A DNA stretch of 64,000 bases from Escarpia spicata (taxonomy: Eukaryota > Annelida > Polychaeta > Sabellida > Siboglinidae), in contig OZ023205.1 in NCBI GenBank assembly GCA_963995525.1, positions 65,792,621-65,856,620 on the forward strand. The letters run 5' to 3'. The notes under the pieces are model-generated. The model was given only the letters and a program-made list of their open reading frames with translations, ran no database searches and was not told where the DNA came from. Position numbers and translations under genes: made by a program. Below are positions 1 through 64,000 of this stretch, one piece after another (positions within the stretch are counted from its first letter, which is position 1; the number at the start of each line of letters is the position of its first letter).

Positions 1-533
1 GCCTAAATTATTAGTGCTTCATTTCAACAGTAGTATTCTGACCCACCCCTTTAATTTATGACCACAGCCAGAGGGTCTAGAGCAAAGCAATCAGAAGGGA
101 ACCACCAGAAGGATTAGAAACTGGTAGAATTTATTATTATTGAAAACTAGGTGTATATGGTTCCAAGCCAAGATCCCCACAAAACTTGTGCCTCAATTGT
201 CCCACTAAACCACACACAAAGTGTCAGAACTTTAAAAATTCACCATAAATAATGCATTAAATGTACGATCCTTGATTCCTTTGTTGTTTTAACTTTTTAA
301 TAGGTGCAGTTGCTTCTTTCACAGTTGCTTTTTGTCGCTATCCATCCCTTACTTACTAAACTTACTCCTATCCATCCCTTACTTACTAAACTTACTCCTA
401 TCCATCCCTTACTTACTGAACTTAATCCTATTAGCACAAAGTAGAGCATAGAACTGAAATACAATTTCAGTTTTTTCCTTTCTCTTTCTATCCACCCAGT
501 CATTGCTGTTATTGTGTATTTGATGTATTTCAG
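1..533. other. Upstream intron or 5' flank of the first gene, with a 3-copy 30-bp tandem repeat
   Basis: No coding exon is supported here. Around 343-432 a 30-bp unit containing TATCCATCCCTTACTTACT occurs three times head to tail. The segment ends in a pyrimidine-rich stretch and TATTTCAG, a good splice acceptor at 532-533. The first visible exon is therefore probably preceded by an unseen 5' exon outside the window. The short minus-strand open frame over the repeat is a repeat artefact. Confidence 0.6.
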
Positions 534-534
534 C

Positions 535-1343
535 ATGGCTAGCCACAGTAGAGGTAGCAGTGCTGCTGGAGACATCTTGACTGAGACATCAGAAAACAAC
601 ACGCCTTATCAGAACACCGATGACGAGGACATGGAGCGACCTTCTGAGCTACAGACAGAGTACTCTGCAGACAATGAGAGTCGGTCGGTCAATCGAGACA
701 GGACAAGTGAGTCTGCTACTCCCATAAGTAGACACTACGGTGAAGGGGACCACATCGACAATACCTCTGGTGATGAAACATCGACTGAAGTATCCTGCAA
801 ACTGATAACCGAGAACACAGCAAGCAATATCGTGGTTGATCATAAACATGAAACCATTCATTCAAAGTGTGGTATGACAAGGTACTCCAGTGACTTTGAA
901 CCGCAGAGCACTGCGCGGACTGCAAAATCTGTTTCTAGTTTAAGATATTCGGACGACTTTGAGCCGACCACAAACAGTAAAACTGGCCGGTTGCAGTACG
1001 CCAGTGCGTATTCAGAGAACTTTGAAAGTGTGTCTCATGTTGTGGAGACAACACTGGGCAGCGAAGACGTTTCAAACGTATCACATTCTGTGACAGTCTC
1101 AAGGTCAGAAACGATGTCACGGTCTGCATCAATGAGCACAAATGCAGGTGATAGTGAGACCGACGTGACAGACATGACACAAAATGACGTTGATGACACT
1201 GAGTATTTCAGTGATTCGGATCAGTCAGAGGCGCCGGTTGCATCCCAGGGTAGTATCAGTTATACAGATAGTTACGAGAGGACCGAGGCATCTTCAAGAA
1301 CAAGCTGTCATCAACAGACAGATGCAACAGCGACAAATATAAG
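535..1343 (+). CDS. Exon 1 (coding) of the C8orf48-like gene
   Basis: The exon is bounded by the acceptor TATTTCAG at 526-533 and the donor AAG|GTCAGT after 1343, ending in phase 2. It encodes 269 complete codons, low in hydrophobic residues and rich in Ser, Thr, Asp and Glu, so probably disordered. Three YS-x-(D/N)-F-E motifs lie near residues 115-123, 136-143 and 158-165. After the donor the frame runs on only about 20 codons into the intron before a stop, which supports the splice. Confidence 0.8.
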
Positions 1344-4300
1344 GTCAGTGATACGTTTATATTGTAAATGGAAGCATCAACCACTTGCAACTTGCTATAC
1401 ATGATGATTAACACTGATGATAATATTTTAATTATTTCTTTCCTATTTAAAATAACAAATTAATGCTAGAATTATGTTGTTATGTATAGTGCCTAGCAAA
1501 CTGCATTTAATAATACAAAAACATTGTTTTCAATAATTTGAATGTTGTGCCTGTGAAATGTGTGTAAACACACCTGTTATTGTTACAGTGATGGGCGAAC
1601 CTAACCACAATGTCCTCGAATTGGGTGCTACTGCTGTTAGATTCCACAGTTATTGTTCCCCTGTTGTTTCCGTCTCTGTCATGGGTGAGGCTGGCCTTGA
1701 TTCCAAACCTCGATTTCTGTCTTATATTTTATTTTCCTCACTGATCTCGCACTGCTGTCTCCACCAACTGTCTCCATTCCACTCTCATTCTTGACTCCTC
1801 TCGGAATCCTTACTAATCTCTAGACCATAAACTCGTTTAGTGACTGTCCTCCTAAAAATAAATGATTACCACTGGAATGGAAACAGACCATTACACTTTA
1901 AGCTACCGTAATGCCCACTTAGCCACATATCAAACTATCAATTTGGCAGGAGGATTACACAGATCTGTTTCCTGGACTTGTAGCAGCGGTAGTGATGTGA
2001 AATATTCCTACGATGACGATTTCACCCAGCATGAAGTAAGTGTGTAACACGCTATGTATTTAGTCTAAGTGGTTTACGTTTGTGTAAATGTAAATGTGGA
2101 GCACAGTGGCACAGTGGATAGAGCATCAGACTCGATCGAGAGAATCCGGGTTTGAATCCTGTGTTACCGTGACAAACTTTGGGCAAGTTTTTACACTCTG
2201 AGTTGCTCCAGTTCACTCAGCTGTAAGAATGAGTACCTGGCTATATACAGTGGTCAAAATTTGTGTACGAATAGTCTTCGCACATTATTTGCAGCATGGC
2301 TGATTAGGCTGACTGCTTCATAGAAAAGTCAAGATGGTGGTCTGCCAGGGAGTAAAGTGTAAAAAAGCACTTTGAGCAGTCCTAAGGACTGGATACTGTA
2401 CTATATAAAAACTAATATGTGTGTAATACATTGTGTATTTAGTCTTTGTGCTTTTGATTGAGTGAATGTAAATTTAATAGTATAACACATAGTCACATAG
2501 CCAGTGCTAAAACACGAGTCTATAACTTGTTGTTGGGTCTACTAAGTGTGGGTTTCTGTGAAGGGATGCAGTGACACGTGTAGATTAACTAACACCAGGC
2601 TCAATATAGGGTTCATTACAAAGACCAGTGCAGCAATTAAAACATGGATCAATACAAGTTAAATCTATTGAGTAATGAATTGTTCACCGAGATCAATATA
2701 GTCATCAACACAGAGATCAGTACAGAGAACAACACAGATAAGTGCACAGATCAACGTAAAGATCAATATCGAGATTATCACAAAAATCAACACAGATCAA
2801 TGCAGATCAATATGGAAATCAATATAGGTATCAATATGGACATCAGAGATCAGCATAGAGAACAACACAGTGATAAACATAGACATCCTTACAGAGATCA
2901 ACACAAATCAATATAGAGATCAATGCAGAAATCAACACTTACCTTATTAGATCTCTCTGCCGCTTTTGACACGTGATTGATCACAACATTCTCATTGAAT
3001 ACTTATTAAAGTGGTATGGCATATCTGGCACAGCTCTAAAGTGGTTTTCATCATATCTAACTGATAGATACCAATCTATAAAGATTGGGAACTGCTTTTC
3101 AGCTGCACTGCCGGATTTATTTGGTCTTCCCAGGGTCTGTTCTTGTTTGCTTTTTACTCTTTACACCACGTCATTAAGCTCTGTTATACAAAGACATCAT
3201 CTTTATACTGATGACACTCAGATCTACATTTCGTTAGCCACCCCGGATACAAATCGCTCCCTTAACCAACTTAGTGATTGCCTTCAAGATATCTTCCACT
3301 GGATGACTGACAGCAAGTTGAAATGAAATGCAAATAAAACTGAATTGATCATTATTGGTACTCCAATGCAGCATAGAAAACTGGATGGTTTTTTCCCAAC
3401 GCATATTTTGAATCAGTATATCAAGCCAGCAACCTCTGTGCGGAATCTAGGAATAATCTTTGATAGTAACTTCAATTTCCGACAACACATCTCAAACATG
3501 TTGCTGCTGTTTTTGTCATATTTGTGATCTTCGCCGTATTCGCCGGTATATGTCATTTTCTGTTGCTAAAACTATTGCAACTGTGCTTGTTAGCAGCAGA
3601 CTCGACTACTGCAATTCCCTCCTTTATAATATTACAAGCAAGGATATAACAAAACTTCAGTGTGTCCAAAATTGTGTAGCAAGAGTAGTTACAAGATCTC
3701 CTTGTTTTTCTTGCTCTGTACAAATTTTGAAGTCTGCATTGGCTTGCTGTACGATATCGTATAATATTTAAGATCTGTACCATTACATACCAGGCACTGT
3801 CCAGTAAGCAACCATCTTATTTGCAATCATTGCTTACTCCTGTAAGAAAACCTATCCAGCTTCGATCATCTAGTTCTGACCTACTTTTTGTTCCTAGAGT
3901 CAACACTAACATTGGAACTATGGCTTTTTCTGTTGCTGCACCAACTCTTTGGAATATGCTCCCTCTTAGTGTTAGATCAGTTGAAAATATTACAAAATTC
4001 CATCTTCATGTATGTATCTGTAAATGTATCTTTACAACCTTGCTTATCCACTATAGTGCCTTGACCCATCTGTTGACAACTGGAATACTACTTATGGATT
4101 TTGAGATTGACCAATCCTTTTGTTTTGATGTGCCTCTGAGCTTGGTTTCCAAGGATTTAGGCGCAATAGAAGTTATCTTATTATTATTATTATTATTAGA
4201 TCAATACAGAAATTACCACATATATCAATGCAGAGATCAATGTGGGGATGAACACAGATCAATGCAAAAATCAAAGATTAGTGCAGAGATCAACATAAAG

Positions 4301-7300
4301 CAATAGAGAGTTACCCAGATCAACATATATCAATTCAGAGATCAACGTAAATAAATAAGATACTCAAGATACACAGAGATCAACATACATTTGTTGGAAT
4401 CTTTACAAATATAGTGTCACATATTTTGCATATACCTTAAAGGGAGCCAGACAGTTTCTCTACCTGCAATTAGCAAGCATAGTAATTTGCAACATGAAGT
4501 CTTCTGTGCTGAACGTAGGAAAATGGGAAATCATTGAACATCAAAGGGCATTGCGGTTAACTCTGCCCGACTCGTCTGTATTGCCATAATTCTTATTTTG
4601 AAACTGGATGTTTTGTTTACTATTTGAAAATGTGGTTGTGCCATAAAATTGCGACTGTTGTTACGGGCTTACTAAACACTATTTGGCTGGCAGTAAACCT
4701 TCAGCATTATTGTCACAGAAAATTATAATAAATGAAATACTAGGAACAGACACATCACTGCCTCCTTTATAACTTCCTTCTACTCAACTTAACAACTATT
4801 GTGGTGTTTAATAGGAGGAAGAGGAGGAGCACCAAGAGGAGGAAGTAGTCCAGGAGGAGGAGGAGGAGAGAGAGGAGAGGGAGGCCGCCCACCAGGCTGA
4901 GGTGGCCTACATTGAGAGGAAGCTGCAGGCGTTGAAGTCAGGGCGAGTCTGTCGCTCTCCCCTCACCCCCCACCCTCCTCCACAGCTGTACCACCAGCGT
5001 ATGTACACCCCTCACCCCCCACCCTCACCCACATCCACACCACTAGCATATGTTTATTTAGTTATTTAACCTATATAACGTTTATTAGTATTTTTTATAT
5101 TGCATGTACATTTGTTTTATTTGTTTTAATATGCTGCTACACTCCAAATTAATTTCCCTCCCAAGGGACAATAAAGTAATATGATTGATTGCGATTGATT
5201 GTCGTTGATGTACACCTTGCAGTAAACACTTGGTGTGTGTGTATGTGGTTTTTCTTGTGTGAGTGAGTGAGTAAGTGGCTGGGTGGGTGGGTGTGAGTGC
5301 ATCTGTGTGGGTGTCTGTGTGACTGTGAGTGTGCGTGTGTGCTTGCAATGCGCGTGTGTGTGTGCGTGCATGCATACGTGTGTGCATGTTTGTGCGTGCA
5401 TGCATGTGTGTGTTTATGCATGCAATACATGGGTATGTGCGTGCATGCATAAATTAAGCACAGTGTTATCATCAGTAGAATGCTGCACTTCAGAATAGTA
5501 ATGATTGTTGGCAGACCAATCAGCAGGGCTATTTGTGCCATTGTAATACTGTTTTGTAAACATGCTTCTTAAATTTTATTCCGCAATTTTACTTCTTTGT
5601 CGACCTGACATCAACAATTGTTGACCATGGCAGCATCATGCACCAATTCACTATTTATGCGAAGCCATGCGATGGCATCCACCACAAATTATGGTTTTGG
5701 TTTGCTTTCCTGGCTATTTGCTATTTTGTGACGTTTCGCCATACTATCACAATAGTTGTGACATTATCACAATTTGTATTTCTGTATTAGTACAAGTATC
5801 GTAATACTATTACAATAATAACTCCAAACTTTCATGGTGTTGTTTTTACGTTTTAGGTATAAAGAACACAAAACACCTCGACGACTTCTGTTACCGCAAA
5901 CTCTCTCTGCTGAAACAGAAACGTCAACAATCAAGTGTTGTCAGCGGTAATGACAAATATGTTGATATTAAATGATTAAAGGATACATTTATAAGTTACA
6001 GTGCATATTTTTTTCTAATTTAGGTAGTATTACATTAACACTAAATTTGCAGGGAGAAATAATGCAGTGCACACACTGTTCAAGAGAAAAATGTTCAATG
6101 TAGTTAGTCACAGCGTTTCTTACACAGAGTGTGATTTTATTCCAACTCATAATGTTGTAGTAGGCAAGAAGAAACAGTTGGAGTGTCTAATGATGGGGTA
6201 GGAGGTGGGAGCAGGCTAACCAATATTAATTGACTCAACTGTAGGTATCAGCAACTGTTCTTATAAAAGAAAAAAACATTCTCCTTCACTCCGTTTTCAA
6301 TGATTTGTCTACACTCGTGTGTTGCTTTTACTGTTCTCCATTTCTAATCACTGTGGATGGTGAAAGCCTTCTTTTTAGAAAATATATATAGAATCACAGT
6401 TTAACTTATATGGGCATATAGTTCAGGTCACACAATTGGCGCAACTGGTTAAATCGCCACAATACAAAATAAGCTGCGATTGGATCGCAGTGGCGCATTT
6501 GTCTTCTACGTTCCCTTTTAAATAATTTTATATTTTTCATTAAACATCAGATATATGTATATAAATATTAAAATACACTATTTCTAAATAGCCAATATTA
6601 GTTGCGATAATTGTCTTTTAGGTGAAATGACCTTTGAACTCTGAACCTGTAACATTTTATGCAACAAGTAGATTGTTTTTACCATACAAAAAAATTACAA
6701 AAAAGCAGTACATTTACAAAATAATAAGAAAATGGGATTGATGAGTGAACAGCCGTATTTGTTCTCTCCAGAAAATGGTAATGTTGACACTATTTCTCAT
6801 CTGGTATGTATATTTGTTCTATATTACGAGTTGTAGGTAGAATGGAGACCGGGGGTCATGAAGGGAGTACCCTGTGTGGAAGCAAGGGGGTGAGACATCG
6901 AGAGAGTGCCCGCTGCATGTATCTGGGTTTGGAAGGCAGTCAGTGTGTGGATGCACATGGAATGTCTTCAGTGAAAGTGAGGAAGTTGAGAGAAGCTCAT
7001 GCGATGGGCCAGATCAGGAAGGTACAGTGTCAATAGCTTTATGTGTTGACATTCTTATACCTGACAACTTCTGAGTTTCGAAGTCAGAGATTCAAAATAG
7101 TTTATAAGTCTCGTCAGTTCGGTCAAGCTCTGCACTGGGCTGTGGAAGATGGGGGGTGCTGCTGTAGATTTCTCAGGAGTCTCAATGGTTTGGTCTTGTT
7201 GGATTAGCTACCGGAATACAGAAAGGGGGGTGTTGTTGGAGGTCTGAATGAGGCAAAAATCTCGGAGAATTTGTTCTTTTCCGGGAGTCTGGGAGATTCA

Positions 7301-10300
7301 CAACAAATCCAGGAGACTCCCAGAAAAACTGGGAGGGTTGGAGGTATATATTCTTCAAGCCAGGTGTGGAGGTATACATTCTGCAAGCCAGGTGTAGAGG
7401 TATACATTCTGCAAGCCAGGTGTGCAGGTATACATTCTACAAGCCAAGTGGAGGTATACATTCTGCAAGCCAGGTGTAGAGGTATACATTCTGCAAGCCA
7501 GGTGTGCAGGTATACATTCTTCAAGCCAGGAGTGGAGGTATACATTCTGCAAGCCAGGTGTGGAGGTATACATTCTACAAGCCAGGTGTGGAGGTATACA
7601 TTCTACAAGCCAGGTGTGGAGGTATACATTCTACAAGCCAGGTGTGCAAGTACACATTCTACAAGCCAGGTGTGCAAGTATACATTCTACAAGCCAGGTG
7701 GAGGTATGCATTCTGTAAGCCAGGTGTGGAGGTATACATTCTGCAAGCCAGGCGTGGAGGTATACATTCTACAAGCCAGGTGTGGAGGTATACATTCTAC
7801 AAGCCAGGTGTGGAGGCATACATTCTGCAAGCCAGGTGTGGAGGTATACATTCTGCAAGCCAGGTGTGCCGGTATACATTATGCAAGCCAGGTGTACAGG
7901 TTAACATTCTGCATGCCAGGTGTGGAGGTATACATTCTGCAAGCCAGGTGTGGAGGCATACATTCTACAAGCCAGATGTGGAGGTATACATCTGCAGGCC
8001 AGGTGTGCAGGTATACATTCTGCAAGCCAGGTGTGGAGATATACATTCTGCAAGCCAGGTGTGGAGATATACATTCTGCAAGTCAGGTGTGGATGTATAC
8101 ATTCTGCAAGCAAGGTGTGGAGATATACATTCTGCAAGCCAGGTGTGGAGGCATTCATTCTGCAAGCAAGGTGTGGAGGTATACATTCTGCAAGCCAGGT
8201 GTGGAGGTATACATTCTGCAGGCCAGGTGTGGAGGCATACATTCTACAAGCCAGATGTGAAGGTATACATCTGCAGGCCAGGTGTGCAGGTATACATTCT
8301 GCAAGCCAGGTGTGGAGATATACATTCTGCAGGCCAGGTGTGGAGATATACATTCTGCAAGTCAGGTGTGGAGGTATACATTCTGCAAGCAAGGTGTGGA
8401 GATATACATTCTGCAAGCCAGGTGTGGAGGCATTCATTATGCAAGCAAGGTGTGGAGGTATACATTCTGCAAGCCAGGTGTGGAGGTATACATTCTGCAA
8501 GCCAGGTGTGGAGGTATACATTCTGCAGGCCAGGTGTGGAGGTATACATTCTGCAAGCCAGATGTGGAGGTATACATTTTGTAAGCCAGGTGTGGAGGTA
8601 TACATTCTGCAAGCCAGTTGTGGAGGTATACATTCTGTAAGCCAGGTGTGGATGTATACATTTTGCAAGCCAGGTGTGGAGGTATACATTCTGCAAGGAA
8701 GGTTTGGAGGTATACATTCTGTAAGCCAGATGTGGAGGTATACATTCTGTAAGCCAAGTGTGGAGGTATACATTCTGCAAGCCAGTTGTGGAGGTATACA
8801 TTCTGCAAGCCAGGTGTGGAGGTATACATTCTGCAAGCCAGGTGTGGAGGTATACATTCTACAAGCCAAGTGTGGAGGTATACATTCTACAAGCCAAGTG
8901 TGGAGGTATACATTCTACAAGCCAGGTGTGGAGGTATACATTCTGCAAGCCAAGTGTGGAGGCATACATTCTACAAGCCAAGCGTGGAGGTATAAATTCT
9001 ACAAGCCAAGTGTGGAGGTATACATTCTACAAGCCAAGTGTGGAGGTATACATTCTGTAAGCCAAGTGTGGAGGTATACATTCTACAAGCCAAGCGTGGA
9101 GGTATACATTCTACAAGCCAAGTGTGGAGGTATACATTCTACAAGCCAAGTGTGGAGATTCACCGATCAGTTGTGCTTTGTCCTAATAGTTAAGTCCACC
9201 AGTTGCAACTGTTGGAATCCCCGTGTTCCATATCACAGGGAAACGCCAGTAAACCCCAACATAATAACCAGTCTGTGCATTTTCTTACAACAATGTCTAC
9301 TTCTCGTATGTTCTTTGCAACATCAGCCATAATTGGTGAAAACCCACTGATTCCAGAATGGAAGGAAATCATTGAAAATATAATGCAGTCTTTGAATACA
9401 ATTATGTTGTTACTTTATTTCCAGTGACTTTTTTCCGTGCCAAAACCGACTTTATTTCTTTGACTTTTTCCTGTGACTTTACCGTCTGCTGGTTCTGTTG
9501 TAGGCAGCAGAGGCAAGGATTCACATTCCCAGGAAGTGTCCAGCATGTCAGTGAGTGATGGGTGTCTTCAAATATATTAGATTGTTTATAATAATATAAC
9601 TCCTCTATGCTGCTACATTGACCAAAAATCTGAAATTATATTGTCATTATCTCCATAGCCTTTTTCAAAATTCTGTTTTTAAATAATTTGTTTAAAACAA
9701 ATGTCTGATCTGCAAAGCGTGATTTAGCTTTTACTAAATACTGTATTATTATTATTATTAAAGGCATGGGACATTAAATTTAACGTAACTATTATGAAAT
9801 AATAGTTTTCATAGATAACCAGTCAAACCAGTTATAATTTCATCTAGATGAACATTGCTGGGATTTAAAAAAAAAAATATACAGCTGTGTACAGTTAATA
9901 ATTAAATTATTGTTTATTATCACTTAATGACATTTTAGGAGAAAACCTAAACAAGGAAGTTCAACTTCTAAATATGATATAATTATAAGCTCTTAAAAGT
10001 CTGTTTTGAAAGTTGATTAATTTAGCTGATGGGAGAATATCATCCAGAGTAAATTATTAGAGCAGATAAAAAAATATTTAAATAAATTCTTAGCGAAAAT
10101 GTTGAATCTTGCTGAAGATCTCGTTTCATCTTATGCAGAGAGAAGATGGCAGAATTGGCTGAAGAAGAATTTTTCCGTACCAAGACTGCAAAAATGTTAG
10201 CAAGACTACTGGAGCAGAAATTCGAGAAACACCTTTTAAAATACTCTGTAAGTGTTCATTTGAAGTGTGAATGTGAAGATTTAATGACAGTTGTTGACCT

Positions 10301-13300
10301 TCTGTTGTACAAAATATTTATTTTAGAAACCATTCTATACGGGCCAACAAATTGTGTCATAGGACACATGCTCCTCATGAATTGTCATGTCGTAATTAAC
10401 TGTTACATTTTAAAAACAAATTGTTCTGCCTTGAACAAATTTGCAGTGTATTATGTATATATGAAAAGAATGTTACATATTAAAGGAAATAAAAACATCT
10501 ATTGCTTGAATTCATGTTATATTACATCCTGCTATTTTTTCCACGTCCACCAAGCCTAAAAAATCTAAAAAATTAAATGAATTAGAAATTCCACGTTGCT
10601 GTGCATCCGGACATTTTCAAATATGCATATTTTTGGCACGCTTTTCGGGATGCCAAGATGTGACGTCACTTATGACTCAAACTCGCATCAGGCCAACCCT
10701 TTCTATGCATTCAGAGCATGTTTACAAGTATAGGTTTTAGGTCGAAACGAGCGTCAGAATGAGTTATTGTGCAATATTCCAACGTAATACAAACACTAGT
10801 CATTATAGAGGAACAAGCAGTTATCTTACGGTTCCACATGAATCAAATTTTATTCAAAACAACAAATGCGAATGGGCCTACAAGTCGACTAGGTTTCGCC
10901 GAGCTTGGGCTCGTTTTCAGAATAATTATATCGAATGCAACCAACGGGGGATAATCTACACCAATAAACATACATAGCAAACATATATTGTATCCAGCTA
11001 CAGAAAGTAACTTGTATAATCTCATAATATCACTAGAATATCGATATATGAAGGAGTTGTACAATTTTTCATAACAACTTAAATTAGTGAGAGAGTTTCC
11101 GCTGGTGCCGCTAGCTCAGTGGGTAGGTGCGTTGGTTTCTTGTCATTTATTTAACAATCCGGCGACGCCGGTTCAATCCTGACAGCATGCAAACCATTGA
11201 TTTTCTTTACACTTTTTTTTATGTTTTCACGAAGTAGTATAAACCAAATCATTTTATACTATAATGCACTGTTTGTAAATAATTTTTATAGTAATTATTT
11301 ATTCGCCACTTAAAATTTAGAAACATTCTTATATAATTACCATATTTTAATTTTTGTGGCGAATAAATAATTACTATAAAAATAAAAATTATTTACAAAC
11401 AGTGCATTATAGTATAAAATGATTTGGTTTATACTACTTCGTGAAAACATTAAAAAAAGTGTAAAGAAAATCAATGGTTTGCATGCTGTTAGGATTGAAC
11501 CAGCGTTGCCCGATTGTAAAATAAATGGCAGAAACCAACGCGTCTACCAACTGAGCTAGCGGCACCAACAGGAATTCACTGACTGATTTAAGTAGTTATG
11601 ATAAATTGTACAACTCCTGCTTCATATATCGATATTCTAGTGATATTATGAGATTATACACGTTACTTTCTGTAGCTGGATACAATATCTGTTTGCTATG
11701 TATGTTTATTGATGTATATTATCTCCCGTTGGTTGCATTCGATATAATTATTCTGAAAACGAGCCTAAGCTCGGCGAAACCTAGTCGACTTGTAGGCCCA
11801 TTCGCATTCGTTGTTTTGAATAAAATTTTATTCGTGTGGAACCGTAAAATAACTGCTTGTTCCTCTATGATGACTAGTGTTTGTATTACGTTGGAATATT
11901 GCACAATAACTCATTCTGACGCTTGTTTCGACCCAAAAGCTATCCTTGTAAACATGCTCTGAATGCATGGAAAGGGTCAGCCTGATGCGAGTGTGTGTCA
12001 TAAGTGACATCACGATACCACGTGATTGCCTAGCTCATTAAAATTTAATTTTCCGCGGGAATCGTTTCACAGACGGGCTTAAAATCGAATTTATGTTACA
12101 AATGTATTTTTCTGTATTTGTTTAATGTTGTCAAATGTTACATACAATGTTAAACTTTGTGTACACATGGAAAAAAGATTTTAGCTAATGCCTTATTTGT
12201 ATTTCCTTTAAATACTAATCAATTTGCATTGATGCAGTAACCAGATAATTCTTGGAAATTCTGACGAGAGTGGCTTTGTGTGTAGTTCCATGGAAAATTG
12301 AATTTATATATTTCCATTTTTGTTAAGTATTCTAATAAATGGTACATTATGTTGCGCAATGAAATAGTTTGGCTGAAAAAGAGTAATATTTTTGATACAA
12401 ATTTATTTTTAGTATTATCAAATATTAAAAATAATATTTTTACTAATTGTTTTACTCTTTATTCAGCCAAACTACTTCATTGCACAGTGTAATATATTTG
12501 TTAGAATACATAAAAAGCAATATAATTAATTAATTAAATTTATCCACAACACCGCCCCATCAGAATTTCCAAGAATTATTTGATTACCATGGTTACTGTT
12601 ATGCAAATTTATTATTATTTAATATATGGCCTTCTTTGCATATATACTTCAGATTTGGTCAAGATAGGACATGTAGTTTTTAAGATATGACAATTAATTA
12701 AAATATGACATTTAACAAGGACTAACGTTTACAGGCTTGTTCATACCAGCTTACCCCACTTTACTCATTTATATAACTGAGTACTTAGCACATTGTACAG
12801 GTAGCTGAAGTGAAACACATTGACATCATATCCAAATGAATGTAGATTCTCATTCACTAATGTCTAACGTGAGGTTGGAAATAAGACGATTGCACTTGTG
12901 CAGTTTCTTTCCAGTGCTCCTATTTTATTTTATAACGTGAAGTTGTCTCTTCCACAACCCATGATCAGCTAATGGCAGTGATTATTAGCAGGAAGTTGAG
13001 AAATATACAGAAAATTAATAATAAATAAATTAATGCCAAAGTTAATTGGCGTGTTGTTTGTGCAATGTGTATACATGTGTGTATATGCGTGTATGATTGA
13101 TACATACGTGGGGACATCCATAAAGGATGTCACGCTAATTAAAAAAAAATTTAAATCCCCACATAATAATGGTACATAACACTTAAACAAACACTCCTCT
13201 GAACATATTTTGTAGATGCTCTCTGTTTAATTTCACTTTTAATATCTCACCTGCCATAGCAAAGTGGGTATTAAGTCGCAAAATTGTGAAATTCGGTTCT

Positions 13301-13907
13301 GTACTGTTTTGGATTCGACAGATGATGAAAAATGAGACCTCATTTGTTGAAATGTATTCAGTAGTTTTTTATTTGTTGCTAAAATTTAACAAACTTTAGA
13401 GCAGTGTTTTAAGAAACGAGGTAATTTTAACTTGTATTGTTTATTAATCTGTTGGTTTATAAATGTATGTAGTTTATTAGTTTTGGAATGTTTGTCAAGG
13501 AAAATAAACCGGACATTGAAATATTGGATTATAAGGAGTGTATTATTACAAAATTAATGTGACACGACGTAGAGAGCTATTTTAACTCGTGTCCAGAATA
13601 GACCTGTGCGATTTAATACCCGGTTCGCTGTGGTCAGTGTTAGTTTAACAATACTTTGTTGTAGGATACTGTTGGTCTTATTGGCGAACTCGTGCATGAC
13701 TTACCCACCATGCGACAGGCGCCGAGTGAGATCACAAAGCAGCTTCTCCTGCCCTTGGAAAATAGACCAAGTGTCGTGACAGCTGCCATCTGCCACTTAA
13801 AGGAGGCTGACACATTACAGGACAATGTTCCACGTGATCCCTCCGAAGTGTGGAAAGCCTATATGGCTCCACTTCAAGACAGTGGTTGGATGCCTGCTAA
13901 ATCTTAG
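535..13907 (+). CDS. Eight-exon gene: acidic, partly coiled-coil protein, C8orf48-like at its C-terminus
   Basis: Spliced CDS read by hand: 535-1343, 1963-2035, 4815-4998, 5857-5946, 6837-7021, 9504-9550, 10139-10247, 13665-13907. Every junction is GT-AG, all phases agree, and the total is 1740 nt (579 aa plus TAG). Residues 1-270 are Ser/Thr/Asp/Glu-rich with repeated Tyr-Ser-x-(D/N)-F-E motifs (RYSSDFEP, RYSDDFEP, AYSENFES), echoed by KYSYDDDF in exon 2. Exon 3 is a Glu-rich predicted coiled coil. Residues 448-579 hold a CPAC motif at 459-462, a Lys/Leu helix and a GLIGELVHDLP segment. The order CPxC, KxAELA, HL and IGE matches my memory of vertebrate C8orf48, a family of unknown function. 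YSDDFE-like motifs are common in centrosome and cilium proteins, but that role is only a guess. The ATG lies one base into its exon, so a 5' UTR exon is likely; a longer N-terminus is possible. Confidence 0.8.
1344..1962 (+). other. Intron 1 of the C8orf48-like gene
   Basis: I see no RNA gene or recognisable mobile element. The open frames at 1558-1794 and 1862-1962 have no domain. The acceptor used is TTACACAG at 1955-1962. An alternative TTGGCAG at 1943-1949 is in the wrong phase for exon 1. Confidence 0.6.
2096..2411 (+). mobile_element. tRNA-derived SINE
   Basis: The head is tRNA-like: an A-box-like TGGCACAGTGGATAGAGC near 2107 and a B-box-like GGGTTTGAATCC near 2148. A tRNA-unrelated body follows (TTGCTCCAGTTCACTCAGC, then a GAGTACCTGGC block). 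The 3' end (AAGCACTTTGAGCAG to CTATATAAAAA) resembles tails shared with L2/CR1-type LINEs. It lies in intron 2 of the gene, same strand. The anticodon arm is not intact, so it is not a functional tRNA. Confidence 0.7.
2644..4390 (+). repeat. Degenerate GATCAA-type satellite, split by a LINE fragment
   Basis: At 2644-2942 and again at 4198-4390 the DNA is an irregular tandem array of short units built on AGATCAAYAYAGA. Unit length drifts around 12-18 bp. The two halves are the same repeat interrupted by the retrotransposon fragment at about 2943-4199. The 90-aa frame over the left half is a translated repeat, not a gene. Confidence 0.7.
2943..4199 (+). pseudogene. 5'-truncated non-LTR retrotransposon, reverse transcriptase remnant
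   Basis: Three frames give one broken reverse transcriptase: LLDLSAAFD and DHNILIEYLLKWYGISGTA (fingers/palm), YTDDTQIY (the usual YADD active site, here YTDD), NLGIIFDSNFNFRQHIS, SRLDYCNSLLYNI and a C-terminal PTLWNMLPLSVR. In-frame stops and frameshifts are present (for example after 3326 and 3527). The 3' end is a (TTA)n tail at about 4179-4198 that abuts the satellite. The layout matches Jockey-superfamily LINEs (CR1/L2/Rex1). It lies in intron 2 of the gene. Confidence 0.85.
4815..5946 (+). CDS. Exons 3 and 4: Glu-rich coiled coil
   Basis: Exon 3 (4815-4998) follows a TTTAATAG acceptor. It starts with a long Glu/Gln run and then a heptad-like stretch, AYIERKLQALK, before a Pro/His-rich end; the donor is AGC|GTATGT. 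Exon 4 (5857-5946) joins in phase 1 and encodes a basic segment, HLDDFCYRKLSLLKQKRQQ, with donor GCG|GTAATG. Intron 4998-5857 contains the TG-rich microsatellite at 5215-5450. I saw no other coding potential in it. Confidence 0.75.
5215..5450. repeat. Imperfect TG/TGCA-rich microsatellite
   Basis: Alternating purine-pyrimidine DNA (GTGTGTG, GTGCGTGCATGCAT) with no constant unit. The Thr/His- and Cys/Val-rich frames on both strands are artefacts. It lies in intron 3. Confidence 0.85.
6837..7021 (+). CDS. Exon 5 of the C8orf48-like gene
   Basis: The acceptor is TTGTAG (6831-6836) and the donor is GGAAG|GTACAG. Its 185 nt start in phase 1 and end in phase 0, exactly the shift needed between exons 4 and 6. 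Skipping it would put exon 6 in another frame whose end phase does not fit exon 7, so it is almost certainly constitutive. It encodes 62 residues with RCMYLGLEG and VRKLREAHAMGQIRK, mostly helical by composition. I know no named domain for it. Confidence 0.75.
7350..9160 (+). repeat. 28-bp minisatellite array, about 65 copies
   Basis: A unit read as GTGTGGAGGTATAC followed by ATTCTGCAAGCCAG is repeated head to tail for about 1.8 kb with a few percent divergence. Variants include CTACAAGCC, AAGCAAGG, AGATATAC and occasional 1-3 bp deletions. Because 28 is not a multiple of 3, all frames stay open for 84-nt superperiods; this explains the long plus and minus open frames of up to 470 codons. It lies in intron 5 of the C8orf48-like gene, between exons 6837-7021 and 9504-9550. 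A small hairpin-forming stretch (GGGAGTCTGGGAG / CTCCCAG) at 7284-7342 precedes it. Confidence 0.95.
9504..13907 (+). CDS. Exons 6-8: conserved C-terminal region with CPAC motif
   Basis: Exon 6 (9504-9550, 47 nt), exon 7 (10139-10247) and exon 8 (13665-13907) together encode about 132 residues. The order is CPAC, EKMAELAEEEFFRTK, a Leu/Lys helix ending in EKHLLKYS, then DTVGLIGELVHDLP. Two loosely similar segments follow, (A)PSEITKQLLLPL and (D)PSEVWKAYMAPL, hinting at an internal repeat. The stop is TAG at 13905-13907. This is the part that resembles C8orf48. A profile search should show whether it is a pan-metazoan domain. Confidence 0.75.
10656..12016. mobile_element. 1.36-kb near-perfect palindrome carrying tRNA-like promoter boxes in both arms
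   Basis: The left arm (about 10656-11310) and right arm (about 11345-12016) are inverted copies, roughly 90-95% identical by eye, around a spacer of about 35-50 bp. Each arm holds a tRNA-like segment: at 11106-11190 plus (CCGCTAGCTCAGTGGGTAGG and GGTTCAATCC) and at 11488-11566 minus. It could be a foldback-type DNA element or a head-to-head pair of SINE-containing units. There is no transposase. It lies in intron 7 of the C8orf48-like gene. Confidence 0.85.
12221..12610. mobile_element. Second palindromic element (MITE-like), arms about 190 bp
   Basis: 12221-12400 and 12425-12610 are inverted copies. Matching blocks are AATTTGCAT..CAGTAACC against GGTTACTGTTATGCAAATT, AATTCTTGGAAATTCTGA against TCAGAATTTCCAAGAATT, and TAGTTTGGCTGAA against TTCAGCCAAACTA. 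The centre is AT-rich. No coding capacity. It lies about 200 bp from the larger palindrome, in the same intron. Confidence 0.8.
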
Positions 13908-15438
13908 AATGAATGTAAAAAATTAGTCTTGGCATTGAACAATTCTTGTTCAATTCTGCCATCTTCTCTCTACAAATGAGATCATTAGCAAAAATTGTGT
14001 GCTCTCGAACTGGCTTTTTTAACTCGACACTTAAAAGTCACTTTTTTGGTAAAAAAAAACAAATGCAGATATTTAAAAGAAATCGGTGTCTGAGTTAGTT
14101 TCACTCTTATAAGTATGACCAGTGTGTTGTTAAGTAAATTTTACAATTTGGTATTCATTTGATGTATGAAATGTAAGTAAAATTAAATTATTTGTTCTTA
14201 ACAAATGCAAAATATTTCAGTTGTATATCTTGATACTTGGTTGAATTCATATTTATTCCCTTGGGGAAATAGATATTTACATTATATGTAGTCAGAGTTG
14301 TAGTTGGTATTTTTGGGCACATTTATCAGTAGGACTGAAGTAAAAGTGTTATTACATCAGGCTCATTTTGAAGTTATTCAAGTTCATGCCAGTTCTCTCA
14401 TGGGTTAGTCAGTATGTTGTCATAATGGATGACTTTTTGAATGTCTTTGTTGGAACTAGCTATACGTGTGCGTGCGTGTGTATGTACACAGGTCCAGGAG
14501 GTATAAGAAAGCACACCCCCACCCCTCCATTTTGCTTCAACAAGCCTCAATAGAACATTTAGTATTTTGCAGATGCAGAGGGTATGTATTGGATGCAAGC
14601 ACCCCCCTATTATGTTGTCAAAGCAGGTGCAGTTGGATGATATTGGCAACCCTCAAAGCGGTGCAGTTGATGAGCCTCAACGGGGTCCAGTTGATTCATT
14701 AAATGAGTTGCCGTACCCCTTCCCCCGTTGGTCAAATCCTAGGTCTTAACCTGGTATGCATGTGTACAATAATATATATATTATATGCATGTATCTGCGT
14801 GTAATCAATAATATTTGTATATAACTAAGTATGTATATGATTACTGTTCTTTCAAAAACTGAATGCAAACCTAATATGTAAATATTAAAAAGTAGTTATG
14901 TAAGTCTTATTCTATATACACATGTATTAAAACATACAATTTTATACATCATATTATTGTTACTGTTCATTGTATACACTGACCCCTCAAGAGGCATATG
15001 ACAGATAAGATAAACTTACCTTTAATCTGATTATAAGAACACAAAATTACTGTTTTCTGTCAAAATTGTTTCAGTTGTCGGAAGGTTTAATTTACATGAA
15101 ATCATTGTTTTATAGACATGATTGTCAAGCCTGGAAGCAGTGGTTAACCTGATCATTCAGTTGTGTTCCTGTAGGAATTTACAAATCTGAAAAGGACAAA
15201 ATATCATACTAAATTTGTGAGAGTTGAGAGGGGTGAACATAGGAAATGGATATTTTATGTGGTTGGGTCATGCAAATTTCTGTTTTGAATATTTGTGAAA
15301 TCGGATTTGTTGATACACTTGTAATTATTCATACATAGACATTCTTAGTAATTTATGTTTTGGCAGGAAGATAATTATCCCATGATATGTGACTATATAC
15401 AGCTGTATCTATATTACATACACAAACGCACAAGCACG

Positions 15439-15471
<33 letters not shown>

Positions 15472-16430
15472 GCACGCACACACACACACAGGCACGCACA
15501 CACACACACACAAGCATGCACACACACACAGGCACGCGCACACACACAAGCACGCACACATAGAGGCACTGTAACATTATATAATATGGCAAATAAAATT
15601 TACAGGTTAATAACAATTTCATATAGCAGAAATATGTAAATTACCTGGTTTCCCCACTGGTCAATGTGTAGTTTTGTCAGCAAAATAATTGTTGCAAAAC
15701 AAAGTTGTAAAATACTTTGTTGTTTTATATACATTTTTAGATTTGTTTTTTAAAGTTATTTTGTAGACTGCACATGAGTATAATAATAATGACATGTGTT
15801 ATGTATATAGTATCACACAGTTTGAACAACTAAACTTATGAAATAAATTCCATTCTTATATGAAATTAATGAAATATAAATGGTCATACAGACCGTGGAA
15901 GAAATTAAAACAATGATGTTTGTATTGAGAAAGAAAATATTAAATAAATTAAGATAATTAAACTAATAAAAACTTCATAATTTACCATTTTACACAATGC
16001 AACAAGACAACACCAGATATGGAAGAAATGTGGCCAGAATAACCTTCTGACATTTATTTATTATTCACCCGATAATTGGATGAGTTATTAGCTAAAACAC
16101 AATACAATCAAATGTGGGCCATTTGAGGTCTTAAACATTGCCCCATTTATTTTATCTATACATTCTAAAAACAAGGCCCACATTATAGAATACCATATTT
16201 AAATTATGGTAATACACCAGAACTATTAAAAAGACGCCTCCCAGACATTTAGACGATTAAAACTACTAACTATTACCACATCCTAGAGAGAGGTGGGGCA
16301 ATTCCGCCACAAGGTCACCCGAACATGTGACCACCCCACCTCGTAACTTGAATTTATAAAGACCTGTAATATATATATACACACATACACCACCAATTTT
16401 GAAGATCTCGCCCGTGACAAGACCCCCATT
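13908..16430. other. 3' flank of the first gene: AT-rich DNA with a CA microsatellite
   Basis: No gene is supported. An ATTAAA at about 14181 is a weak candidate poly(A) signal for the upstream gene. A block at 14490-14750, rich in short C runs, resembles the C-rich element at 58102-58372 in style. At 15420-15565 there is an interrupted (CA)n microsatellite with AAGCACGC and AGGCACGC interruptions, which explains the Thr/His-rich frames there. The rest is plain AT-rich DNA. Confidence 0.6.
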
Positions 16431-17590
16431 CATATATGGTTATAACTGTGCGGGGAGATGTGATATGGCAGGTCAATTGGCATGGTTGCTGCCCATGGCG
16501 CCAACGATCTGAAATCGGCTACTTGACCGCATGACAATCTATCTGCCAGCACGTTGACGCGACCTGGCACATAACATGCCATGAAGTTGATGTTGAACCT
16601 CAGACATGTGAGAACCATTCTAAGTAGAGCCATAAGATGGGGTTCACGGGATGTCTGCTTATTGATTACTGCTACAAGCGCCTCATTGTCAGTGAAAAAG
16701 CAAACACTCCGGTTTGCCCATTCCTGCCCCCAGACTTCGACTGCGGCAACGAGAGGGAACAACTCTAACACTGCAATGTTGAGGGAATACCAAGAGGGAG
16801 GCCAGGTTCCCCAGAACCATTCCTTGTCATACACTGCCCCGTAACCTACCCTACCTGATGCATCGGTATACAGCTTCAAACAATCACCTGCGTGAAACTT
16901 GTCATTCAGGAAGAATGCTCTACCATTAAAATCTCTCAAGAAATCTTACCACACTTCCAGGTCGAGTTTGACTTGCTGAGTAAGCCTTACATGATGGTGT
17001 GGTCTGGTCAAGCCTACCGTTAAATCGATGAGGCGCCTAAACAAATATCTTCCCGCTACAACCATCGAGCATGCGTGCCCCAATACGCCAATGAGAGATT
17101 GAAGATGCTGGAGAGTGACTTTCTGCCTTGCTAAGAATTCAGCTACAAGCGACTTACATTTCGCCAACTTATCCTCCGGGAGTCTGGCTTCCAACCTGAC
17201 TGTGTCCAACGTGATGCCTAAAAAGGGGAGTGTAGTAGCGGGACCCTGTGTCTTCTCCTGCGCTAAGGGGACGCCCATCTGCCTACATAGCGAAATGAAA
17301 GCATTTATGTCAGCTGCACATTTTTCAGAAGAATCTGCGAGGAACAAGAAATCATCGATATAATGGACCATTCCCGATACATTCAACTTAGACCTAGCTA
17401 CCCATTCCAAGGCTGTACTGAAAGATTCGAAAATAGAACAGGAACTAGCGCAACCCATAGGGAGAACAGCGTCCATATAGAATTTCCCTCTCCACTGAAA
17501 ACCTAACAATGGCGTGTCCTGTGGTGAAACTGGGATTATGCGGAATGCCGCTTCGATGTCTAGCTTACCAACTGTTTCGTCATCATTTTT
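16430..17590 (-). pseudogene. DIRS-like retrotransposon: reverse transcriptase and RNase H fragment
   Basis: Read on the minus strand from 17590 to 16430. KLDIEAAFRIIPV and LPMGCASSCSIFE precede the active site YIDDFLF; then come LPFLGITLDT, a connection region (LQSLIGVLGHACSMVVAGR), and RNase H with YTDASGRVGYGAVY and FFTDNEALVAVINKQTS. The last phrase and LPMGCASSC are typical of DIRS-type tyrosine-recombinase retrotransposons. One in-frame TAA (16946-16948) splits RT from RNase H. The N-terminal RT part is replaced at about 17590 by another element, and no recombinase domain is seen. Confidence 0.8.
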
Positions 17591-17655
17591 TTAAATAGGA
17601 ATTATTTTCGCAATTTTCATCCTATCTGGGAAGATTCCAGTATTTAATACGTGAG
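17575..17655 (-). pseudogene. Short LINE reverse transcriptase scrap at the DIRS/hAT junction
   Basis: The minus strand reads NTGIFPDRMKIAKIIPI, then a stop, then KNDDE. This is the segment that precedes the NYRPIS block in non-LTR reverse transcriptases. It joins directly to DIRS-like codons on one side and hAT codons on the other, so it is a breakpoint fragment. Confidence 0.6.
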
Positions 17656-20246
17656 GTTACATTCCACAACAAGGAACAACTGGCGCTTTACGTCAGGTTC
17701 TTCGTCAAGGACAACAACATCAGGGAGGAATTTCTTGATTTTGTATATCTGCAGCGAACGGCAGGCAAAGACATCGCCACAGCAATCAAAGAGCCACTCG
17801 AGAAGTATCACTTGCCGTTGAAAGATCTGCGTGGGCAAGGCTATGATGGGGCCGCTGCCATGTCAAGTACAAACGTTGGTGTTCACGATTTAATACGACA
17901 ATAAGCATATCTTGCTGCGTACACGCACTGCAGCGGTCATTGTCTTATCTGGTGATCAGCCACTTTTGTTCTGTTGTAGCAGTATGCAGTATGATCGACT
18001 CTGGAATAATGTTGCTTATTTTTCAACAAAAGTCCGAAGACGGAGTCGCTGTTGTTGGATATAACCGCTCATGACGACCCAGAGAGCAAACGCAAGACAC
18101 CATTTCTCAACGTTTATAAAACGAGATGGACAGAGCGACATGAAGCGTTCTACCACTTCCAGCAGTCCCACACCCATATCGTGACTTGTCTTGAAGTAAT
18201 TGTGTACGGGCTTCACGGGGATTGCGGGAACATCGATGATCTGCTGGATACGTGGCTGCAAGACACGAGAAAGAGAGCAGCATCGCTACTGGCGGCGCTC
18301 GCAAGTTTCGGATTCATCGTGACTTTCACAACTGTTCTCCAGGCACTGTCACACATGCATGGGATCACCGTGAAGCTGCAGAGCCGAGCAGCCGACATTA
18401 TCGAGGCACATGCTATGTATGTTTACAGGGCTTAATTGTAAAACTGAAATCAGGTTACTTACTTTACTTATTTACTTCTCTTCGCGCGGAATTGCGCATA
18501 AGACCGCCACCAGAGTTCGTCACTGTGATCTATCTGTCGCATATTTTTCGAGGTATCCCCAGGTCCATCCCTGCTCTTTCGTCTCTTTCTCTACCGTCCT
18601 CCTCCAAGCCTCTTTCGGTCTGCTTCTCTTTCTCCGGCCATCAGGAGTCCATCTGAAGCAATTCTGGGTAAGGCTGTAGGTGGCATTCGTAGAGCATGTC
18701 TGATCCATCTCCACCTACGCCTCTGGATTTCTTGGGTGATGGATTTGGCAGCAATCCTCTTGTGTAGGTCGTCGTTCGTGATGATGTTCGGCCAAAATAT
18801 GTTGACAATTCTTCGAAGGCAACTGTTCTGGAAGACGTCTAGCTTGTGGCTGATGGTCTTGGTCATCTGCTAGGATTCAGCTCCATACAGAAGGGTGTTC
18901 AAAACGTTGCTCTTGAACAGTCTAATCTTGATATTCATGCTGATGCGTCTTGATCTCCATGTACTTCTGAGTGCTGCAAATGTTTGGCTGGCCTTTGAAA
19001 TCCTTGTTCTTATCTCTTTTTGTGTGTCCGCTGGTTTTCGTTTTGGAGCCCAGGTACGTGAAATCTTCTATGTTTTCGATTTCTTCACCATTGAGCATGA
19101 TGACTGCTTCCGTTCTGCTGTTCATCCTTAAGTGCTTTGTTTTTTTGGTGTTGATCTTCTGTCCAATCTGTCTTGATGGTCTTGCCATGCTATCCGTCTT
19201 GGCTTGGCAAAATCCAGGTCTTCCAAATGGCTTGTAAGGGTCCGCCTCTTCTTCCTTCACTGACCACACTCTTCATAACCCAGTATATTGCAATGATGAA
19301 GAGAAAGGGGAGATTATACATCCCTGTTTCACCCCGGTGCTGACTTTAAAAGTATCGGTCAATTCATTGTTGTAGATCACTGTGGACCGCAGCAATGTCC
19401 CAGTTAAGAGTCCAGAGGACTACTATCGCCGTAACCTGTGCATACCTTTGCTGGATCATGTGGTCACTGACATGTCTAGTAGATTCTTGGGTATGTGTTA
19501 AATTGCCAAGATAATGTTAATGAATAATTTGGTATAAGGTGTGCATATATGTGCGCGCGCGTGTGTATGTTAGTAATGTTAATAACTATGATAGTGTGAA
19601 ATGGGTTGGACTAAATTGTTTCTTGTACCGTTCAAATGAGACATGTGTTAAATAGAATAATTAATCTATAACATAATTAAAATAATTAAAAAATACTTAA
19701 AATAAAAATGTTTGTACTAATTTTGTTATTTGCTTAAATTGTCATGGTAGGACTATTTGGTTAAATGGCCTTCAAAATATATGTTTTCAACATTATCCCA
19801 GAGAATTACTTCACTCCTAGGTCTGGTCCCAGCCGTGTTGTGCAAGCAGAAGTATGAACTTGCAGAAGAAATCGCCACGTACAAAGGTGATCTGCCATCT
19901 CCGAGCGTGCTGCCAGAAGAGTTGCATCGATGGGAGCAGCGCTATCGTGGCAAAGAGCCAAGGGACTGCCCAACAACTGTGCAAAGGCAATCAAAGAATG
20001 CTAACGAGAATGATTCCCCAACATCTGTATGTTGTTGCAGTTGGCCTGTACAATCCCCTTAACGTCATGCAAATGCGAAAGAAGAGCCAGTGCTCTACGG
20101 CGCCTGAAAACCTTCATGCGGGCCAGTATGGACCAAGAACGTCTCTCTCGCTTGCACTGATTCACACCCATTATGATGTTCCTGTTGATGTCAATCAAAT
20201 GGTGAATTATTGTGTAGACCGTTTCATAGAAACTGCAACTAAATAA
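17655..20246 (+). pseudogene. hAT-superfamily transposase (ZMYM1/DUF4371-like), broken and interrupted
   Basis: Part A (17655-18425) gives EEFLDFVYLQRTAGKDIATA, LRGQGYDGAAAMSS (the conserved GxGYDGAxxM block), KTRWTERHEAFYHF (CxTRWxxRxxA block) and LTVKLQ-like GITVKLQSRAADI. Part B (19379-19500) gives PVKSPEDYYRRNLCIPLLD. Part C (about 19795-20245) gives SLLGLVPAVL, LPSPSVLPEELHRW and the C-terminal dimerisation block LSLALIHTHYDVPVDV. Stops and frameshifts occur in all parts, and a minus-strand LINE fragment separates A from B. B and C are separated by about 300 bp of AT-rich DNA that could be an intron or another insertion. It is dead as a transposase. Confidence 0.85.
18430..19378 (-). pseudogene. 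LINE reverse transcriptase C-terminal fragment inserted in the hAT element
   Basis: Read from 19378 down to 18430: INTKKTKHLRMNSRTEAV, MLNGEEIENIEDFTYLGSK, MTKTISHKLDVFQNSCLRRI, then RRRWRWIRHALRMPP and GRRKRSRPKEAWRRTVEKE. This is the characteristic C-terminal thumb and tail of RTE/craniofacial-development-protein-2-like LINEs. It ends in an AAGTAAATAAGTAAAG tail at about 18445-18480. Frames are broken. It sits between two in-order parts of the hAT transposase, so it arrived later. Confidence 0.85.
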
Positions 20247-20559
20247 CCTCCTGTATGAACGCTAACGTGCCACCGAGGCATCGGAATACTCTTAAGTGAA
20301 TCAACCTGAATGTGCCAAGACCATCTGTCTTCACTACCCATTCTATTGCACATTAATCGTGATTACCCTACGAATTTCAATCAAAAGCAATAATTTTCAC
20401 ATATCGTGCCATTAAAGAAACTCCTATATGAACGTTGAATGTCGTCACAACTGCTGTTGTTATTTTTCAATATGTAGCCGTAGGATTGCCGTTTATTTGT
20501 GACATCACTCACATCAGTATTGCCGTATTGGTGGTTAGCAGACATGGGTTCAATTCTTA

Positions 20560-22475
20560 ATTGAATTGGAAATTAATTGAATTGATCAACAAAATGCATT
20601 AAATCAAAATGTAGTGAATTGGAATTGAATTGGAATTGAATTTTACAAAGTAAGATGAATTGAATGAATTGATCGAAACATAAAATAAATTTATGACGTT
20701 TTTCTATATACATTGAAACGTATAAAGTACAAAAGATATGTTAAATTGTACCGTTTTCGGATGTGTCGTTTTTTGTAAAAGACCAACATATAACAACCAA
20801 CAGCAGAACTACCTGTTTTTTTAATGCAATAACCAACACAAGCCCATTGTAGTTTGAGAATTGAAATTGGCCAAAGGATGTCGTTTTTATTGGAAAGTGG
20901 ATTGCTTCTAATGCAGCCACTTTTGGGCATAAAGATAGTAGGAATGTGATGTATAACATGCACACCAGATGGGAAACTGAACCCTTGTATAGCCCCATCA
21001 AAGTTTCTCAGGCACACATTCCTACAACATGACGACAATATACAGACATACATTATTTGTCGCTATAGAAGTATAAAACCACTATGAATATAAACCTAAG
21101 GAAACAATACAAACATTCCACCACCAATAGACACATGCAATTACAAAAAGGTGGGGCCATTCCGCCTATCCTGTATAAACATAAGGAAAAATATATACCG
21201 TTTGTAAAACAAAAAGCCTGTCGACGCACCAAAACCAAACGCATTCAAGAATTTTGGATATGCCCTGTGTTAACTCCGAAATTTGGGAAAGCGTTGCGAC
21301 ATTTTCCAACTTCTTTTTTTACCAATGGTGTACAGTAGTTGTATAACTAAACGTGCCTAGGCAAAAAGGTGGGGAGGAGGGCGGATTTAGAAATATCAGG
21401 ATATACACGACATGACACACAGATCCCTAACGCGCAAGTGGCGGCTTAACCGGTAATCCAAATCGTAGGCTGGGGCCTAATCCTGGCATGTCATGATTGG
21501 CTGAAGGCGCTGGGCGGTTTTATTAAGCCAGACAGCTGGAAGTAATTATCGCCTCAGCCAGTTACCTCACTACCCGCACTAGGCCTGTCCTGGCCATTGC
21601 ATAAAATACAGTATGCTCTGCGTTCATACCTTCATTTATGCAATAACCAACACAAGCCCATTGTAGTTTGAGAATTGAAATTGGCCAAAGGATGACGTTT
21701 TTATTGGAAAGTGGATTGCTTCTAATGCAGCAACTGAACCCTTGTACAGCCCTATCAAAGTTTCTCAGGCACACATTCCTACAACATGACGACAATATAC
21801 AGACATACATTATTTGTCGCTATAGAACCAACAGCAGAACTACCTGGTTTTTTTTATATGCACAAAAGGATTTGTCACCAGACAAAACATAGGCTGCAAT
21901 TCTTTGTCTAGCAGATCTCTGTTTTCTCAGTCCCTACGTTCCCCAGGTTTATTAGCAGCGGAGACCAGAGTTGCTAAGTGTTAATAAACTGGAATCACCA
22001 CTAATTGACCACCAGAGACCAACATTACTGTTTGCTGTGGGGGTCAATTAGCCTTTGCCAATGTCCACAGTTCAGTATTCCCTTTGTTCTTTAGCCAAGC
22101 TGCAATGTTATTATATTATTATACTATACTGGTGTGGGTTGTCTGACGTAGTCAACTTAACCCTTCAGAAATTTCTGATTGCAGTAGGCCTACTTGGCAC
22201 AAAGTCTGCTTAGCATTGTCTCTTCTGAGAACAAGTATTTTATTATGGACTTACTGGCTTATGCTTAATTAAAGGGCTATTGTTTGCTTCAGTGGATTTT
22301 TCTCTGGGGCTTTATTGCCTATCTATTTGCAGAAACTTAAGTCACAACAAAACAGCTAATGTTGCCGACTTGAATTAGAATTGAATTGGAATTGATCCTT
22401 TTTGTGAGTACGTTGAATTGAATTGGAATTGATCCTGGGTAAATACACTTGAATTGGAATTGAATTGGAATTTAT
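20560..22475. repeat. Segment bounded by GAATTG low-complexity DNA, holding a permuted direct repeat
   Basis: Low-complexity blocks rich in TTGAATTGGAATTG lie at about 20560-20680 and 22370-22475. Inside, a unit of about 240 bp occurs twice in direct orientation: 20786-21068 and 21636-21860. In copy 1 the block CCAACAGCAGAACTACCTG precedes the shared core; in copy 2 it follows it. A 40-nt stretch near 20930-20975 is missing from copy 2. No transposase or gene is recognisable; the short frames over it are shadows. Confidence 0.65.
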
Positions 22476-22603
22476 CAAACTAAATTGAACCAAGGTCTGG
22501 TGGTGAAGTCGAGTATGTAATACCTTGATCTGCTTAAAAACATCGGTCTGCCCAGCGCGGCGCTATATAAATATCTGGTGAGTGTATGTTGTCCACACAT
22601 ACA

Positions 22604-22752
<149 letters not shown>

Positions 22753-23254
22753 AATATACAGTGTATATAAGTATATATATATACAACATAACTATGTCCG
22801 GTTAGCTCATACTACCTTGTTTCTCCTTCAAACTGTTGTTACGCCTTCTTTCTTAACATTAATTCTCATAGTTCAGAAGGCTTTTTTGTAATTACGTACT
22901 CTCATAACTATTTAATGATACAAGTAAAGTGCATATACTGGTCTTGCTTGCGAGTTTCCCCACTATGGTACCTGCTGTATTAGTTACACCGGCTGACATG
23001 CTCGGTACGGTCAAAACACTCACCTTCTAAAGCATTACGTTCAAATTAAGCACTGCTGTTTGAGCAAAGGTTCAAAACCCTCCACACTCCAGATTGTGAT
23101 TAGTGTAAGTTCGAAACACTACAGCGCTTACGTTCTAAACTTATCGGTTTTATCGTAACATCTTGATTGTGGGATATTTAACCACTTCAACATGCACCAT
23201 ACTTTGATGATGATAATTTAATAAACCATTTAACGAACAAGCAAAACGTATCGT

Positions 23255-24125
23255 GCTAAGCCTAAACTGTCAGAGTTTAAATGCAAAAATGTACGAAATT
23301 AAAATAAAGCTAGAGACATTCAAATGTAGTGGCTGTGAGATTAGTGCTCTGTGTTTACAGGAAACATGGCTCGACGAAGAGGCTGACACTTCTTAGATGG
23401 ATATACATTAATATACCAAGGCAAAATGTGTAGTGCACATGCTGGCCTGGCAATCTACCTCAGCAACAAAAACAATTACAAATCTATAAATATCCATGCT
23501 AATACAGGCACTTGAAATAACATGTTGTGCATGAAGAATAAAATAATTCTGGGAAATATACATACACCACCTAGAGATATAATTGAAAACTACAGTATAT
23601 TTACAGACGAATTTCCATCAAATTTAGTTGATTTACAAAAATCCAAAAGTGAAATAATAATTGCAGGAGATTACAATATTGATTTGGTTTAAATTAACGA
23701 AAAACCCATAATATGCGAATATTTTGACATGATCGTTTCACATGGTTTCTTCCCTAAAATTACTATGCCAACACGACTTTCAGAATATCATGGAACACTC
23801 ATTGATATTTTGTTGATGCAATGTGTCAAAAGGATTCTTCAAATCATCAGCTGGTATTTTAGTGAGCAATATTTCTGATCTCTTTCCGTACTTTCTAAAT
23901 TTGGACTATGTCAAAACCACTAGTGCGATACTAGGGTTTATACGAATAAAACTACAAAATCATGACTCCCTCAATAAATTTAAAATTGAAATAATAAACT
24001 CAAATATTTACGATAAACTTAACACAGATACTCATGCGGATCCGAATGAAAACAACAATATCCTCAATGAAATTGTTACTGCAGTTATGGATAAATTTCT
24101 ACCTATTAAAGTAATTAAATTTTAG
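23255..24125 (+). pseudogene. LINE endonuclease-domain remnant
   Basis: Decayed apurinic-endonuclease-like domain in shifting frames: LSLNCQSLNAKMYEIK at the start, ISALCLQETWLDE (catalytic Glu block), then IIAGDYNIDLV and a C-terminal TMPTRLSEYHGTLIDIL. Many stops. The last 100 codons (23823-24125) are still open. No reverse transcriptase follows. Confidence 0.75.
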
Positions 24126-25186
24126 AAATGTTTACATAAGAAAACTACTTGGATTACCAACCAATCGATATGGCAGTTAATATTTCCATTTTACATTCTA
24201 GTCGACAACGTATGCCCTATTGTTGTTCATCTACATTCGTTGGATGACGTCAGACAAATAACTACATCACTTCCAAAGAGGTCGGATACATTAAAATGAG
24301 GCTATTACAACAATTATGTTTCGCTTTTTTTCAGACTAGTATCATGTTTACCTACAAGCACAGTGTGACACCAACGACAGCAACAAATGTGGGTTTTTAT
24401 AAATATTGTGCATTAGTTGTTTAGTGTTTGTTTTTGTTTTCATACTGAACTATTTTGTGTAATGTTTGTTTGTTTTGTTTTGTTTTGAGATAAATATATG
24501 TGTCTTCCTTCGTGTTGCAATAGCATTCTCTTCCATCAACACGCTCACTGTGGTGTTCGGCGATTCATCGCTGCTCCAAAGTTCTGTTTTGGTCAATCAT
24601 ACCATGGAAATGGACTAGACGGTTGTGTAAGTATATTGCTGATGGATTCGAAACTAATACACCATTGCAACCATCATTACACGAGCCACACTAAAGCGGT
24701 GTAGGCGAACTCTTCAAGCAATGCAAGTGTCCACTTAAATACGAACGTTTTAAAAATACGCCCATCAGGTAATGAACTGTCGTCACACGACCATCGCGTG
24801 TTTCTGTTGTAATCATGGTATCCTAACGCGAAAGTCTGAGCCACATGATAGATATGTCATTAAGTCGTTTCTGTTAATACGTGCAACAACTGGTACCTTC
24901 AATAACCTAATACAACATTAAAGTATCGATGTATGTATGTTAAGCATATATACAGGTACGTATGCTGGGGGCACAAAAACAACCCCCAACAGCACCCCCT
25001 CATCTTCAGAAATCATATGTTCATCTAAAACTCCATGCCAAAATCTATTGGATTTTTAAAATGTACAATTACAGGTAAAAAAACACACCCCACCATAAAA
25101 CAAGTGCGTGTGTGCGTGTGTGCGTGTGTGCGTGTGTGCGTGTGTGCGTGTGTGCGTGTGTATAGGGGGAGAGAGAGAGAGAGAGA

Positions 25187-25248
<62 letters not shown>

Positions 25249-25690
25249 ATGTGTGGGGTATGGGGGTGATTAGATGGACGTGTAGGTGTGGGTGTGTTAC
25301 GTTATGTTAGTAATTATAATTAAAGATGCATTATTTTCGTAGCCATTCCATAGATGGAAAACACCTCTCTGTTGTTGTTCTGACATAGCTTCAATGCTTG
25401 CAACATTCTAGATTGCTTCAATAAAGCGGTATTTCGTTATGGCACATTTCTTTCAACTAAACGTCGAATAAATATCTTGGACATCTTGGACTTTGTGGTT
25501 TTTTATCAGTGACATTCTGATGACCACCGGGAATACATGTGCTCCTACACTCGCTCCACGTGGGACGCCGTAACAATCATGTGGACGGACCGACCTGCGT
25601 ATAACGAAGCACGTGAAACACTGACACACATTCCCGGTAGTGCGTTGTCACGTCTTCAACTTGTCAGTCGAGTGGCTTCGGTGAGACATA
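24126..25690. other. Gene-free stretch with GTGTGC/GTGC microsatellites
   Basis: I see no supported gene in 24126-25090 or 25320-25690. At 25100-25250 there are three adjacent simple repeats: (GTGTGC)n, (GA)n and (GTGC)n. The 68-codon frame at 24498-24704 has no splice support or recognisable motif. Confidence 0.6.
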
Positions 25691-25698
25691 TATATAAG
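25689..25698 (+). promoter_or_regulatory. TATA box of the Cys-rich peptide gene
   Basis: TATATATAAG lies 114 nt upstream of the ATG at 25812. It implies a start site near 25720 and a 5' UTR of about 90 nt. No other TATA element is placed as well before this exon. Confidence 0.5.
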
Positions 25699-25811
25699 TG
25701 TGGCGTTCGTGTGCGTCATACAAAATCTCGTTGGCGACACAGTCATAATTCGTTGAACCGACCCGAAGTATTTGCGCAGACCAAGGGCGGCGTAGTCTAC
25801 ACGGCACAAAC

Positions 25812-27359
25812 ATGAATGCTACACTAGCGATGGTGAGTGTATCAGTTTTGATAGTTTAATTTATTTGTGACGTCTAATAATGTTAATTGCATACAGTTCC
25901 ACGTACGCCCATGTTCAGTAGATGTTTCGGCAACATGAATATATTGATAACAACATTTAAAGAGCGTGTTATGTCCGGCCGATCGGCAGGTCGGCCATGG
26001 ATATTATTGTATGACTTTGGCAGGAGACTGGGGAGGCTGGTTGATGCATATAGCAAATGCCCAGTGTTCTGTAGCTAACACGTGACACTATTTCAACTAC
26101 ACCGAATGTTGGAAACCGTTCGGAAGATATACCCGCTGAGCTTTTGTTAATATGTGGGCACTTTCTATTGTCAGATAGATACTTTACATCAACTTAAATT
26201 AGTGTCTACAACAACATCTAATACCACACAGAATCGATTTTGGAAAGGTCAATTACACTGAACAACAACAAAACATGTTTCGTTTATAATATATATGTAT
26301 ATATATATAAACGAATAAAAAAGGTTTGACCATGCTAACCAAGTTTCAATATATTCAGCGTAGGCACCATTCGGAAATATTACAAATTGTGTGAGACAAT
26401 TGGTCTTGCGCTTGTTTGGTCTCCTTTTGTAGAAACCAGCAGTAATTAATCACGTTTGGGCTGAACCAGCCTTGATCCATCACCGAAATGTCTTGATGGA
26501 ACCTTTCGCCAAGCTCATCGCTTACCTCACCCAGATTAGGTAGAAATAAATCCAGATGAGAATGCAAGAAGCGCATGTTAAGAGAGATCCAACAGCCCAC
26601 TTGCCGATAGGCCTTTAGCATGTTGTCCACTAATTCAGCACACTGTTCAGCTCTGATGAGCTGGGAACATTATGACTTTAGATTTGGAATCAGAACACTC
26701 GATTGAGTCCAGAGCACATGCTCTTACCCCAGTAGCAAAGTCTTTGTTGCCCAGTATTATGTAAACGTGACTTGACATCTTCATGCGAATATCAAGTTGA
26801 CTTTGAACTGCACTCTCACAAAATAATTACTCATGTAATTTTGTATATGGCAGACAAACAGTTGGTTGGTCCAAACAACGCGTGCTGTGTGTTTGTACGT
26901 GTGTGTAAGGTAACAACGTATGCTGCATGTACGTACACGTATAGGTACGGTAACAACGTGTGTTGTGTGTCTGTACGGTAACAACGTGTCCCGTATATCT
27001 TTACGGTAACAATGTGTTCTGTATGTCTGTACATATATGTACAGAAACAACGTGTGTTGCATGTGTCTGTACGGTAACCACATGTGTTATATGCATGTAC
27101 ATATATCTTCCAGATCTTCTCCGGGCTGCTTGCGATTGCCCTCTCGTCACCCGTCCCAGCTAGCCCTGAGACGTCATCCCCCACGGCGTCAGACCCCATC
27201 GTGTCATGCCGACACACGTGCTTCGGCCACTTCATCGCCCGGGTCGAGGTGTGTCGGCCGCGGGATTCGACCGGCTACCCGACGGTCCTCTCGTGTGTCG
27301 TCAGCAAGAAGCGTGACCTGCGTGTGTGCTGCATGTCGTGTGCGCGTCCATTTTTGTGA
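25812..27359 (+). CDS. Two-exon gene: 88-aa secreted cysteine-rich peptide precursor
   Basis: Exon 1 coding 25812-25832 (ATG to donor ATG|GTGAGT) joins exon 2, 27114-27359 (acceptor ATCTTCCAG, stop TGA), in phase 0: 267 nt, 88 aa. The N-terminus, MNATLAMIFSGLLAIALSS, is a classic signal peptide; cleavage is likely near the Ala of PVPA (about residue 23). After a short Ser/Pro/Thr linker comes a domain of about 50 residues with seven cysteines, spaced C-x3-C-x10-C-x13-C-x10-CC-x2-C. An odd number suggests dimerisation or one free thiol. Exon 2 is far more GC-rich than its surroundings, as expected for real coding DNA. I do not recognise the family; hormone, defence peptide or protease inhibitor are all open. 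Poly(A) signals AATAAA lie at 27420-27425 and 27697-27702. Confidence 0.7.
26355..26760 (-). pseudogene. Degenerate mobile-element ORF in the intron of the Cys-rich peptide gene
   Basis: The minus strand reads NMRFLHSHLDLFLPNLGEV followed by SDELGERFHQDISVMDQ and NYCWFLQKE. The phrase (S)DE-x-GERFHQDI is one I know from repeated, transposon-associated hypothetical proteins in invertebrate genomes. No start, no domain boundaries, frame interrupted upstream. Class uncertain. Confidence 0.5.
26880..27112 (+). repeat. Degenerate minisatellite abutting exon 2 of the Cys-rich peptide gene
   Basis: About seven units of 27-36 bp built on TACGGTAACAACGTGTG with a variable TTGTGTGTCTG spacer. The last unit ends only a few bases before the exon 2 acceptor at 27113. 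Confidence 0.75.
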
Positions 27360-27419
27360 TTTACCAAGCGCCTAGAGATAAAATGGTGCCCGTAATTTAA
27401 TGAGGTGCATGGCGTGTGT

Positions 27420-27702
27420 AATAAACAGGAGATTCGTTACTGAAGACGGGACAGATAAGATGCACACACAAGCCGAGAGGTGAACGGAAGTTAGGAATGA
27501 ACAGATATAAGATGGCGCACGAACAGTGTGACGACACAGAGGACCAGAAAGTCGGGTTCTACTGCGAGAACTGCAGTAAAATCCAACGATTGCAGCACTT
27601 TGGCATGTTACTGCGATGAATTTGTAGATTTTGTAAATATTATATTTAATGTGTACAAAAACTTTACATACTACTTTCAAATGTGACACTGTGATAAATA
27701 AA
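27420..27702 (+). terminator. Poly(A) signals of the Cys-rich peptide gene
   Basis: AATAAA occurs at 27420-27425 and 27697-27702, both in the context AATAAACAGG, 61 and 338 nt after the stop codon. Either could define the 3' end. Confidence 0.45.
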
Positions 27703-27967
27703 CAGGCACACAGTGCGGACTATATGTTTTCTAGGTTGATTTAATATCTAAATGTGCAGAACATGCGAAGTATCGACAGCGTCAACGGGGATACAACATG
27801 TGGACTTCTCACTATACACAGATACATCCACTGACAGTTCATGTCTATCGTGTAACGACGTGTAGGGCCTTCATACACGCTACCTTTCTACTACATCCGA
27901 TCACACCCTTCTTATCACACAAATTCCCCTGATCCAACCGGTGCTTTCGTACAAGCAACAACAAAGA

Positions 27968-28191
27968 TTAAACACACCAAGCAAGGCCGAGTTTTAAATC
28001 CGCAGCTGTACCGACTCGTGTTACAATGCCTGGTGGGCGGCGTCTAGACGCTGTCATCGTAGAACAGCGCCCGTGGTGCCACCTCGTACAACATGTCAAC
28101 AATTTCTCTCTACCTAGGCATGTTACATGACGCCTGTATTCGATACCATCGCGTAACGTGTCAGTCAGCACCCCACATACCGAGCAAGTAC
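27968..28191 (-). CDS. Candidate terminal exon of a second Cys-rich peptide, tail to tail
   Basis: On the minus strand the acceptor TTTGTGTAG (28200-28192) opens a frame of about 74 residues ending in TAA. It has seven cysteines (TCSVCG, HVTCLG, LLTCCTRW, GRCST, AWCV). The pattern V(T/S)C-x8-10-CC recalls the plus-strand peptide at 25812-27359, and the two would be arranged tail to tail. No first exon with a signal peptide was found. Two near-identical upstream segments ending in CTTCTAY|GTAAGTC (28430s and 28830s) could be donors but give only five residues. It may be chance or a decayed paralogue. Confidence 0.3.
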
Positions 28192-28338
28192 CTACACAAA
28201 CATAGTTGCACAAAACTTGGCTAATTTTCAATTTTCAAAAGGTCGATGTAACAATGCCATTACTACAGTGCCATAACACGTTGTGTTAGCATCAACTTTC
28301 CTTTCAATACGTGGAAGCAATCCGAAAACGTGAGAATT

Positions 28339-28842
28339 GCAACAAACAAAACTAAACCGAATGTCAAGATTAATTCATTCTAGAGAATGGGATCGTCAAC
28401 GAATTGTTGACACATTCATCGACTTACATAGAAGCCAACACATAAACGTGAACATCACCGTAAATTATCCGTTCACCGCCACCGCGTAGACGTCATCCAG
28501 ATACTGTATAGTGACGATAGCAGAAACAACTTACACACAGAAACATATTCTGCATAATACAAACGGACCCAAACCACCACGTAGCCTGTTGAACTGTAAA
28601 CATCAGTACACACTTTTGTAAAGAAAACATTACGCGGTCAGTGTGATCTACCTAGAGAAATATCACAAGTATCCAATATTCCTAGTTTACTACGTGTACT
28701 AACATGCTACTGCAGTAACGATCAAAACCAGGACTTCAACAAACATAACTAAACCGAATGTCACGATCCATTCAAGAGAAGAGGGTCCTCAACGCATTGG
28801 TGAATGACACAGTTATTGACTTACGTAGAAGCCATAACATAA
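28339..28842. repeat. Pair of degenerate direct repeats, about 100 bp each
   Basis: 28339-28450 and 28736-28842 share ACTAAACCGAATGTCA, a CATTC..AGAGAA block, AACGAATTG/AACGCATTG, GACACA and GACTTACRTAGAAGCCA in the same order. They are spaced about 397 bp apart. No element type recognised. The DNA around them (27703-27967, 28452-28735, 28843-29170) shows no other feature. Confidence 0.65.
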
Positions 28843-28885
28843 TTAAACAAATTACGCCACTCACATCGTTTGGGTAGCGTTTACC

Positions 28886-28891
28886 GTAGTT
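28886..28891 (-). terminator. Candidate poly(A) signal of MKKS
   Basis: AATAAA on the minus strand, about 280 nt downstream of the MKKS stop codon at 29171. It is the first canonical hexamer after the stop that I found. Confidence 0.4.
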
Positions 28892-29170
28892 CCGATTTAT
28901 TCGACATCCCATAATCATAATTATGCTTCAAATGCAGACAAGGTCACACGTGTGCACTCTCTTTATCTATCCAAGGGTCTTATGCATGGTGATCATTGAA
29001 AGGCAATTGAACAATACAACATACACAAAACGTCAACTGATAATCTTAAGCGCCTTCATATGCGTCGCTGTACGTACACATAGTTTACAAAGTTACACAT
29101 GTCTTAGCACACGCAACCACTGAATGGTCATGGTCCGCTCTGGTGACAGCCTGGCGCAACTGTCCACCAA

Positions 29171-29593
29171 CTACAGCTCCTGGATGCAGTGCTCAATACT
29201 CAGCACCATGTTCGCCACCGACACCGCCGTGTTGAGTGCCTTCGTTGACGCGAGAAACGAATCGAGAACATCACAAGTCTGAGACACCGTCGTGTCTGCG
29301 TCGAGTCCCGTCGGTTTCCCTGGCTGTGAGTTGAATTCCATCTTGCCAGTGTTCCGTATTTGCCCACACTGGCACGTCGTCATCACCGTAGGAGAGATCG
29401 TGTTGCTTACTTCCACAGCCGGTGGCACCCGCCAAGCGTGGTGATGCTGCGAGTCGGTGACAACGCAACCGTCGCTTCTGTTCACCGTTGTGGCAATGTG
29501 TCGCAGATTAGCTGCAAAACTGTCTACGACTGTCTGCAGCTGGAGCCTGCTGCAGACGTGTTCTTTCGTCCACTCGAGCCACTTCTCCGAGAA
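29171..29593 (-). CDS. MKKS: MKKS terminal exon
   Basis: Acceptor ATCTGCAG; 141 codons ending in TAG at 29173-29171. It starts FSEKWLEWTKEHVC and carries the returning equatorial domain (LQTVVDSFAANLRHI, DTTVSQTCDVLDSFLAS, ANMVLSIEHCIQEL). The middle of the exon (GCVVTDSQHHHAWRV onward) is the poorly conserved loop also seen in vertebrate MKKS. Confidence 0.85.
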   Translation of the reverse strand, partial: FSEKWLEWTKEHVCSRLQLQTVVDSFAANLRHIATTVNRSDGCVVTDSQHHHAWRVPPAVEVSNTISPTVMTTCQCGQIRNTGKMEFNSQPGKPTGLDADTTVSQTCDVLDSFLASTKALNTAVSVANMVLSIEHCIQEL

Positions 29594-32500
29594 CTGCAGA
29601 TAGAAATATGACACGTTAACTAAGTAATAGTAATAATTAAATGTATAACTAAAATCCAAAGTAATCTCTGTTCGGCAGTGTTTATAAACAATAAATTAAT
29701 ATACTAAATAATAAATATATAATAACAATACTAATACAAATAAAGAAAATAAAAATAATAATGACAACATCACACCACACATATAAGTTTGTACAAAATA
29801 GAAAGTACTGTACCACTAGTAGTTAAATAACTAACTAAATAAATATACTGTATATTCGGATTTGCATTAAAATAAGAATTAATATAAAAATAATAAGAAA
29901 CGGATAATAAAGAATGCACATCATAATACACATGAGTTTGTCAAAGGAATACCTGGGGTACAAAATTCATCATTTGGCAAAGATTGAGGTTGACCAATGT
30001 AGAAAATGTTTACAGGGAAATGATATATACAATTTGTGACCCCAAAAGAAGATTCAAATTCCAAGTCAACATTGTAAAATCATTATCAACATTCTGAATG
30101 ATGCAAAAACCCAATTGATATATTTAAATATAAAATAAAAATAGGAAATTTAGAAACAGTTCATGTCACACCTGACAAATATGCCTACTTTACCTGGTAT
30201 GGTTCTAAATTAATAGTTTCACACCATAATATCATAACAGGTTTTGTTATATTATATATAACTTAAAAACGGATACAAAAATTATAATAATAATAAAACT
30301 TTATTTATACACAGTCAACTCCGGGGCTAATGCTCCATTCATGGGTGTTTACAAAATGCAGCAAGAAGTTAACAAACTAAATCTTACGCAATTTATATAT
30401 AATAAAATTATATGTAATAAAATTAAAGGTACAATGAAATGGAAAAGCTATGATTAGCACAAATTTAGAAAAGCTAAACAGACTGGATAGAAGCTACAAA
30501 TACAGACAAAATTATAATAAATATATTGAATACCTATTAGAATCACATGCTAAGAGCAGACCTGCCTACCCCAAAAACTTCCTGTCAGTAATCCATCTTC
30601 CCATTTACACTGATTTTCAGGAATATAGGCTTCCTGTCAGTAATTCAGAACTGTGTCAGATATTGGTCGTGGGGGGGGGGGGGGTAGCGAAGGGTCAAAA
30701 CCATTAGTTACGCTGTCACCAACATCACCTACACTCTAGCCTACTCCTCAACTCTAGAATGATAAATGATAGACGGGAGGGGGGGGGTAGCGACAGGTCA
30801 AAACCATTACTTACGCTGTCACCAAACATCAGCCAACACTCTAGACTCTAGCCTACTCAACTCTAGAATGATAAATGATAGACGGGGGGGGGGGGGGGGG
30901 GGGGTAGCGACCGACCAAAACCATTACATCACACTGTCATCGACATCGACATCGCCTACACTCTAGACTAGTGACTGTATGATAGGCTGTAAATGATAGA
31001 CTAAACTCCTCAATAAATACACTAACTTAGTCTTAGTACAGTCAGTTGGCCTAACACTACAAGTACAACACTCACTAAATGTTTGCATTACACATTTCTT
31101 TTCGGTTGGCGGTGGGCGTCGTTTCGCTGTCATCCATCATTTGGTGCAGCGTGACTTCGTTTTGTTTGATCGCGGAAATGCCAATTTGTCATAACGTTGT
31201 TTCCTATTGGTTAGATTACGACCAGACTCAGCGAATGAAAAACCAGCGAATGCTGCATACATATGCTGCCACCTGTTGATTATAGTGGAAACTAAATTTT
31301 AGTGATTGGCAAACATGGTGACAGTCCGTAATATTTTTATCCCTCGCCGTAATACCGTAATTTGAGGTGACTTTCGGAATGATTCCGGACAATCCGGAAT
31401 GGTAGGCAGGTCTGTAAGAGGCATACACAATTAATTAAAACTGTTCATGTAAATAATACAAATGTTAGATTACGTTTAACTATATTAGGTCAAGAAATGT
31501 TTTCAGTTGTGCAGATATTTACACCTCATGTAATGTCATCCCCAGCTTCACACTGCGTGTGATATTACTGATGAGGTGTGTGACAAGGTGGGTCACTAGG
31601 TCATAACGTTGGCCTGATAATAAGGTGTAGGCATTGCTGGGAGATTGACTCTCAACATTGGTAGCAAATGAAGGAGGAAGTCTGTGAACTGACCGTGCTC
31701 GTTATGACGTGCGCCAGGTGCGACAGCCAACAGCCGCTCCCTGCCAGAGCTAGAGGCTGCTGGGACGCCATTCGAAGAACCTGCTCAGCCGTCTTGCAGG
31801 CACTCTGAAAGCAGACTCAACATTCAGACACCAAGTTTCAACAATACCATGACGTGATGGACATATTTGACGTAGTCTGAATGGAAGACTGGAAGGAAGG
31901 CTGATCAGATCAGGTGGTATGTAAATCAGTATAACAGATAATGCTTTAATGGCAATTGGTATTAATGAGCTTGCCGAGTCTCTCTCCCTTGCTCTGTCTC
32001 TCTCTCATCTACCAAATTAATCTAGAACTAGTCAAGTGTGTAGATTACGCTTCAGACCATTAATCATGCACTGTAAGATACCACTGTCTTACTCAAGTGT
32101 TAGACCCCCCACCTTGAGTTCATCGACAGCCTCGTCTGTGCGAGCACACAGCACCACAGTACACACAGTGCTGCCTGAAGGAGCAGTCCCCAGGTGCACG
32201 TAGCTCTTATGGGCCATCACCCGATGGGTAGCAGTCTGCATATAACCCCAGTCTGTCTCCTCCACTACCGTCTGATGGTCTCCAAGCAGACGGCCGCCTG
32301 AAGCAAGGAACAGAAACAACATGGATTCAACCAAAACATGGTTCAACTGAACTGTCTTAGATGGAAGGATAGCCTTCAAATTGTTATCCTAAATGTATTG
32401 CCAGCTAACATTTCTTAATATCACTCTGCAATTAAGCATTAACATTTTTAGTGCTTTGTGATGACAAACACATTTAAACAGAACAGCTGTTTAGGTGTAC

Positions 32501-34971
32501 ATGGGACAAGTCTTGTAAAACCAATTAAATTATATAAATTCATATAGGAGATTACAAATAGTTTTCAGTAATACATTGATCTTCATGTAACATTTTTTGC
32601 TGAAGCAATTGACAAATTTAACCTTTATGTATCATAAAAAATTATATTTCATACCTGTGTAGCCAAATTATTGTAAAAATGACCCATTGCAATGATTCGG
32701 GTTTCACTTAGCTATTTACTGTAACATACAAATGACATTAATGGACATGGATGTGAAATCCCATTACAAACTTAATCCCAGTCCAGAGTTGGATCAACAT
32801 CACAGCCAAAGACTTCTAGGCCAGGAAGCAAATGGAATGGTGAGGACTCAACTAACAGAAAAATATGGAAGCCTGCACATCAGTGCAAAATTACACAGCA
32901 TGGTAGTGGTGCAGTCTGTGGGAATTGTGGACAATAACGAGTCGAAGGGTGCTACACATACATGATGTGAAATGCTTGAATGGCAGCAGCACTGTATAAT
33001 TATAGATAATTTATTGCCATGATATGACACGTGTTGAGCTCTACTGTGTATGCAGTAGGCACAGAGAAGGAGGCTGACTGGACACCACAAACACTGGGAG
33101 TGGCAGGCGTTTGGGCCAGGGGGCCTGGAGGTGGCAGGGGTTGGGGCCAGGAGGACTGGGGGTGGCAGGGGTTGGAGCCAGGGGGACTGGGGGTGGCAGG
33201 GGTCTTAGCCTCTATTCTCCCACCTCTACTGGGAGAACAGAGACTCATGCCATTTACACCTATTTTAATATACAGGTACACTTGTTAAAAGTGAGAAAAA
33301 TTGCTGTTTTCTTTCTATGTTTAAAATGTGGAGTTTTTAAAATACTTATCTATGAAAAACAGTTTAAACATGTTTTACTTTGATATGTGCCACTGTGCAA
33401 TGACTAATAAGCCCTGACCAGGCATGCTATCAGGAAACTACAAAATAAGTGGACATTTGTTACTGGTGGGAGTGACACACAGGATTTCTTGCTGTAACGT
33501 ATGCTTTCTGATGCATTCTGGGGAAAAAATGATTGCTGACCCCTTAGCATAAATCCTAAAGAATCCGATAGATTTCCTAAATTATTTTTTTAGAATTATA
33601 TAGTATTCTGTAAAATGTGTTTATGGCCATTCAGATTAAAAAAACAAAACTAGAATTCTGTAGAAAACCTATAGCCACTTTACTTTCTATAGAATTCTGT
33701 AGAATATTCTATACAATTTTATAGAATATTGCACAAAAATCCTGTCATATTTCCTATAGCATATATTCTGAAGAATTCTACAGATTATCTTTTTGCTAAG
33801 GGACATTTGAACCACATGGATCCATGAATTGGTGTTGTCTGGCCCTGACGCAAACATGCGTGAGATTCACAGGTAACAAAAACGACACCTTTCTTTTGGC
33901 CTCTCAATATTCAATACCAAGTTGTGCTCTGTGGACAAACTCACCGACTAGCTGGTGCACAGCCATAGTGCGCTGGAGGCCCAGTCGGTCCAACACCAGA
34001 AGGCCATTCTTCTTCAGGAGTCTCTTCAGTCGCGGGTGAATGACCTTCTGACACAGAACCGCCCCCACCCCCTGCGCAACTAACCTCTCGCCACATTTCA
34101 GTAACTCACTCATCACAGCAGCACTAAACTCTACGTCTGGTTCTAGCTGATACTCAGCATCCACTGACATGTTAGTTTCCCCAGCTAGAGAAGTGTTGAA
34201 GAGTGCAACTCTAAGCAACCCTCTATGTGGCCCTTCCTGCACAGGTCTCCACCCCAGGGGGCGAACACTATACGTGGCTATGTGCGGAGTGTCTACAAGG
34301 ACGCCGTCAATGAGATACGACTCTCCGACGCTGTTGCCTTCCACGCCTACATACTCTGTGAGACCCCACGAACTGTCAGTGCAGGAGTCGGGGAAACATC
34401 TGAGGAATGCCTCCACTATGAGCTTACTCATGTGACGGACATCACCGTCTAAGAAACCACACACAGGCTTTGTCTTTATGGCATTCTCTGCCAGTTTTAA
34501 TAGGTCCCCAGTTGTTGAGAAATCTACAGCCACTCTGCAAGTGCAGCGCTCAGAATACAGATAGTCCAAACAGCATTTCAGTAAGTGTTTGTTAACTTCG
34601 ATGGTCAGCCGCCTGTGGACAGTGAGGTCCAGTGAGCAGTCAATGAGACCAAGACAGAGTTGTCCAGCCAGTAGCCCACAGTCTCCATACAGAGCCACAT
34701 GTTGCTGGATGGCGGTAGTGACCAGTCGCAAGACGGGCCTCGACACTGACATGCCAGCCAGCAGACGTGCTGCAGATGTTGTGAGAGTGACGTGGCCGCC
34801 GTGGTTGTTGTGGATGAGCTTGGGGCGGGCGTGTGGACCGTAGCAGGAGGCCAGCAGCTGCAGGAGTGAGCTGATGGCATGGCGGGTGTTGGCATGTGTG
34901 AGGGGTTCCGTGAAGAACTCAGATACTTGTTTTGGTGCGACCCTGTCTCCCACTGGGGCTGTCGCTTGCAT
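29171..34971 (-). CDS. MKKS: McKusick-Kaufman/Bardet-Biedl syndrome 6 chaperonin-like protein
   Basis: Four coding exons on the minus strand: 34971-33945, 32297-32113, 31804-31694, 29593-29171. All junctions are GT-AG and in phase, total 1746 nt, 581 aa (human MKKS is 570 aa). MKKS/BBS6 is a divergent group II chaperonin-like protein that acts with BBS10, BBS12 and CCT in assembling the BBSome for ciliary trafficking. Seen here: SCYGPHARPKLIHNN (residues 42-56), YGDCGLLAGQ (95-104, where active chaperonins have a GDGT nucleotide motif), CRVAVDFS, LCQKVIHPRLK (306-316, apical domain), AVDELK at the end of exon 2, LALAGSGCWLSHLA in exon 3, and a C-terminal helix (AVSVANMVLSIEHCI). A very large first coding exon and four coding exons also match the vertebrate gene. 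Start: ATG 34971-34969 with A at -3; about 30 nt of 5' UTR precede it in the exon. Confidence 0.92.
30300..31010. repeat. Three tandem copies of a roughly 105-bp unit with poly-G tracts (MKKS intron 3)
   Basis: Units start at about 30681, 30785 and 30901. Each begins with GGGGTAGCGA, continues RGTCAAAACCATTA and ACTCTAGAATGATAAATGATAGACG, and is preceded by a G run of 14 (30671-30684), 9 (30779-30787) and 21 (30884-30904). The copies differ by small indels. A LINE/SINE-like 3' end (AAAACTTTATTTATACACAG near 30296) lies upstream. The rest of intron 3 (29594-31693) is AT-rich without other features. Confidence 0.7.
33098..33212. repeat. 31-bp G-rich minisatellite, 3.3 copies (MKKS intron 1)
   Basis: Units start GTGGCAGG and contain TTGGGGCCAGG and GACTGGGGG. 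Three full copies and a partial fourth. The plus strand is G-rich enough for quadruplex folding. The remaining intron (32298-33944) also holds the CTATAG MITE described separately. Confidence 0.85.
33537..33803. mobile_element. MITE-like element rich in CTATAG and TTCTGTAGAA palindromes
   Basis: The ends are inverted: CCCCTTAGCATAAATCC at the left and TTTTTGCTAAGGG at the right. The interior is made of overlapping short palindromes (TAGAATTCTGTAGAA, TTTCCTATAG, TATAGAATATT). The same end (CCCTTAGCCAAAAA) and the same words occur in the 56806-57600 array. It lies in MKKS intron 1. Confidence 0.6.
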
Positions 34972-35004
34972 CGTCTCAGGTGGCTGGTGCTGCAAGTATG
35001 TACA
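33945..35004 (-). CDS. MKKS: MKKS first coding exon
   Basis: The acceptor is probably GTTTCAG with exon start 35004 (an inner CTTGCAG would start it at 34989). Coding runs from 34971; donor GTCG|GTGAGT at 33945, phase 1. It encodes the equatorial N-terminal half, the intermediate domain and most of the apical domain (342 codons). If the outer acceptor is used, the exon begins with a 9-codon out-of-frame ATG frame that stops before the MKKS start. Confidence 0.85.
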
Positions 35005-35326
35005 TCTGAAACACAACAAGGTCGTGTGTCTGACAACTGGTACAATATCCGTCTATCACAATTCACATGAGAGGAAGACCATTGAATAATTGCAATGCAA
35101 TTATGTCAAGTGTTTGACAACAAACAGCTAGCACGTTATACATCTATAAGAAGTCACGTGAGAGGAAAACCGTTGAATAATTGTCCACCCTGGTGATGGG
35201 GTAAGGAAAGAAATGTAACTCTATGTGAGGGATGTATTAGTCTTGTAACTATGTTATGTAAATATCAACAATGGGAACGTCAGTTTGATCTATTTGTAAA
35301 TAGGCAGCAGCATATAGAAATCCATA

Positions 35327-36538
35327 CTATTGCATTCCAAATAAGTGTACAGGTCGGAATAACAGTATAGGGTGGACATGCCTCGGAATTTTAATAAGAG
35401 TATAGGGCGGAATAACATAGTATAGGGTGGAAATATCTCAAAATTATAATAAGAGTACAGGGCGGAATAAGAGTATAGGGCGGAAATTTCCTGGAATTAT
35501 AATAAAAGTACAGGGCAGAATAAGAGTATAAGCCAGTAGTAAGCTGGAATTAAGTTGCAATGTATGTATTTATAATTTTAATTGGTGTCTTTTTGACAAT
35601 GCAACAACATAATTATATGCAAACAGGAGTTGCCTACATCAAACAAACAATAATACTGTATATTAAATCAAACGTCGAAACACAACTCCAAACATAACGC
35701 TTCATTTAGTTTGTCTCAGTGATTAGTAGTTTAACACTAACTGATATGTGTTGAAAACAGCGATTGAAGGATATCTATAATTGTTAGTATTACATAAATA
35801 GAAACAATGCCAAATTCTGCGGGATACTCTTTATGAATAATGTAGTTAATTTCGCCAAGCCTGCCACCCTTAAATACATAAATGGAGTGATCCACGATGG
35901 CTTGTTAACCACGTAGCTCTGCCGCGTAGCATCGAGGTGACTACTGCAGTAAGGGTTGTCTGGTGACGTCGCGCCATGTGAATTGGTCGCGTCACAAATT
36001 TGCCTGCGAAACGTCGTTAATCATGCTTTATCGCTCAGCCCTAGACTGCGAGATTCACAATTTACTAGCCATAATACCAACGTCCTGACCACAACATGAT
36101 CCCAATAAAACATAACAAACCTTTATATTTAGCACATAGGTTCCCTAAGTGCTCCTTTTGTACATACGAGTAATTTTTCAATTTGTTAGTGAAAAGATCG
36201 CTATCTGCCATGATTGGCGTGGTGACTGGCGTAAACAGCGTCGTCGTAACAACATAGAGCACTGCGCGTTCGGCTTCATCGATTCACCGGCAAGAATAAT
36301 ATTTATATATACACATTTCTCAGAACATTGTATCGGTGATACAAATAAATACATGTAGTGCCTAATAAAAACCATATAAGGTGGAACTAACAACAGTAAA
36401 TAACCTTAAGACCCAAATAAAAAACAGGGTGGAACTGCCAACATTACATAAGTGTGCAGACCCAAATAAGACCGTATAGGCTGGTATTTTTTGTACAAAT
36501 AAATAGCCGCACATATACGCTTATTTGGAATGCAATAG
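35327..36538. mobile_element. Non-autonomous DNA transposon with TIRs and TA target duplication
   Basis: Left end TA|CTATTGCATTCCAAATAAG, right end CTTATTTGGAATGCAATAG|TA, a 19-bp perfect TIR. Next to the left TIR there are about six degenerate repeats of ATAAGAGTATAGGGCGGAA; next to the right TIR, related AAATAARACCGTATAGG words. The TA duplication suggests the Tc1/mariner or a related TA-targeting group. No transposase. Confidence 0.8.
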
Positions 36539-36810
36539 TAACACACTTTACCTCTCCCACGTCAATCTAAATCACAACCGAAATGTAAACAACTTCTTAA
36601 ACTTGTGTTACAGCCAAATCTCACAGGAGTAAACAATGATGGGTGTATAAGAAACAATGACACACTATTAAAATTGTTTATTTCTACACAAAGGTTATCT
36701 TATAAATAAGTTCAAATCTATAACAGAATAATGTGCTGAAATCTTGGAAATGTAAGCAATGCTTTTTTTAATTAGAAAAGTACAATTACATTGTTTTAAT
36801 TTCAATACAG

Positions 36811-36979
36811 TATGATGAACCACTCAACAAGATTTGGCAAGACAACCAGAGCCAGATTGCCTTCCAAAGTGGCAAGCTTCTGATACCAAGTGGACAAAAC
36901 TTGAAGGAGAAATGTTTCATTTATGTCACGTGTAGCCCGATGCCTCTCCTCAATAACACAGCTAGCATTTACACAATCA
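36811..36979 (+). CDS. Orphan exon-like segment
   Basis: A good acceptor (TTTCAATACAG, ending at 36810) and a consensus donor (ATCA|GTAAGT after 36979) bound 169 nt open in one frame, reading YDEPLNKIWQDNQ, QIAFQSGKLLIPSGQ and KCFIYVTCSPMPLL. It is antisense to the intron of the MKKS unit. No partner exon was found. It could be an exon of an overlapping gene, an element-derived exon or chance. Confidence 0.35.
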
Positions 36980-37179
36980 GTAAGTAATGCATTCCTTTTA
37001 ATTATTGTCCTATAACTTTATAAGAAAATGAATTTGTTTCTCACACTCAAACTGTTCGTCCTATGTGTGAGAAAACTCATAATCACAGTAACAATACCAA
37101 CACAAAATATAAACCATAACCACGCGTGTGCTTAGTATGTAGTTAAAAGTTACCAATACATTAGAGAAAACAGGTTCAT

Positions 37180-37185
37180 TTTATT
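37180..37185 (-). terminator. Intronic poly(A) signal behind the second small ORF
   Basis: AATAAA on the minus strand, 19 nt after the TAA of the 56-aa ORF and 16 nt past the splice donor. Use of this site would give a short transcript with only the two microprotein ORFs. Splicing at TG|GTATGC would remove it and give the MKKS mRNA. Confidence 0.6.
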
Positions 37186-37204
37186 CATATTATATAGCAT
37201 ACCA

Positions 37205-37375
37205 TTATTTGCTGGTCTTGAGTGCGGTCTCTGCCTCACGCACCCTGTCCTTGACAGTGGGCAGTGGAGGGTCTCCTAGTGGCCATGAACCAACGTAGAT
37301 GGCAGCGAATACAGCAAGAAATGACACCAACTTGTTGCGGCCAGCCCAGACCAATACGTTTTGCACATAAGACAT
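37205..37375 (-). CDS. Second upstream microprotein ORF of the MKKS transcript (56 aa)
   Basis: Exon 37377-37203: acceptor TCATATGCAG, then CC and ATG (G at -3 after splicing), 56 codons, TAA, and donor two bases later. The protein has one hydrophobic segment, NKLVSFLAVFAAIYVGSW (about residues 14-31), after a short N-terminus with a basic residue, then LGDPPLPTVKD and a charged helix ending in Lys. This is the layout of small mitochondrial membrane microproteins. The whole ORF fits one exon upstream of MKKS. Human MKKS has upstream ORFs for mitochondrial microproteins; orthology is inferred from position and layout, not from an alignment. Confidence 0.75.
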   Translation of the reverse strand: MSYVQNVLVWAGRNKLVSFLAVFAAIYVGSWPLGDPPLPTVKDRVREAETALKTSK

Positions 37376-37570
37376 GGCTGCATATGAAGAAGATTTTAGT
37401 GGTAAAGACAACAGGTCAGAAGATTGACAATGACAGTTTTCATCAAATATATAATCAGTGTGTTAATGATATTCAGAGAAGCAGTGCCCAATTCCACTCT
37501 GTCATGTGTATAACACTCATTATATAATATTTACAGATGACAAAAAAATAAAAACAGGATTTGCCTGTAT

Positions 37571-37603
37571 TACTTTCTGCCCTGCCCTGCCCTGCCCTGC
37601 CCT
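37571..37603. repeat. (CCCTG)n pentanucleotide microsatellite
   Basis: About five copies of CCTGC just 3' of a T-rich stretch. It lies in the intron between the two microprotein exons, which is otherwise AT-rich without features (37378-38308). Confidence 0.8.
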
Positions 37604-38343
37604 TACAGGATGAACCTTAAAAACACATAAAACCATGTCTGCATTATTTACACGTTTGGTACCTTCACAGCTTTAATATTAATTTGTATTCCTTATTAGT
37701 TATATAATTGCATTCAAGTAGAAGTGAGCATGCACTGTACAACCTATAGATCTAGGAATTCCTTTTACTTTATTTGCCTGAAATAAGATTGTGTCCAAAC
37801 ATTGTTCACTATGCCCACCAACTGAAAATAATGCTGAGTAGACGCAGAGAGCAAATACGAAACTTTCATACATATATATATGTACCAACGGAGAGGTCAA
37901 TGTTCAACATTTAAAATAAATACACTCATTATATATATAACTCCATGGTAAACAAAGTCTAAAAACAATCTAAATAATAAACAAATTACATAAAGCTATA
38001 ATATATGACTCGGTATAATATATTATGTTAAAGATATTGAGAATGGGCTGATCATCAAAGGTTCTTGCTGTCACTGTGTCAACACAACTGGCATTATTTA
38101 AATAGAATCAGCATGTTTTGTTTACATTTTTTATATTTTGCCGTCAAAATATTCAACGAAATTGTGAACTATACTTTAGGTTTAAATATTAAATGCAATT
38201 TGGCAGACAGTATATATGTTCAACATATTTAATCTAATATCAAGAGCAATTATATTTGTAAAGGAGGCACATACAGCCTCGTCTTAGCAGGAATACAAAC
38301 CAACCCACCTGCTTGCCGCGTCCGCTGTGATAGTCAGAGTAAA

Positions 38344-38520
38344 TTACTGTCCCCCGTCCCTCTTTCCAACGGTCATACCAATCACTTTGATGTCACCGTC
38401 TTGAGCAACAAACTTGGAGTTGTGCTGCAGACGATACCAGCCCCAGTGAATGGCCACTATTGTTGGTATACAAATAACTAACACAATGTTTTTACGCAGG
38501 ATCCCAGCAACGCCACTCAT
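38344..38520 (-). CDS. First upstream microprotein ORF of the MKKS transcript (58 aa)
   Basis: Exon 38531-38309: acceptor TCTGTTGCAG, 11 nt of leader, ATG (A at -3), 58 codons, TAA, 35 nt, then donor AAGCAG|GTGGGT. The sequence is MSGVAGILRKN, then the hydrophobic segment IVLVICIPTIVAIHWGW (12-28), YRLQHN and a polar tail (GKRDGGQ). A basic N-terminus, one membrane span and aromatic exit residues suit the inner mitochondrial membrane. After splicing, the stop and the next ATG are 37 nt apart. Conserved codon structure, splice borders and tandem placement with the 56-aa ORF argue against chance. Confidence 0.75.
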   Translation of the reverse strand: MSGVAGILRKNIVLVICIPTIVAIHWGWYRLQHNSKFVAQDGDIKVIGMTVGKRDGGQ

Positions 38521-38531
38521 AATTCGTCGAT

Positions 38532-40236
38532 CTGCAACAGAGAAACAATTCTTTAGGCTTTAGGCCTATCCATGGTTATACATAAAATGATTTATTCTTG
38601 GGTCAAGAATGCCATTATAATTTACCCGTTAGGCTGTTGCAATTGGTCCGGACCCGAACATACTATGAAACAGCTATAGCTCTTGACATTTAACTGGAGT
38701 ATTAAGCAATGCGAATGTACCGGTAAAATTTTGCAGTAGCTAAAGTTTCGTCGCTACCAGACAAACCATTTAGACAGGTGCACACATGGGTGAAATTTCA
38801 TAAAAATCGGAGATCGTCACCTGGGGACCTCTGGTTGAGTTGGCACGGAATGACCCTGTGTGGATTTCTGTGAATTGGTTCGAACCATCCTCGCAAGCCA
38901 GGCCTGTTTGCCATGCAAAACTAGTCCTGGCAGATCTCCTATGCGAAGTGCGGAAGTTAGCCGAGTCAAACTAGTAACTGATTTCGCCACTCACGACTGC
39001 ATCACCCGTGAGAACAGCGCAAATACCCGCCCCAATTTGAAGATGGTTAAACGACTTCTAGGAATCCCAATATATAATGACCTGTTCACCCATTAGCACA
39101 AGCAGCTGAGCGGTATTGTGTATTCGAATAATTGCTTCTACTTCCTAAACATTGCATGTAACACGAGCCACAGTTGGTTGAAATTAGTTTTCTTATGACC
39201 ACCTGACCTGCCGACATTCACTGATCTAGCGAGCGATTTCATAGGCTGAGCTTAAATTCAGAGTTTCGCAAAGCGACCAGCTGGGGGTACTGCTGGCTGG
39301 CACTGACGTAATCAGCAGCTGCAACCTCTGGCGCATGAGAATGGTTCGAACCCACCCGCGAGTGTGGCATGCAATAATCAAATTCAAACTCTCAACCCAG
39401 TTCTTTTGCTTCCATTTCCACATGTGCAAGCATCTCTTAAAGTCAATCTCATGCAAGTACTTCTCCGTTTGATAGGTATAAATGATTGTTGTCAGTCAAA
39501 ATAACTATAAAGGGATTGTCCCACTTGCTTTGTGTATGCCATGGTAACAACTATGCCGCCACATACAAAAAAAGGAAGATGGCCATTGGAGGCACACTTT
39601 GTACGCCACAGGGATTATGCGCACATGCCCACTGTGCATACGTATGGACCTTTACCTGGACAGTCGTGTCTACAGGTCAGAAGCGCTAGCCACTTTGTAT
39701 AATTTATTACTTATGAGATCCTGTACACTTATTCCTTTAAACATTAAGGCAAGTTAGACCATTATCTGGCTTAAGGCCTTTATAGTACCTGGACCCTGGA
39801 AAACAGTAGACATACACTGTCTGTTGTATGTTTATTTGGAGAACAAATGTAGGCACTTATCTAGTATCCGGGCCCACCTCAATTTTGCCATAGTAACAAC
39901 ATGTTTGCCATTTTTAAACCTCAGTGGGTTAGTTCCACCATTCAACAACATCTCAGGCTTACTTAGTTTTAAAAAGTATTGCCTTTTAGCACACTTTTGA
40001 AGCATAAATGATGTTCCGGTTTGCATCTATATAAACATAGGCTGCTTGATGCTTGATGTAGTAATCCCTTTACAGCTGTTCACAGCTAAACTGGGATTTG
40101 TGCAGTGCGTAACGTCAGGGCAGTCGAACAAAAAGGGAAAAAATTGTGTAGAAGGTTGTTCAAATTAGAGAAAGAAAAACAATGAAAACCAACAAAAAAC
40201 AAACAAAAGCGCAGATAAAAACAAGTGGTGCACTAT
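38532..40236. other. Upstream region of the MKKS unit; candidate promoter motifs
   Basis: No coding exon is supported. On the minus strand this is upstream of the first visible microprotein exon, and at least one 5' UTR exon must lie here because that exon starts at an acceptor. Candidate motifs: a CCAAT next to GCCATCTTCC (YY1-like) near 39571-39585, and two RFX X-box-like sequences, TATGCCATGGTAAC (39535-39548) and TTTGCCATAGTAAC (39884-39897). The latter matches the GTHNYYATRRNAAC consensus at 13 of 14 positions by my count. Confidence 0.4.
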
Positions 40237-43200
40237 ATACATAATTTTGTAGCTTTAAAGGATGTGGACGCCATGCAAGGGTTGCATTTCCCTGATGGCT
40301 GGTATGGCGACACACAGGAAGGCTGGCAGTGATGGCGTGATGTGTAGAACAGCAGATGGTGGTAGTCTGTTCCATATGGATGCTGCTCTGGGGTAGAATG
40401 CATATTTATATGCATTGATGGTTGGAATTATTGTGTTGGTATATTTAAGTGGATGGTCGATTCTGTTGGATATATGTGTGGCGTGCTGGAAACATGGCGG
40501 AGGGCTGATGTTGACCAAGTGGTAGTGGATTTTGTAAAACATTGATGCTTGTTGAATGAGGCGGCGTGTGTGGAGCGAGTCCCAGTTGAGTTTGTTTATG
40601 AGTGGTTTAATATGTGTTTCCTTTCGGTAGTCGGAGAAGATGAATCTTGCAGCATTTCTTTGGATTTGTTCTATACGGTTAATTTCTGTTGCTGTGCATA
40701 TTCAACTTGTGGTCGGACAAGGGTTTGGTAAGCTGTTTATTTGACATTTTGTGAGCAAGGTGACAGTGTTCTTCTTAAGAGTCCAAGTGTGCGGCTGGCT
40801 TTGGTGGTTATTTTGGTGCAGTGGTCATTCCATCTTAGGTTATGTGATATTGTGACTCCAAGGTAGTCGTGCTTTTGAACATGGCTTAGTGATTTTCCCA
40901 GTAATGTATATTGATATAGTTTGGGGTTTCGTTTGCGTGTGATGGTGAGGACTGCACATTTCTTAACATTGAAATTCATTGACCACTTCTTAGTCCACGT
41001 TGTGAGGGTTTCTAAATCGTTTTGTAATATATGTTGATCGTTTGTGTTATTTATTTCTCTGTATAGGATGCTGTCGTCTGCAAAGAGTTTGATTGTTGAA
41101 TTTTTTTGTTCCTTGATGTCGTTTATGTATAGAAGGAATAGGACCGGCCCCAGGACAGATCCCTGAGGAACTCCGGAAGTGACATTAGCCCAGGAAGAAT
41201 GTGTGCCATTGACTGAAACAGATTGTATACGGTGGGATAAGAAGCTATTGATCCAGCCAAGAGTGTTGTTTCGGATGCCGTAGTAGTTTAATTTATCTGA
41301 TAGGTGGTGATGAGCAACTTTATCAAACGCTTTACTGAAGTCTAGTAAGATTACATCAGTCTGACTTTTTTTATTTAGTGTTTCTGACAAGTCATTAGTT
41401 GAGTTTATGAGTTGTGTTGTAGTTGAGAGGCAGTTCCTGAATCCATGTTGTTCATTAATAAGGATGTTATGAGTGTTAAGATGTTTGGCGACATGACTTA
41501 GGATTATGTGTTCCATGATTTTACAGCACAAGCAGGTCAAGGATATGGGTCGGTAGTTGGAGGCGTCTGATTTTAGACAGCTCTTATGAATTGCTGTAAC
41601 TAGTGCTTTGCGCCACTGTTTTGGGACTGTTGCTTGGTTATAGGATTGCTGGAATAGACATCTAAGAGCTGGAGCTAGTTCATTTGCAACAATTTTAAGG
41701 AAACGGGGTGACATTTCATCAGGACCGCATGCTTTTGATGGGCTTAGGCTAGATAATTGTTTGGCTATGCCGGCATTTGTGATGTGTAAGTGAGGAATGG
41801 AGGTATATGGAGATGGACCTTTACTGTGCATTTCTGTATGTGTCTGCTTATTAAATACGCTTTGGAAATGCATGTTCAATGCCTCCGCCTTATCGTGATC
41901 TGTGGTACACATTTTATCAGAAGTTTTAAGTGTTGGGATTCCTAGGTTTTCTGTGCGAGTGAGTTTTACGTATGACCAGAAAGATTTTGGGTTTGCAGTC
42001 ATATTCTTGCCAATTATGTTGTTGACATAATCGTGGTGTGCTGAGCGGATACATTTTGTAACATAGTTGCGATATTCACGGTAGGCTTTCCAATCTGATG
42101 GGGTGTTTGTTTTATGGGCTTTTGAGAAAAATTTATCACGTTTTCTCATCTTATGCTTGAATTCAGATGTTATCCAAGGTAGATTTCGTTTTCCTTTAGT
42201 GAGTTTTGATGGAACATTGTCATCCACAATTTTGTCCAGTCCATTTCTAATTGTTTCCCAGTTTGTGTCGACTAATTGTTCTTCAGGGTTTGAGGCTAAG
42301 AAGTTGTTGACGAAATCATGTACTTTGGTTTGCTGTGTTTTGGGGTCAATTCTGTCATAGAGGTATATCTTTCTTTGTGGTTTCTTTTGTAACTTAGGTT
42401 TCATGTTGATATCAAACAGTACAATGCAATGGTCAGAAATGCCTGGAAGCACCTGTATGTTGTCTCTGAGATTAGGGTTTGATGTAACCAGAAGGTCCAG
42501 GATGCTATTTGAGACAGGTCTTGTGGTGCTGGTAACTAGTTGAGAAAGCGAGTTATCAAGTAAGAAGTCAATGAATTTCTCGTGCATTGCTTTAGTGTTA
42601 GTGTTTGTTGTCAACCAGTCGATCTAGTTCATATCTGGTAGATTGAAGTCCCCTCCAATTATTAAGTTTGGGTGCTGGCGTGGGTTTTTATTGATAGCCT
42701 TGGCTACTGATGAGATTAAGGCGTCTAGTGACTGAGTTTTGTTGCCTGGTGGTCTATAACTGGCCAGATATAGCGGTTTAGAGTCTCTGAATTGCACGCT
42801 TGCCCAGATAATTTCGCAGTTTTCGCCTAATTCAGGTTCATCAGAGGTAATGAGGCAGTCTTTGGTGGCAATAAAGACTCCTCCTCCATTTGCATTGCGA
42901 TCTTTGCGGTAGACGGTGTAGTTTTCTGGGAATAGTTCATATGTAGCCATATTGCTATCTAATTTGGATTCACAACCCAATATGAGTTCTGGTTGGTGTT
43001 GATCGATTGTTGCACGGAAGGCTGCTTGTTTAGTCGTGCTTTTGATACTGTTACAGTTTATGATCATTGCCCTGAGGCCATGTTTTTTGTTTTTGATGGT
43101 AGGCGTGTTGCAAGTACCAGACGAACCTTTGGATGGAGTTGAGGTTTTTGGGTGCATATTATCTTCATCATTTATACAATCATTGTCATTAGTGTCATCA

Positions 43201-43889
43201 CGTTCAGAGAGCAGTGAAAAGGGGTTTGTAGTGGCGAATGATTGGGTTTGAGATATTGACGAATCCAAATTTGGAAAACCACATTGGCAGCAGATCCATG
43301 AGAAGCTTGATATGTTTTTCATGATGCTGTAGTCAATTTTGGTGGTGTCTATGCATTTGGTATGGTACCAGAGTTCACATTTGTCGCACAGGAGTGCTCT
43401 GTCATCTTCCTTTACTTCATATCTGCATACTCCACAAGGATATAAAGATTCAGAGCTATGGAGACTAACTAGTCCAGTGTTTGTTTCGATTTGGCCAGCG
43501 AGCAGTATGATCAATAACAGATGATAATGGTTGGCTTTGAATTTCAGGATTTGGGGACAGAAACGGGATTTCTGTTTAGAGATTATATAGAGAGCTATAC
43601 TCCATTTGCCAACACTTTCGCTGAAATTTAAGGTGTTGCTGACGTTAGTAGTATCGTTGAGCGCTTCCTCAATATGGGAATTACCAATCATATGAGGCTT
43701 ATGGCAAAAGGAAGCCAGATTTGTGTCAACTTGCAGGCTAGGATATTCTGATTTGGACATCCTGTCACCTGTATTGGAGCTGTAACTCTTGTTTGGGGCT
43801 GTGAGTACAGCAAAAATCCCGAGTAGCAGTAACAGAGTTGTCATGTTGAGAGTTGGGAGAATTTTATAATGTTTATGCTCACTAAGCAA
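40236..43889 (-). mobile_element. Nearly complete CR1-like LINE with PHD finger, endonuclease and reverse transcriptase
   Basis: ORF from 43889: a hydrophobic N-terminus (MTTLLLLLGIFAVLTAP), a 2A-like motif, a PHD finger (CGVC, CDKC, H-x2-C, C-x-C; residues 152-203), then an AP-endonuclease domain (IINCNSIKS, CESKLDS, ASYRPPG, IIGGDFNLPD). An in-frame TAG (42624-42626) follows MN. The frame then continues with endonuclease end (ISDHCIV), KSFWSYVK, ACGPDEMSPRFLK, NYRPISLTCL, LLDFSKAFD, SGVPQGSVLGP and FADDSILY, up to a TAA at 40737 that sits inside the thumb. 40255-40542 gives the C-terminus (YPRAASIWNRLP) in another frame. Two nonsense changes plus late frameshifts make it inactive, but it is recent. 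Confidence 0.9.
43470..43520 (-). other. Decayed 2A-like (ribosome-skipping) motif in the LINE
   Basis: LLLIILLAGQIETNTGL sits between the hydrophobic N-terminal extension and the PHD finger. Functional 2A peptides end in D-x-E-x-N-P-G-P; here D is Q and both prolines are lost (TNTGL). 2A-like sequences at this place are known in non-LTR elements of sea urchins and other invertebrates. This copy should not skip. Confidence 0.55.
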
Positions 43890-45886
43890 ATGGAGCGTTC
43901 TAACTGTAGATTTTTAATAGGTATAAAATTGTTTTATTGTAGTGCTGTAATTTAATGCACTTAAAAATATTTGCTTGTAAAAACTTGCCTTTATATGAGT
44001 TAAAGATACAGTAAATATTAAAAAAAATATATAAACCATGAATTCTAAAGAAATAATGTGCATATGCAGGGCTTGTGCAAACAACACAAATAGTCAGATA
44101 GTAATGTTATTTTCGGTTCTGGGCCGACTCAGAACCTCTGGGTATTTGAAAAACATAGGGGTGTCAGTGACAGTGTGCCGACAATGTCAATGACACACCC
44201 GAAGATTGGCCTGTTAGTTCAGAGGGTGGAAGTTAGATGGGTAGGGTGATAAACAAAATGGTGTTTTAATCTAAAAACTGTGTATGTTTTAAGCTTTTGT
44301 ATATAATTGGAGGTAGTTTAATGTAATCAATATCTGTTTAGTTCATATTATATTAAGTTTTTAAGAAATGAGCTGTTATCTGAGTTGTGTTTGGGGGGAT
44401 TTTAGTTACGCGCGTTTTTAGTGCTTATTGTTTACATCCGCGCCATCTTGATCTATATTCGGAACCAGTTGCTAGGCAAGCTAATTTGGCAAAACGTAGT
44501 TTAGGGGGGTTTGATCGGAAGTGTAATTACAAGATTATATTCTAATAGTGATACTATTAAACATCTGTAAGTTTGAATTTATAAAAGCTTTTAAAATTCG
44601 TGATGTTAACAATAAACACAAGAACCAGTAAAAGATACGACTGCACCTGACGCATGCGCACTGCTATATTGCTCATTTCATGCGCGTGGTACGTTAACGC
44701 ACAACCGCACCGGTGCAGACTGGTGCAAACTGGGTCGCTATTTGGGCTTCAAAATTGTGCTAAGACGCAATTTGTTTTAACATAAATATGCCTGACCCTG
44801 CTCCTGGGATTATGACGATGGAACTAATGCACGGAGGTATAAAATTTAGGCAAAAATGTGGTTATAACAACAAATTCAAAGTAGTTAGTAGGCCTGGATA
44901 CTAGACAAGTACCAAAATGTATTTTATTTACGACCAATTACTAATTAATTACTCAATTAGGCCAATTATAACTAATTTATTATTATCGAAGTGTCAACAT
45001 TTTAGTTGTTTGTCGTCATTTCTAACTATTAAAATGAAAACAATTGGCGTTTATACGTTTGTTGTCATCTCTGTTAAGGTATTGATGGCTACATTTTGGT
45101 ATACCTACATTTTATATATCGACCTATGACGCAGTTATGTAAAGGCAAAAGCTGAAACACACACACAGTCGCAGCAACTTTTGCCTTGGTGTCTTGTTTT
45201 GAGGTGTTGATATGCCTCGAATTTCGTCTAGGGTAAATAACAAAGGCTCGAATTTGTGTAAGACATTGTACCAACATACTTACCAGTGAAAACTTTTATT
45301 TCAGCACTGTTAATACAATTTGTGCGATAAACGTGAATCTATTTTCAAAGACGTCTCTGTTCGCTAGATTATCGTTCAACGACCTTACTGGAGGGTGTTT
45401 GCTTATCTGTAGACTTACACCGAGTTTCTTTCCGTTGTAAATATTGTCCGTTAGGCGGCGCTAGGGTAGTAGATCAATGGGAAGTTGGTGTGTAACAATT
45501 AATACATCGAAATTTTACTATCGATGCATCGCGAAAGTCAATGTTGCGATGCAATCCTATCGATGGTAAATTTAACTATCGATAGATATCGGCGATAACA
45601 CAGTGAACTATCGATAGTAACGATAGTTAACTAAACACATGATAAGCATGCAAGTTCACCTATGTAGCTGTAATACTATTTATCTATCGACTCTAACTAA
45701 GCGATGGCACCACCCGTCAGTTTTGGCTGGGTACATGCGATTTGGAGCTAATTAACTCGCATCATGTAAAATTGGAACATAACTATAAATTTAGCTTTTA
45801 CTATACTATAGTAATATTATCACAATAGTAATTATACAGCTATCGCGATACTATAGATAATTATAATAAAACTATATCCCCGATAG
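43890..45886. other. 5' region of the LINE and gene-free DNA with promoter-like motifs
   Basis: No gene recognised. At 44439-44452 GCGCCATCTTGATC is a YY1-type site (minus strand CAAGATGGCGC), and at 44650-44662 GACGCATGCGCAC is NRF1-like. The latter is followed by a plus-strand ATG (44788) with 16 open codons and G|GTATAA. At 45500-45900 the words ACTATCGATAG and TATCGCGATA recur many times on both strands. The short frames here are not convincing. Confidence 0.45.
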
Positions 45887-46800
45887 TCACTCCGATAGTG
45901 GTGGGAATTCAAGAGTATACGGACATGCAGAAGTGGAATATAGTTTTCTTCGATCTTCTTCTTCATATTTTATATGTGTGGTGACCTCTATACAGAGGAA
46001 TGTCCAACAGTACACACATGCGTGGGTCCGATTTAAAAGAAGGTGGATGAATACAATATTTTTGGGGGGATCGAGATCTCTACTGCAACATTGAAGGTTG
46101 TGAGGGTGCTGGCCGAGGACGCTTCGTATGGGATCTTGTTCCACAAACGAATGGCTGAGGGGAAGAATGGATGGACATGTGTGTTTATTCTGGACAGTGG
46201 CCGGAGGAGTTTATTGGGCTGTCCCATTGATACGCGGTTATTTGTTATCGCTGTATGTGCCCTCGGTTGCAAGGCTTGAGGTCCGCAAGGCCACTAATTA
46301 TTTTATACATTGCTTATTTACTTGGGCTTATACTTAGGTTGTTCCTAACTGTAAGATGTGGCCTCGGTGGTCAGATCTCCAGCTTCTCCAGTAAATGTTT
46401 CACGACTTCATGGCAATTAAGGCGGCATTGTAGACGTACAGGTGGCCTCGTTGGAAGTTCTTGGTAGAATCTCCTTGCGGAGAGGCGCTTAACGATTTCG
46501 ATAAAGTTTTTTTTAGATGTTGAACATTGATAGCGATCCCACACGACAGAGGCGTACGTACTCCGACACTTTTTAGATGAAAGCACTTGTTCGGTTTGCC
46601 TTGGCAGCGATGGCGAGTATGTGTTTTCCCAAGTGGAGGTTCCCGGTCAGTTCCACACCTAGATGTTTCTGGGGAATGTTGTGTAGACGCATGCAGGCCC
46701 AAAGCCTCCCGGGTAACAAGTCCTGGTCAAGCTGCTCCACTAGGCGATTCAGAATGATGCTAACAAAGATCTTAGCAGCAACTGAGAAGTGAAATCCCCG
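45887..46800 (-). pseudogene. LINE reverse transcriptase C-terminal remnant
   Basis: Minus strand in several frames: VAAKIFVSIILNRLVEQLDQ, a hydrophobic-ligand-like NLHLGKHI block, then the conserved end FFPSAIRLWNKIPYEASSAS. Many stops and shifts. The end motif is that of Jockey-group LINEs (CR1/L2). Confidence 0.7.
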
Positions 46801-47059
46801 GTGATTATCACATTCAAGGTAATTTCCCTCATGTCGGTGGGATGACTTGGCATCTTAAACTTAACGCATACAAATGCTACTTGAACAGTTACTTTCACTG
46901 ACAAAATAAATGCATTTCCTTTTACTACATTACATTATAATTATAAACCAAAAGGTCATCGCTTCCAAAGATTTCGGCGTCATGATGCAAATTGACTAAT
47001 AATTAGAATTTTACAGGTCGTACTAGTAGTAATATATATCAGGACTGAACACAAGGTAT

Positions 47060-48400
47060 GCTGATATACCCACTCAAGCATTAGCCAGTTCGAAGATGCA
47101 ATGTGGATAACATTCATTGCAAAAGACACATCAAATCTAATTGGATGCATCTACAGAAGTGGAACACCAGAAACAGCAAGAGAAAGAGGCAAGCAACTAT
47201 ATGCAGCTCTCAGGCACAGTTATGCAGAAGTATCGGGAATCATACTTGATCTTGCAGTGGGAGACTTCAACCTTAACAAAATAGTACGGGGTCCTGAACC
47301 ATCTGTCCCAAACACCTACAAGGATGGTTCTGAACCATCTGTCCCACACACCTACAATGATGGTTCTGAACCATCTGTCCCACACACCTACCAGGGTGGT
47401 TCTGAACCAACTGTCCCACACACCTACAAGGATGGTTATGAACCATCTGTCCCACACACCTACAAGAGTGGTTATGAACCATCTGTCCAACACACCTATC
47501 AGGGTGGTTCTGAACCATCTGTCCAACACACCTACCAGTGTGGTTCTGAACCATCTGTCCAACACACCTACCAGGGTGGTTCTGAACCATCTGTCCCACA
47601 CACCTACAGGGGTGATTCTGAACTATCTGTCCCACACACCTACAATGATGGTCCTGAATCATATGTCCCACACACCTACAAGGATGGTCCTGAACCATCT
47701 GTCCCACACACCTACAAGGGTGGTTCTGTTGAACAACAGTTCACTATATCAATTAGGGACACATAATATCTCCAACATGTCCACAAGCCAACAAGATATC
47801 GACAAGGGCAACAACGTACATTGGACGACGTTATCTTCATAACAGAGGAATACACGATAACCAACCTGAACTACGGCCCACATCTGGGAAACAATGACCA
47901 CACCAGCCTCAGCATGTACTTAAACGTATCTGTGACTCAACTACCGAAGAAGCGGGCAATTTACAGTTATGACAAAGCAGACTATGAAAAAAATGAAACA
48001 GATGCTAAACCTAGAGTGGGAAAGAGAACTAGTCGAAATGAGCACACACAGAGCAATGGACAAATTAGAAGAAATCTTAAGATAAGCAGTTGCTGAATGC
48101 GTACCACCCCACACCATTAGTGAAAACACCCGAGCCAAATTAAACTTGTGTGAATGATTCAACCTGCCCTTAGAATAATAAGAAGGAAACGCAGTTCGTG
48201 GATCCAATACCTTAAATCAAAGGAAGGAGAATACTGCCAGGCATACATCAGATGCAGGAACACAGCTCAACATGCTATCAGGAGAACACGTATGCGGCGG
48301 TTTGAACATAAACTAGTATGGGAATGTAGGGCAAACAACAAGGGAATTTGGAAGTACATCAGAAGCAGAACAAACACCTTACTACTTCGAACATATGACC
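47060..48400 (+). pseudogene. LINE endonuclease region carrying an in-frame 36-bp minisatellite
   Basis: IGCIYRSGTPETARERGKQL and VGDFNLNKI are the C-terminal part of the LINE endonuclease domain. The frame then enters twelve 12-residue repeats (47289-47724) and resumes afterwards in broken frames with TLDDVIFITEEYTI, NNDHTSLSMYL (catalytic SDH-type block, here NDH), RKRSSWIQYLKS and NNKGIWKYIRSRT. It belongs to the same element family as the fragments up to 50.9 kb. Confidence 0.8.
47289..47724 (+). repeat. 36-bp minisatellite, 12 copies, open on both strands
   Basis: The unit encodes GSEPSVPHTYKD on the plus strand with variants (PN, QH, YQG, YKS, YND). Because 36 is a multiple of three, the array keeps the LINE frame open. 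On the minus strand it gives tryptophan- and cysteine-containing repeat frames that are artefacts. Confidence 0.95.
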
Positions 48401-50280
48401 GTCTCCCCTGCCCTTGTTCAGGTTGTATTTTTTATGTGGGTTTGAATGCTCGATGTGGATAACATGACACTTATCCGGATGGAATCTCAGTTGCATCCTT
48501 TCTGACCAATATTTAAGTTTTGTTACGTCTTCTTGGAAGGCGTTGGAAGCATTGGCGTCATCTGTGCGAGATGCGTATAGCGTGGTGTCATCTGCAAACA
48601 TGGAGGTCAGATTGTCCTTGTGTCCCAGGATATCGCTGACAAACATTGTGAACACAATATATATTGGTCCGAAATTAAACTGACCCTTGGGAAACTCCGC
48701 TGAGTACACGTCTCCAGTCTGCTTGTACCCCATGTATCGATACCTTCTGTCTCCGGTTGCATAGGGATGCGCTAATCCACCCCAGAGCTTTATCATTGAT
48801 TCCAATACTTTCAACCTGCTTGCTAAGACGCTGGTGTGGGACGGTATCAAATGCCTTTGAGTAATCAAAGCGCCGGCGAAACAGTAGGGGTCCTAAATCT
48901 TTAGAGCATTCACAAAAGAAGACACCAGCAAAGTCCCACATGCCACACCAAAGAACCTGGCACTCACATCATTCGAAGTCACCGAAGAACTGGTTAAGAA
49001 TTAAGTGCCTTCTCCAACTGAAGATTCACAAATCACCAGGCATCTGTGGCATCAGCCCAAGAATCCTGAAAGAGATGGCAGAATAACTATGTGTACCTCT
49101 CAACATAATCTTCAACTCAAGCGTCAACACATCAATCCTACCAAAAGAGTGGAAAGATGCTATCATTTATCCCATCTACAAGAAATCTGGGAAGATAAAT
49201 CTAGTAAACTACAAACCGGTGTTTCTGATCTTGAGATAGTGATTATTAAGCAGCTGATCAAGCACCTGGAATGCCAGCAGAAACATGTCTTCACTACTGG
49301 AAAAAGCCTAAGTACGAATCTGTTGGAAGCACTGAATGTCTGGTCTGAGGCCCATTGACGTAATCTACCTTGATCTAGGTCTATAGTTAACTGTAATTGA
49401 TCAAAGGGGTGTGCGACGCCTTTATACTCAGCCACTTGAAAGGCCATTTGTCGGAGTTCGGTAGTTGTTAACCCGTAGAACCTTTGCTGCATGTCCATTG
49501 CATGGTTGGCGATACTTATCTTCAATGTCGGTGTCTAGGATCTGGCGAAATCTCCCTAGAAGTAGCCGACCTGGCGCTCAAACCTGTAGGGCAGAGCCGA
49601 ATTTGTATGGATAACTTCACATAAGCCTTTTTATAAAGTTTGAAACAACACAGTTATACGGTAATACCACACCATGACAATTGAAATTAAGCTATGTGTT
49701 TTTTATATTTAAATTACTTGTAATATTATTCGAACGCATAAAACATTGACCGAGTTGCAACCCATTTTATTGCAATGGTAATAATTATTGACACCGTCCC
49801 ACACCAGCGTCTTAGCAAGCAGGTTGAAAGTATTGGAATCAATGATAAAGCTCTGGGGTTGATTAACGCATCCCTTTGCAACCGGAGACAGAAGGTATCG
49901 ATACATGGGGTACAAGCAGACTGGAGAAGTGTACTCAGCGGAGTTTCCCAAGGGTCAGTTTAATTTCGGACCAATACTGTTCACAATGTTTGTAAGCGAT
50001 ATCCTGGGACACAAGGACAATCTGACCTCCATGTTTGCAGATGACACCACGCTATACGCATCTCTCACAGATGACGCCAATGCTTCCAACGCTTTCCAAG
50101 AAGACGTAACAAAACTTAAATATTGGTCAGAAAGGATGCAACTAAGATTCCATCCGGATAAGTGTCATGTTCTCCACATCGAGCATTCAAACCCACATAA
50201 TGAATACCACCTGAACAAGGGCAGGGGAGACGGTCATATGTTCGAAGTAGTAACCTCAGAGAAGGACCTCGGAGTATAAC
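48395..50280. pseudogene. LINE reverse transcriptase mosaic with an inverted duplicate
   Basis: 48395-48890 (minus) and 49785-50280 (plus) encode nearly the same reverse transcriptase palm: SIHGVQADWR, LSGVSQGSV, FADDTTLYAS, FHPDKCHV, NKGRGDGHMFEVV. Between them, 48890-49380 (plus) carries the preceding RT part (KSPGICGISPRIL, LPKEWKDAIIYPIYK, FTTGKSLSTNLLEAL). In a normal element the order would be 48890-49380 then 49785-50280, so the 48395-48890 piece is an inverted copy. 49400-49540 is foreign DNA (next entry). Frames are broken by stops. Confidence 0.8.
49400..49540 (-). pseudogene. CENP-B/pogo-type transposase HTH fragment
   Basis: The minus strand reads FYGLTTTELRQMAFQVAEYK followed by HPFDQ. 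The phrase FxGLTxxxLRxxAFxxAE is typical of the helix-turn-helix region of Tigger/jerky-like DDE transposases. Only this piece is present, lodged in the LINE mosaic. Confidence 0.5.
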
Positions 50281-51700
50281 TATTGACCTATAACTCAAGT
50301 TCCCTGACCACACCGAGAATAGTGTCAAGAAGGCCAATCGAGTTCTGGGATGTCTAGCCAGAACATTCTGGCATCTCAACAAGAAGACAGTCCTACTGTT
50401 TTATAAGACAATGATCAGACCACACCTGGAATATGCATCATGTATCTGAAGAAAGACCGAGATCTCATCATCGAGCAATTAAGTTCAGCGGCGAGCAACC
50501 CGACTAGTGCCAGAAACAAAAGGACTACCATACGGTAGCAGACTGGAAGAGTTAAAACTCCCTACACTGAATTACAGAAGACAGAGAACAGACATAATCC
50601 AAATATTCAAAATCATGCATCAACGGGGTGGACTCGATCGCCCAGGACTGTGAATGCGCATTGTGTCCATCAAAGCAGATGTTCTATATTCTCAAAACTA
50701 AGGGCCAATTATATCACAGGTATCGTTTGAGTTGGAAGATAGCTTTCAGACTGTCAAGTAAAAACTCAACAAAACAACACGTATTACACTATGGCTTACA
50801 AAACTACTTTGCTAAATAAATATCATAAAGATAATACAATAAAGTAGACGTGCGAACGAAACGACTAAATAGCGCCAACCATGACAAGGATCAAAATCAG
50901 ACTGAGTGGAGTACCAAACAAAGCCATACATATCATCGATTGCTCCATAGCTCGACACAAAGGTGTTGGATGGTGATGCTATCATCCACATGCCTTACCA
51001 GGCGTAGGTGGACAGTTGCATGGCGATGATACCTAGCACTATAATGTATCATATATGTTCTACATTACATCCCAGTTGGCAACGGTCAGACGGGTATGTA
51101 CTGTATGCTGACATCTTCAAGCAATCAACAAGAGAACACACAATACATAGCGAAACCACTCTGAGGTTGTTTCACTATTTGTTATATTGTGTAATGTTAT
51201 ACGTTTCTGGTGGATAGGTAATCACCAGCACACAAAATCAAATAGCAGTGATCATAGTCCAGAAAGCCACCAACGACCTGTAGTACCGTCAGCCTTGTAT
51301 ACACGACGAGGCGGACATCGGCATGCATATTACTCTATGTAGCACATTATGCTAACCAAGGATTTTCCAAAGTGGCTATCCGACAGTGTATGCAGTTGTG
51401 GTTATTCTGGCGGTATGGCAATTCCTTGCTGTTGAAATATATGAGCTATTTGACGATGAAACCCACTTTTGTCCCATTGCAACCCATGCCATTGCAAACA
51501 ACCTGTGAATTAAATGTGATACATTAATGTGTTGTCATGCCCTCAGTTGGTGTTACAGAGTCTCCAGTTTCCTTGGTCGAGGGAAGAAGTCGGCATGGTT
51601 AGCATGTCGCCACAACCATAAGAAAATAATCGACTCGTGTACTCTAAGTCCGTCATTTATTTTAAGACGTTTACACTGAGCAGGGTTTGCTCAGGCCGGG
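50281..51700 (+). other. Decayed LINE 3' part, then gene-free DNA
   Basis: 50281-50900 continues the LINE in broken frames (RTFWHLNKKTVLL then MIRPHLEYASC, the end of the thumb region). 50900-51700 shows no gene, RNA or repeat that I can support. Confidence 0.55.
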
Positions 51701-54700
51701 ATCTGGTACTACTTGGAATACCCCATCAACAAAACATGCATTGCATCAACAGGTGAAGAGCGCTGCTTATCAATTAGGTTATGTGAGGTCACAAGCTCTT
51801 GGGCCAAATCCTTCCAGTACTCGTCTAGTTCGTCTCTCCACCGTCTCGCCGGTCTTCCTCTAGATCGTTTCCCTTCATAATGTCTCCAGGTTGTGATGTG
51901 TGATGTCCATACGTTATTTCGTAGTCTGCTAGTGTGCCCTACCCAGGTCCACTTCTGTCTTCTGATTTGTTTTATCACGTCTATGACCTTTGTCTTCTGT
52001 CTTATCCATATGTTTTTATTCCTCTCCCAATATGTGATGTTTAATATACTTCTTTCCATCTTTGTTTGTGCGGCTGCTAGCTTGTTATTTGCCTGGATGG
52101 TGAGTGCCCATGTTTCCGTGCCGTATGTCATCGTTGGAAGTACGCATGAGTTGTAGATTTGGCACTTCAAGCAGGTTCCAAAGTTACCCTTGAAGATGTC
52201 GCTATGTTTGAATGCGTTGTCCAGCGCTGGCCGGCGGTGATTCTTTTTTGAATCTCCTTGTCTTGTTTTTTGTCTCTGATGCTGTGTCGCTGTCGCAGGT
52301 AGACGTAGCTTTCAACGTTTTCTATCTGCGTAGTGTTGATATATATTGGTGTGTTATTTTTTACCATCATTTTTATCTTCGAAATGTTCATCTTCATGTG
52401 TTATTGTGTGGCGCCTCTATGTGGCTGCACCAAAACAAGCTCGTGGATATTTTACATTTTTACCTGTTTTTAACCGTGGAACAGCAGTGCAATTTTAGAG
52501 TTGTTTTTATGAATGTCTCAGGTCGAAGGTGGACTGCGCCATTTTAACAAGTACTTAATGACATTTTAGCATTTTTGTATGTATATGCAATTCGTACCAG
52601 TATAGTGAACTGCACCTGTGTCACAACATTGTAGCCGATTGACCAGGCGTGACGACAACAAGAACAATGCACTGCCACAGCATGATCACATACAATAGAC
52701 TGGATCTACTGCGAATTGGACGTTCTATTGTTACTGGATGCTACCTTTCAATAGATGCTTGTGTGGCACCACTACGACAACTAGAACGCGTGAACAATCG
52801 GCGAACTCGCACGGGGTGTAGGGCAGGGAGGTCAAAGCAAAGACCCATTCCTGTACTGATTACTCATCGCTTCCCATCATCGGTCATCGTGAGATGTGAA
52901 ACCTACACATCGAATTTGATTCGACTCGACAGTGTATGTGACAAACCATCTGTACGCCAAGTGTGTTTCTGCTTGTTGGATGCCAGATCGGTGTGTGACA
53001 CGAAGCAAGCGGGGAAAGCGACCGTGATATATGACCTCATTGAGGACAATGATCTAGACATACTCGCCATCACAGAGACGTGGTTGAGTGCTGATGACTC
53101 CGTCTCTACTGGTTGCATCACACCTGCTGGTTACCAACTAAGACATGTCCCGAGAACGTACGACACCGGTGGTGGTGTTGCAGTCGTCTACAAGTCTGGC
53201 TTCACAACGCGACATCTCGATATGCCGAAATCAAATACATTTGAATCGATGTGTCTACAACTCAGCAGTGACACTCAGTCTGTTCGTCTTCTTGTCGTCT
53301 ATCGCCCCCCGCCAAACTCCAAGAATGGCTTTACAACTGCGGAATTTCTCCTAGAATTTGGTGATATGTTGGACACCATGTCGATGTATACGTCAAACAT
53401 GCTGATCGCAGGTGTTTTTAACTTCCACATGGACAATACATCAGACAATGACACTAAGCTCTTTCAAAATATTCTAAATGCAGCAGATCTTACTCAGCAC
53501 GTGGAAGTCCCGACGCATGTTGCTGGACATACCATCGACCTGCTTATAACGCGTTCATCTGATACGTTTCTGAACAATATACGAACAGACATCCTACACA
53601 TGTCAGACCACTCGGCAATTCATTGCACACTACAACTCGTGAAACCACCAAACGTCCGGGTAACGACGACGAGTCGAAATTATCGACAGATCAATACCAC
53701 TGCGATATGTGATGAAATCCGTTCGTTGCTACTGTCAAATCATCTGTCTGATGACATGAACCATGCTGTTGACATGTACAATGAAACCATTGCGGCTATC
53801 ATTGACAAGCAAGCACCGTTAAAGAACCGCACAGTGATTGCACGACCACACACGCCGTGGTATAATTATGGCATACGATCGCAAAAATGTGTTAGACTGT
53901 TATAGGACTACATTATCAGCATGATAGTAATACGCGTAGTAATACATGTACCAAGAGTGATAAGGTCACGCACTCTGGTAGCGTCATGAACTAAGCCGAC
54001 GTACGTGCAATTCTAGTACTCATTAAATATACACTATATAAGTATCATCATGGAGCCTGTTGTCATTACGAACATATTTCACTGGAAAGAACATGGAGAA
54101 AATTTGGACTGGAGTCTGACAGGCTTGCCTACTGCCTCCAGCGCCAGCTCGTCACTTCGTCTGTGCACCGTGCAAAAATTGAATACCACACGAATCAAAT
54201 TGCGTATGCATCTGGTGATCAGAAGCAGCTGTTCAAGATTGTTGCCAAGCTCCTACACACTGATAATGGCACACCACTACCGGCATGTGACTCGTCTGAC
54301 ACACTGGCAATGCGGTTCTCGGATTTCTTCTCAGAAAAGATCTCGAAAATTCGGTCTGAACTGAATCAGAATGTCATCATTGTAAATGTATCTGCTGAGG
54401 ATGCACCGCAGACGTGTCTGCTGACTGCATTTGACCCAGCCACTGAGGTTGAAATTGGAATGTTGTTGAAGTCATCGCCAGTGAAATCTTGTGAACTTGA
54501 TCCCATTCCGACATGGCTTCTTAGAGACTGTGCGCACGATGTTGTACCTGTGCTCATGACAAATGTTAACCTGTCTCTGAGAACGGGGGTAATGCCTTCA
54601 CATTTGAAGGAAGCGCATATCAGGCCAGTACTCAAGAAACCGAGTCTAGACAAAATTGTCTTGAATAACTACCGACCCGTGTCAAATCTACCCTATCTAT

Positions 54701-56480
54701 CGAAGCCAATAGAACGTGTCGTTGCTGCGAGATTGTCAGCTCACATGTCAGAGCACGATCTCTGTGAGCCCTATCAATCAGCGTACAAGCCGAATCACAG
54801 CGTTGAGACGGCCCTTGTCTGTGTGCTGAATCACATCCTGCACGCAATGGACAATCAGAATGTTGCCATCATGGTTCTCCTTGATCTATCGGCTGCGTTT
54901 GACACCGTCGACCATGAAGTGGTGTTGCATAGACTCTCACATGATATCGGAGTGGTCCAAGATACACTGGACTGGTTTAAGTCATACCTGAGAGACAGAG
55001 TCCAGTCTGTCCACATTCATGGTGCTACATCGCCTGCACGTCCTCTGGTATAAGGGTACCACAAGGCTCCGTGCTGGGTCCTCAGCTGTTCTCCATCTAT
55101 GTAGCACCAGTTGCTAAGATTATTCGCAAGTACAATTTGATGTGTAATTTCTACGCGGATGATACTCAAATCTATATTCCAGTGAAACCCCACCAAGAGA
55201 ACATTCCTGCGGCTGTCGTCCGTATTGAAGAATGTGTAGCGGAGATCAAGACGTGGATGATGACACACTTTTTAAAGTTGAATGACTCAAAGACAGAAGT
55301 CATCGTGTTCGGCTCTGCGCAACAACTAAAAAAAATTGAGCTGCGCACACTATGCATCGGAGACTGTTTAGTCACTGTAACTCAGAATGTACGGAATCTT
55401 GGTGTACGGTTCGATGCCGAGATGAAGATGGAGACGCACTTGACTGCTGTCTGTAAATCTGCAATTTTCCATCTCCGAAATATTGCAAGTATAAGACGTT
55501 ATCTAACACCTGCAGCGACAGAACAAGTCATACATGCGTTTGTTACCAGTAGACTTGACGTTGGCAATGCATTACTCCACCGACTGCCTGTGAAACAACT
55601 AGAACGGTTGCAGAGAGTACAGAACTGGGCGGCCCGCCTTTTCGACGGCGCCAGTTAGAGTAGAGTATAAGATACTTCTACTCACGCACCGAGCACTGAC
55701 TGGCTGGGCACCACAGTATATCACCAAATGTTTGAACAGACGTCAGCCAACTCGATTGTTGCGCTCCTGTGAACACAGTCATTTATGTGTACCACGTGCA
55801 ACGCGTCGCTGGGGTAATAGATCATTTTGCGTGGCAGCCCCAACACTATGGAACTTGCTGCCACAAAAGCTGACTGCAACAACAATGACACACACTGATT
55901 TTAAATCAAACATTAAGACTTACCTGTTTCCCCGAACATTCTGTACGGCGCTGTGAGCAACGATTGTTGGAACGGCGCAATATAAATGTCACGATTTGAT
56001 TTGATCTTCAGTCCTTGTTTGTCACTGTCATCAGCTAGCTCCTGCAGCTTTTAAAAAAAAGTTTTTGTGGTGTAGTAGCGCATATGAGTATGTCGTCGGC
56101 GAAGCGAAAATGGCTGAGATAACTCCGTCTATCCTCAAGTCTCCGGTTTCCCTGGTCAGTCTTCGGAATATGCTTTCGAGTGTTGCCGTAGACAGCTTGG
56201 GCGATATGGTGTCACCCTGTCGTACTCCTCTGTTGATCTTGTTGCTCTTTTTGTGTAGGTGGACTGTCACCGAGCTGTTGGTGTAGATGTATTCCAGGAG
56301 TTCGATGTACATGTCTTCTATCTCCCCTGTTCTTGAAGGGAGGTCAGTAACGCTTTGAGTTTGCTCCGATCGAAAGCCTTCTCGTAGTCAACCAAAGCGA
56401 TACAGAGCGGGGTATTATATTCTCGGCACTTCTCTTTCAGTTGGTTTACGACGTGTATGTGGTCTGTCGTTGAGTACCTG
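51660..56480 (-). pseudogene. RTE-like LINE fragment, split in two by a younger LINE
   Basis: The minus-strand part 56480-56011 reads ALVDYEKAFDRSKL, VRQGDTISPKL, a damaged FADD region and LQELADDSDKQGLKI. The part 52386-51700 continues in register: NISKIKMMV, YVYLRQRHSI, YNSCVLPTMTYGTETWAL, RRQKWTWVGHTSRLR and KRSRGRPARRWRDEL. The tail and RRxxWTWVGH motif mark an RTE/craniofacial-protein-like LINE. Stops and frameshifts are present. Confidence 0.85.
52397..56000 (+). mobile_element. Near full-length CR1/L2-like LINE with target-site duplication
   Basis: 3.6 kb. Endonuclease ORF (52649-53905): LLDARSVCDTKQAG, AITETWLSAD, VVYRPPPNS, LIAGVFNFHMD (the usual catalytic Asp of GDFN is Val) and MSDHSAIH. 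Reverse transcriptase (54163-55053 and 55071-55658): SCELDPIPTWLL, NNYRPVSNLPYL, LLDLSAAFDTVDH, GVPQGSVLGPQL, FYADDTQIY, then the C-terminus VAAPTLWNLLP to 55956. Frame breaks at about 53903, 55051 and 55655. The 3' end is TATAAATGTCACGATTTGATT. Flanks TTCATCTTCA (52387-52396) and TTGATCTTCA (56001-56010) are a 10-bp duplication with one mismatch. Confidence 0.9.
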
Positions 56481-56805
56481 CTTCTAAATCATGCTTGCTC
56501 TCGTGGTTGGTTTTCGTCAAGTGTCTTCTTTGGCCTATTCGTTAGTATCTTTGTGAGTAATGTGTATGCTAATTTGATAACAGACATATCGGTCGGCATG
56601 TTGTTCTTTAAGTTTTTCTTATTTTCCTTCTTGGAGATATATATCAACATCTTTTACTGTTCTATGTATAATGGTAATGTTTTAATAAGCCAGCATTGCT
56701 ATCCAGGTTGATATTGTGTGGTTTTATATTCTTATTGTTCCTATTATTTTTATTGTTTGACCTTTATACGTATTTGTTCATATGTTGTTATCTGTCGTGT
56801 TACCC

Positions 56806-57600
56806 TTAGCCAAAAAAAACTATAGATTTTCTATAGAAAACTACAGGATTTTTGCGCAGTTTTCTATAGAAAACTACAGGAATTTTTTTTATAGAAAACT
56901 ACAGGATTTTTGCGCAGTTTTCTATAGAAAACTAAAGGAAATTTTCTATAGAAAACTACAGGATTTTTGCGTAGTTTCCTATAGAACATTTTCTATAGAA
57001 AACTACAGGAATTTTTTTTATAGAAAACTACAGGATTTTTGCGCAGTTTTCTATAGAAAACTAAAGGAAATTTTCTATAGAAAACTACAGGATTTTTGCG
57101 TAGTTTCCTATAGAAAATTTTCTATAGAAAACTGCAGAATTTTTGCGCAGTTTTCTATAGAAAAATACAGGATTTTTGCGTAGTTTCCTATAGAAAACTA
57201 CAGGATTTTTGCGCAGTTTTCTATAGAAAACTATAGAATTTTTGCGCAGTTTCCTATAGAAAACTACAGGATTTTTGCGCAGTTTTCTATAGAAAACTAC
57301 AGGATTTTTGCAGTTTTCTATAGAAAACCACAGGATTTTTGCAGTTTTCCATAGAAAACTATAGGAAATTTTCTATAGAAAACTACACGATTTTTGCAGT
57401 TTTCTATAGAAAACTATAGGATATTTTCTATAGAAAACCACAGGATTTTTGTGGTTTTCTACAGAAAAATACATGACATTTTATAGTTTTTTTTACAGAA
57501 TATTCTATAGAAATTTGTCTATAGAAAATATCCTATAGTATTTTCTATGGAATATTTCCTATAGGCTATTTCCTGTAGGATACATCCTGTAGAAAATATT
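56806..57600. repeat. 33-bp CTATAG-rich tandem array
   Basis: About 20 units built on TTTTCTATAGAAAACTACAG plus GATTTTTGCGCAG, shortening to 24-30 bp at the right side, then degenerating into TCCTATAG and TTCTATAG words up to about 57600. It starts at CCCTTAGCCAAAAA, the same end as the element at 33537-33803. The 133-codon frame (FYRKLQDFCA repeats) is translated repeat. Confidence 0.9.
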
Positions 57601-58101
57601 CTGTATGACATACTCATTAACAGAGGTGCACGTTAATCTTCAAATATTTGTATTATATTATATATTCAAATACATTAATCATACAGGCAATCTACAGTAA
57701 TATCCAAGCATATTGAATGACCAAATAAAACAAATACAAAATAAAGTCTATTGAGCTAGCATACATGCATGTACATAAATGCAAGCAATGCTAATAATGA
57801 CACAAATCATTTATCAAATCCTTATGTATACATTATAATACAATATGAACAATTAAGTATATGATAAATACAACAAATAGACTACTGAGCATACATGTCA
57901 AGAAATTAATCCTTAAATATTTGTGAACAGTAATGAGGCATTATCTGAAATAGCACAGATTACATGTCACAATGACATTCACAACAGGGATAGCAAGAAA
58001 AATATTGTTGGAAACATAAAATATATTACTGCTAAAATACACATCAATCAACACCCATGTAGGAAACAAATTAAATATTGTAATACTTGTTTTACTTACA
58101 T
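57601..58101. other. AT-rich DNA, no feature seen
   Basis: Only short frames without motifs; many AATACA and ATACATGCATG words. Confidence 0.5.
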
Positions 58102-58372
58102 AGGCATTGGAACCTGCCGGGGGGCTTAGTCCCTAATATTTGTTGATTAGGAGATTAGCTCCCCAACATTTAGGAAGGGGTTGCAGTTTGTGGTGTATGG
58201 GGGCTGGAGATAGGATTACCCCTAAATATTGCGGAATGGGGGTGCTTATTTAGGTTTTCAGAGTGCCTTGGGGTGTTTTTTTTCAGCGAGCCTCAAGGGG
58301 GTGCAGATCGAGATGTCTGGAGAACCTCAAGGTGGTTTTTTTTGGAACGCCCCCTTCCCTGTTCCAATGCCA
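58102..58372. mobile_element. MITE-like element with 13-20 bp inverted ends
   Basis: Left end GGCATTGGAACCTGCCGG, right end CCCTGTTCCAATGCC. The interior is rich in G runs and CCTCAAGGGGGTGCAG-type words. About 270 bp, no coding capacity. Confidence 0.6.
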
Positions 58373-58393
58373 GTGACTTGATATACACTGTAC

Positions 58394-58757
58394 TCGGGTA
58401 TACTACCATGGTATTTTGAAACAGGTACAACATGGTATTTTCATACATGGTACAAACACCAAAGATTGCCAGCCAGTAAGCGACATCTCATGTCATTTTG
58501 TACATAACATCGTCAAATTATGTTGACAAACAACATATCCCAATATAACATTTGCCATTATTTTTGCTATTGGCGGTTTTGTAAAAAGAATTCTGAAAAG
58601 TACCTTTAATACATATTTGTATTGAAATATATACTTTTTCATTTTATCATATTTTAATCCTTCAAGATTATTTGTATTTAAATACATGTCAATGAATTTG
58701 ACCCATATCTGCTGGTATACTACCACGGTAATTTGAAACAGGTACAACATGGTATTC
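58394..58757. repeat. Two 45-bp direct repeats 319 bp apart
   Basis: GGTATACTACCATGGTATTT followed by GAAACAGGTACAACATGG at 58394 and the same with ACGGTAAT at 58713. The DNA between is AT-rich. They might be the ends of a small element. Confidence 0.65.
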
Positions 58758-59053
58758 CATTTTATATTGACAAAGAGAGCAAAGAAAACTCTAAGCAAGA
58801 TGGGCTGTTTCTCAACACTTCTAGAATGTTAGATTGTTGTTGGGTCAGACATTCTGACTGAACATAATTGGCATGGTTGAATGATTTTCTTCCATTACTT
58901 GGAACGTGGCATACCACACCGTATTTATACACTCATGCATTATTACCAGTGCATAACAATAGTATATATAGGAAGGGTTTAAGGGTAAAATACAATAAAC
59001 GTCATGCAGCTCTGGTGACATATTTGCCTAGGTAAAATTGCAGAATTAAAATG

Positions 59054-59213
59054 TACAGTAGAACCTGTCTTGAGTGACCACCACTTCAGCCTAGCAAAAG
59101 TGGTCTTTCAAGACGGGTGGTCGCCCACGACAGTTCAATAAACATTGAAAATATGGTCAATTTCAAGAGGAACCGAGAAAGCAGGTGGTTATCCAAGACA
59201 GGTTCTACTGTAA
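59054..59213. mobile_element. MITE with about 28-bp terminal inverted repeats and TA flanks
   Basis: Left ACAGTAGAACCTGTCTTGAG continuing TGACCACC, right GGTGGTTATCC continuing AAGACAGGTTCTACTGT, with TA on both outer sides. 160 bp. I know this TIR type as a common small element in many marine invertebrates. Confidence 0.8.
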
Positions 59214-59460
59214 AAAAAAATAGTTTGGGTCTAGATATCGGTCATTGTGATTTTGTAGTATTGAGATATTCAATATCATGTCAATTTTAAGATGATATTT
59301 ACACTATTGTGCTTTGCCCTGAAACCTTACACATGTACCATATTTATTGGTCAAATAAATTGATTCCGAGTTCTGTATTGCAATATACAGTATAATTGTA
59401 CAGGGTATGTTATCGTAATATTCAATAATTCAGAATGCATACACACAAACACTATACCAC

Positions 59461-59526
59461 TTATATTGGTATCAGTGCTGTCAGAATGGACAAATCTTGC
59501 TTTTGGACATCAGTGATGACACCAAC
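59461..59526 (-). CDS. Candidate terminal exon, gene unknown
   Basis: On the minus strand the strong acceptor CATTTATTTCAG opens an in-frame segment of 21 codons, VGVITDVQKQDLSILTALIP, ending in TAA. AATAAA follows about 115 nt downstream (minus, near 59346). A possible first exon is 60567-60505 (ATG in context AACCATGG, reading MVVARRRDQNAIRANLKLHN, phase 0), but its donor (CGC|GTAGTA) is weak. The joined product would be only 42 aa unless exons between were missed. Confidence 0.3.
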   Translation of the reverse strand, partial: VGVITDVQKQDLSILTALIPI

Positions 59527-59679
59527 CTGAAATAAATGGAACAGAACACAATAAAAATACAATATGTGTGGCTTATATTATACACCATAAATCTAAAAAA
59601 ATTGAACATTTTGACAAATACTTATTATTTAGCAAAGTCCTATTACAATGTTGCACTGTGGTTTTATCTCATAATATCC

Positions 59680-59935
59680 TCATCTACATGCCCAACAGGT
59701 AGTAAGTCCACTACAGGATGGACTCAAATTAGCTCATTTATCCCATGTGTGGGATCTTTTACTTCCTCTGGCAGATAACAGTTAGAAGGGACCAATGGCC
59801 TAGTGTATTTTCCAAGAGAACAAAATTTCCCAAGTTTTTTTAAACTGGCCGATAGTTGGATTCGACTCCAGTCCCCTCGACCGGTGCTTTAACACTTGGC
59901 CACCGGTTCCCATTATCGGCAGTAGCCGGTAACCA
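59680..59935 (-). mobile_element. tRNA-derived SINE, minus strand
   Basis: Reading the minus strand from 59912: GGTGGCCAAGTGTTAAAGC is close to a tRNA-Leu/Ser A box region, and GGAGTCGAATCC is a B box. The tRNA-unrelated body runs on to about 59680. The anticodon arm is degenerate, so it is not a tRNA gene. Confidence 0.6.
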
Positions 59936-60774
59936 TATAATTTTTTAACAAGTAGGTCTAGTACTGTGACAGTAATCGGTTACCCAGTAATCTACCTTTA
60001 TATATATCACTATTATCAGGATTAGTAACATTAACAAACAGGCAACTAAATTGTTAATATTTTTATTATGAATCAAAATAAATAGTTATTTAAATCATTG
60101 GCATATATATACTGCATGGATCTTAAATTAATTAGGACTTAATTTGTTGGAACTGAATAAAATACAATGAAAATGCAATACAATTGATTGATTCTCTGGA
60201 TTAGCGTCAACGGATAAGGATTGCAACCAGATTCGCGGGTCGAGAAAACAAAATTAACCGGCGAATGAAAATCGTAAATGAAAACTCGTGTTGGCCATAA
60301 TTATAGTATCTAAAATGTCTAAGAAAACATTTAAACATGGAAACTCTTGTCGACATATATCTAAGGATGCCTCGCTTTAAGACATATTCGCAATCTTATA
60401 TTTAAAGAACGCTTTGTTGGGTAGTGTTTAATGTTCTAATGTGAACATGGGTATACATTTTTCTTATCAACTAAACGTGATTAATGGTGCTATGTACGTA
60501 CTACGCGATTATGCAGCTTCAAATTAGCACGAATTGCATTTTGATCGCGACGCCTAGCGACTACCATGGTTACTATTTTTCAGTTTTGCGCTCGCTTGGG
60601 TTGGTTCGTTGCAACAAGCTTCCATCTAACTTAATTAAAAAGTGATGTATAGTTGTATCAGCTAATAGGATTTGGGCCTTTACCAACAACATATCGTAGA
60701 AAGTCGGTATGACAGGTAGATCTGTCGATAGTGAAAACGGTGACTTTGATCGTCCCTTCTAGTACCCCGGCCCT

Positions 60775-60855
60775 GGCCTTAGGCTTAGCCTAGGCTTAGC
60801 CTTAGCTTAGGCCAGGTCTAGGCCTAGTCATGATCTGAGTCTTAGGCTTAGCCGG
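60775..60855. repeat. Degenerate CTTAGG/CCTAGG hexamer cluster
   Basis: Overlapping copies of CTTAGGCTTAGCCTAGG and its reverse complement in about 80 bp, self-complementary throughout. It is too short and irregular for a telomere repeat. The surrounding 59940-61120 shows no other supported feature. Confidence 0.6.
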
Positions 60856-61124
60856 CACCCATCACTAAGTTTGCTAAACAGTTCTGAAAATAACTGCTAA
60901 CAACCTTTATAGGTATTATTTCCAAGAACACCATAAACAAACTTTAGTTTGTTTTCCTTCTGTACAGAAGTAGAGTTAAAGTTTAACGTGTAATAACGGC
61001 CAAAGTTTAAACCACTCCCATGCTATAACATGTAGACTAGTACTAGTAGGCCCACATTCTGACACAGTGATTGTAGTAAATCTTTTAAATAAAGTTCCTA
61101 ACAATCTGCATACCTTATCTTAAT

Positions 61125-61811
61125 AATAATAATATTACTTCATTCACAAACTCCATGCAACATACAAACTTGTACATTATTAATATCATGGTTCTATAGT
61201 TGTGTTATAAACAATAGTTACAATGTACAGAATGAAAAATCGCCTGTCAACAAAATGTATATACAAAGAATTGAACCAGTATTTCCATATTCTAGACATG
61301 TATTTCACGTCACTATTAATAACACTACGAATCAATGTTTTTTTAGAACTGCAGTCGGCATATAAATCTATATCATATATGTCAAATTTCTAATAACAGC
61401 AGCTCAGTTAGGTAAACTATTGTTAACAAACAATTCACTAGCTCTACAGTATCTGTCATAACCTAAAAGCAAAAATTAGTAAACAATGTTTTCTTTACAT
61501 CATTTGAAAATGCTAAATTTTCTTATGATCATGTTGCTTCGTGCATACAACTGGCGACATTGTCTAAATATATCATTGTCATCTAGCATACTATTTGAAA
61601 TGATATGACCCAAATATTTTACAGATTCTTCCTCACATAGTTTGTTGTTACCAAGCATAAAACTTAGAAATTTAACATTCTTATAATTCTTGTTTCTTAT
61701 TATCATGACCATACTCTTTTTGGTATTGTACCTTATGTCATGATATGATCCATATTGATCACAGACGGTGAGAAGGGTCTGTAATCCCCTGCTTAACTTA
61801 AAGCTTAACAA
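61125..61811 (-). pseudogene. LINE reverse transcriptase fragment
   Basis: The minus strand reads LQTLLTVCDQYGSYHDIRYN, TKKSMVMII, ESVKYLGHIIS and DDNDIFRQCRQLYARSNMI, the palm/thumb part of an RTE-like LINE. Further decayed codons follow to about 61125. No active-site block remains. Confidence 0.7.
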
Positions 61812-63365
61812 GTTATTATATTTACATTCACATTAATTTATTATATTGAATATGTTTGGTTTGCCCTTTATGAAAATTGGTCTTAAAAGTTGTTTAAGCT
61901 TATGTGTAAATTATCAGTAGATGTCTATGTGTGTTTGCAAGCTGGCATGCATGGCCAGCCCCAATAAGTAGAGCAGTAGACATCTGAGGGAAGGTCAACC
62001 AAGGGAAGCCCAGTAGCCTGATGGGAAAATGTTGAATGCCTAATTGCTTTATGGCCTGTGCATTTTCTAAAGACCTAACATTGATGGATAGTACTTGTTC
62101 CAGACTTGCACTAACTGACAGATGTCGGCTTTAAAACAGACAAAATGCAGCACAATGTAGGAGAATAGTATGTAGAACTGTAATGTTTAAGATGAAGATA
62201 AATGATAAAATTTTATGTAGTCATAGTTGAGTATGTTCTTATTTATTAAAAATGTACGAACAGAACGATACAACTGGCCATTACAATTACTGTATTTGTA
62301 CTTGATCCGTTTTCATTTTGAGGTAGTTTTACTAGACTCAAACCTGCTGCACATTTCACAGTATGAACAAGGACGGAAGATATAGAATCACAGATCTATG
62401 CATCACTGTTCACTCTACAGCCATCAAAGAAAAAACAAGGATAACAATTGGTGCTGAAATGAAAGTGTCTGTAGTATTATACTGACACCACGATGACATC
62501 ACATTCTTGGGTTGAGTCGGAGAAATGTAACAACGAAAAGGAACTCTTCGGAAATCACAAAACAACCTCTCCCATGTTGCAACTCAAACAAAATCCCCCT
62601 CGCACTTCTAAGCAACGTGAAATACAATATATGAACTAGCATAATGTAATAGTCTTTATTTTCATTAGTCACTGAGGTCATGTCTGGGTGACGCATATTT
62701 CATAATCAGTATTTTGAGCATTCTTACAATGACCGTTAACTACAGACCTACCATCAAATAACATTCTTTATTCCAACTGCATTTTGAGATATGTATCAAA
62801 TTTCAGTATACTTAATAAACCATTTTCAAACTACGATCACTTGATTAGTCTTATTTCTACATTGTATAAAACATAAATTTGTAAGCATTCAAACATTTCA
62901 GTTAACAGTACAGAGTCCCATTGCTTTTATTATCAAATAAAGTATAAACTATGTTTTCTGATTTCACTGCTCAAAGGAACAACTTTTCAAAGTAGAGTGA
63001 CCCTTATACGTTTAACTTCAGTGTTTCAGGGAACTATCCTGTTTACATGCATGTGCAGAAGAACATAACTTAATGGAGGAAGATGATTTGTTAGTGATAT
63101 CCCAGCACTTTAAACTGAATGCCTCGTCCAAATAAAATTTACCAATCAGGCCCTTAGCCAGAAATGTTTTGCTAGTCTTGAATTGATCGAAAATGTGTCT
63201 TTTAGCATGTGGACGACATGCATGGAAGCCATTCACATCAATCACGGCCATTTTTGGCCAGTTTATTTTATGACAAACCAGTGTCATTTGAGCCATTTAT
63301 TTAATTAATGCTGATCCATTCTGTTTGTTTTATTATCAGTTGTGCCAATGACAGTCATTACTGTG
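61812..63365. other. Gene-free AT-rich DNA
   Basis: Open frames at 62499-62696 and 63018-63296 (minus) have no splice support, no recognisable domain and ordinary AT-rich composition. I see nothing else to report. Confidence 0.5.
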
Positions 63366-63452
63366 GCCCCCTAGACTTGGAACTATTAGTTAATCTAGTG
63401 GCCAGCTGGCCCCCTAGACTTGGAACTATTAGTTAATCTAGTGGCCAGCTGG
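63366..63452. repeat. 43-bp perfect tandem duplication
   Basis: CCCCTAGACTTGGAACTATT followed by AGTTAATCTAGTGGCCAGCTGG is present twice head to tail without visible differences, so the duplication is recent. Confidence 0.9.
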
Positions 63453-63730
63453 CCCCCTCTAAATTCCACCTGTCTTATCAGTTGTAATTACATGACATAG
63501 CCAGTCATCTGCCAGTCTTGAAGATGTGCAGACGGGTCTCTGGCTAAGCCTTTGGATGCTGGTCAAATTATTATTTTTATATGTTCATTAAAACATTCAC
63601 ACACATTTTGATGGTTAAGACATTTAGAGTAGGTATAATTTATACAGCATAATATCATTGTACAGTGAAAACGATAACACTTTCTGCCATTAAATGAAGC
63701 ACCAGATTGACTTATTGATGTATGTTTCAG

Positions 63731-63832
63731 GTGACTAAATCTCATTTGGTGCAATTAGAAATACATGTTCTGGGTGAACTGGGCAAGATGGAGCAGATGT
63801 GGCGGCGTGGTTTGACAAAAGAACACGTGGAG
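63731..63832 (+). CDS. Candidate internal exon of a gene leaving the window
   Basis: Acceptor TATGTTTCAG (to 63730) and donor GGAG|GTATCA bound 102 nt, 34 codons in phase 0: VTKSHLVQLEIHVLGELGKM then EQMWRRGLTKEHVE. Amphipathic-helix composition. Partner exons would lie beyond 64000 or upstream in DNA where I recognised none. Family unknown. Confidence 0.4.
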
Positions 63833-64000
63833 GTATCAAACTCGAGCATCATTTGACGCATTTAGAGATGGGCGTCACAATCCTAAGTATGAGCAAGACT
63901 TTGATCATTTTGGTAAGCTTCGACCTTGTTGTTAGACACTAACATGAACGGCGAGCTCAGGTAATTCGTAGGTCCTAGGTCTTACCTTTACTGACCAGGA

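Follow-up and report, generated by a model that had tools for sequence, protein, structure and literature searches.

The human MKKS upstream ORFs, uMKKS1 and uMKKS2, were reportedly described by Akimoto et al. in 2013. According to later reports, both ORFs precede MKKS, their products are mitochondrial, and a transcript carrying the uORFs alone is made (PMC12573267, PMC9985340, PMC6886504, PMC7066179, PMC7530721, PMC8448870, PMC9776223). Long and short transcripts have been published along with the small ORFs; a poly(A) site in the leader gives the uORF-only form. Mitochondrial membrane fractions contained both uMKKS products, and frameshift tests of the human MKKS CPuORF indicate that repression of the main ORF depends at least partly on peptide sequence. 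The published papers thus bear out a precedent invoked in a preliminary sequence-only reading of the DNA described here: human upstream ORFs for mitochondrial microproteins, coupled with alternative polyadenylation.

The arrangement itself, published for human MKKS, is not new; the worm locus adds an annelid case. Literature searches on MKKS uORFs, in general and for invertebrates, and on annelid uORFs brought up no paper on annelid MKKS uORFs. The taxon tables of PMC7530721, in which Lophotrochozoa is a category, may already list them, and PMC4568590 does not mention annelids.

Two small ORFs upstream of MKKS

The window is the whole 64-kb stretch of DNA that was analysed. In it, two complete ORFs, one to an exon, lie directly upstream of MKKS and on the same strand. 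The exon model is drawn from the sequence alone, with splice sites judged by eye:

38309 to 38531, minus strand: exon 1, which holds ORF1
38344 to 38520, minus strand: ORF1, 58 aa, one hydrophobic span, positional equivalent of uMKKS1
37203 to 37377, minus strand: exon 2, which holds ORF2; its acceptor start (CC/ATG) agrees with a Lamellibrachia satsuma protein entry
37205 to 37375, minus strand: ORF2, 56 aa, under purifying selection and with one hydrophobic span; corresponds in position to uMKKS2
37197 to 37202, minus strand: splice donor GTATGC, 2 bases past the ORF2 stop, matched by W-Y-V (TGG TAT/C GTN) in relative P0001
34972 to 35005, minus strand: 5' portion of exon 3, ahead of the MKKS start; it gives the A of a junction TGA and 11 open codons in the MKKS frame

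With a slash for each splice junction, exon 1 (38531-38309) reads CTCTGTTGCAG/ATCGACGAATTATGA at its start and GGCAAGCAG/GTGGGT at its end, and exon 2 (37377-37203) reads CTTCATATGCAG/CCATGTCTTATG and AAATAATG/GTATGC. The acceptor CTCTGTTGCAG 5' of exon 1 implies a further non-coding exon upstream. This confirms the earlier description of two minus-strand exons with complete ORFs, each with one hydrophobic stretch, that lie 37 nt apart after splicing. An acceptor before the MKKS start, TTGTGTTTCAG/ATGTACATAC, is also present as described, and leads to the MKKS ATG at 34971; exon 3 begins at 35005 rather than at 35004 as first given.

In the spliced model ORF2 and MKKS share a reading frame, separated by TAA, the junction TGA (TG/A), and 11 codons. 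This common frame is a point absent from the earlier reading. A 10-codon uORF in another frame (MMYILAAPAT) lies mostly within 34972..35005, with its first ATG at the end of exon 2. An N-terminally extended MKKS, made through an exon-like ORF at 36211, was considered and rejected: spliced at AAAG/GTTTGT, that ORF is out of the MKKS frame, as worked out by hand.

The hydrophobic maximum over 17 residues falls at residues 12-28 in ORF1 (mean KD 2.09; net charge +4) and at residues 17-33 in ORF2 (mean KD 1.76; net charge +3). By analogy with the human products, both peptides may reside in a mitochondrial membrane. Single-sequence and profile searches for a known, solved mitochondrial subunit gave no match better than E 0.23 for either. 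Pfam offered no convincing family for ORF1, ORF2, or their relatives; the best match (E 0.0076, below cut-off) was that of the partly misread P0005. Stray host contigs were also sought: there was no confirmed relative of ORF1 or ORF2 in viral-contig and prokaryote-genome collections, or of MKKS in viral contigs.

The downstream gene had been named as MKKS/BBS6, and this identification holds (Pfam PF00118, E 1.6e-32). With a human BBS6 query, tblastn matched at 34.5% over 336 positions (E 1.9e-58); solved thermosome/CCT chains gave weak matches only, the best at 5.3e-8. Judged by these matches, the product is a group II chaperonin-like (TCP1/cpn60) protein closest to BBS6. Its coding parts are as follows:

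33904 to 34971, minus strand: first MKKS/BBS6 coding exon, open as far as a stop at 33904; the real 3' end of the exon is at or before that position
32110 to 32358, minus strand: another coding exon of MKKS (extent as given by tblastn, E 3.6e-4, ends unrefined)
31703 to 31801, minus strand: another coding exon of MKKS (extent as given by tblastn, E 0.004, ends unrefined)
29171 to 29695, minus strand: open frame with the probable last MKKS exon; weak Cpn60_TCP1 match at its C-terminal end (E 0.0038, below the family cut-off)

Conservation in relatives

Protein relatives were found for both small ORFs, three for ORF1 and two for ORF2, at E 1e-15 to 1e-27. ORF1 is strongly conserved, with identities of 84% (P0003), 72% over 93% (P0004), and 80% over 71% (P0005); those for ORF2 are 76% over 96% (P0001) and 73% (P0002). 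The conservation spans most of both peptides, membrane span included. P0001 and P0004 both come from ENA with a longest contig of 50782 bases, which makes linkage of ORF1 and ORF2 probable there as well.

P0005 is an nr entry from the annelid Lamellibrachia satsuma, LSAT2_018877, which joins ORF1 straight to the ORF2 exon and reads the latter in the wrong frame. There the ORF2 exon begins at the same base as in our model. The entry leaves ORF1 from a point inside that ORF, so it does not prove the splice pattern. Its misread residues nonetheless carry information about the true frame: they are compatible with ORF2 identity at 32 of 32 codons (1 of 20000 in a simple neutral simulation), and 11 of 11 differences in the ORF2 exon fit third-codon-position changes in ORF2 (0 of 20000). 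This formal test covers the first 32 codons of ORF2, while ORF1 conservation was judged by identity only; within that scope, the third-position signature upholds the expectation of purifying selection on the small ORFs. By these sequence comparisons, ORF1 and ORF2 are real conserved coding sequences.

Past the end of ORF2, P0001 reads Q-W-Y-V-I where the window has stop-W-Y-A-I (donor TG/GTATG). A glutamine codon thus replaces the window's stop, and the splice donor looks conserved in this one relative. That apparent conservation speaks for onward splicing of the microprotein exons, in the simplest case to MKKS.

A proposed transcript with two outcomes

The earlier reading also placed an AATAAA beyond the ORF2 donor, and both elements are present, the donor at 37202-37197 and the hexamer at 37185-37180:

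37180 to 37185, minus strand: AATAAA, candidate intronic poly(A) signal, beginning 18 nt past the end of exon 2
37071 to 37123, minus strand: GT-rich stretch, candidate downstream element, beginning about 57 nt past AATAAA, which is rather far

AATAAA is frequent in the window (144 copies over the two strands vs 83.75 expected), and the minus strand from 38531 to 35006 has three copies, at 37774, 37185, and 36682. Only 11 of 1035 GTRNG sites have AATAAA within 35 nt. The copy at 37185 ranks ninth of the 144, tied with one other, for a GT-rich downstream stretch, by an ad hoc measure chosen after the sequence was seen. A poly(A) switch may operate at 37185-37180.

Quite probably, this is the MKKS upstream-microprotein locus in its annelid form, with one transcript, a choice between polyadenylation and splicing, and uORFs that limit BBS6. 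A single promoter region would drive a transcript that encodes, in its first coding exons, two independent microproteins of one span each. Cleavage and polyadenylation at the AATAAA just inside the next intron would yield a short mRNA encoding only the two microproteins. If the donor past ORF2 is used first, the same exons would instead be joined to the BBS6/MKKS exon, and on this long mRNA ORF1 and ORF2 would act as upstream ORFs limiting BBS6 translation. Both the joint transcription and the repression of BBS6 are what we infer from the locus.

Three other explanations deserve weighing. The two microproteins may form a separate gene with its own poly(A) site, MKKS being merely a neighbour with its own promoter, for instance at about 36.4-35.8 kb. 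The AATAAA directly past ORF2, with GT-rich sequence further on, would suit such a gene, as would the 2.2-kb distance from ORF2 to the MKKS exon; CpG observed/expected is 1.1 to 1.4 at 36400-35801 vs 0.67 for the window, and this CpG-rich stretch could be a separate MKKS promoter, making the link between microproteins and MKKS looser. However, a consensus donor 2 bases past the stop, matched in P0001, would be useless if the gene ended there, and the exon 3 acceptor, 34 nt before the MKKS ATG, needs an upstream exon. A separate gene is therefore unlikely.

Much less probable is that the ORFs act only in cis, their nascent peptides stalling ribosomes to lower BBS6 and the released peptides having no function. 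Sequence-dependent repression by the human CPuORF would fit, but conservation extends beyond a C-terminal stall motif, both human products are recovered from mitochondrial membrane fractions, and a short transcript would contain no BBS6 to regulate. Finally, the idea that the ORFs arose by chance in leader exons without coding function, or through an assembly error, can be rejected with near certainty: the lengths of ORF1 and ORF2 are unremarkable, since 144 ORFs in the window start with ATG and reach 56 aa or more (67 plus, 77 minus), but their conservation, as measured by homologues in other assemblies and by the ORF2 third-position signature, is beyond chance.

The favoured reading, a single transcript with alternative ends, has a more speculative extension. 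In the relative that supplied P0001, the ORF2 stop may be made only by splicing, and the polyadenylated form extended, on top of an ancient bilaterian transcript for two microproteins and BBS6. We regard this as rather doubtful. If true, the stop there would be the TG/A that arises when exon 2 is joined to the MKKS exon; the mRNA polyadenylated within the intron would carry an ORF2 form extended to 67 residues; and RNA processing would fix not only whether microproteins or BBS6 are made but also where microprotein 2 ends. Were exon 3 in that relative to lack its initial A, ORF2 would run in frame into BBS6. A splice-dependent ORF2 stop in one relative is possibly new.

Comparison with known systems

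The human pair and the worm pair stand in the same order before MKKS, at 63 and 50 aa vs 58 and 56. Human uMKKS1 is apparently single-exon (its 63 aa have a printed genomic span of 193 bases), as are both worm ORFs. All four are membrane-type peptides, the worm ones by predicted hydrophobic span. Human also has uMKKS0 (43 aa), whereas none was identified in the worm locus; worm ORF2 is in frame with MKKS. In human, leader polyadenylation gives the uORF-only transcript; its worm counterpart would depend on a candidate AATAAA known from sequence.

The two pairs may descend from one ancestor. Against ORF1, a 17-residue uMKKS1 fragment, the sole human fragment compared, was equalled or exceeded by 3832 of 5000 shuffles in local and 2369 of 5000 in semi-global alignment. 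A search with this peptide included in the ORF1 alignment again retrieved the three known relatives, and nothing from vertebrates. Because the human fragment did not align, the proposal that the locus is older than vertebrates is drawn from where the ORFs lie, their order and size, their single-exon form, and their membrane span. If the pairs are orthologous, a ciliary chaperonin-like protein has shared one transcription unit with two membrane microproteins since before the protostome/deuterostome split, which would suggest a lasting reason for their co-regulation and offer several lineages for testing it. The annelid sequences also permit comparison with two human proteins for which the reports cited above describe location and expression effects and give no molecular function. 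Gene finders hide such proteins, as the misframed second microprotein of LSAT2_018877 illustrates.

Other microprotein systems show partial likenesses. Drosophila Sloth1 and Sloth2 (human SMIM4 and C12orf73) are complex III assembly microproteins (PMC9681215). They offer a likeness to what is proposed for the worm pair: both are single-span and mitochondrial, one transcript encodes them, and the first limits the second. They are proposed to be diverged paralogues (PMC9681215), whereas a paralogous pair of this kind was rejected for ORF1 and ORF2, which lack mutual similarity (hhalign probability 0.14%, from alignments of only three and four sequences). Compared by description rather than by sequence, the Sloth transcript is described as bicistronic, with no larger ORF following the pair (PMC9681215), whereas the worm pair precedes MKKS.

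MIEF1 and SLC35A4 have other conserved uORF microproteins (PMC7530721, PMC7066179, PMC10908861). Their likeness to the worm locus as proposed is a conserved mitochondrial peptide ahead of the main ORF; the main products are unrelated. Each of these uORFs supplies one peptide, as against two at MKKS.

Two small ORFs ahead of MKKS

Two small ORFs, ORF1 and ORF2, lie ahead of the MKKS (BBS6) start. The coordinates of the sequence-only reading were all borne out, except that exon 3 begins at 35005, not 35004.

Features of the locus, with exons modelled from sequence
38531-38309, minus strand: exon 1, which holds ORF1
38520-38344, minus strand: ORF1, 58 aa, within exon 1
37377-37203, minus strand: exon 2, which holds ORF2
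37375-37205, minus strand: ORF2, 56 aa, within exon 2
37185-37180, minus strand: AATAAA, candidate poly(A) signal, beginning 18 nt past the exon 2 end
from 35005, minus strand: exon 3, which holds the MKKS start (34971)
32358-32110, minus strand: further MKKS piece, human BBS6 match, E 3.6e-4
31801-31703, minus strand: further MKKS piece, human BBS6 match, E 0.004
in 29695-29171, minus strand: weak C-terminal MKKS piece, E 0.0038, below the family cut-off

All exon borders in the model are AG/GT and, judged by eye, good-looking. A purine occupies position -3 at each start (ORF1, A; ORF2, G; MKKS, A), and each small ORF is computed to encode a positively charged peptide (net) with a single hydrophobic stretch. 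Their length alone is not beyond chance, since 67 ORFs on the plus strand of the window and 77 on its minus strand start at ATG and reach 56 aa or more; their conservation, as judged from the relatives described below, is.

The downstream 355-residue ORF matches Cpn60_TCP1 (E 1.6e-32), and its match to a manually entered human BBS6 sequence spans 336 positions with 34.5% identity (E 1.9e-58). Its resemblance to thermosome and CCT chains of solved structure is distant: in a set of 177635 distinct sequences, 23 matched at E up to 0.01, the best at 5.3e-8. With the manually entered human sequence as yardstick, the earlier assignment to MKKS/BBS6 can be considered firm.

Elsewhere in the window, the region immediately upstream of exon 1 (40737-43913, minus strand) has open frames that on visual inspection resemble a non-LTR retrotransposon: one reverse-transcriptase-like, of 628 aa, and one PHD- and endonuclease-like, of 429 aa. 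The ORF list also shows a long repetitive stretch at 7200-9330, with several frames open on both strands.

Conservation of the small ORFs

A search of about 5.8 billion proteins, which detects only relatives with exact 5-residue words in common, returned at E up to 10 two relatives of ORF2 (P0001 and P0002) and three of ORF1 (P0003, P0004, and P0005). P0001 and P0004 are both ENA entries, and the longest contig is 50782 bases for each; this points to linkage of ORF1 and ORF2 in their source. Among three sequences each, 36 of 58 positions are invariant in ORF1 (excluding P0005, partly misread) and 32 of 56 in ORF2.

P0005 is LSAT2_018877 of the siboglinid annelid Lamellibrachia satsuma; as the nearest named relative it suggests that the window, too, comes from an annelid. 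P0005 matches ORF1 over about 40 residues, and then continues for 33 residues through the ORF2 exon in the wrong frame, read from the exon's first base to the same stop as in the window. The exit from ORF1 falls inside ORF1, so P0005 is a faulty gene model, not a transcript; its exon 2 acceptor is that of the present model. As a public protein entry, LSAT2_018877 thus conceals two conserved microproteins through a gene-model error.

This misreading permits a test of selection on ORF2 from protein sequence instead of DNA. Each of the 11 residues at which P0005 departs from the window in the wrong frame is explained by one change at an ORF2 third codon position, and the window's residue is still encodable at all 32 ORF2 codons. 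For comparison, 20000 neutral simulations were drawn from a simple model of our own, in which 11 to 30 changes fall uniformly over the sites and half are transitions; each had to be free of stops and to differ at 11 residues. None placed all changes at third positions, and one left all 32 codons compatible. A cruder hand estimate for the third-position pattern, taking a visible change as equally likely at the wrong frame's first or second base, is about 1 in 2000. On these results ORF2 is maintained as a protein; the conserved look claimed for the small ORFs extends, for ORF2, to purifying selection. Evidence for protein-level constraint at the locus is good.

Probable splicing to MKKS and the candidate poly(A) signal

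Past the ORF2 end, P0001 reads Q-W-Y-V-I-C, and readthrough in the window yields stop-W-Y-A-I-stop. Because W-Y-V is encoded by TGG, TAT or TAC, and GTN, the donor TG|GTATG after ORF2 appears conserved in P0001. A donor immediately after ORF2 requires a downstream exon, and the MKKS exon requires an upstream one because its own acceptor lies 34 nt before the ATG; the MKKS exon would be the simplest partner for this donor.

Once spliced, ORF2 would be in frame with MKKS: its TAA is followed by TG|A across the exon 2/exon 3 junction, 11 open codons, and the MKKS ATG. In P0001 a glutamine codon replaces the window's TAA, so that its ORF2 would stop at the junction TGA, provided exon 3 begins with A as in the window; unspliced, ORF2 would extend to 67 residues. 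Alternatively, the glutamine codon may be a contig sequencing error. P0002 stops after 56 residues, as ORF2 of the window does; two of the three ORF2 sequences therefore share the position of the stop. Beside the protein-level constraint, a splice-made stop would be a curious detail.

Intron 2 has features of its own. At 36400-35801 (minus strand) CpG observed/expected reaches 1.1 to 1.4 (window, 0.67), and an exon-like ORF from 36211 (MADSDLFTNKLK...) ends in a donor-like AAAG|GTTTGT. Possible identities for this stretch are a mobile element, a small gene of its own, and an internal MKKS promoter; a hand-joined 74-residue reading had no Pfam match. Repeat copies spaced about 53 bases apart, 83-84% alike, lie near the MKKS acceptor (35530-35340).

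AATAAA is a frequent hexamer here, with 144 occurrences over the two strands of the window, three of them on the minus strand within the locus. Only 11 of 1035 GTRNG sites have one within 35 nt. By downstream GT-richness, a measure picked after the sequence had been seen, the candidate is joint 9th among the 144, and of 3000 random positions 3.2% score as high. The GT-rich stretch starts rather far away, about 57 nt beyond AATAAA. We lean slightly toward the candidate site being used. Overall, the observations of the sequence-only reading are confirmed, and its interpretation is partly supported.

Comparison with human MKKS upstream ORFs

Human uMKKS0, uMKKS1, and uMKKS2 are microproteins of 43, 63, and 50 aa (PMC9985340), and GENCODE opted to give UTR-associated CDSs of this type gene annotations of their own (PMC6886504). 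Both MKKS uORFs have served as mitochondrial positive controls (PMC7066179). Repression of the main ORF by a human MKKS uORF is at least partly sequence-dependent (PMC7530721), and the overexpressed product of a conserved MKKS uORF altered transcription profiles (PMC10032668).

The proposed likeness to the human peptides gained nothing from alignment: a 17-residue uMKKS1 fragment (PMC8448870) aligned with ORF1 no better than its own shuffles, of which 3832/5000 (local) and 2369/5000 (semi-global) scored at least as high. Nor did these 17 residues give a signal against P0003, P0004, or the three ORF2 sequences, and a protein search with the fragment added returned the same three proteins (P0003, P0004, and P0005). 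The fragment may come from a fast-evolving tail. Position, order, size, and membrane span make orthology of the small ORFs to human uMKKS quite probable. A literature search, with the supplementary taxon lists of PMC7530721 outside its scope, found no paper on annelid MKKS uORFs. This kind of locus is already known from human MKKS, and the annelid-like case is an addition to it.
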